From Pirellula sp. (GTDB lineage: Bacteria; Planctomycetota; Planctomycetia; Pirellulales; Pirellulaceae), in the NCBI GenBank assembly GCA_021299695.1, contig JAJTEK010000043.1, positions 1 through 33,226 on the forward strand: a stretch of 33,226 bases of DNA. Direction: 5' to 3'. Each line of letters begins with the position of its first letter. Positions within the stretch are counted from its first letter, which is position 1. A program made the position numbers and the translations under genes. Shown here piece by piece: positions 1 to 33,226 of the stretch. The notes under the pieces are model-generated. The model worked only from the letters and a program-made list of their open reading frames with translations, had not been told where the DNA came from and made no database searches.

Positions 1-189
1 GCGAGTCTGTGGGGCATCGCTTGATACCAACATTCGGCCCGCTGGGTCACGAACCTCTCCGGTGGTGGCGCTGCGCTTACCACCGGCTAATTGCCTCGAT
101 CCCTCCGGGATCAGGTGCCCCGGACGGCTATAGCGGGTGCCCCCTCTTAGCCCAACTTGCAAGCCCCACGGCCCCTAAAAACCGAATAG
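1..189. other. Non-coding, palindrome-rich debris
   Basis: No convincing gene. The stretch holds short inverted repeats: CCGGTGGT...ACCACCGG around 59-87, and GATCCC-TCC-GGGATC around 98-112. Such palindromic filler is common between planctomycete genes. It should hold the missing 5' part of the DUF3267 gene that follows, but no frame here reads like that N-terminus, and the DUF3267 frame is closed by a TAG at 187-189. Confidence 0.4.
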
Positions 190-603
190 GCCGCTGTACG
201 CTTACGCTTTGTTGCCTTGGTGCCTATCCATGAGGCGCTGCATGGTGCAGTGTACAAAGCCTTCGGCGCTTCGGATGTTCGCTATAACACTTCATTGCGC
301 CAGTTTTACGCTTATGCGATATCCCATCATTTCGTCGCCGATCGCCGCGAATTTACTTGGGTGGCATTGACTCCGTTCGTAGTTATCAACTCGCTTCTCA
401 TTTTGGCAGCAGTATTCTGGTCTCCCGTACCGTTTCTTTTGTTAGGCGTGCTTTTGGTCCATACCGCCGGCACCAGTGGTGACTTTGCAATGCTCAACTA
501 CCTGTGGTTGAACCGCCACCAAGACGTTTTCACTTACGATGATGCCATTAGCCACACGAGTTATTTCTATGCAAGATACAAAGGGCAGCCAAATGACTCC
601 TGA
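190..603 (+). pseudogene. 5'-truncated DUF3267 (putative zincin membrane peptidase)
   Basis: The frame is open from just after a TAG at 187-189 and ends at a TGA at 601-603. The first possible start is a TTG at 217. The product opens directly with HEALHG, a metal-binding HExxH-like motif, followed by a hydrophobic segment (WVALTPFVVINSLLILAAVF) and a second one ending near HTAGTSGD, then LNYLW and a D-rich tail. This order fits DUF3267 integral-membrane putative zincins. Full family members have an N-terminal region with a membrane helix before HE(x)xHG, which is absent here, so I read this as a truncated copy. It ends 10 bp before an attC-like palindrome, so it may be an old integron cassette. 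The family call is fairly good; that the product is non-functional is inference. Confidence 0.6.
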
Positions 604-612
604 AGTCAATCA

Positions 613-654
613 GGGCTTAACCCGTGGTTGCAGGCGACAGGCCCTTCGCGTTAA
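613..654. other. attC-like imperfect palindrome
   Basis: The 42-bp segment begins with GCTTAAC and ends with GTTAAGC. These match the integron core-site consensus RYYYAAC and GTTRRRY in both orientations. The inner 28 bp do not show clear paired L boxes, and it is shorter than typical attC sites (about 57 bp or more). It separates the DUF3267 remnant from the cdd1-like gene on the opposite strand. It could be a decayed cassette recombination site or a chance palindrome. Confidence 0.25.
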
Positions 655-706
655 GCTCCGCTGGACGCCTGAGAGTTCCGGGCCGCCTGCGGCGGTGACG
701 TTGGTT

Positions 707-988
707 TCATGAGCGGTTCTTTCGCTCTTGGGTGTAAGCCCACCACGGTTGAGCGGCGTTGCCATTCATAAAGTCCGTCACCGACATGAAAATGTCCAGA
801 ACACATGGATCGTGCTGCGTACCGGTTATCTCGTTGAGTCGACCATAAAGCTCGACTGGATCTTTACCTACCAGATCGCCAGGGGCTTGGATTCCGATCG
901 CACGCAGGTCTTCGGCGAGCGATGGACCAACATTCGGAAGGTCGGTCAGGAGTATAGTTCTGGATCGGTCAACCTTGGATGGATTCAT
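707..988 (-). CDS. Cdd1 family helix-hairpin-helix protein
   Basis: A 93-residue protein starting at an ATG (986-988 on the complement). It carries LPNVGPSLAEDLRAIGI (residues 17-33), a helix-hairpin-helix DNA-contact motif, then the family signature DPVELYGRL, HDPCVLD and WWAYTQERK. This is the small Cdd1 family (PF11731, historically annotated as pathogenicity locus or mitomycin-resistance-like protein). Its biochemical role is unknown, though the HhH motif suggests nucleic-acid binding. Length is typical, so the gene looks intact. It faces the DUF3267 remnant, with the attC-like site between; Cdd1 genes do occur on mobile cassettes, which fits the setting. No promoter was identified. Confidence 0.85.
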   Translation of the reverse strand: MNPSKVDRSRTILLTDLPNVGPSLAEDLRAIGIQAPGDLVGKDPVELYGRLNEITGTQHDPCVLDIFMSVTDFMNGNAAQPWWAYTQERKNRS

Positions 989-1150
989 TGCACTCTGGTT
1001 TGCGATGATTTTCGTCGGTCGCGTCGGATTTCGTCGTACTCGTGTAAGCGTAGACCGGCCTGATCGGGTTCTTCTCAGCGCAGGGCATGCTTGCGGGTAG
1101 ATTCAAGGTGCGCCCTTATCTCTATTCCAAATCCCAAGGATATCCTACTT

Positions 1151-1465
1151 ATGTCTCGCTTACCATCCTGGAAAACCGCCCGGATTTGGATCGAACGGAT
1201 GGCCAAGGGCGAGCGATTCAATGCTCCCGTCGCGCAGTTCTGCCAGTCGATCGGCTGCTCGCCGATGACCTCCTACACCCAGTGGAAACGTAAACTCGCT
1301 GCTAAGCCCTAAACAGCTCCATTTTGCGTGTGCTGGCCCTCCGAGCCCACCCACGATTAGATCGAGATCAAACTCCCCTCGGGAATCTCCATCCTCATTC
1401 CGGTATCGGCCGTTGAATCCATCGCTGCGATCTTCGAGTTCGCGCGTCGCTCGACAAAAACCTGG
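1151..1465 (+). pseudogene. IS66-type accessory protein TnpA remnant
   Basis: From the ATG at 1151 the frame reads a 53-residue product with WKTARIWIERM, VAQFCQSIGCS and YTQWKRKL, the N-terminal helix-turn-helix signature of IS66 OrfA/TnpA. It stops at a TAA at 1310-1312. The same frame then continues through a TAG (1358-1360) into IEIKLPSGISILIP and IAAIFEFARRS, which match the normal C-terminal part of the same family (beta strand plus helix). The gene is therefore complete in extent but broken by two in-frame stops. No tnpB or transposase gene follows, so this is a dead insertion-sequence relic. A GGGGA-CAG-TCCCC hairpin lies at its end (1464-1476). Confidence 0.7.
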
Positions 1466-1774
1466 GGACAGTCCCCGCGTTCTCAGCGGAACGGCGCAAG
1501 CCCAATTCCGTCAAATCGGGACATTGATGAAGTTGCATTTTCTTGTTATCGGCAAATGATAGCAGAGCAGCGCAAGCTGCCCGGTGAGTCTAAATATCCA
1601 ATGGTTTGCCGAATGTTCGAGCGTGGAACACGACACTTGACCCTTCACCGGAGGGCCTCCGGCAGCTTCAAACAAAAGCCCGAAGACTCGTCGTTACCGA
1701 CGGCCAAGAGCGATTGGGGACAATCGCTCTACCATGGGAGCCAATATTGTTAGCGGCTGCTTAGGGTAGAACGA
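1466..1774. repeat. Non-coding spacer with GGGGACA-centred hairpins
   Basis: No gene is seen. Two strong hairpins lie here: AGAGCGATTG-GGGA-CAATCGCTCT at 1707-1730 (10-bp perfect arms) and GGGTAGAACGA...TCGTTCTACCC at 1764-1795 (11-bp arms around a TCCCC loop). The first has a near twin at 12152-12175 (AGAGCCATTG-GGGA-CAATGGCTCT), so this is an interspersed family with compensatory arm changes. A small GGAGGGCCTCC palindrome lies near 1650 and recurs in part near 1817. The second hairpin runs into the start of the following truncated gene. Confidence 0.5.
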
Positions 1775-2533
1775 TTGTCCCCAGTCGTTCTACCCGAGGC
1801 GAAGCCGAGGAAAGGGCCTCCGGCAGTTTCCACACCCTACAAAGCGATCAGTGCTCGGGAGAAGATTCTTCCGGATCTGACTCCTGCGACTTATGTGACC
1901 TGCTGCAACAATTATGCGATCGTCTTGTGGCGACAGGGCAATGGGAATCTCGCAGTACGATTGCTCAGCGAGGCCGCCGCGATCGGACCGAGTCCTCCAG
2001 AATTTTTGATTCATAACGCAAAGATCATTCAGGATGAAAATCAGAGCCGCTTAGAGAAGTTTCAAGTCTCAAAAAAATTGATGGGGCTGCTCGATGAATT
2101 GGTGAGCAAATCGTTCACGAAATCATCGAAGCCTCTTCGGAAAGGCTACATGCATTTTTCACTCAATGTCGATCCGCCCCCACCGGTGAATGATTTGGAT
2201 GAATTGCTGAGACTTCATGGCGATGGCCAAAGAATGATCAAGGAAAGATTCACCCAAGATCCAGTCTTTGCAGACGTGCTTCTTAGCCTGAATTGTCCTT
2301 ACGAGCCGTGGTGTACAAACTGTGGTGGTAAAGGGCGTTTCCGTTGTCCCAATCGCTGCAATCGTGGCGTCGTCTCGGTACCGGTGAAGTCACTTGAAGC
2401 AAGAGGGATCCGAGGAGAGCCGATGTATGGAACTCGATTTGTCGATGCCCCTTGTCCCGTTTGCGATGGCAAAGGTGTGGGGGGAAAGTGCACGAAGTGC
2501 CTTGGCACGGGAACGAACAACGCAAATAAATAG
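1775..2533 (+). CDS. Truncated TPR / DnaJ-type zinc-finger protein
   Basis: Open frame of 252 residues with a doubtful TTG start inside a hairpin repeat; the first 20 or so residues read repeat DNA rather than protein. From about residue 22 there is a TPR-like helical segment (YVTCCNNYAIVLWRQG...AVRLLSEAAAIGP), then a linker. From about residue 179 come four zinc-binding half sites: CTNCGGKG, CPNRCNRG, CPVCDGKG and CTKCLGTG, the pattern of the DnaJ cysteine-rich domain. There is no J domain. I read it as the 3' part of a larger planctomycete TPR/zinc-finger gene cut by repeat insertion. Function is unknown. The same frame continues after the TAG (see 2534-2722). Confidence 0.5.
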   Translation: MSPVVLPEAKPRKGPPAVSTPYKAISAREKILPDLTPATYVTCCNNYAIVLWRQGNGNLAVRLLSEAAAIGPSPPEFLIHNAKIIQDENQSRLEKFQVSKKLMGLLDELVSKSFTKSSKPLRKGYMHFSLNVDPPPPVNDLDELLRLHGDGQRMIKERFTQDPVFADVLLSLNCPYEPWCTNCGGKGRFRCPNRCNRGVVSVPVKSLEARGIRGEPMYGTRFVDAPCPVCDGKGVGGKCTKCLGTGTNNANK

Positions 2534-2722
2534 CTTTTGTTTCGCGAGAAGTCTCTTTTCGGGCCATCGAGGATTGATTGTTGCCCTTGGTGCAGTGGAT
2601 ATCTCCAAAGGCCACGCCAACCCGGGAAAGAGTCCGGTAACTGGCCGGATGCATATAGCCAAGTATCCAAATCTCTGCGCAAGATGCGCTACCCAAAAGC
2701 CTGGCGTGCGGTCTTTCCCTAG
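2534..2722 (+). pseudogene. In-frame continuation of the zinc-finger gene after a stop
   Basis: Directly after the TAG at 2531-2533 the same frame stays open for 62 codons to a TAG at 2720-2722. It reads protein-like sequence with another zinc half site, CCPWCSGYLQRP, and ends KMRYPKAWRAVFP. A separate gene could start at the TTG at 2537, but there is no ribosome-binding site. I favour a C-terminal part of the upstream gene separated by a nonsense mutation. Stop-codon readthrough is the less likely alternative. Confidence 0.35.
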
Positions 2723-2729
2723 TAAGTTG

Positions 2730-3887
2730 CTAGTTGACCAACCCGAGTTTCGCTGAGAGGCTCAGAAGCTCGTTGTTGCTGCTTTCGGGACGTACAAAGC
2801 GGGTGTATTCCCTGCTCGCATCGATGCACCCGCCGTCGGCGTAGATCCCAGGTCCGTCCTGGATTTTGCGCATCGCGTTCAAGACTCTCGCATGCTCTAT
2901 GGGATCTTGCTCGGTTCTACGCATGTGTTCTTGGACTCGTTTCTCGTCCATCCGCCAAATTCCCTCGGGGTCTTGGTAAGCTCCATGACGCCAGTGATAG
3001 ATCTCTAGGCACTTGAGGTCGAGCGTAAAGCTCTTGTCACGCTTCCAGAAATCAGAGAACACCCCGCGTCCCATATAGAACAACCAGGAGCCTTCGAACC
3101 CCAGCGCCTCGGCCGACGCGGGATCTGGATTCTTGAACCACAAGCGATCGCCAGGTACGTAGTAGGACTCTGGCAAAGGCTCCTGCCTTGATCCGTACTC
3201 GATCATGAACACATCATGGAACTCGCGGGATCGAATCGCGCGCCGTTGGGCTTGGGCCTCGAGCTTAAGGTACAGGCTCGGATGGACTCTCAAGGCTTCT
3301 TCGGCGACACCCAGTGCTACAACATACTCCGTGGCGCGATAGCAGGAGAAGGAGTAGACGGTCCCATGTTGGCCCGGTTGAGTGGCCAGTCGCAACGCCT
3401 CGATCAGGGACTTGCCTGAATTGACAATGAATCCCCTTTCTTCATCATAAGTCCAATACTCCTCGGGCCGTTCGGCGCCGTAGGCATCGAAGGCCAGAAA
3501 TGTCTTGCTCGCTGCCCTTGCGATATTGGTTCGGATTCTGATCGAGGACTCCCACTCTTGAAGGCTCGGGTATACAAAGCACTTCGGAGAGGCCAGCATG
3601 GCAAGAAGGGTTTCCTCTTCGAGCAATTCGTCGGCAGGTTTGCCGAAATGTTGCTCGAGCTCTTGGGCAAGCATGAGCGTGTTGTATTGCGGGGTCCAAC
3701 GCGCGAAGGCTTGGGGGGTTAGCCTCAAGCGCACACCGGATCTCGCTTCGTGGTGGCTCGGTTCGATTTCGATCCAAGTTCGGATCGAATCGAGCGCGAG
3801 CCACCCGGTGGCCGTGTCCAATGCCCTAAGGTCTTCGATAAAAACGCCTTCGGGTGTCGCGAGAGAGTCGACAGTGGAAGTGCTCAT
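2730..3887 (-). CDS. Tgl-type protein-glutamine gamma-glutamyltransferase homologue
   Basis: A 385-residue cytoplasmic protein without signal peptide. Residues about 112-280 follow Bacillus Tgl (the transglutaminase that cross-links the spore-coat protein GerQ): ESSIRIRTNIARAA, FLAFDAYGAERPEEYW, YSFSCYRATEYVV with the nucleophile-position Cys182, then PGDRLWFKNPDP (245-256) and FEGSWLFYMG (264-273). Bacillus Tgl has its catalytic Glu187 in RGENVILLG; the aligned position here is Ser267, so the known Cys/Glu dyad looks incomplete. The protein is about 140 residues longer than Bacillus Tgl, with extra N- and C-terminal parts. It starts 5 bp after recA and is surely co-transcribed with it. The homology was recognised by motif order from memory; activity is uncertain. 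Confidence 0.65.
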   Translation of the reverse strand: MSTSTVDSLATPEGVFIEDLRALDTATGWLALDSIRTWIEIEPSHHEARSGVRLRLTPQAFARWTPQYNTLMLAQELEQHFGKPADELLEEETLLAMLASPKCFVYPSLQEWESSIRIRTNIARAASKTFLAFDAYGAERPEEYWTYDEERGFIVNSGKSLIEALRLATQPGQHGTVYSFSCYRATEYVVALGVAEEALRVHPSLYLKLEAQAQRRAIRSREFHDVFMIEYGSRQEPLPESYYVPGDRLWFKNPDPASAEALGFEGSWLFYMGRGVFSDFWKRDKSFTLDLKCLEIYHWRHGAYQDPEGIWRMDEKRVQEHMRRTEQDPIEHARVLNAMRKIQDGPGIYADGGCIDASREYTRFVRPESSNNELLSLSAKLGLVN

Positions 3888-3892
3888 CGGAA

Positions 3893-5020
3893 TCAGGAAT
3901 CGGCTTCTGTTTCGTCTTCGACTTCGTCGGCAGCACCTGGACCTTCAGGCCCTGCGTATCCGCCCGCCGCGACGATGCCTTGGCGTATCTCCTTGGCGAC
4001 TTCTTTGTTTTCCATCAAGTAGTTGCGTGCCTTTTCCTTGCCTTGGCCGATGTAGGCATCGCCGTACTTGTACCAGGCCCCACTCTTGGTGAGGATCTTG
4101 TGGGCGATGCCCAGGTCGATCAAGTCCCCTTCGTAGCTGATGCCATTGGTGTGCATCATGTCGAACTCAGCGACTCGAAAAGGTGGCGCAATTTTGTTCT
4201 TGACGATCTTGGTTTTGACCCGTTGACCGACGACCTCTTCCCCATCCTTGAGCTGCCCAATCCGACGGACATCGACACGTACCGAAGCGTAGAACTTCAA
4301 AGCCCGACCGCCAGGGGTCGTTTCGGGACTGCCGTAGCTCATCCCACCGATCTTCTCACGGATCTGGTTGATGAAGATCACAGAGGTCTTGCTTCGGGCG
4401 ATCGCTCCTGTGAGCTTGCGCATCGATTGACTCATCAATCGTGCTTGAAGCCCGACGTGCGCATCGCCAATCTCTCCCTCGAGTTCCTGGCGCGGAACCA
4501 GCGCCGCGACCGAGTCGATCACGACCACATCGACCGCGTTGCTCTTGACGAGCATCTCCGTGATTTGCATCGCCTCTTCACCACTGCTCGGTTGGCTCAC
4601 GAGCAACGTATGGAGCTCCACACCGAGCTTCTTGCCCCAGCTAGGGTCAAACGCATGCTCCGCATCGATGATCGCCGCGATACCACCAGCCTTTTGTGCC
4701 TCGGCGCACACGTGCAAGGCAATCGTGGTTTTACCGCTCGACTCTGGGCCAAAGATCTCGATAATCCGACCGCGTGGCAAGCCGATCCCACCGAGGGCCA
4801 AGTCCATCGAGAGCGACCCAGTACTGATCCCTTGGATCTTCAACTGCGTCTCGCCCCCCAAAGGCATGATCGAACCCTCGCCAAATTGCTTTTCAATCTG
4901 CTGCAATGTGGACTTCAGGTTCGGCTCCTTTTTCAGGATGCTCTCCAAGCCAGTTACCGGCTCGACTGGTGCTTTGTCTTTCTTTTTAATCCCAGAACCT
5001 TTTCCTGATGATGCAGCCAC
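3893..5020 (-). CDS. recA: RecA recombinase
   Basis: A 375-residue RecA: ATP-driven strand exchange in homologous recombination and co-protease for SOS induction. Visible features are the N-terminal polymerisation segment with [16 protein letters not shown] (residues 40-55), Walker [10 protein letters not shown] (91-99), [12 protein letters not shown] (Walker B), the L2 region [22 protein letters not shown], and an acidic C-terminal tail ([10 protein letters not shown]). Length is slightly above the usual about 350 because of a lysine-rich N-terminal extension. The ATG start is preceded by AAGGAGA at a good distance. The downstream Tgl-like gene begins 5 bp after its stop. No LexA box of a known type was recognised upstream; a GTGAC-N7-GTCAC inverted repeat lies 122 bp upstream of the start. 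Confidence 0.98.
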
Positions 5021-5141
5021 GGCAAGTCTCCTTTTCTTTCCAGCGGACCTATGCCCGCTTCTTCCTTCATATCCAAAACTGTTTGTCCATGCTAACGCTT
5101 TGAGGCAACGCCAACAACTACCTTAAACATCGCCTAGGGTC

Positions 5142-5158
5142 GTGACACCTTTGGTCAC
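5142..5158. promoter_or_regulatory. Inverted repeat upstream of recA
   Basis: GTGAC-N7-GTCAC lies about 120 bp upstream of the recA start and about 60 bp from the terminator of gap. It could be an operator for recA, but it does not match the classic LexA boxes of Escherichia coli or Bacillus, and a 5-bp arm can arise by chance. Confidence 0.2.
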
Positions 5159-5209
5159 AGCCAAATTCCATTGGAGAAAAAACGCCAAAATTATTTCGAC
5201 TCCAGGCGC

Positions 5210-5242
5210 AAAAAAACCTGGAAGATTCAGCATCTCCCAGGT
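5210..5242 (-). terminator. Rho-independent terminator of gap
   Basis: Read on the minus strand: ACCTGGGAGAT, a 5-nt loop, ATCTTCCAGGT, then a run of T. The 11-bp stem holds one G-U pair. The T tract is 5216-5210. It lies 27 bp after the gap stop codon, in the right orientation to end gap transcription before recA. Confidence 0.85.
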
Positions 5243-5268
5243 CTTTGTTGGTTTTAGCTAGCTTTGGT

Positions 5269-6336
<1,068 letters not shown>

Positions 6337-6344
6337 TCAAGAAG

Positions 6345-6373
6345 AATATAGCGACGCGCACAGAGCGATTCAA
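6345..6373 (-). promoter_or_regulatory. Sigma-70-type promoter of gap
   Basis: On the minus strand, TTGAAT (6373-6368) and TATATT (6350-6345) are separated by exactly 17 nt. Transcription would start near 6338, leaving a leader of about 40 nt before the GTG start of gap. Confidence 0.55.
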
Positions 6374-6496
6374 TCACAACTCGATTCGCATGGCTCTGCT
6401 GTTCTCCTTGGCAATCATCGATGCTAATCGAATATCGGTGCGAATCGAAGCGACCCTTGGGCGTCTAGCCCGCACCCTATGAGGCTACATCGAAAG

Positions 6497-6539
6497 AGCC
6501 GTTTGGGCGCAAACGCCTCAAACCTGCCGCAAAACGGCT
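6497..6539 (-). terminator. Possible terminator hairpin after the PaaK-like gene
   Basis: Arms AGCCGTTT and AAACGGCT enclose an inner GGCG/CGCC-rich loop, about 80 bp after the stop of the PaaK-like gene. On the minus strand the stem is followed by CTCTTTC rather than a clean T run, so termination is only plausible. The rest of 6374-6618 shows no gene. Confidence 0.35.
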
Positions 6540-6618
6540 TTATGGGTCGATAAAGTCGCTTAACAAGCCACACCCTCGATCAGCGACCGGCGCGCGCGAT
6601 GCTCTGAGTTTTTAGGGA

Positions 6619-7950
6619 TTACCGCGGATCATGGCGCAAATCCAACACGCGTTTGGATTTGCCCTCCATCCTCGGCAGACTCCCCTCGTCGAGGCGTCGG
6701 ACTTCGACTCGCAACTGCAAGCGACTCAAAAGATCCTTCGATAACTGCTCCTGAACGTCCTCTCGGGCCTCGATCTGCAAATGCAGCTCGTCGAGCGCTC
6801 CGGATTTGCTCAAGACCAATCGGTACTCGCCAATGCTCGGATACTCCCGGACAATCGCATCGATGCTCGAAGGAAAAATGTTCACGCCCCGTACGACGAT
6901 CATCCCATCGAGCCGCCCCAAGATGCCTTGCTCGAGCCTCACGAAAGAGGTACCCCAGGTGGCCTGTTGGGCCGTCGATGTCGGGTAACTCGGCCGGACC
7001 AAATCGCCGGTGCGGTATCGCAAAACCGGTGCGCCGAGGCGCCCGAGACTCGTCAGAACCAGCTCCCGAACCTCCGACTTGCCCAGATCCGATGGGGTCA
7101 TCGTCTCTGAGGATACCGGCAGGTACTCGGCGATGAATTCCGTTTCGATCACGTGCAAGGCTCGACCGTCTCGGCTGCCAAAACCCCAGGGACCGATTTC
7201 CGTAGCCCCCGCATGGTCCATGACCTGAGCCCCATAAAGTTCCTCGATCGCTTGGCGAACGCTCGGTACGCTCCCGCCGGGCTCACCGGCGACAAACACG
7301 CATCGGATCGAGGATTGCGCTAGCCCCTTGCCGATCGATTCGGCCAGTTGCCCTAGGTGGATCGCATAGCTCGGGGTGCTGAACAAAACACTCGGCTCTG
7401 AACTGTGGATCAAATCGATCCGGGCCTCGCTGGACATCCCGCCCGATGGGATGACCATGCAGCGGCGTTGCAAACACGCATCGTGGGCGCTCCAAAAACC
7501 GATGAACGGGCCGAACGAAAAAGCCATCAGCACCCGATCGTGCTCGGTAATCGCACAAGCATCCAAAACATACTGCCAAACGTCGACCCACCATTGCCAA
7601 TCCGACTCGGTATCGAGGATCACCATCGGTCGGCCTCGCGTGCCGCTAGTCCGATGGTAGCGACGGTACTCGTTCGCTGGGTAACTGTGATGCTTGGCTA
7701 CCCCGGAAATCTGATCGCTGATCCACTCGGATTTGCTCGTCAGTGGGAACTGGGCAAATTGATCGAGCGAACTGAGTTCGAGTCGATCGGTTTGATACCG
7801 TTGGCGGTAAAACGCGTTCTCGGGCAGGACCTTGGCCAACAAGGCATTGAGCCTTTTGAGTTGCCAAGCCTCCAAGGCATCGCGGCTAGCTAGCTGCCAA
7901 CGCTCCCGGTTTTCTCGCTCTGCAGTAAAATTCGCTTGGGTGGAACTCAT
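6619..7950 (-). CDS. PaaK-like adenylate-forming ligase (phenylacetate-CoA ligase family)
   Basis: A 443-residue ANL-superfamily enzyme of the PaaK group, which activates a carboxylic acid as acyl-AMP and then usually forms a CoA thioester. It shows the AMP-binding P-loop TSGTRGRP (residues 101-108), AGATEIGPWGF, YRTGDLV, the hinge segment GRLDGMIVVRGVNIFP, and a C-terminal LPRMEGKSKRVLDLR (425-439) with the expected catalytic Lys431. Length is normal for PaaK (about 430-440). No phenylacetate pathway genes are nearby, so the true substrate is unknown. It lies 6 bp after the DUF4105 lipoprotein gene with an AAGGA ribosome-binding site, implying an operon with two envelope proteins, which is odd for a catabolic ligase. 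Confidence 0.85.
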   Translation of the reverse strand: MSSTQANFTAERENRERWQLASRDALEAWQLKRLNALLAKVLPENAFYRQRYQTDRLELSSLDQFAQFPLTSKSEWISDQISGVAKHHSYPANEYRRYHRTSGTRGRPMVILDTESDWQWWVDVWQYVLDACAITEHDRVLMAFSFGPFIGFWSAHDACLQRRCMVIPSGGMSSEARIDLIHSSEPSVLFSTPSYAIHLGQLAESIGKGLAQSSIRCVFVAGEPGGSVPSVRQAIEELYGAQVMDHAGATEIGPWGFGSRDGRALHVIETEFIAEYLPVSSETMTPSDLGKSEVRELVLTSLGRLGAPVLRYRTGDLVRPSYPTSTAQQATWGTSFVRLEQGILGRLDGMIVVRGVNIFPSSIDAIVREYPSIGEYRLVLSKSGALDELHLQIEAREDVQEQLSKDLLSRLQLRVEVRRLDEGSLPRMEGKSKRVLDLRHDPR

Positions 7951-7956
7951 AAGTCC

Positions 7957-8877
7957 TTATTGCCGACGGATCCGCTTCGAAAATTCCGGATCGTCCGCGT
8001 AAGCCTGAGCCAATGGGTTGATCTGCGCCTGGCTCCGAGCATACTCGAAGGTGCCTTGGATTTCGAGTAGCCCAAGTTCATAGGCCAATCGATCCGAATG
8101 CCCCGGCAACAACACCCGCCAATCGACCGGAACACGGCCCGGTCGAAGTTGATTGACATGGTCGACCAAATTGGTCGTGCAGTTGTTCGTCAGCGAATCG
8201 TAGTACTCGGGATCCTTATGCAGTTTATTGACCCTCGCGAGCATGTCGACCAAAAGATCTTGGACTTGCTGAGGATCCGCCCTACCGGGATACAAGTAAA
8301 CGTCGACGTTGCGTACGAGAGTGCGCAAAAGGATCATGTCCCGTTCGTCAGCGACAATGTAAGTCAGGGGAAATCGACGCCCTGCGCCGGCAACGGCCGA
8401 ATAGTCCTGGTCATGCTCCAGACGAGCTTCCACCGAAACCACAAAGTGCCGACCATCGGCGAGCCCGAAACTGAGCATCGTATGGGCGAGCAAGGCCGTC
8501 TCTTTGAAGGGAACAATGATGAAATCAACGGTCTTTACGTCCGAAAGAGCAAAGCGCAAATCGTAGTGACGCACATCATAGTCCGACTCGCTGCGGTATC
8601 GGCAGTTCCGCACGTTGCGTATCGTGATCGTCTCGTCGTCGAACTCCACATACGGAAGAATCATCAAGTCGGCGCGCCACGGTCGACGGTGGACGCGCTC
8701 GAGCAACGGTTCGGTCCCACCACTCTTGAGGAATCCAACGAGCGAGTTTTCACTCAAACCCTTGGCAAGCCGAGTCGAGCACCCCAGGAAGCAAAGATGC
8801 AAGAGTCCCAAAGCCAGCAGTTGAGCCAACCCTGCAAGCTTGCGACTACCGCGATGGGCTTTGACCGGAGAAGTCAT
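7957..8877 (-). CDS. DUF4105 (Lnb N-terminal periplasmic domain) lipoprotein
   Basis: A 306-residue protein. A basic N-terminus and hydrophobic stretch (15-32) end in a lipobox-like FLGC, giving a lipidated Cys33, so it is probably anchored in an envelope membrane. The body matches DUF4105 / Lnb N-terminal periplasmic domain: ETALLAHTMLSFGLADGRHFVVSVEAR, then LTYIVADERDMI, and the strongly conserved DSLTNNCTTNLVDHVN. His132 and Cys233 are conserved in the family and could be catalytic, but the activity is unproven. Its ATG lies 31 bp inside the end of the upstream proline-rich gene, so translation is probably coupled. It belongs to the three-gene minus-strand operon ending with the PaaK-like ligase. 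Confidence 0.85.
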   Translation of the reverse strand: MTSPVKAHRGSRKLAGLAQLLALGLLHLCFLGCSTRLAKGLSENSLVGFLKSGGTEPLLERVHRRPWRADLMILPYVEFDDETITIRNVRNCRYRSESDYDVRHYDLRFALSDVKTVDFIIVPFKETALLAHTMLSFGLADGRHFVVSVEARLEHDQDYSAVAGAGRRFPLTYIVADERDMILLRTLVRNVDVYLYPGRADPQQVQDLLVDMLARVNKLHKDPEYYDSLTNNCTTNLVDHVNQLRPGRVPVDWRVLLPGHSDRLAYELGLLEIQGTFEYARSQAQINPLAQAYADDPEFSKRIRRQ

Positions 8878-10123
8878 AGCTGGTGCTCCGCCCTACGCTT
8901 CCGGGACGATAAGTAGGACTCGGGGACGTTCCATTCCCCGGGGGAGCAATCGAGGATCCACCCAAGGGGACCGATAACGGAGCATTGCCCTGAGGAAACT
9001 GAGCCTGAGGAAGCTGAGCCGCGGGGGTGTAAACCCCCGGTGCTGCGTTGCCTTGCGCGTTGGATTGCGGCAATGGTCCCGGTGGCAACGTGGTAGTCGG
9101 CAACGTGGTAGTCGGCAACGTGGTAGTCGGCAACGCGCTAGAGGACGATCGCATCCCCTGCGGGGGCAAGTTGCCCTGCGGTGGAAGCATCCCCTGCGGA
9201 GGCATCATGCCCTGCGGAGGAAGCATCCCTTGCGGAGGAGTCATCGATTGCGGTGGAAGGATGCCCTGTGGGGAAAGTGAGCCTTGAGGGGGCATCATCC
9301 CCTGCGGTGGCATCATCCCCTGCGGTGGCAGCATGCCCTGCGGTGGCAGCATGCCCTGCGGTGGAGTCATCCCTTGTGGTGGAAGCATCCCCTGGGGAGC
9401 AAGCGAGCCGGCCGAAGAATAATTCGATGGCGTGTTGGCCGCCGCCGGGGCGGGCGCCGGTGGGAGCGATGGTGTTCCCACAGGGAGGTTGCTAGGTCCG
9501 CCATAGGCTGCGGGCAGATTGGGAATTCCCGTTCCTATCGGAGTTGCGCCCGCGGTGTATACGCCGTTGGCCGGAGGTGTTGAGCCGTAGGGGCTCGATG
9601 CATAAGGGTTCGGGGTATTCGGGTTCGGGGTATTAGGGGGCGGGACCGACAGGGCAGTCGCTGGCATCCCCGTCGTGGAACGGTTCGGTGGAATATTAAA
9701 ATTCCCAGGAGTAAAGCCGTTGTTGCTTGCCGCCGCGCCAGGGATAGGCAAGCCGTTGGGACTGCCTGCCATCGAGTTGCTGGACGTCCCTGGGGGACGC
9801 GTTGCCATCGACTGGTTGGGAAGGGGACTTGGAGTGTTTCGCGAGGCTGGACTCACAGGCCCGCTCGAGGCTGCACTATTCGACATTGCGGGGCCCGACA
9901 TTGCAGGGCCCGACCCCGAGGAGTCTTGGACCAGCGTCGTTGCGCTCGAGCCGGGTAAATTCGTCGGGGGTTTGCTCCCTAGGAGCTTATCCTGCGAGGG
10001 TTTTTTGGACCAGGGAAACATATCGGCGCCTGGCATTTTCCAAGCTTTGCAGCCGGTTTGTGAGCCGGCAAGCACCGCGAGCAACAGACCAGAGCGGACC
10101 CAAATTGGAAAACGACTGTGCAT
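8846..10123 (-). CDS. Proline/glutamine/methionine-rich repeat lipoprotein
   Basis: A 425-residue low-complexity protein. The signal peptide (about residues 1-24) ends in SQTGC, giving a lipobox-like Cys25. The rest is Pro, Ser, Gly, Asn and Gln rich with almost no predicted fold. A central block repeats a PPQGML hexapeptide about 14 times. It is followed by LPTTT three times. No domain is recognised; it is likely an extended surface or envelope protein. The repeat DNA (9149-9400) is made of 18-bp units and could vary in number between strains. It is the first gene of an apparent operon, overlapping the DUF4105 gene. Confidence 0.75.
   Translation of the reverse strand: MHSRFPIWVRSGLLLAVLAGSQTGCKAWKMPGADMFPWSKKPSQDKLLGSKPPTNLPGSSATTLVQDSSGSGPAMSGPAMSNSAASSGPVSPASRNTPSPLPNQSMATRPPGTSSNSMAGSPNGLPIPGAAASNNGFTPGNFNIPPNRSTTGMPATALSVPPPNTPNPNTPNPYASSPYGSTPPANGVYTAGATPIGTGIPNLPAAYGGPSNLPVGTPSLPPAPAPAAANTPSNYSSAGSLAPQGMLPPQGMTPPQGMLPPQGMLPPQGMMPPQGMMPPQGSLSPQGILPPQSMTPPQGMLPPQGMMPPQGMLPPQGNLPPQGMRSSSSALPTTTLPTTTLPTTTLPPGPLPQSNAQGNAAPGVYTPAAQLPQAQFPQGNAPLSVPLGGSSIAPPGNGTSPSPTYRPGSVGRSTSYDFSGQSPSR
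9091..9400 (-). repeat. In-frame tandem repeats (18-bp and 15-bp units)
   Basis: About fourteen 18-bp units encoding PPQGM(L/M/T) occupy roughly 9149-9400. Three 15-bp units encoding LPTTT (CAACGTGGTAGTCGG on the plus strand) lie next to them near 9087-9131. Unit lengths are multiples of three, so gain or loss keeps the reading frame. Units differ at several positions, with G-to-A and T-to-C type changes, so the array is not freshly expanded. Confidence 0.85.
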
Positions 10124-10346
10124 GGCGAATCCATCCTCGCAAAGCGAACCTTGAACCGAAATCCTTCCGGGTGTTTCCCCGAGAAGATCCCCTATGACTC
10201 GAGTCGCCGACGCTTGCTACAATCGTCGGTACCCACCAAATCCATTTAGGATTCTCCGGGGGTAGTAACAAAACCGAGGTTGGCAAGTCAACGTCGGTTC
10301 TGGCAAGTCTTATGCACCTCATAAAAAGCGATCCGCGATCCACGCC

Positions 10347-10772
10347 ATGAAATCGGAACATGAAATCGAAATTCGGGTCCACTACCACGAGGTCGATGGC
10401 CAAGCCCGCGTTCACAACGCTCAGTACTTGAACTACTTTGAACGAGGCCGCGTCGAGATGCTTCGAGCCTCAGGGCTCTCGTACCTGGAGTTCGAGCAAA
10501 GCGGAATTCTCCTCGTGGTCCGAAGTATGGAGGTCCAGTTCCTCATGCCGGCTCTCTTCGACGACCTCTTGGTACTCAACACCCGGATCGAATACTGCCA
10601 CGGAGCCCGTATCGAGCATCATTATCGATTGGTCCGAAAACATGCCGATGGGATCGGAGAAGACTTGATCGTCACGGCCAGAAGTCAAATTGCAAGCATC
10701 GATCGGACAGGCAAAGTGCAGCGGCTACCCCCGATCCTCCAACTCAATATCCGCCCCAGGCGAGACCTTTAA
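10347..10772 (+). CDS. YbgC/4HBT-like acyl-CoA thioesterase
   Basis: A 141-residue hotdog-fold protein of the 4-hydroxybenzoyl-CoA thioesterase/YbgC family, predicted to hydrolyse acyl-CoA thioesters in the cytoplasm. The active-site segment is IEIRVHYHEVDGQARVHN, with Asp17 at the position of the catalytic aspartate of Pseudomonas 4-hydroxybenzoyl-CoA thioesterase. AQYLNYFERGRVEMLR follows, as in YbgC. Length is typical. The substrate is unknown; YbgC proteins often act with the Tol-Pal system, but no tol genes are here. It is transcribed away from the repeat lipoprotein gene and ends at a strong shared terminator (10792-10826). Confidence 0.9.
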   Translation: MKSEHEIEIRVHYHEVDGQARVHNAQYLNYFERGRVEMLRASGLSYLEFEQSGILLVVRSMEVQFLMPALFDDLLVLNTRIEYCHGARIEHHYRLVRKHADGIGEDLIVTARSQIASIDRTGKVQRLPPILQLNIRPRRDL

Positions 10773-10791
10773 GGCTCCGCAGAATGCCAAT

Positions 10792-10826
10792 AAAAAAACC
10801 CTCAGTGAGCACACCGAGGGTTTTTT
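10792..10826. terminator. Bidirectional Rho-independent terminator
   Basis: AAAAAACCCTC, a 12-nt loop, then GAGGGTTTTTT. The stem is flanked by an A run on one side and a T run on the other. It lies between the convergent thioesterase gene (+) and the HTH-regulator gene (-), so it can end transcription from both. Confidence 0.9.
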
Positions 10827-10864
10827 AGTTGGATTGAAATCCGTGCCTGCGACGCTAGAGTCGA

Positions 10865-11437
10865 CTACACGAGTTCCTTCTTCGCGCCGATCAGAGTTCT
10901 TAGTCTCTCTGCGAGTAGGCGGGCATCGAAGGGCTTCTTGAACGTTTCATTGATGCTGGAACGATCAAAGCTCATCGTGTTTCCGTCGTCGGGAAGCAGA
11001 GCGATCAGAACGATTTCGGAGAAGTCGGCATTCTTGCGCAAGTTCTGGCAGATTTGCAACGCTTCGAGCTTGCCGACCGAGAAGTCGACAATCATGCAAT
11101 CTGGGTGAAAACTCTCTGCTTGAATTCCTGCCTCGAAACCGCTCGCGGCGACCTGAACTTTAAAGCTTTTTTCCAGAGGAAGTTCTCGCTTCAAATTCTC
11201 GATCAAAACCTGATCTTGTGCAACGATCAGGACTTTCGCCATGGCCTCATCTTCCAAATCTCCAAGAGGCATTCCATGCTCCTTGAGAAATTTGATCAGA
11301 TACTCGCGGGGTATGCGACGGTCTTGTGAACCGGGGATGCGGTACCCCTTGAGTCGGCCGGAGTCGAACCACTTGCTGACGGTTCTCGGGGCCACCTTGC
11401 AGATCTTCGCGACCTGGCCTGTGGTGAACACCTTCAT
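10865..11437 (-). CDS. HTH plus receiver-like regulator
   Basis: A 190-residue regulator. Residues 1-52 are a MerR/excisionase-like helix-turn-helix (FTTGQVAKICKVAPRTVSKW, then SGRLKGYRIPGSQDRRIPREYL). Residues 68-185 resemble a response-regulator receiver: KVLIVAQDQ in place of the usual acidic pair, CMIVDFSVG with a possible phospho-acceptor Asp118, and FKKPF with the conserved Lys. The acidic pocket is only partly kept, so phosphorylation is uncertain. The order is unusual: DNA-binding domain first, receiver last. No kinase gene is adjacent. Two direct copies of CCGTTACCT in its upstream region (11449-11457, 11482-11490) may be its own binding sites. Confidence 0.8.
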   Translation of the reverse strand: MKVFTTGQVAKICKVAPRTVSKWFDSGRLKGYRIPGSQDRRIPREYLIKFLKEHGMPLGDLEDEAMAKVLIVAQDQVLIENLKRELPLEKSFKVQVAASGFEAGIQAESFHPDCMIVDFSVGKLEALQICQNLRKNADFSEIVLIALLPDDGNTMSFDRSSINETFKKPFDARLLAERLRTLIGAKKELV

Positions 11438-11448
11438 ATTCTTGGTCT

Positions 11449-11500
11449 CCGTTACCTTCCAATTATGAAATCGAGTCAGAGCCGTTACCTGTCAAGTAAC
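11449..11500 (-). promoter_or_regulatory. Candidate operator of the HTH-receiver gene
   Basis: CCGTTACCT occurs at 11449-11457 and again at 11482-11490, 33 bp apart (about three helical turns). The second copy is part of an inverted repeat GTTAC-N7-GTAAC (11484-11500). On the minus strand a TTGACA lies inside this inverted repeat, though no -10 box at good spacing was found. This suggests autoregulation by the HTH protein. Confidence 0.35.
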
Positions 11501-12195
11501 AGCCCAGGACAGTGGTTGCCCTTGTCGAATTTACCTCTTGCAAGGCTCAAACAACTGGGTCAGGGCATTTACGTTGTTGGACGCTCGGTCGTCGGCTTGC
11601 AATCCGATCCATCGGCCTGCAAGCGACTCAAAGTTTTTCCTGTTCCTGCTCCTTCGACCCCACAACGATCCGGGTTTCGCTCGAACATCGCACCCCTACG
11701 ACGCACTGCTCGATCCGGAATTATCGCTGGGCCAAATGCGGCCGAGAAATCCAAACACTCGAATTGGAATCGAATATGCCTGCGATGCGGTCGTACGGAA
11801 AACCGATCTCAAACATGACGCAAAGTGCCTTGGCGGCACCAAACGCTTAAGATTCCCCCCTTGCTTTGTCTCCCCCGGCTCGACCGAACTGGACTTGACT
11901 CCTTCAAGCCGTCCAGCGCAGTACAGGCCGTCCAGGAGCTACTTTCGTTTCAAACCGGGTGATTACTTTAGAAAGAATCTTCGCTTGACTCAGTTACCAC
12001 GGAATTTCAAGCAGAGCATTCAGGCTCCCGTAACCTTTTCAATTTTTAACGAAGATCGATTGGGAATCTGTTAAGTTCCCGCTTTTGTTAGGCCGAAATC
12101 CTCGCCCCAGCCGAAACCATCAGCAGGAAGACCGGTCGTAAACGACCACCAAGAGCCATTGGGGACAATGGCTCTACACTGCCGAGAAACGATCC
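11501..12195. other. Gene-poor spacer with two hairpins
   Basis: No convincing gene or known RNA. A plus-strand frame is open over 11538-12074, but its translation has no recognisable motif, ribosome-binding site or protein-like pattern. Two perfect hairpins lie near the end of the TPR gene: GGTCGT-AA-ACGACC at 12134-12147 and AGAGCCATTG-GGGA-CAATGGCTCT at 12152-12175. The latter is a sibling of the repeat at 1707-1730. They lie just after the TPR gene stop and might act in 3' end formation, but no T run follows. Confidence 0.4.
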
Positions 12196-13971
12196 TCAGG
12201 TATCGATCCCCGAATCGGGCTTGGCAGGCTTGGTCTGCTTCTCCTCGGTCTGTTTCTTCTCCCGCCACGGCTTCTTGGCCTCGTAGCCCTTGAGCTCCTC
12301 TTTGAGCTGATCGAGCTGCTCGTTCTCTTCCTGTCCCCCCAATTCCACCGCCTTGGTCGACCATTCGACCGCTTTGTCGAATTGCCCTAACTCCGCATAA
12401 GCCGCCGCAAGAGTACTCAAAATGTGCGACTTCTTGTACTCGGTCAGCTCGCAGGCCCTCAGACCAGTTTGCAAGGCCCGGTCGCCATTTCGGACCGAAT
12501 CCTCTGGGCTCGTCGAAAGCACCCAGGACAAATTGTTCAATACCCCCGACAAATCCTCTTCGTCCTCCGGAATATTCTTGATGGCCTCCTCGTAATCGCC
12601 AATCGCATCGGCATGACGACCCAAAGCCAACAACACATCCCCCCGAAGCCTTAAAGCTTGCCAGTCGGTGGGCTCGGCCTGAATCAACCGCTCGGCAATC
12701 CGCATCGCTTTGCGAGGACGATCATCCATTTGGTACATGGAGGCTAGCTGCATGAGCAACATGCGGTTCTCGGGATTGAGCTGAACCAGACGCTCCAACT
12801 CTCCGATCGCATCGGACATCCGCTTTTCTTGGATGGCAATGTCCATCCTCAAAAACGCTAGATCGGGGATTTCAGGACGCTTTTCCTCCAAGTAACCGAT
12901 GTCCTTTTTGGCTTGCTCGTAATCTTTGAGTGCCAAGCTGATTCGGGCCCGGTTCAAGTAAGCATCGAGATTTTCCCCATCGAGTTCGATCGCCTTGTCG
13001 GAGTCTTTCTTGGCCGATTCAAGCCACGTTTTTCGATCTTCTGGACCGGAATTCCCTTGGCTGGCTTTGGCAAGCAAGACGTTCGCTCGCAACGCGTAGA
13101 GCAGACTCGATTCGGGTTGCTTTTGGATTCTCTCGCTCAAGAGCGCTTCGGCTTGGTCCATCTTTTCGCTCTGAGCGAACATCATGACCAAACGGCGAAG
13201 CGCATACTCGTTCGTCGGATCGGACTCCAAGAACTTTCGAATCGTCGCTTCGGCTTCCTCAAGCCGTCCGACCGAGGCCAGGGATTCGACGGTCAGTTGG
13301 ATCGCTTTTTCATTTTCCGGATCGGCTTCGATCGCCTTGAGCAGATCGTCGATTCGATCATCGACATCCTGCCGAGAAACCGATCGCATGATGATGACTT
13401 CGGAAAGTTTCTTTTTGACTTCCGGATCGCGTTCTCCCGCATCGACCATGGCCTGGAGCTTGACGCGAGCCAAATCGAGCGCTTCGCCCCCCTTGTTGAT
13501 TTCCTGCCGGAGCAAGTGGATCCGGGCCTTGAGCACGTAAGCGTCGACAATCTCAGGGTCCGACTCGATGGCAGCTTGCAAGTCCTGCATCGCCTCGTTG
13601 GTGACCTTGGTCACCCGTGCGGCCGGCAAGCGCGCTGCGGCAAGCTCCTCGAGGGTGCTCTGGGCTCGTTGGAAATGTGCCGCGCCGAGCATCTTTTTCG
13701 CATCGGCGGAGTCGAGTTCATCAAGCCCCAATTCGAGCGCTTTTTTGCAAAGCTCGATGACTTTTCCAAGCGACTCTTTGGAGGCCTCGGTCACTCGCAG
13801 CCGGCTGGCCTCCTCGAACGCCTCGGATCCCTTGTAGTCGTCAATCGCCGCTGCGGCCTGGGGCTTGTCCTGCCCACGAACCAAACTCGTTCCGAAAAAC
13901 GGGACCCCAAGCAGCACCACACCCAGTGGACCAGCAGCCAGAATTCGACCGAAACCTTTTAGGACAACCAC
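12196..13971 (-). CDS. Large secreted TPR protein
   Basis: A 591-residue protein with an N-terminal signal or membrane segment (about residues 8-32, ending SLVRGQ) and then helical repeats throughout. TPR-like units are visible as AIESDPEIVDAYVLKARIHL, AIEADPENEKAIQLTVESLA, AIELDGENLDAYLNRARISL, LVQLNPENRMLLMQLASMY and ALRLRGDVLLALGRHADAIG. A Lys/Glu-rich tail (KPWREKKQTEEKQTKPAKPD) ends the protein. TPR arrays are protein-interaction scaffolds; the partner is unknown. The start ATG is at 13971, close to the divergent promoter region of the RluA-type gene. No operon partner follows. Confidence 0.85.
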   Translation of the reverse strand: MVVLKGFGRILAAGPLGVVLLGVPFFGTSLVRGQDKPQAAAAIDDYKGSEAFEEASRLRVTEASKESLGKVIELCKKALELGLDELDSADAKKMLGAAHFQRAQSTLEELAAARLPAARVTKVTNEAMQDLQAAIESDPEIVDAYVLKARIHLLRQEINKGGEALDLARVKLQAMVDAGERDPEVKKKLSEVIIMRSVSRQDVDDRIDDLLKAIEADPENEKAIQLTVESLASVGRLEEAEATIRKFLESDPTNEYALRRLVMMFAQSEKMDQAEALLSERIQKQPESSLLYALRANVLLAKASQGNSGPEDRKTWLESAKKDSDKAIELDGENLDAYLNRARISLALKDYEQAKKDIGYLEEKRPEIPDLAFLRMDIAIQEKRMSDAIGELERLVQLNPENRMLLMQLASMYQMDDRPRKAMRIAERLIQAEPTDWQALRLRGDVLLALGRHADAIGDYEEAIKNIPEDEEDLSGVLNNLSWVLSTSPEDSVRNGDRALQTGLRACELTEYKKSHILSTLAAAYAELGQFDKAVEWSTKAVELGGQEENEQLDQLKEELKGYEAKKPWREKKQTEEKQTKPAKPDSGIDT

Positions 13972-14041
13972 AATATACCTCTTAAGCGGAGAATGGACGC
14001 AATAACCCTTGGGTTTCCGAACGACCTCGAGGGTCGCTCCA

Positions 14042-14072
14042 TTGACAAAAAGGAGCGATCCTTTTGTATTGT
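14042..14072 (+). promoter_or_regulatory. Possible promoter and hairpin before the RluA-type gene
   Basis: TTGACA (14042-14047) and TATTGT (14067-14072) are 19 nt apart, slightly long for a sigma-70 promoter. A hairpin overlaps it: GGGTCGCTCC (about 14032-14041) pairs with GGAGCGATCC (14052-14061) and is followed by TTTTG. The element could instead be a terminator-like structure for a short transcript. It is about 95 bp before the RluA-type start. Confidence 0.3.
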
Positions 14073-14167
14073 AGCCTGTGGCCTACTGGCGGTGGTAGCC
14101 CAGCAACCACGCCCAGAGCCGCCGGTCCCTATCGAGCCGGTAAGTAACCCCACGGAAAACCACTCCG

Positions 14168-15292
14168 ATGAACTCGCAAAACTCCGATTCCTTTCAAAGG
14201 TTCCACCTGGACCCCTCCGACGATGGATCGGTCCTGGAAAGAGCCCTGAAAAAAAGGCTCAGCGATTGGAGCTGGGGCCAGGTGCGTGAGTCGATTCGAC
14301 TCCGTAAAGTCCAAGTCAACGGCAACCTCTGCTTGGACCCGGTCCGCAAAGTAACCTCCAAAGATGTCATCAAACTCTGGAAAGAGTCGCTCCCCAAACC
14401 CATCGAAGCGACCGATATCCGAATCGCCTACGTCGATGAGTTTCTCGTCGTCGTCGAAAAACCCGCTGGCATCACCAGTGTCCGACACTTCGAAGAACGA
14501 AACCTCTCGGAGAAACGTCGACAACTCCAGCCAACCCTCGAAGAACTCGTCCCGCTGGCGCTCATGCACCACTTCCAGGACAAGTCGCATTGGAATAAAC
14601 CCCATACCAACGACGACGATAACTCAGGGCCCAGGCGGACCAAACGTATCCCAGGAACCCCACGCGAATTCAAAGACATCAAATCCGAGGATCGCCGCAA
14701 CCTCGAACACCGACTCAAACGCTACAACGTCATCGCCGTTCACCGCTTAGACCGAGATACCAGCGGCTTGATGCTCTTTGCTCGCACGCCAAGCATCGCT
14801 CAAGGCTTCATCGAAACCTTCAAACACCACAAAGTCATTCGCAAATACCACGCGGTCGTCCACGGCCATCCCCAACAACAAACCTTCAACACCACGCTCA
14901 TCCGCGACCGTGGCGATGGTCACCGAGGCACCAAACCCCCAGAAATCCAAACCCCTGACCCCACCGAACAACAAGCCATCACCCACATTCGGCCCCTCGA
15001 AACCATCGGTCCCTACAGCTTGATCGAATGCCAACTCGAAACAGGACGAACCCACCAAATCCGTATCCACCTGGCCGAAGCCGGCCACCTGCTCTGCGGC
15101 GATGCGATCTACTCGAAAAAAGCCGATGGCACAATCGTCCAAGACCAAAGCGGGGCGCCCCGCCAAGCACTCCACTCGGCCACCCTTGCCTTCGCTCACC
15201 CAATCTCCAACGAAAAACTCGAATTCAAAATGTCCTGGCCATCCGACTTGCACCGATGGCTTTCGAAACTCCGACTCAATGCACCGCGCTGA
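14168..15292 (+). CDS. RluA-family pseudouridine synthase
   Basis: A 374-residue enzyme that isomerises uridine to pseudouridine in RNA; which RNA and site cannot be told. Residues about 18-75 form an S4-like RNA-binding domain (ERALKKRL, ESIRLRKVQVNG). The catalytic core begins with VVVEKPAGI (94-102). The signature HRLDRDTSG (192-200) contains catalytic Asp195, and IECQLETGRTHQIRIHL follows. Between the KPAG and HRLD motifs there are about 90 residues, roughly twice the usual distance. The extra part is hydrophilic (residues about 107-185, Lys/Arg/Asp rich), a lineage insertion. The gene precedes the Old Yellow Enzyme gene by 75 bp on the same strand, perhaps co-transcribed. Confidence 0.93.
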   Translation: MNSQNSDSFQRFHLDPSDDGSVLERALKKRLSDWSWGQVRESIRLRKVQVNGNLCLDPVRKVTSKDVIKLWKESLPKPIEATDIRIAYVDEFLVVVEKPAGITSVRHFEERNLSEKRRQLQPTLEELVPLALMHHFQDKSHWNKPHTNDDDNSGPRRTKRIPGTPREFKDIKSEDRRNLEHRLKRYNVIAVHRLDRDTSGLMLFARTPSIAQGFIETFKHHKVIRKYHAVVHGHPQQQTFNTTLIRDRGDGHRGTKPPEIQTPDPTEQQAITHIRPLETIGPYSLIECQLETGRTHQIRIHLAEAGHLLCGDAIYSKKADGTIVQDQSGAPRQALHSATLAFAHPISNEKLEFKMSWPSDLHRWLSKLRLNAPR

Positions 15293-15367
15293 GCGACCAA
15301 ACATCGCGCTGAGCGACCGATCGATTCCAAGCAGCAACCAACCACCCAACCACCAAAGCCGATCCGA

Positions 15368-16462
15368 ATGCCACATCTTTTCGACCCCTTTGTCCTCAAA
15401 GACGTCACCCTGAGAAACCGAATCGCGGTCTCTCCCATGTGCCAATACATGTCCGACCAAGGTGCAGCGAACGCATGGCACCAAATCCACTACGGTAGCT
15501 TAGCCCGCGGTGGAGCAGGGCTGGTCGTCGTCGAAGCCACTGCCGTCGCCCCCGAAGGCCGCATCTCCTGGGCCGATGCAGGCTTGTGGAATGACCAACA
15601 AGCCGCAGCCCTCGAACCGATCGTCCAAGAAATCAAACGCTGGGGAGCCGTTCCCGGCATCCAACTTGCCCACGCAGGACGAAAAGCCTCCGCAAATCGC
15701 CCCTGGGAAGGGGACGACCATATCCCCGAGGGCCAACCCAACTCCTGGACGACCATCGCCCCCTCGGCCATCCCCTACGGAGCCAACCTTTCGCGCGTCC
15801 CTCAAGCCATGTCCATCGAGGATATCGCAAGGGTCCAAGCCGATATGGCCAGCGCCGTCCAACGTGCCAAAGACGTCGGCTTCGAATGGCTCCAACTCCA
15901 CTTCGCTCACGGCTACCTCGCCCAAAACTTTTGGTCACCCAAATCCAACCATCGCCAAGACCTCTACGGGGGCAATGCCCAAAACCGAGGACGCTACCTG
16001 CTCGAAACCCTCGCCGCTGCTCGCAAGGTCTGGCCCGAAAACAAACCCCTCACGGCCCGAATGGGAGTGATCGATTTTGACGGTGACGATGAAACCATGC
16101 TCAGCGAGTCGATCGATCTACTCAAAGTGATGAAAGCCCAGGGCCTCGATTCGGTCGACGTTTCGATGGGATTCAATACCCCCAACGCAAACGTCCCCTG
16201 GGGACCAAACCTCCTCGAAGACATCGCCGCCCGAGTCCTTCGCGAAACCCAACTTCCAGGCTCTACGAGTTGGTTCATCCACGGTCCGACCGCGGCGGAT
16301 CGGATGATCCGTGAAGGTAAAATCGATCTGGCCATGATCGGACGCCCTCTGCTGTCGGACCCCCACTGGCCCTACCACGCGGCCAAGGAACTCCAGCTCG
16401 AGGATGCCGCATGGAAAACCCTCCCAGCACCCTACGCACACTGGCTCAAAGCCTACCGCTAA
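15368..16462 (+). CDS. Old Yellow Enzyme-type NADH:flavin oxidoreductase
   Basis: A 364-residue FMN-dependent TIM-barrel ene-reductase of the YqjM/XenA class, which reduces activated C=C bonds with NAD(P)H. It opens with LFDPFVLKDVTLRNRIAVSP, and the class-defining MCQY carries Cys25. IQLAHAGRKAS is followed by LQLHFAHGYLAQNF with the substrate-binding pair His178 and His181. SPKSNHRQDLYGG and a C-terminal MIGRPLLSDPHWPYHAAKEL complete the pattern. Length is typical. The physiological substrate is unknown. Its stop lies in a small hairpin shared with the convergent acyltransferase gene. Confidence 0.95.
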   Translation: MPHLFDPFVLKDVTLRNRIAVSPMCQYMSDQGAANAWHQIHYGSLARGGAGLVVVEATAVAPEGRISWADAGLWNDQQAAALEPIVQEIKRWGAVPGIQLAHAGRKASANRPWEGDDHIPEGQPNSWTTIAPSAIPYGANLSRVPQAMSIEDIARVQADMASAVQRAKDVGFEWLQLHFAHGYLAQNFWSPKSNHRQDLYGGNAQNRGRYLLETLAAARKVWPENKPLTARMGVIDFDGDDETMLSESIDLLKVMKAQGLDSVDVSMGFNTPNANVPWGPNLLEDIAARVLRETQLPGSTSWFIHGPTAADRMIREGKIDLAMIGRPLLSDPHWPYHAAKELQLEDAAWKTLPAPYAHWLKAYR

Positions 16463-16487
16463 GTCGACCTACCCCCTAAGTCGACTT
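16461..16487. terminator. Hairpin between convergent genes
   Basis: AAGTCGAC (16461-16468) and GTCGACTT (16480-16487) form an 8-bp stem that covers the stop codons of the OYE gene (+) and the acyltransferase gene (-). No T run follows, so this may help to end transcription but is not a classic terminator. Confidence 0.35.
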
Positions 16488-18218
16488 GGGCGCTCTGCGG
16501 CCGTTTAGAAAGACTCCAAGCCAAGTGTTTCTGACCAATAGTTGGTAACTCAAGAGCAGCAGTCCAATCGATGCGAAGCTGATGATAAGCAACTTCAAAT
16601 ACGCATTTCCATCGGTCCAAGCCAACTGCGATTGAAGCACGATCACCAGCGGAAGATGCGCGACATAAAGCCAATACGAGGAGTCGGAGAGATAACGAAT
16701 CCAAGGCGTCTGCTCCCGAACGCAACTTCGGAATAAACCGATGCAAGAGATCGACATGCACCAAGCAAACAGCGACTGGCTCAAGACCGAAAGCGGCAAG
16801 ACCCATCCCTTGCCAATCCACTGGTCTCTCAACCCATACTTGCCCAGATTGATTTCCAAAGCGATCGGAAAGAGAACCAGCATCGTCCATGGCAAGAGCC
16901 ATCGCCAGCTCTGACCCAATCGAGCGCCGGTATCCTGCCCGAGGTAATAGCCAACGCCGAACAAAAAGAAAACCGCATAATAAGCGAAAACCTGCGGTGC
17001 TGGGATCAATCCGACGGACGTATCCGGACCAAAGATAAATCCGATCGTCCCCATGAAATAAAGTGGGACCATCGTCACGAGCATCCAGAACAACAAGGCC
17101 ACCGGCGAGTAAAGCCCAAGCGAACTCCACTCGACAGGTTGTTGGCTCCAGAACGAACGGATCGAACCAAAGACCCATTGAAGGATCACAAGAAAGACCG
17201 CAAACCACCACAGGAACCACAAAAACCAAAGAAAAGAAAATGCAGGATAAGTCGCCAACCACATCGCGATCGCCCTAGGGGTGCTCTGTGTCGGTGCCGA
17301 AGCATCCGGAGAACTCCCAACGGGCACCTGCTCCACATCGGTCTGCTTGGCCGGCTCGATCAAGTTCCGTTCGACCAATGCGTTTTCAATCAGCGCTCTG
17401 CCATCCTTGATATCGGCCAACTCCCGTCGGACCGAGAGCAACCCACCGATGTACTGGACCATCTTGGTATCGACCCGAAGGCTGTTGATGGGGGTCTCCC
17501 CATTGCTGTTCCTCTTGGTGATGTCAGCCCCTTGCTCAAGCAGATACTCCACGAGTGGGGAGTTGCCGAAGAACATCGATGCGTGCAGAGCGGTGTTCCC
17601 GTCAGGGTTGCTCAAACTCGGGTCGCATCCCATCTCGATCAATACACGAACGCTCTCGAGATCTCCTTGGATCGCCGCCCAGCTCAAAACGGTCGTCTGA
17701 AATTGCGGGTGTAGGTCCGTAAAGGCGGTTCCGTTCTCAAGGTGGACTCTGACCGCATCGGACCGATGCTGCTGAATGGCTACCCAAATACTCTGCTCAG
17801 GCGGTAGACTCTCGGTTGCCATCAAGCGGCGCTGATTGCTCTCCGAGAGCCCCTTGAGGATCGCCAAATTGCACAGCGGAACCAACGTCATCGAACCGAC
17901 CAAACAGGGCAAGAAGACTCGTCGAAACCGATGCGATACGAGTGCAAGGGCGCCCCGTTTTTTCCAAAGCATCGCGGTGAAAAAACCGCTGATGATAAAG
18001 AACAACGGCATGCGAAACCCATGCACCCAAGACTGAAAAACATACATCGCGCCGTTGGCCGACGGATCCTGGACAAACCAAGGAAAGCCCAACGCAAGCG
18101 ACAGCGCTCCATGGTAGACGATCCCGAGCATCATGGCGCTTGCTCGCAATGCATCCAAATCATGCCGCCGCTCAGTTGGGCTTGTCGGTGAACTCAAGAA
18201 CTCTCTCCCCTTCATCAT
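16476..18218 (-). CDS. Acyltransferase-3 membrane protein with ankyrin insertion
   Basis: A 580-residue polytopic membrane protein. The start (RRHDLDALRASAMMLGIVYHGALSL, with conserved His36) and MPLFFIISGFF match acyltransferase family 3 (OafA/OpgC-like), which transfers acyl groups to extracytoplasmic glycans. After the third hydrophobic segment (about 103-121), residues about 143-245 are soluble. They read as ankyrin repeats: TVLSWAAIQGDLESVRVLIE, GNTALHASMFFGNSPLVEYLLE and GADITKRNSNGETPI. Membrane segments resume from about 315 (FLWFLWFLWWFAVFLVILQW) and run to the C-terminus (YLSDSSYWLYVAHLPLVI is a family hallmark). The ankyrin block replaces a loop, presumably for protein binding. The partner and acyl acceptor are unknown. 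It begins next to the 48-bp repeat spacer. Confidence 0.85.
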   Translation of the reverse strand: MMKGREFLSSPTSPTERRHDLDALRASAMMLGIVYHGALSLALGFPWFVQDPSANGAMYVFQSWVHGFRMPLFFIISGFFTAMLWKKRGALALVSHRFRRVFLPCLVGSMTLVPLCNLAILKGLSESNQRRLMATESLPPEQSIWVAIQQHRSDAVRVHLENGTAFTDLHPQFQTTVLSWAAIQGDLESVRVLIEMGCDPSLSNPDGNTALHASMFFGNSPLVEYLLEQGADITKRNSNGETPINSLRVDTKMVQYIGGLLSVRRELADIKDGRALIENALVERNLIEPAKQTDVEQVPVGSSPDASAPTQSTPRAIAMWLATYPAFSFLWFLWFLWWFAVFLVILQWVFGSIRSFWSQQPVEWSSLGLYSPVALLFWMLVTMVPLYFMGTIGFIFGPDTSVGLIPAPQVFAYYAVFFLFGVGYYLGQDTGARLGQSWRWLLPWTMLVLFPIALEINLGKYGLRDQWIGKGWVLPLSVLSQSLFAWCMSISCIGLFRSCVREQTPWIRYLSDSSYWLYVAHLPLVIVLQSQLAWTDGNAYLKLLIISFASIGLLLLSYQLLVRNTWLGVFLNGRRAPKST

Positions 18219-18237
18219 GAAAACCTATCGGACGACC

Positions 18238-18259
18238 GATTCACCATCCTAAGTGAATC
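18238..18259. promoter_or_regulatory. Inverted repeat before the acyltransferase start
   Basis: GATTCAC-N8-GTGAATC (7-bp perfect arms) lies about 20-40 bp upstream of the acyltransferase start. It could be an operator or a leader hairpin. No recognised regulator motif was matched. Confidence 0.3.
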
Positions 18260-18345
18260 GCACAAAGACAACGAAGCTTACCAGAGTAGCTTTACTTTTG
18301 TATCCATGTGTAAAATCGAGACGAAACCTCTCGAAGCTCCCAAAA

Positions 18346-18729
18346 GCCTCCCGTCGGGCTCGCCCCGTCGGAGGCAGAAGTTAGCAGCTAGAAGCCTCCC
18401 GTCGGGCTCGCCCCGTCGGAGGCAGAAGTTCGCGGCTAGAAACCTCCCGTCGGGCTCGCCCCGTCGGAGGCAGAAGTTCGCGGCTAGAAGCCTCCCGTCG
18501 GGCTCGCCCCGTCGGAGGCAGAAGTTCGCGGCTAGAAGCCTCCCGTCAGGCTCGCCCCGTCGGAGGCAGAAGTTCGCAGCTAGAAGCCTCCCGTCGGGCT
18601 CGTCCCGTCGGAGGCGGAAGTTCGCAGCTAGAAGCCTCCCGTCAGGCTCGTCCCGTCGGAGGCGGAAGTTCGCAGCTAGAAGCCTCCCGTCAGGCTCGTC
18701 CCGGCGGAGGCAGAACTTGCAGCTACCCA
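18346..18729. repeat. Eight 48-bp tandem palindromic repeats
   Basis: Units start at 18346, 18394, 18442, 18490, 18538, 18586, 18634 and 18682. Each has a palindromic half, GCCTCCCGTCGGGCTCGCCC then CGTCGGAGGC, whose GCCTCC/GGAGGC ends pair, plus an 18-bp linker (AGAAGTTCGCGGCTAGAA). Units differ by few substitutions, several in the central loop (GCCCC/GTCCC) or linker. Because 48 is a multiple of three, both strands stay open through the array (SLPSGSPRRRQKFAAR on plus, LRRGEPDGRLLAANF on minus). I treat those frames as by-products. The array is not a CRISPR, as there are no unique spacers. Confidence 0.95.
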
Positions 18730-18750
18730 AAAGCTGCCCCAGCGCGCTTT

Positions 18751-18793
18751 CCTTTATCTTTCTCCAGCCCAAAGGGCTGGAGAAAGATAAAGG
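18751..18793. repeat. Perfect 20-bp-arm inverted repeat
   Basis: CCTTTATCTTTCTCCAGCCC (18751-18770), an AAA loop, then its exact reverse complement (18774-18793). It lies between the 48-bp array and the promoter of the two-component operon, 13 bp from the -35 box. No T run follows, so it is not a standard terminator. It may insulate or regulate the operon. Confidence 0.9.
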
Positions 18794-18806
18794 GAGAGCA
18801 AGGCAG

Positions 18807-18836
18807 TTGCAGACCATTCCGCCGGAGAGCTATACT
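18807..18836 (+). promoter_or_regulatory. Promoter of the two-component operon
   Basis: TTGCAG (18807-18812), an 18-nt spacer, TATACT (18831-18836). The expected transcription start near 18843 gives a leader of about 40 nt before the response-regulator ATG. Confidence 0.5.
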
Positions 18837-18881
18837 CATCGACGATTACCGATCCATCTTTTTACACCCAAGGATTCAAGA

Positions 18882-19571
18882 ATGCTCCCCTCGGTTCTTC
18901 TGGTAGAAGACGATCTAGAACTCGCCGAGATCGTTCGCGACTACCTCACCGAAAACGGATTCTCCGTTTTGGTCGAAACCCGAGGGGATACCGCCACACA
19001 ACGAATCATCAGCGAAACTCCAGACCTAGTCGTGCTCGACGTCAACCTGCCAGGAATGGACGGGTTTTCCGTCTGCCGTATGGTGCGAGAACTCTACTCA
19101 GGGGCCATCGTCATGCTCACGGCCCGAAACGAAGAGGTCGACGAAATTCTCGGACTGGAATTCGGAGCCGACGACTATCTAACCAAACCGGTTCGGCCCC
19201 GCGTTCTGCTTGCAAGACTCCGAACCCACCTGAAAAAAATTCCCTCGGTAAACTCCGGAACGGAAGATGCGATCAAACTCGGAGGCTTGGAAATCTTTCC
19301 CTCGCGCCGCCATACGGAACTGCGCGGATCTCCCGTCGTTCTCTCGACCGCAGAATTCGACCTGCTGGTATTCCTGGCTGAAAGGGCTGGGAAAATCGTC
19401 AGTCGCGTTGAGCTCTACCAAGCTCTCCAAGGCGAGATGTATGATCCCCAAGACCGCTCGATCGATCTTAGGATCTCCAGGTTGCGACGCAAACTCGGCG
19501 ATACCCAGAGCAATCCCACCCGAATCAAATCCATCCGAGGAGCCGGTTACCTGCTTTCGATTGAACCATGA
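18882..19571 (+). CDS. OmpR/RstA-type response regulator
   Basis: A 229-residue regulator. The receiver domain (residues 3-118) has the acidic pair in VEDDLEL, phospho-acceptor Asp53 in VVLDVNLPGMDG, the Thr of VMLTAR and Lys102 in DDYLTKPVRPR. A winged-helix output domain (about 128-227) ends with IDLRISRLRRKLGD and IRGAGYLLSIEP. The frame is open upstream through the 48-bp repeats to 18306, but the receiver begins exactly at the ATG at 18882 behind a promoter, so I start there. The kinase gene follows after 8 bp. Sequence style resembles RstA; targets are unknown. Confidence 0.93.
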   Translation: MLPSVLLVEDDLELAEIVRDYLTENGFSVLVETRGDTATQRIISETPDLVVLDVNLPGMDGFSVCRMVRELYSGAIVMLTARNEEVDEILGLEFGADDYLTKPVRPRVLLARLRTHLKKIPSVNSGTEDAIKLGGLEIFPSRRHTELRGSPVVLSTAEFDLLVFLAERAGKIVSRVELYQALQGEMYDPQDRSIDLRISRLRRKLGDTQSNPTRIKSIRGAGYLLSIEP

Positions 19572-19579
19572 TCTAAACC

Positions 19580-21238
19580 ATGATCCGCCTGTTCCTGAAA
19601 TTCCTCCTGCTGATCATCTTGATCCTCTTTGCAACCAAGTGGTCCTTTGAGGCGATCCTAGCTAGTCAGCTAATCGCCGACCGGGAACGCGTGATCACGC
19701 AAGTCCACTTAGGTGGCATGCACTTGATCGCCAAAGAACTCCTCTTGGCCCCCGAGGATCGCGTCGAGTCGTTGCTCGAAAAAATCCGATTGCAGTTTCG
19801 CGCGCCGCTGGAAATTCGCCCACTGAGTGAATTGGCCCCCGATCAAGAGCGAAAACTCAAACTGCTCCGAGGACACTTTTACGAGTTTCAAAACACCAAT
19901 AACGAGCACCTGGGTGTCTCCCTGGACGCCCAACACTACCTTCGACTAGGCCCATTTACCGATTACTCGGTCTTCGAATTCGAGGATTCTCTCTGGGGCT
20001 GGCTTCGGTTGTTGGCCTTGAAAGTCGATCCGTCGGACCAGTCCCAGCAGACCCTAGATGAACTCTCGGCTGAATTCGGTTTACCTCTCTCGATCCAATC
20101 CCGCGAGGGACTACCGAAATCTGCGATCGACCGGTTGGAAATCGGCCGTGAAGTCGTTTTTTACGCCGAGCAAGGTTCTTTTTACGCCGCAACCCTTCTA
20201 GTCGATAACACAAAATGCTTGCGCGTAGGCCCTCTCCCTGAATTCCAAGACGTTACCAAACGGGCCTCAAACACGACGTTGACAGGCTCGCTGTTGGTCT
20301 CGGCTATCTTGATCGGAGGTCTCATTGCGAACCTGTCGAGAAAGTTTCGCAATATCGAAAATGTCGCAGGATCGTTTTCTCGCGGAAATCTCGCTGCTCG
20401 TGTCGATGTTTCAAAATCCGGGGAAGCCAAACAACTTGCGATGGCCTTTAACTCGATGGCAGCCAAGACCGAGAAGATGATCCGCGCCAGGAGGGAATTG
20501 CTCCAAATGGTCTCCCACGAACTGCGAACTCCTTTAGCCAGACTTCGCTTTGCGGCCGATCTGATCGATGCAAACTCGGCCGACGCGAAAACCAATCGAC
20601 GCATGGCGATCATCCAACATTCGATCGATGATCTCGACACCATCGTGAGCGAAATCCTCGAGTATGTTCAAAACAAAGAAGAGCTCGAACTCCGATCCCA
20701 AGAATGGGTCGATGTCCGCCGGACCATCGAACCTTTATCCCTGGCCCTCGCAGAGGAATCACCCCATCTGAAACTCGAATTTCTTCCCAGCGATCCAGAC
20801 CAATCACCCATGATCTTCGCCGATCGAATCGCCTTTGTACGGGTCGCGAAAAACCTCATCGGAAACGCGCAACGCTACGCCAAATCCACGCTCAGAATTC
20901 GAGCGTACGACACCCCGCACCCCAGCGACCCCTCCAAAACCAGTACATGCGTCGAATTCGATGACGATGGCCCAGGGATCCCTGAAAGCAAATGGCTCGA
21001 GGTGCTCGAACCCTTTGTCCGACTCTCCGAAACCGGGCAATCCCGGTCTCACCCCGGGCAACAGGACCGAGCTTCCAATCAAAGCACACCGATTAGCTAC
21101 GCGGGAATCGGACTAGGATTGGCAATCGTCAACCGAATCCTCAAACAACACAACGGTTCGCTCGAGATCACCCAAAGCCCCCTTGGCGGGTGCTCTGTGC
21201 GAACTTTTTGGCCATGCCCCAAGGATCGCATCCTCTAG
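19580..21238 (+). CDS. RstB-type sensor histidine kinase
   Basis: A 552-residue membrane kinase paired with the preceding regulator. A first membrane helix (about residues 4-22) and a periplasmic sensor region (about 30-230) of unrecognised fold come first. A second helix (about 234-252) and a HAMP domain (about 250-300, SRGNLAARVDVSKSGE) follow. The dimerisation/phosphoacceptor domain carries MVSHELRTPLARLRF with His313, the arginine-rich pattern seen in RstB. The ATPase domain has the N box KNLIGNAQRYAKS (Asn425 or Asn429), DDDGPGIP and GIGLGLAIVNRIL. An insertion between the G1 box and GLGL (about 487-508) is low complexity. The signal is unknown. Confidence 0.92.
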   Translation: MIRLFLKFLLLIILILFATKWSFEAILASQLIADRERVITQVHLGGMHLIAKELLLAPEDRVESLLEKIRLQFRAPLEIRPLSELAPDQERKLKLLRGHFYEFQNTNNEHLGVSLDAQHYLRLGPFTDYSVFEFEDSLWGWLRLLALKVDPSDQSQQTLDELSAEFGLPLSIQSREGLPKSAIDRLEIGREVVFYAEQGSFYAATLLVDNTKCLRVGPLPEFQDVTKRASNTTLTGSLLVSAILIGGLIANLSRKFRNIENVAGSFSRGNLAARVDVSKSGEAKQLAMAFNSMAAKTEKMIRARRELLQMVSHELRTPLARLRFAADLIDANSADAKTNRRMAIIQHSIDDLDTIVSEILEYVQNKEELELRSQEWVDVRRTIEPLSLALAEESPHLKLEFLPSDPDQSPMIFADRIAFVRVAKNLIGNAQRYAKSTLRIRAYDTPHPSDPSKTSTCVEFDDDGPGIPESKWLEVLEPFVRLSETGQSRSHPGQQDRASNQSTPISYAGIGLGLAIVNRILKQHNGSLEITQSPLGGCSVRTFWPCPKDRIL

Positions 21239-21270
21239 GCTCAAAAAGAAACGACGAGTCTTTCTGCCCC

Positions 21271-22548
21271 TTAAGGCTTAGCGACCTTGCTCGACTCCTC
21301 AAGCACCCGCAATACATTCCCGTAGAGCACCTTGTGGATCGCCTCTTCCTCATACCCACGCCTTAACAAAAGCTCTGTCAAAACAGGATACTTCGAAACA
21401 TCTTCCATCCCCACCGGAAGTTTTGATATGCCATCGAAATCCGAGCCCAATCCTACATGGTCGATTCCAGCGACGCGAATCACATGCTCGATATGATCGA
21501 CTAGAATCTCCGCCTGCCCGGCCGGATAAGGATGCTTCAACTGCCATTGCTTGAGCTCCCGCTCCTGCTGCTCTTTGCTCTCGGGATACTTCAGCTTGAG
21601 CTCCTTGCGATACGCCGATTGCTCCAGCAACACTCCCGCCGACTCGGGTACCACAAAACCAGAGAAGAAATTGATCATCACCACCCCTCCATTCTTAGGT
21701 AACTCCACGAGCACCTCGTCGGGGACGTTCCGAGGATGATCCGCAATCGCCCGCGCCGAGGAATGCGAGAATATCACCGGCGCCCTCGATACCCGCAACG
21801 CATCATGCATCGTCGCAGGGGAAACATGCGATAGATCGATCAGCATCCCGAGCCGGTTCATCTCCAAAACGATCTCCTCGCCAAACTCACTCAACCCATC
21901 GCTCCGCGCTACATCGGTCGCCGAGTCGGCCCACTCAAGCGTATCGGTATGGGTCAAGGTCATGTACCTGGCTCCCATCGCGTGCAACTGCCGAAGCTTA
22001 CCGATCGACCCCTCGATGCTGTGCCCACCCTCCATCCCAATAAGCGAGGCGATCTTTCCCTCGCCCTGGATTCTCCGGACATCCTCCGCGTTAAGCGCCA
22101 GCTCAAATACATCCGGGTACCTCGCAATCATCTTGTGCACCAACTCGATCTGCTCTTGGGTGGTCTGAAAGGCGTTCCCCGCTGCGATCGTGTCGACCGG
22201 CACAAAAACTGACCAAAACTGTGCCCCTACATTCCCAACTCGCAACCGATCGATGTCGGTATGCAGACTCGCCTGCGGCTTCGATATGTCCAACTCGTCA
22301 AAACCCCGGGTCGCCTTGGTCCGGACCTCCCAAGGCAAATCGTTGTGCCCATCGAACACATAACCCCGAGCATGGATGTCCGCAGCCCGCCTCGAAATCT
22401 GGTAGCGGTTCTTGCCCCCACCCTGAACCTCAACCACCTGAGCTTCAGCCACCTGCCCTAAAGAGCTCCCCAAAGCCACCAACACAGCGACCGACCAACC
22501 ACGGTTTGCACACCCCAACGGCCGCTCTGTCCTGTATTTCATTTTCAC
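21271..22548 (-). CDS. Secreted membrane dipeptidase (M19, renal dipeptidase type)
   Basis: A 425-residue zinc dipeptidase. The N-terminal signal peptide (hydrophobic about 18-35, GQVAEAQ) sends it outside the cytoplasm. The metal ligands of renal dipeptidase are all visible: His68 and Asp70 in FDGHNDLPW, Glu173 in GMEGGHSIEG, His241 in IDLSHVSP and His262 in IFSHSSARA, with the human-like 21-residue spacing between the two His. GLGSDFDG carries the later Asp. It probably cleaves dipeptides, including D-amino-acid types. It is convergent with the kinase gene and divergent from the permease gene, so likely monocistronic. Confidence 0.95.
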   Translation of the reverse strand: MKMKYRTERPLGCANRGWSVAVLVALGSSLGQVAEAQVVEVQGGGKNRYQISRRAADIHARGYVFDGHNDLPWEVRTKATRGFDELDISKPQASLHTDIDRLRVGNVGAQFWSVFVPVDTIAAGNAFQTTQEQIELVHKMIARYPDVFELALNAEDVRRIQGEGKIASLIGMEGGHSIEGSIGKLRQLHAMGARYMTLTHTDTLEWADSATDVARSDGLSEFGEEIVLEMNRLGMLIDLSHVSPATMHDALRVSRAPVIFSHSSARAIADHPRNVPDEVLVELPKNGGVVMINFFSGFVVPESAGVLLEQSAYRKELKLKYPESKEQQERELKQWQLKHPYPAGQAEILVDHIEHVIRVAGIDHVGLGSDFDGISKLPVGMEDVSKYPVLTELLLRRGYEEEAIHKVLYGNVLRVLEESSKVAKP

Positions 22549-22656
22549 TTATTCCATCCTCAAGTACCTGAATCGACCGGGAAACACTGCCCAAACGAAG
22601 TTTACCATGAATCGACCTGCCTTAGCATCCGAGCCTGGAGTAAACTGAATATCCTC

Positions 22657-23964
22657 ATGGACTACAACACTCGCTTGGTCATTCTCGGTTGCGCAATGCT
22701 CGGAGCCGCCTGCGGTCTCGTCGGGGTCTTCCTACTGCTGCGCAAACGCTCGTTGATCGCCGATGCGATCTGCCATGCTTCTCTCCCGGGCATCGCCATC
22801 GCTTTCTTTGTCAGCCTCGCCTACGGCGGCCAGGGCCGCCAACCCCTGCTCCTCCTGGCCGGTGCGGCCCTGAGCGGATGCCTCGGTGCTCTGGCCGTCA
22901 TGGCCCTGCGCCGCTTCACCCAACTCAAAGAAGACGCCGCGCTGGGGATCGTCCTGAGCGTCTTTTTTGCACTCGGTATGGTTCTGCTGAGCCTCGTCCA
23001 ACAAACCGAGTCGGGGAACGCTGCAGGACTCGAAGGATTCATCTACGGCAATACCGCAGGCATCGTCGCCCAAGACGCAAAACTTATCGCGATCGTCTGC
23101 GGAGCGGTCTGCGCCGGAGTTCTCCTGCTCCGAAAAGAACTCCAACTCCTGTGCTTCGACCCTACCTACGCTTCGGCACAAGGCTGGCCGGTCCTGATCC
23201 TCGATCTGGTCCTCATGGGCTTCGGACTGCTGATCGTGATCGTCGGTACCTCGATCGTCGGGGTCCTGCTGGTCGTGGCCATGGTGGTCATCCCCCCGGC
23301 GGCCGCTCGCTTCTGGTCCGATCGACTCGGCTGGAACCTCCTGACGAGCAGCTTCCTGGGCATGACCTCAGGAATCCTCGGCGCGCTGTGCAGCTATCGA
23401 TCCGAACACCTCCCCTCTGGTGCCTCCATGGTCCTCGTCGCCGCCGGACTCTTCGCCCTGAGCCTCCTGTTCGGTTCGCGCCACGGGATCGTCTGGGGCT
23501 GGAGACAACGGTTTCAATCCCGATGGTTTGCCGACCAAGAACACTTGCTGCGCGGAACCTTCGAACTCCTCGAAAGCGATCGCAAAGCCCCAGCCATCCA
23601 CGGCGATCTAAGATCCGAGCCGGTCGATAAACTCCGCCTCGCGAACCAATTGCACTGGTCGATAAACCACCTCGATCGCATCGCGAAAACTCTGACCCGA
23701 AAAGGTTGGATCATCGATCGTAACCCCAACCAATTCGTCCTGAGCCCAGCCGGTATCCAACAATCGCACCGAGCCGTCCGACGACACCGACTCCTCGAAC
23801 TCTACTTCTCCCACTGGGCCGACCTCAGCCCCGATGCGATCGATCGATGCGCCGACTACACCGAACATTCTCTCGATGATGAACTCCTAGCAAGACTCGA
23901 ACGCGATGCGATGGACCTGGGAAACCGAATCGACCCACCACCGAGTATCCACCCGGTTGGCTAA
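22657..23964 (+). CDS. Metal ABC permease fused to a DtxR-like domain
   Basis: A 435-residue fusion. Residues 1-275 are an ABC-3 family permease (ZnuB/MntB-type, for zinc, manganese or iron): VGVFLLLRKRSLIADAICHASLPGIA, then LKEDAALGIVLSVFFALG and GTSIVGVLLVVAMVVIPPAAARF. Residues about 290-430 are a winged-helix and dimerisation region like DtxR/MntR iron- or manganese-dependent repressors: ANQLHWSINHLDRIAKTLTRKGWI, LSPAGIQQSHRAVRRHRLLELYF and ADYTEHSLDDELLARLE. The HxxxDE-like metal ligands of DtxR appear partly kept (EHSLDDEL). No ATPase or solute-binding gene is adjacent, so partners must lie elsewhere. The fused domain may sense metal or gate the channel. Confidence 0.88.
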   Translation: MDYNTRLVILGCAMLGAACGLVGVFLLLRKRSLIADAICHASLPGIAIAFFVSLAYGGQGRQPLLLLAGAALSGCLGALAVMALRRFTQLKEDAALGIVLSVFFALGMVLLSLVQQTESGNAAGLEGFIYGNTAGIVAQDAKLIAIVCGAVCAGVLLLRKELQLLCFDPTYASAQGWPVLILDLVLMGFGLLIVIVGTSIVGVLLVVAMVVIPPAAARFWSDRLGWNLLTSSFLGMTSGILGALCSYRSEHLPSGASMVLVAAGLFALSLLFGSRHGIVWGWRQRFQSRWFADQEHLLRGTFELLESDRKAPAIHGDLRSEPVDKLRLANQLHWSINHLDRIAKTLTRKGWIIDRNPNQFVLSPAGIQQSHRAVRRHRLLELYFSHWADLSPDAIDRCADYTEHSLDDELLARLERDAMDLGNRIDPPPSIHPVG

Positions 23965-24101
23965 TATCCCGCCCCCTGGATCAACATCCGTTGCCATGCC
24001 CGAGCGGCAACCATCTCCGAGTGGCCGCCAAAGTGGTTTCTAAAAATGAGCGCGGCCGACCGGCCACTTCGATGCATGGTTTTGTTCAGACTGTTTTTTT
24101 T

Positions 24102-24185
<84 letters not shown>

Positions 24186-24434
24186 GGAATTTGGTAATGG
24201 ATAGGCTAATGGAGATAAGGAGCATGATCCGCGAGTTGGGGAACGGCGGTTTGTGGGCCGTAACGGAAGGCGCGTTGATGCCATGCACGCGAAGCGTTCG
24301 ATTACGAGCACCGCTTCGCTGAGCACGAGCACGATGGGATCCTGTGGTCGCGTAGACAAGAAGATTCGTTTAACCCGTAGCCAACGGCGAGGGACTTTAC
24401 TAAGCCCAGCTCAAACCAAACAGCCGGATCTCCA

Positions 24435-25406
24435 CTAGCCCGCAGAACACCCAAAGGACTCCCGAAGAATCTCCGGACACAGCTTGCCGTATCGGAACGA
24501 ATGTCCCGTCCGCAGATTGACCAAGGTGATCATCGCTGGCGCAAATAACCCAGGATCGACCTTGTAAAAATCATATTCATACTCCCGAAATGTCTTGGCA
24601 AACGGCTTCCCAAAGTCCTTGCTCGCCAAACTCGGGACCCGAGCTCCTAGCGTTTCGATCTGCGCGTCGCTCGCATCGACCCACAACGTCACTTGCCCCC
24701 CATAGAGAATCGCGTCGTTGGTCCGCCCAATCCCCTCCGCAAAGTCCTTGGCCATCGGCGGGATCGGCGCTGTGCCATGCGCCGAGAGGACCTGACGAAG
24801 ATCAAAACCGAGCTCATGCAACTTATGCATCGCCGTCTCGATCGACCTTGCCACGACCTGGATCACCCCAGCCAAACTCCGAGTCGGTGCGACGCACAGC
24901 GTGACTTGCTCGACCCGAACCCCGCACTCGAGTGCGACCATCGCGAGGATCTCCTCAGAAGGGAGCTGATCGCATTCCAAGACCCCGACGGCACAATCCC
25001 CCGAATCATGGACCCCAAGATGCCCAAGCACCTCCTCGCGGCCACGCTTGGCTCGCATCGGTCCAGACCCCATCGCAAAGAATTTCCCCTGCGAGACTTT
25101 CCAGCCCGCATACTGCGCAGCCATGCAAGCCCACGTCGGATCGTCTGTCGTGACCTGCAACATCGGACCTTCCCACAGCCCGCGATCAGCCGGTACGACG
25201 CGGATGTCAGCAAGGTCGGCCATGCAGATCCGTGCCAATAACAACCCGGCCTGGATCCCCCCAGGTACCCCGCAGCCAAAGTCCAGAATGCGACCAGCGC
25301 CGCTGGGGGAACAATCCGCGATCCGCAAGGACCCGAGTTCAGGAAGAACGTGCTGGTCGATCAATCGCTTGGCCGACGTGTTGATCGAGTGGATGGACAA
25401 CGACAA
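24435..25406 (-). CDS. mch: Methenyltetrahydromethanopterin cyclohydrolase
   Basis: A 323-residue Mch. It interconverts methenyl- and formyl-tetrahydromethanopterin in the tetrahydromethanopterin C1 pathway (formaldehyde oxidation in bacteria). Family motifs: SINTSAKRLIDQ at the N-terminus, ADCSPSGAGRILDFGCGVPGGIQAGLLLARICMADL, TDDPTWACMAAQYAGW, FAMGSGPMRAKRG, and IGRTNDAILYGGQVTLW. Length matches the family (about 315-325). Such archaeal-type C1 genes are characteristic of many planctomycetes, which supports the taxonomic reading. Other pathway genes (fae, mtdB, fhc) are not in the window. It follows the cyclophilin gene with a 1-bp gap, an operon-like arrangement without obvious functional logic. 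Confidence 0.95.
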   Translation of the reverse strand: MSLSIHSINTSAKRLIDQHVLPELGSLRIADCSPSGAGRILDFGCGVPGGIQAGLLLARICMADLADIRVVPADRGLWEGPMLQVTTDDPTWACMAAQYAGWKVSQGKFFAMGSGPMRAKRGREEVLGHLGVHDSGDCAVGVLECDQLPSEEILAMVALECGVRVEQVTLCVAPTRSLAGVIQVVARSIETAMHKLHELGFDLRQVLSAHGTAPIPPMAKDFAEGIGRTNDAILYGGQVTLWVDASDAQIETLGARVPSLASKDFGKPFAKTFREYEYDFYKVDPGLFAPAMITLVNLRTGHSFRYGKLCPEILRESFGCSAG

Positions 25407-25407
25407 C

Positions 25408-26049
25408 TTACTTGTCCTTTTCCGTCTTCTCTTTTTCCACCTTCTCTTTTTCCGATGGGTCCTTCTGCGGAGATGCTCCTCCAGCCTTCTCGAGAATCAT
25501 CGCTCGCTTGACCATGATCGGCTCGAGCGGAACATCGCTGTTGCCCTTGACCCGACCTGTCTTGCTCTTGGCGATCTGATCGACGACCTCTTCCCCCTTG
25601 ACCACCTTCCCAAATACACAGTACCCAAAATTGTCCTGCGAAAAACGTCGATCCAAAGACCGGTTGTATTTCAAGTTGATGTAGAACTGCGACGTCGCAC
25701 TGTGAGGAGCAGGCGTCCGAGCCATCGACAAAGTCATTCGCTCGTTTTTCAGACCGTTGCCAGCCTCGTTGGCGATCGGGTCATCGGTGGGCTTCTCCTT
25801 CATTTCGGCAGTCATCCCACCACCCTGAACCACGAAGTCGGCGATCACTCGGTGAAAAACCGTCCCGTCGTAATGCCCCTTTTTCGTGTAGTTCAAAAAA
25901 TTTGCCACCGTCACAGGTGCCTCCTTCTCGAACAACTCGACCTCGATGTCCCCTTTGGTCGTCTCAAAAAGAACATGCGGATTCTGAGCAAAAGCCACCG
26001 AACTTAGCCCAACGCTCGCCAAAACCAACCAACCAAATAACTTCGTCAT
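25408..26049 (-). CDS. Secreted cyclophilin-type peptidyl-prolyl isomerase
   Basis: A 213-residue cyclophilin. The signal peptide (residues 1-21, cleavage after VAFA) indicates export, so it probably assists folding of exported proteins. Core motifs: TVANFLNYTKKGHYDGTVFHRVIADFVVQGG with the catalytic Arg of FHRV, SMARTPAPHSATSQFYINL, and FGYCVFGKVVKGEEVVD. After about residue 190 a Lys/Glu-rich tail (SEKEKVEKEKTEKDK) extends the protein. The start has an AGGAGA ribosome-binding site. It is upstream of mch in the same transcription unit and divergent from the M14-S9 fusion gene. Confidence 0.93.
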   Translation of the reverse strand: MTKLFGWLVLASVGLSSVAFAQNPHVLFETTKGDIEVELFEKEAPVTVANFLNYTKKGHYDGTVFHRVIADFVVQGGGMTAEMKEKPTDDPIANEAGNGLKNERMTLSMARTPAPHSATSQFYINLKYNRSLDRRFSQDNFGYCVFGKVVKGEEVVDQIAKSKTGRVKGNSDVPLEPIMVKRAMILEKAGGASPQKDPSEKEKVEKEKTEKDK

Positions 26050-26198
26050 GGACTTTCTCCTGCCGTTTGCCTGTGTATGACGTTACATGGTTCGTTATGA
26101 TAGCCCCTACGGTTCACCCAATCGACAGCTAATCATCCAAAATTTGCTCTCGAAAACACCCTCCCGGTTGCTCTCTACCCACGCACTTGATCCCCCTT

Positions 26199-29100
26199 AT
26201 GCTTCCTCAACGACCCCTTCATCGAACGGCTCTCTACCTCGCATCCCGACTCGCATTGCCAGCACTTGGACTCATAGCACTTGGGTTTGTCCCCATGGTC
26301 TGTGCCCAGCTTGCACTGGCCCAAGATCCCGCGCCGCGCGTGCGATCGCCTCTGACCATCGCGGAACGATCGAACTTCCTGGCCACCTCCCGCCAAGCCG
26401 ATGTACTGGAGTTTTTCGAGAAGCTCATCGTCGGACAGTCGGTCGCCAAACTCGTTCCTGTCGGACAGACCCACGAACAACGTACCCTCTGGTCCTTGGT
26501 CGTCTCCAAAGAAAAAACGAACCCGCTGCCTCTTGCCCATGACGATCCGCGAATCGTTATCACCATGATCGGTGGAATCCACAGCGGCGAATGCGACGGC
26601 AAAGAAGCCCTCATGGCCTTGGCCCGAGATGTGGTCCAGGGTGCCAAGCCCGCTTGGCTCGAGAACGCTGTGCTGGTCTTCCTTCCGAACTTCAACGCCG
26701 ACGGAAACCAACGGGTCGGGCCCATGCACCGACCGGGCCAAGAAGGCCCCGCGTTAGGGATGGGAACTCGCGAAAATGCGTTCGGACAAGATCTCAACCG
26801 GGACTTCGTCAAACTCGATACCCCAGAGGTCCGCTCTCTGGTCCGCTTGCTCGATGCTTGGGATGCCGATGTGCTGATCGATGCACATACGACCAACGGC
26901 TCGCTCCATCGCTACGACATGACCTACGGACTGCCTCACAACCCAGCCGTCGATCGGGATACGTCGGACTGGTTGCAAAAGGAGTTCATGCCCATCGTCT
27001 CGGCCAAAATGCAGCAACGCGACATCCCAGTCTTTCCCTACGGCAACTTCAACCGCGATCACACGGTCTGGGAAAGCTACGGCTTTGAACCCCGCTACAG
27101 CACCGAGTACATGGCGCTGCGTGGCAAAATCGGGATCCTCGTCGAGTCTTACTCCTATGCGACCTACCAACGGCGCATCGATGCATCCTATGCATTCATC
27201 GAAGAATGCATCGATGCCCTCAGCGCCAATGCACCCAAAGTCCACTCGCTACTCGACAAGCAAATCGCTGCACCCCCCAGCGGCTTGTTCATCCAAGGCA
27301 AAATCGAACCCTCAGAACAACAAGCCAACGTCGCTGCCTACCGGTGGCCCAAGTCCACTCCAACTGCCGAACCGAACTTCCCGTCACCCAAAGACCGCAG
27401 GCGCATCGGGGAAATGGAGCCCACCGAATACAACGTCAAACTCGCAGTCGATGGAGTCGGAACCCTCCGAGTCGACGCACCTGCCTGCTACCACATCCCC
27501 CGAGAATGCTCCTGGCTCGCAAGCCGGGTTCGACTCCACGGTATCCCGATGATCGAAGTCGCCGGAGCCGCCCAGTGCCGAACGCAGTCCTACCGCATCG
27601 CCTCGCGCAAGGATCTCCCGGAATTCCAATTCCGGAAAATGTCCAAATACGAAGTTTCGCTCGAAACGAACCAGGAAACGCTCGGACCAGGATGGCTCGT
27701 ACCGACCGACCATCGCCTGGGCAAACTGGCAACCTACCTGCTCGAACCCCACTCCGAATGCGATGCGATCCCCCCCTTCGAACAACAACGCCCACTCCCT
27801 CCCCTGGCTTGGATGGACCTCAAAGCTGCCGACATCCAAGGCGAAGAGCTCACCATGGAGAAACTCTTTGACCCCACCTCCAAAGTCGCGTATGCCACAC
27901 CCCCAAGCCCAATGCCCAAGTGGATGCCCCACGGGGAAAGCTACCTGATCCGAAAAGACAACCGCTGGATCCATATCGATGCGGCCTCCGGGGCCATGCA
28001 CCCCTGGGAAACCCCTCTGAAACTCGTCGAAGCACTCGGCCGTTTGCCCGAGTTCGCCGACGGGGCGGCGACCCCCTACGGCCGGCGACTCGAGCTCTTC
28101 GACGACGGGCTCGAGCAAGCCCTCTTGCAACACAAAAAAGACCTCTACTTTTACGATTTGCCCACCGACCAAGCGGTCCGGTTGACCGAATCTCCCGACC
28201 AAGACGAAGAGCTCTACGAGCTGAGCCCCACCAAGCGCCACGTCGCTTTCGTCCGCGACCAAAATCTCTATGCCGTCGATTGCAAAACCCGCCAAATGAA
28301 ACAGCTTACCCACGACGGTGGCGGCGAAATCCTATGCGGAAAACTCGATTGGGTCTATCAAGAAGAAGTCTACGGCCGAGGTCAATTCAAAGCCTACTGG
28401 TGGAATCCCGAAGGGACCAAAATCGCTTACCTGCGATTGGACGAATCCCCCGTCCCGAACTTTGTCATCGACGATGCGATCCCGCTGGCTCAAAGCTTAA
28501 CCGCACAGCGGATCGAGAACATGCGCTATCCCAAAGCCGGGCAACCGAACCCCAACGTCGAACTGAAAGTCGTCGACATCGCCACCGGGCTGATTCAAGA
28601 CGTACCCCTGAGCATCGATGACCCCGCCGATCGGCTCGTCGTGCGCGTCGGTTGGAAGCCCAACGCCGAAGGTCAAATCGTCTACCAAATCCAAAACCGA
28701 ATCCAAAGCACCCTCGATGTGGTCCTCCACGATCTGAACACAGGAAAATCCCAAACCCTAGTCCACGAACAAGCCCCCACAGTCCTAAACAACGAAGTTC
28801 AAAACAACGCCGCCGACTCGCTCGGATGGGTCGATGTCCTCGACGTCCCGCGCTGGCTCCCCGACGGAAGCTTCGTCTGGTTGAGCGACAGCCAACAAGG
28901 ACGCAGGCACCTGTTCCATGTCGCGATGGATGGGACCAAGCGACCCTTGACCCAAGGGGACTGGGACGTCAAAGACATCCTCTCGATCAGCGACTCGGGC
29001 AAGAGAGTTTGGTTCACCGCGCACCGCAGCGCACCGACGAACACCGACGTGCTGCGGTTGTCGCTCGAGAGCGGGGAGATCGAGGATATGACAGGTCAGA

Positions 29101-30053
29101 CCGGATCGCATCGCGTGTCGGTTCACAGCACAGGCAGCTATTACCTTGACTCCTGGAGCGACCTGAGCAACCCGCCTGAGACTTGGCTCAAGGATCGTGC
29201 GGGGCAGCCCGTAAGGCTCGTCAGCGAGTACCGCAGCGATCGCTTCGATTACGTCCGGACCGCGCGTCCCGAGGCAGTCGAGATACCCGCTAGGGATGGC
29301 CAGAGACTCCAAGGGCTACTGTATCGGCCCGCAGGAGGTTTCAATCCGGCCTTACAAGGTCGCATCCCGGTGGTGATCTACGTCTATGCCGGGCCCGCTG
29401 CACCGACGGTCGAAAATTCCTGGACCCATCGCAGCGATCTGTGGCACCGTTACTTGACCGACCAAGGGATCGCGGTGCTCCTGTGCGACAACCGCTCGGC
29501 GTTGGGCAAAGGGAACTCCGACACATGGAAGATTTACAAGAACCTCGGAGCCGTGGAGCTCCAAGACCTCGAGGACACCGCCGCATGGCTGGCCAAAGAG
29601 CCCTGGGCCGACACGAATCGGCTCGGAATTTGGGGCTGGAGCTATGGCGGGTACTTCAGCGCCTATGCGATGACCCACAGCAAGCTCTTTCGGGCGGGGA
29701 TAGCTGGCGCACCGGTGACCGACTGGCGAAACTACGACTCGATTTACACCGAGCGCTACATGAGCACCCCGCAAGCCAACCCCGAGGGGTACAAGACCAG
29801 TTCGGTCGTCGAGGCGGCCGGGAACTTGCACGGCAAGCTCATGCTCATCCATGGCGAGATCGACGACAACGTCCACATGACCAACACCCTGCAGTTGGCT
29901 TATGGGCTACAGAAAGCGGGCAAGCAATTCGAGATGATGATCTACCCCAAGAGCAGGCATGGGATCACCGATCCCCAGCAAGTGCAGCATCAGTTCGAGA
30001 TGATGACCGACTTCTGGCTCCGCCACTTAAAAACACCGAGCCCCCAGCCCTAA
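26199..30053 (+). CDS. M14 carboxypeptidase / S9B dipeptidyl-peptidase fusion
   Basis: A 1284-residue secreted, likely bifunctional peptidase. The signal-like segment (about 15-42) ends LALAQ. Residues about 55-340 are an M14 zinc carboxypeptidase: GGIHSGECDGKEAL with His128 and Glu131, FNADGN, DLNRDF, IDAHTTNGS with His230, and a catalytic-type Glu in ILVESYSYATYQ. After a linker (about 350-600), a DPP-IV beta-propeller begins; LDWVYQEEVYG (Glu722/Glu723) is the double-Glu motif that holds the substrate N-terminus. The C-terminal hydrolase has GWSYGGY (Ser1148), GEIDDNVH (Asp1222) and SRHGI (His1254), a complete triad. The frame extends to a TTG at 26187, but I prefer the ATG at 26199; neither has a clear ribosome-binding site. 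Confidence 0.9.
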   Translation: MLPQRPLHRTALYLASRLALPALGLIALGFVPMVCAQLALAQDPAPRVRSPLTIAERSNFLATSRQADVLEFFEKLIVGQSVAKLVPVGQTHEQRTLWSLVVSKEKTNPLPLAHDDPRIVITMIGGIHSGECDGKEALMALARDVVQGAKPAWLENAVLVFLPNFNADGNQRVGPMHRPGQEGPALGMGTRENAFGQDLNRDFVKLDTPEVRSLVRLLDAWDADVLIDAHTTNGSLHRYDMTYGLPHNPAVDRDTSDWLQKEFMPIVSAKMQQRDIPVFPYGNFNRDHTVWESYGFEPRYSTEYMALRGKIGILVESYSYATYQRRIDASYAFIEECIDALSANAPKVHSLLDKQIAAPPSGLFIQGKIEPSEQQANVAAYRWPKSTPTAEPNFPSPKDRRRIGEMEPTEYNVKLAVDGVGTLRVDAPACYHIPRECSWLASRVRLHGIPMIEVAGAAQCRTQSYRIASRKDLPEFQFRKMSKYEVSLETNQETLGPGWLVPTDHRLGKLATYLLEPHSECDAIPPFEQQRPLPPLAWMDLKAADIQGEELTMEKLFDPTSKVAYATPPSPMPKWMPHGESYLIRKDNRWIHIDAASGAMHPWETPLKLVEALGRLPEFADGAATPYGRRLELFDDGLEQALLQHKKDLYFYDLPTDQAVRLTESPDQDEELYELSPTKRHVAFVRDQNLYAVDCKTRQMKQLTHDGGGEILCGKLDWVYQEEVYGRGQFKAYWWNPEGTKIAYLRLDESPVPNFVIDDAIPLAQSLTAQRIENMRYPKAGQPNPNVELKVVDIATGLIQDVPLSIDDPADRLVVRVGWKPNAEGQIVYQIQNRIQSTLDVVLHDLNTGKSQTLVHEQAPTVLNNEVQNNAADSLGWVDVLDVPRWLPDGSFVWLSDSQQGRRHLFHVAMDGTKRPLTQGDWDVKDILSISDSGKRVWFTAHRSAPTNTDVLRLSLESGEIEDMTGQTGSHRVSVHSTGSYYLDSWSDLSNPPETWLKDRAGQPVRLVSEYRSDRFDYVRTARPEAVEIPARDGQRLQGLLYRPAGGFNPALQGRIPVVIYVYAGPAAPTVENSWTHRSDLWHRYLTDQGIAVLLCDNRSALGKGNSDTWKIYKNLGAVELQDLEDTAAWLAKEPWADTNRLGIWGWSYGGYFSAYAMTHSKLFRAGIAGAPVTDWRNYDSIYTERYMSTPQANPEGYKTSSVVEAAGNLHGKLMLIHGEIDDNVHMTNTLQLAYGLQKAGKQFEMMIYPKSRHGITDPQQVQHQFEMMTDFWLRHLKTPSPQP

Positions 30054-30080
30054 CGCCCCCCTTATTCCCCCCCGCCCGCT

Positions 30081-30268
30081 GGCTTTGAAGTTGCGCTATT
30101 CGCATGTTTCGGAGTTTCAATCGATTTTTTCCCTGGCTTTTCGTACTCGTACTCCGCGTCAGCAGTACTCGTACTCGTACTCGAAGATACGGCATCGAGT
30201 ACGAGTACGAGTACCATTTCATTGAGTACGAGTACGATAAAAGTCAAAACAGCGAAACTTCAAAACCC
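30081..30268. repeat. Palindromic MITE-like element with GAGTAC repeats
   Basis: Nested inverted repeats. The inner one is GTACTCGTACTCGTACTCGA (30165-30184) and its exact complement (30195-30214) around a 10-nt loop. The outer one is TCGTACTCGTACTC (30141-30154) with GAGTACGAGTACGA (30224-30237). The far ends are also imperfect inverted repeats: GGCTTTGAAGTTGCGCT near 30081 and the reverse complement of a similar sequence near 30252-30268. No coding frame is credible. It separates the M14-S9 gene from the broken sulfatase. Confidence 0.75.
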
Positions 30269-30327
30269 GCGCCTGACAGGGGAACGGACCCCAACCTTCT
30301 TTCCCCCCCTCACGCCCACCAATCCCA

Positions 30328-31861
30328 ATGCCCCCCAAAAACACTACCCTCCTAACAGCCATCTTCATCATCACCCTTTGTCGCCTACTGGCCAACGCGA
30401 CCGAGCGCCAACAACCCCCGAACATCGTCATCATCTACGCCGACGACTTAGGGTTCGGAGATCTATCGACTTACAACCCCCAATCCGCCTACACCACCCC
30501 ACGGATCGACCAGTTGGCAAACCAAGGGATCAAGTTCCTCGATGCTCACAGTCCTTGTACGATTTGCTCACCCTCGCGGTATGGACTCCTCTCAGGCCAA
30601 TTGGTCTGCCGAACCGGTCGCAAGCCCACCGCGTTCGAGGGTCCCGGCGGCCCAAGCTACCTTGCGCCCGGAGAACTGACCCTGGCGCAAATGCTCCAGC
30701 AACGCGGGTACCGAACCGGAGTGTTCGGCAAATGGCATTTAGGGCTGACCTGGTTCGATCAAGACGGAAAACGTCTTGCGGGTGGTTTCGAGACCCCCTT
30801 GCAGATCGACTATGCAAAAAGCACCCCCTTGGTCGACGGCCCCAACGCAAGAGGTTTCGACGAATAACGGCAACGTACCGGTCGGTGCGACCAAGCGACA
30901 TCGCAGCGATTCGTTGCCGAATTTAGCGGGCAAGTGGCTCTGGGACAACGATGAGGGATGGATGGCAGAAGGTTACCGATTCGCCGACGCGGATTTGTTA
31001 TTCTTTGACAAGACCGCTGAGTTCATCCGCGCGCATCGCATGCAAACCCCCGAGAAACCCTTTCTAGCGATCCTCTCGACACAGATCGCCCATGCTCCGG
31101 TCCTGCCCGCCGAAGAATTCCGCGGCAGCACCCGAGCAGGCCCGCGAGGGGATTTCGTCCGCGAGCTCGATACACTCACCGGTCGATTGCTCGATTTGCT
31201 CGAGGAGTTGAGCATCGACGAGAACACCCTGGTGATATTCAACGCCGACAACGGAGCAGAGACACTCCACACGCACTGGATGCGGACCGATCACCGACAC
31301 GATCCGGCCGGAGGATTCAGGGGGATGAAGCGTGACGGATGGGAAGGAGGCCATCATGTCCCAATGATCATGCGATGGCCCAGCAAGATTCCAGCGGGTC
31401 AGACATCAGACCAGATGATCAACACGACCGATCTTTTTGCGACGTTGGCATCGATCATCGATTTCGAGTTGCCCGACGAAGTCGCGGTCGACAGCTACGA
31501 CATGCTGCCGGTACTCTTAGGTCGCCAGCCCTCGGATCGTTCGGTAAGACCTTGGATGCTCACACAAAGTTTCCGAGGGGAATTCCAATTGCGAGTTGGG
31601 AAGTGGAAGCTACTAGCGCATAAAGGGTCGGGGGGTAACGACTACAGCCGGGGGGAACTGCGAAGGTACGAGTTGCCCGAGGACGCAATGGAAGCTGCAG
31701 GTCAGCTATACAACCTCGAATTGGATCCAGGCGAGACAAGGAACTTGTACAACACCGAGCCGGTTCGAGCCGAGGAGATGGTCGAGGCATTGAAGCGGAT
31801 GACGGCGCCCGAGTCTGGGCGAAGTGCCCCCGAGGGCCGCAAGCCCCTGCGATGGCAGTAA
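30328..31861 (+). pseudogene. Sulfatase broken by an internal deletion
   Basis: Two frames encode one arylsulfatase-type enzyme. Part one (30328-30867) has a signal peptide, PNIVIIYADDLGFGDL with the metal-binding Asp pair, and the formylglycine site CSPSR (Cys80). It ends after DGPNARGFDE at a TAA. Part two, in another frame to 31861, resumes with NGNVPVGATKRHRSDSLPN, AILSTQIAHAPVLP, VIFNADNGAE, GMKRDGWEGGHHVPMIMRWP and a normal C-terminus. Intact relatives have about 18 residues (an FFG...P...Y segment) between GFD and this point, so a short deletion of non-triplet length near 30865 removed them and shifted the frame. Everything else is well preserved, so the lesion is recent or an assembly error. 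Confidence 0.85.
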
Positions 31862-32271
31862 GATCCAAGGCCTCTCAGAGAAGCTCCGTAAAGTCATTCG
31901 ATAGATACTAGGCTATTTGTGATCGTAGATCTCGCGCAGCGATCCGGCTGCTGGAAGAAAGAAACGCAAAGACGCAAAGGTGCAAAGACGCAAAGGGAGT
32001 GGATCTCGCGCAGAGATCAAAAAGGTGTCTGGCAATTCCCCACGCTCGATGGTGGGTTGCGCGGCAAAGCCCGCTTCACCCACCCTACGAAAAACATGAA
32101 TGCAAAGACGCACCCCTCACCTGCTGGAGCCCAAACGCAGCGTCCTGGCGGGCTTGGTCAAGTTCCTCGCCGTTGGCTGCGGGTTAAACGAATTTTCGCC
32201 TTCGGCGAATATCGAGTCCAGCTTCTTGGCTGACTCGATGGCTGTTTACCTCACCCCTCAAGCCTCACAAC
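31862..32271. repeat. Non-coding spacer with GCAAAGACGCAAAGG repeats
   Basis: No gene. GCAAAGACGCAAAGG occurs at 31966-31980 and again at 31982-31996, with a partial copy GCAAAGACGCA at 32102-32112. Two near-identical GATCTCGCGCAG(C/A)GATC words lie at about 31927 and 32002. A TTCGCCTTCGGCGAA palindrome lies near 32194-32208. The frame open over 31919-32233 reads these repeats and is not a gene. Confidence 0.6.
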
Positions 32272-33226
32272 TCAAGCCTGCTCACCCGACTCCGTCGCAC
32301 GATGAGCAGAACTCAGGAGGCGGAAGCCCAGGGCGCTGTCCCGAAAGCCCGGAGCGCTCCTGAGCCGACAAGCCGAACGCAGATTCTGCGCGGGGTTGAC
32401 CCAACTCCCGCCGCGCAACACGCGCCTCGTGCCCTCCGTAGGCCCAATAGGATCCTCCACACAATCGACAGGTTCGGCTGGATACTCTCCATACCAATCC
32501 TGACACCACTCCCAAACGTTCCCGAACATATCATACAACCCCCAAGCGTTCGGCGATTTTTGAGCCACTTTGCGAGTGCCGCCGTTCTTTTCCTCAGATT
32601 GAAGATCTTCCAACCATGTCATTTCCATACTCTTCTCCAGATCGTACCTGAGTCCCGAATTCCCTCCGTACCATGCGATCGAATCAAGTATTTCAGCTTT
32701 GGTTTGATCTCTAGATTTTAAATCCAAATCCCCCACATACGTATCACCCGTCGTTCCGGCCCTACACGCATACTCCCACTCGGCCTCCGTAGGCAAGCGA
32801 AACTGCAATCGCTCCCATCCATCGATAAGCCCCTTAGCATGCGATGGGTAATCTCTTGCTAATCGCTCATTGAGTTTCTTCGCAAATCCAACTGCATCCT
32901 CCCAACGAACTTGCTCCACCGGTCGCTCAGGATCCAGAAAGTAACTCGGCTTATCACCCATCAGCGCTGTCCATAACCCTTGCGTACAAGGTGTATCGAA
33001 CATCCAGTACCCATGGGTAATGATCACCTCATGCTGCGGTCCTTCGTCGCCTCGGCCATAATCCTTACCCGGCGGTGATCCCATGACAAATCGCCCAGGT
33101 GGGATCCAACGTATCCGCTGACGCACAGGCTTGACCTCAAACGTCGCATAGAGCCCATACGAATCGCTTCCGAAATCCACGGCCCAAGTCGGCTTTGCAA
33201 GCCGATCGAACTGGTACCCTTCCTGG
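32272..33226 (-). CDS. SUMF1-fold protein (FGE-like), cut by the window edge
   Basis: The frame is open to the end of the window; the GTG at 33180 is not a likely start, because QFDRLAKPTWAVDFGSDSYGLYA reads continuously through it. The visible part matches the SUMF1/FGE-sulfatase domain (PF03781): RIRWIPPGRFVMGSPPG, GYWMFDTPCTQGLWTALMG, RPVEQVRWEDAVGFAKKLN, FRLPTEAEWEYACRAGT, NAWGLYDMFGNVWEWCQDWYG and TRRVLRGGSWVN. The two active-site cysteines of true formylglycine-generating enzyme, which follow GGS, are missing: here GGSWVNPAQNLRSACR. It is therefore probably not the sulfatase-maturing enzyme, in spite of the sulfatase next door. Upstream domains lie outside the window. Confidence 0.88.
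   Translation of the reverse strand, partial: QEGYQFDRLAKPTWAVDFGSDSYGLYATFEVKPVRQRIRWIPPGRFVMGSPPGKDYGRGDEGPQHEVIITHGYWMFDTPCTQGLWTALMGDKPSYFLDPERPVEQVRWEDAVGFAKKLNERLARDYPSHAKGLIDGWERLQFRLPTEAEWEYACRAGTTGDTYVGDLDLKSRDQTKAEILDSIAWYGGNSGLRYDLEKSMEMTWLEDLQSEEKNGGTRKVAQKSPNAWGLYDMFGNVWEWCQDWYGEYPAEPVDCVEDPIGPTEGTRRVLRGGSWVNPAQNLRSACRLRSAPGFRDSALGFRLLSSAHRATESGEQA

What the first reader, a model, noticed from the sequence alone, without database searches (positions are those of the whole stretch)
2730..5020. A transglutaminase (Tgl) homologue co-transcribed with recA
The recA stop and the Tgl-like start are 5 bp apart on the same strand. Tgl is known from Bacillus spore-coat cross-linking. A homologue in a non-sporulating planctomycete, tied to the main recombinase, hints at DNA-damage-linked protein cross-linking or another new role.
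Basis: partly seen in the sequence, partly recalled or inferred. Interest (0 to 1): 0.75.

Follow-up and report, generated by a model that had tools for sequence, protein, structure and literature searches.

The report
Transglutaminase-like enzyme tied to cyanophycin genes
The gene behind recA really does encode a transglutaminase-like enzyme, but its nearness to recA looks like a local accident of a few related species, while its relatives elsewhere keep company with a membrane acyltransferase and with genes for the nitrogen-storage polymer cyanophycin, which points to an unstudied step in handling that polymer.

Summary
In detail: a 385-aa ORF (2730-3887, minus) starts 5 bp after recA and matches PF20085 (94 bits). 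Its AlphaFold model (pLDDT 92.6) finds only Bacillus-type Tgl structures. It is not spore-coat Tgl proper: equivalog score 29.7 of 307 bits, and of the known key residues only the cysteine (Cys182) remains.

The recA link is local: adjacent in 7 of 14 tgl-bearing genomes of a 27-genome genus, a neighbour in none of 80 loci outside it. LexA is over the cut-off in 1 of 27.

What recurs instead is an AT3 membrane acyltransferase (20 of 175 adjacent positions versus 1 of 888 others; in the genus tgl 14, AT3 14, shared 13) and, in Betaproteobacteria, the cyanophycin cluster. Both genes are found behind cphA'-cphA and behind ABC-DUF1854. In 200 Burkholderiales genomes 16 of 17 tgl genomes and 22 of 22 AT3 genomes carry CphA (81 of 200 overall; kinship not corrected).

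Best reading: an accessory cyanophycin enzyme with altered transglutaminase chemistry. Chemistry is inferred. Against it: tgl and AT3 barely co-occur in Burkholderiales (p = 0.10), and CphA is universal in the window's genus, so there the link is indirect.

The parts
2730..3887 (-). tgl-like gene, 385 aa, PF20085 subfamily
3342..3344 (-). codon of Cys182, the expected nucleophile, invariant in 79 of 79 aligned proteins
3345..3347 (-). codon of Ser181, at the place of Bacillus Glu115
3093..3095 (-). codon of Glu265, invariant in 79 of 79; candidate replacement general base, two residues before the place of Bacillus Glu187 (Ser267)
   Evidence: role inferred
3888..3892 (-). 5-bp junction between recA stop and tgl start; same length in G010, G018, G014
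3893..5020 (-). recA, 375 aa
5269..6315 (-). GAPDH gene upstream of recA; order GAPDH-recA-tgl shared with G010, G018, G014

Best explanation
The ORF encodes a member of a distinct, uncharacterised subfamily of the PF20085 (Tgl) fold. Shown: the family and fold match, the invariant Cys182, the replacement of the other known Bacillus catalytic residues in the alignment, and the gene associations. Inferred: Cys182 forms an acyl-enzyme with a side-chain amide, assisted by Glu265 near the start of the neighbouring strand, and the enzyme works in cyanophycin metabolism, in some lineages together with an AT3 membrane acyltransferase, most likely by hydrolysing or exchanging (transamidating) the beta-aspartyl side-chain isopeptide of cyanophycin, or by joining its lysine-bearing side chains to a protein. 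Its place behind recA is a lineage-specific rearrangement that may borrow recA transcription but carries no DNA-repair function.
For: Fold: the only Foldseek hits with E up to 0.001 are 7c9j and 4p8i, both Bacillus-type Tgl. AT3 acyltransferase in 20 of 175 positions adjacent to tgl versus 1 of 888 others in 93 loci, in three arrangements, with gaps of -4 to 13 bp in six adjacent co-directional Burkholderiales pairs. Genus: tgl in 14 and AT3 in 14 of 27 genomes, 13 shared. Class sample of 297: 15 of 16 tgl genomes have an AT3 match versus 19 of 281. Cyanophycin: tgl beside the CphA/CphA'/ABC/DUF1854 cluster in 7 of 67 betaproteobacterial-type loci, in two separate tree clades; in L161, the one scanned, the ABC and DUF1854 proteins score far over the NCBIfam cyanophycin-associated cut-offs. 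In 200 Burkholderiales genomes CphA (E up to 1e-50) is in 16 of 17 tgl genomes versus 65 of 183, and in 22 of 22 AT3 genomes versus 59 of 178. tgl and AT3 fill the same slots: behind cphA'-cphA (tgl in G847, AT3 in G904; behind cphA at a contig end in G730) and behind ABC-DUF1854 (tgl in L149, L160, L161, L193, AT3 in G905). In the window's own genus AT3 abuts a CphA-like gene in G011. The window protein is 51% identical over 329 aa to the Thiobacillus thioparus protein in the cyanophycin cluster.
Against: CphA is matched in all 27 genomes of the window's genus, including those without tgl, so it says nothing there. In the window's genome tgl, AT3, CphA and the CphA-like gene lie on four different contigs. 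tgl and AT3 co-occur only weakly in Burkholderiales (4 of 17 versus 18 of 183, p = 0.10), and AT3 was found in only 14 of 39 genomes behind named tgl loci. 65 of the 93 loci have neither AT3 nor the cyanophycin cluster beside tgl. Of the 17 tgl genomes in the 200-genome sample only one has tgl beside CphA. Two of the 22 AT3 genomes (G755, G861) have CphA matches below the family cut-off, and one search scored at most 4 candidates per genome, so CphA may have been missed in others. The counts are not corrected for kinship: 15 tgl proteins called there fall into 12 clusters at 70% identity but 4 at 60%. No activity has been measured, and the replaced catalytic residues leave room for a different or absent activity.
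Confidence: 0.5

Rival explanations
1. DNA-damage-linked protein cross-linking: tgl is induced with recA and cross-links proteins after damage.
For: 5-bp gap to recA kept in four genomes and purifying selection on tgl, dN/dS 0.10-0.19.
Against: Linkage in only 7 of 14 tgl genomes of the genus and, as a neighbour, at none of 80 loci outside it; LexA over the cut-off in 1 of 27 genomes, not in the own one.
Confidence: 0.07
2. An ordinary cross-linking transglutaminase for an unknown structural protein, unrelated to cyanophycin; the cyanophycin statistics reflect shared kinship or lifestyle.
For: Family and fold match to Tgl; 65 of 93 tgl loci have neither AT3 nor the cyanophycin cluster beside them; Bacillus Tgl also works inside the mother cell (recalled).
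Against: Glu115, Glu187 and His200 of Bacillus Tgl align with Ser181, Ser267 and Phe280 in all 78 subfamily members aligned; without Glu115 or His200 the Bacillus enzyme has no detectable activity (PMC6490927, passages); repeated presence of tgl and AT3 in cyanophycin clusters.
Confidence: 0.25
3. A catalytically changed or dead Tgl fold that acts as a binding or scaffold protein, for example a granule-surface protein.
For: Only the cysteine of the known Bacillus catalytic set is kept in the alignment.
Against: Cys182, Arg184, Glu187, Asp247 and Glu265 are invariant in all 78 subfamily members, unusual for a dead enzyme.
Confidence: 0.15

Closest known systems
Bacillus subtilis spore-coat transglutaminase Tgl (PDB 4p8i; also 7c9j of Geobacillus)
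   Same: PF20085 family, fold, cysteine at the start of a helix, PGD and NPD motifs
   Different: 385 aa where the 4p8i chain has 242; Ser181/Ser267/Phe280 at the places of Glu115/Glu187/His200; different gene partners
Cyanophycin-metabolism-associated ABC transporter NF052233 and DUF1854 protein NF052234
   Same: Same gene cluster in seven betaproteobacterial-type loci; tgl follows the DUF1854 gene by 22-27 bp in four
   Different: tgl itself matched no cyanophycin-named NCBIfam model and is usually unlinked from the cluster
Isoaspartyl dipeptidases IadA, IaaA and cyanophycin dipeptide hydrolase
   Same: Would act on the same type of beta-aspartyl bond if the reading is right
   Different: Named in PMC10206079 (passages); no sequence relation was tested here
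AT3 acyltransferases PF01757
   Same: The tgl partner scores 60-73 bits in PF01757 in the three members scanned, with invariant His and Arg residues
   Different: No NCBIfam model matched those three at E up to 0.001

Membership tests
PF20085 TGL | Score over the Pfam gathering cut-off (23.7) | tested here: met
   94.4 bits
PF20085 TGL | Tgl fold | tested here: met
   Model pLDDT 92.6; only 7c9j and 4p8i at E up to 0.001, TM by target 0.69 and 0.60
Spore-coat-type Tgl (NCBIfam NF002869 equivalog) | Score over equivalog cut-off 307 | tested here: not met
   29.7 bits
Spore-coat-type Tgl (NCBIfam NF002869 equivalog) | Catalytic cysteine (Cys116) | tested here: met
   Cys182, 79 of 79
Spore-coat-type Tgl (NCBIfam NF002869 equivalog) | Glu187 or Glu115 as partner | tested here: not met
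   Ser267 and Ser181 in 78 of 78 subfamily members, by alignment; Glu265 may stand in, inferred
Spore-coat-type Tgl (NCBIfam NF002869 equivalog) | His200 | tested here: inconclusive
   Ungapped position is Phe280 (78 of 78); the 7c9j piece seen ends at residue 199, so the place is taken from L068 and L074, which keep Gly-His
Spore-coat-type Tgl (NCBIfam NF002869 equivalog) | Gln-Lys cross-linking activity | not testable with these tools
   needs assay
SOS (LexA) regulon | LexA present in the genome | tested here: not met
   PF01726: none in G000 (95% complete); over cut-off in 1 of 27, weaker in 2 more
SOS (LexA) regulon | Conserved linkage to recA | tested here: not met
   7 of 14 tgl genomes of the genus; neighbour in 0 of 80 loci outside it
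Cyanophycin-metabolism gene set | Gene lies in cphA clusters in several lineages | tested here: met
   7 of 67 betaproteobacterial-type loci, plus G847; not so in the window's own genome
Cyanophycin-metabolism gene set | Restricted to genomes with CphA | tested here: met
   16 of 17 in 200 Burkholderiales genomes, all 16 over the family cut-off; exception G879, where the tgl match is a piece at a contig end. Uninformative in the genus, CphA match in 27 of 27. Kinship not corrected
Cyanophycin-metabolism gene set | Acts on cyanophycin | not testable with these tools
   needs assay

The most novel reading that the evidence does not exclude
A previously unrecognised step of cyanophycin metabolism: a transglutaminase-fold enzyme with a relocated catalytic glutamate remodels or cross-links the polymer's side chains, and in some lineages a membrane AT3 acyltransferase acts with it, so that the polymer or its pieces are modified, tethered or exported rather than only made and broken.
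Probability: 0.35. Interest if true: 0.78.

Novelty: new variant of a known kind. Interest (0 to 1): 0.6.

Why it matters
Cyanophycin is a nitrogen store and a biopolymer of industrial interest; the enzymes named for it in the paper passages seen here make the chain, cut the backbone and split the dipeptide (PMC10206079). Two further genes that travel with its synthetase, in two phyla, would open a question about modification, tethering or export of the polymer, testable in culturable betaproteobacteria. It would also show that a Tgl fold can keep only the cysteine of the known catalytic set and still be strictly conserved.

Tried and rejected
DNA-damage role: rejected for lack of conserved recA linkage and of LexA. 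Defence system: no PADLOC match for the window protein, the own AT3 or the Curvibacter Tgl. Other recurrent neighbours: a transglutaminase-core-like protein (named by eye) in 6 loci lies within one clade and was treated as shared synteny; most other recurrent neighbours were likewise not followed. AT3 neighbourhoods in the Pirellula genomes gave no constant third partner. G004 (AT3 but no tgl match) was checked for tgl behind recA: a terminator-like hairpin (by eye) and no tgl match in the 369 bp to the contig end, so that mismatch stays unexplained; the genome is 83% complete. L180 has recA 5.7 kb from tgl with eight genes between, taken as chance. Corrected on the way: a notebook entry put His200 on Asp279; counted without gaps it is Phe280. 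Left unused: the second structure prediction, two fold searches, viral-contig scans and search_dna_similar.

Literature: the ten searches, which paired transglutaminase with planctomycete and recA, with Bordetella and acyltransferase, with gene neighborhood and with cyanophycin, and cyanophycin with acyltransferase, DUF1854 and Pirellula, listed no paper whose title or start of abstract describes this association; the library holds open-licence PMC papers only and one search listed 15 of 268. Passages only were seen of PMC6490927, PMC10318531, PMC10206079, PMC13190842 and PMC7522526; term searches in PMC12509546 and PMC10687191 found nothing.

Full report
What is there. The window carries recA (3893-5020, minus) and, 5 bp behind its stop, a 385-codon ORF (2730-3887, minus). 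GAPDH lies upstream on the same strand, and the order GAPDH-recA-tgl recurs in G010, G018 and G014. The ORF matches PF20085 at 94.4 bits, NCBIfam's Tgl equivalog at only 29.7 of 307 bits, and solved chain 7c9j at 4e-6. It evolves under purifying selection: dN/dS 0.10-0.19 for the six pairs among G000, G010, G018 and G014, against 0.01-0.04 for recA. I see no signal peptide in its N-terminus (by eye).

Fold and active site. An AlphaFold model from 79 sequences has mean pLDDT 92.6 and pTM 0.92. Against the PDB, only 7c9j and 4p8i (Bacillus-type Tgl) have E up to 0.001, with TM-scores normalised by target of 0.69 and 0.60. Cys182 starts the helix 182-201, as expected for a papain-like nucleophile. 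In Bacillus Tgl the C116A, E115A and H200A variants had no detectable activity and E187A kept about 60% (PMC6490927, passages). In the alignment, Glu115 falls on Ser181, Glu187 on Ser267 and His200, counted without gaps through L068 and L074, on Phe280. These residues are the same in all 78 subfamily members (79 rows of A2 less the outlier L066), as are Cys182, Arg184, Glu187, Asp247 and Glu265. Glu265 lies two residues before the Glu187 place, so probably on the same face, and is my candidate for a moved catalytic glutamate; this is inference, as no coordinates were available.

Distribution. In the window's genus (27 genomes held; Pirellula by several record titles) tgl occurs in 14. In a phylum sample PF20085 was found in 8 of 392 genomes, the own one included; in a class sample a relative of the G430 protein in 16 of 297, three of them of the window's genus. 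A scan of genome contigs gave 430 coding matches, of which the best 80 were kept: 12 loci of the window's genus, one titled Schlesneria, and 67 that are nearly all Betaproteobacteria or unplaced Proteobacteria by title, at 45-55% identity. Two of the 67 are titled Akkermansia and one Rhizobium, but they sit among the others in the tree and are probably misbinned. In the tree the 67 form one group (100/98), the 13 Pirellula rows another (90/86), and 11 of 13 other planctomycete rows are sister to the 67 (99/96).

recA. tgl is next to recA in 7 of the 14 tgl genomes of the genus: gaps 5, 5, 5, 5, 152, 183 and 300 bp. In G019, G021, G017, G009 and G015 no recA lies in the 13 kb around tgl; in G005 and G008 tgl is cut by contig ends but has neighbours found in G019. 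Of 93 tgl loci examined (13 Pirellula, 13 other planctomycete, 67 betaproteobacterial-type; three Pirellula pieces, L063-L065, left out), recA was found in 8: the seven above and L180, where it is 5.7 kb away. Of the 80 loci outside the genus 61 have at least 3 kb on both sides. LexA is over the Pfam cut-off in one genome of 27, with two weaker matches, none in the window's. The recA neighbourhood therefore looks like a rearrangement in one subclade.

The AT3 partner. The commonest neighbour of tgl is an AT3-type (PF01757) membrane acyltransferase: 21 of 93 loci (4 of 13 Pirellula, 7 of 13 other planctomycetes, 10 of 67 betaproteobacterial-type), 20 at the adjacent position and one at the second. 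That is 20 of 175 adjacent positions against 1 of 888 others, Fisher p 1.5e-15, not corrected for kinship. It is divergent in Pirellula and in L135, L138 and L191, upstream co-directional in the other planctomycetes, and downstream co-directional with gaps of -4 to 13 bp in six adjacent Burkholderiales pairs. In the genus AT3 occurs in 14 of 27 genomes, 13 of them with tgl; mismatches are G008 (tgl only) and G004 (AT3 only). In the class sample 15 of 16 tgl genomes have an AT3 match against 19 of 281. Against this, in 200 Burkholderiales genomes only 4 of 17 tgl genomes have it against 18 of 183 (p = 0.10), and only 14 of 39 genomes behind named tgl loci (a fortieth was not held).

Cyanophycin. 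Seven of the 67 loci have tgl beside CphA, CphA', an ABC transporter and a DUF1854 protein. In L161 the last two score 1446 of 880 and 244 of 150 bits in NCBIfam's cyanophycin-associated models. The seven fall in two separate tree clades with different orientation. By the family's own cut-off (72 of 200 genomes) it is 16 of 17 and 20 of 22. At most 4 candidates per genome were scored, so CphA may be missed in some. The counts ignore kinship: 15 tgl proteins (G823 was missed by my gene caller, and the query's own G694 is left out) form 12 clusters at 70% identity but 4 at 60%, while 21 AT3 proteins (G694 left out) form 19 and 16. Among the regions read, tgl directly follows cphA'-cphA in one of 17 (G847), and AT3 lies beside the cluster in 4 of 22: G904, G730, G774 and G905. 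Tgl and AT3 use the same slots: behind cphA'-cphA (tgl G847, 35 bp; AT3 G904, 9 bp) and behind ABC-DUF1854 (tgl in L149, L160, L161, L193, 22-27 bp; AT3 in G905, 4-bp overlap). In planctomycetes AT3 abuts a CphA-like gene in G011, of the window's own genus, and in G634, which has no tgl match. All 27 genomes of the genus have a CphA match, 24 over the cut-off, so CphA cannot discriminate there.

Reading. Three elements, tgl, AT3 and the cyanophycin cluster, are joined pairwise in different lineages. The simplest account is that tgl and AT3 are accessory to cyanophycin. The bond that a transglutaminase fold would be expected to attack, a side-chain amide, is the type of bond that carries arginine in cyanophycin (abstract of PMC10206079). 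I therefore favour hydrolysis or exchange of that side chain, with tethering of lysine-bearing side chains to protein as the alternative. AT3's role, perhaps acylation of an exported product given the MsbA-like ABC transporter in the cluster, is speculation.

Limits. No activity, expression or phenotype has been tested. 65 of 93 loci have neither partner beside tgl. The window's own genome has tgl, AT3, CphA (in two overlapping ORFs) and the CphA-like gene on four contigs, so for the window itself the link is by family, not by neighbourhood.

Noticed in passing
window 16476-18158 (-): A protein in which an AT3 acyltransferase domain (two PF01757 stretches) is combined with ankyrin repeats at residues 126-217; unusual architecture. 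It was not among the tgl-associated AT3 matches.
   Followed up: no
window 30328-30867 and 30812-31861 (+): One sulfatase domain appears in two overlapping ORFs, as by a frameshift; an FGE-type sulfatase-modifying protein lies at 32272-33180 (-).
   Followed up: no
window 22657-23964 (+): ABC-3 metal permease fused to an iron-dependent repressor C-terminal domain.
   Followed up: no
L074:3134-4333 (G265): PF20085 domain behind an eCIS core domain (PF13699) in one protein, which looks like a secreted-effector arrangement.
   Followed up: no
L068:235-1647 (G161): A planctomycete PF20085 protein with a peptidoglycan-binding domain that keeps Glu-Cys, Gly-Glu-Asn and Gly-His motifs.
   Followed up: partly
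L066:4233-5444 and L067:5466-6998: A second divergent planctomycete PF20085 group with a Cys-Thr-Ser-Ala-Cys motif and a Glu at the Glu265 place.
   Followed up: partly
L293:6090-7406 and 7403-8818 (G000:C20): The window genome's cyanophycin synthetase is in two overlapping ORFs, while G010 has one of 909 aa.
   Followed up: no
L304:5225-7081 (G000:C213), L245:1010-2845 (G011): A 611-618 aa CphA-like protein that matches only to about position 562 of 871 of the synthetase model and so lacks most of the ligase end; second matches of this kind are listed for 25 of 27 genomes of the genus.
   Followed up: partly
L078 (G004), behind recA: In G004, which has no tgl match, recA is followed by a strong terminator-like hairpin (by eye) and a GAGCAC-type repeat at the contig end.
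   Followed up: partly
window 2730-2775 (-): The last residues of the window's Tgl differ from the NIELKDAQDVV-type tail of its closest relatives.
   Followed up: no
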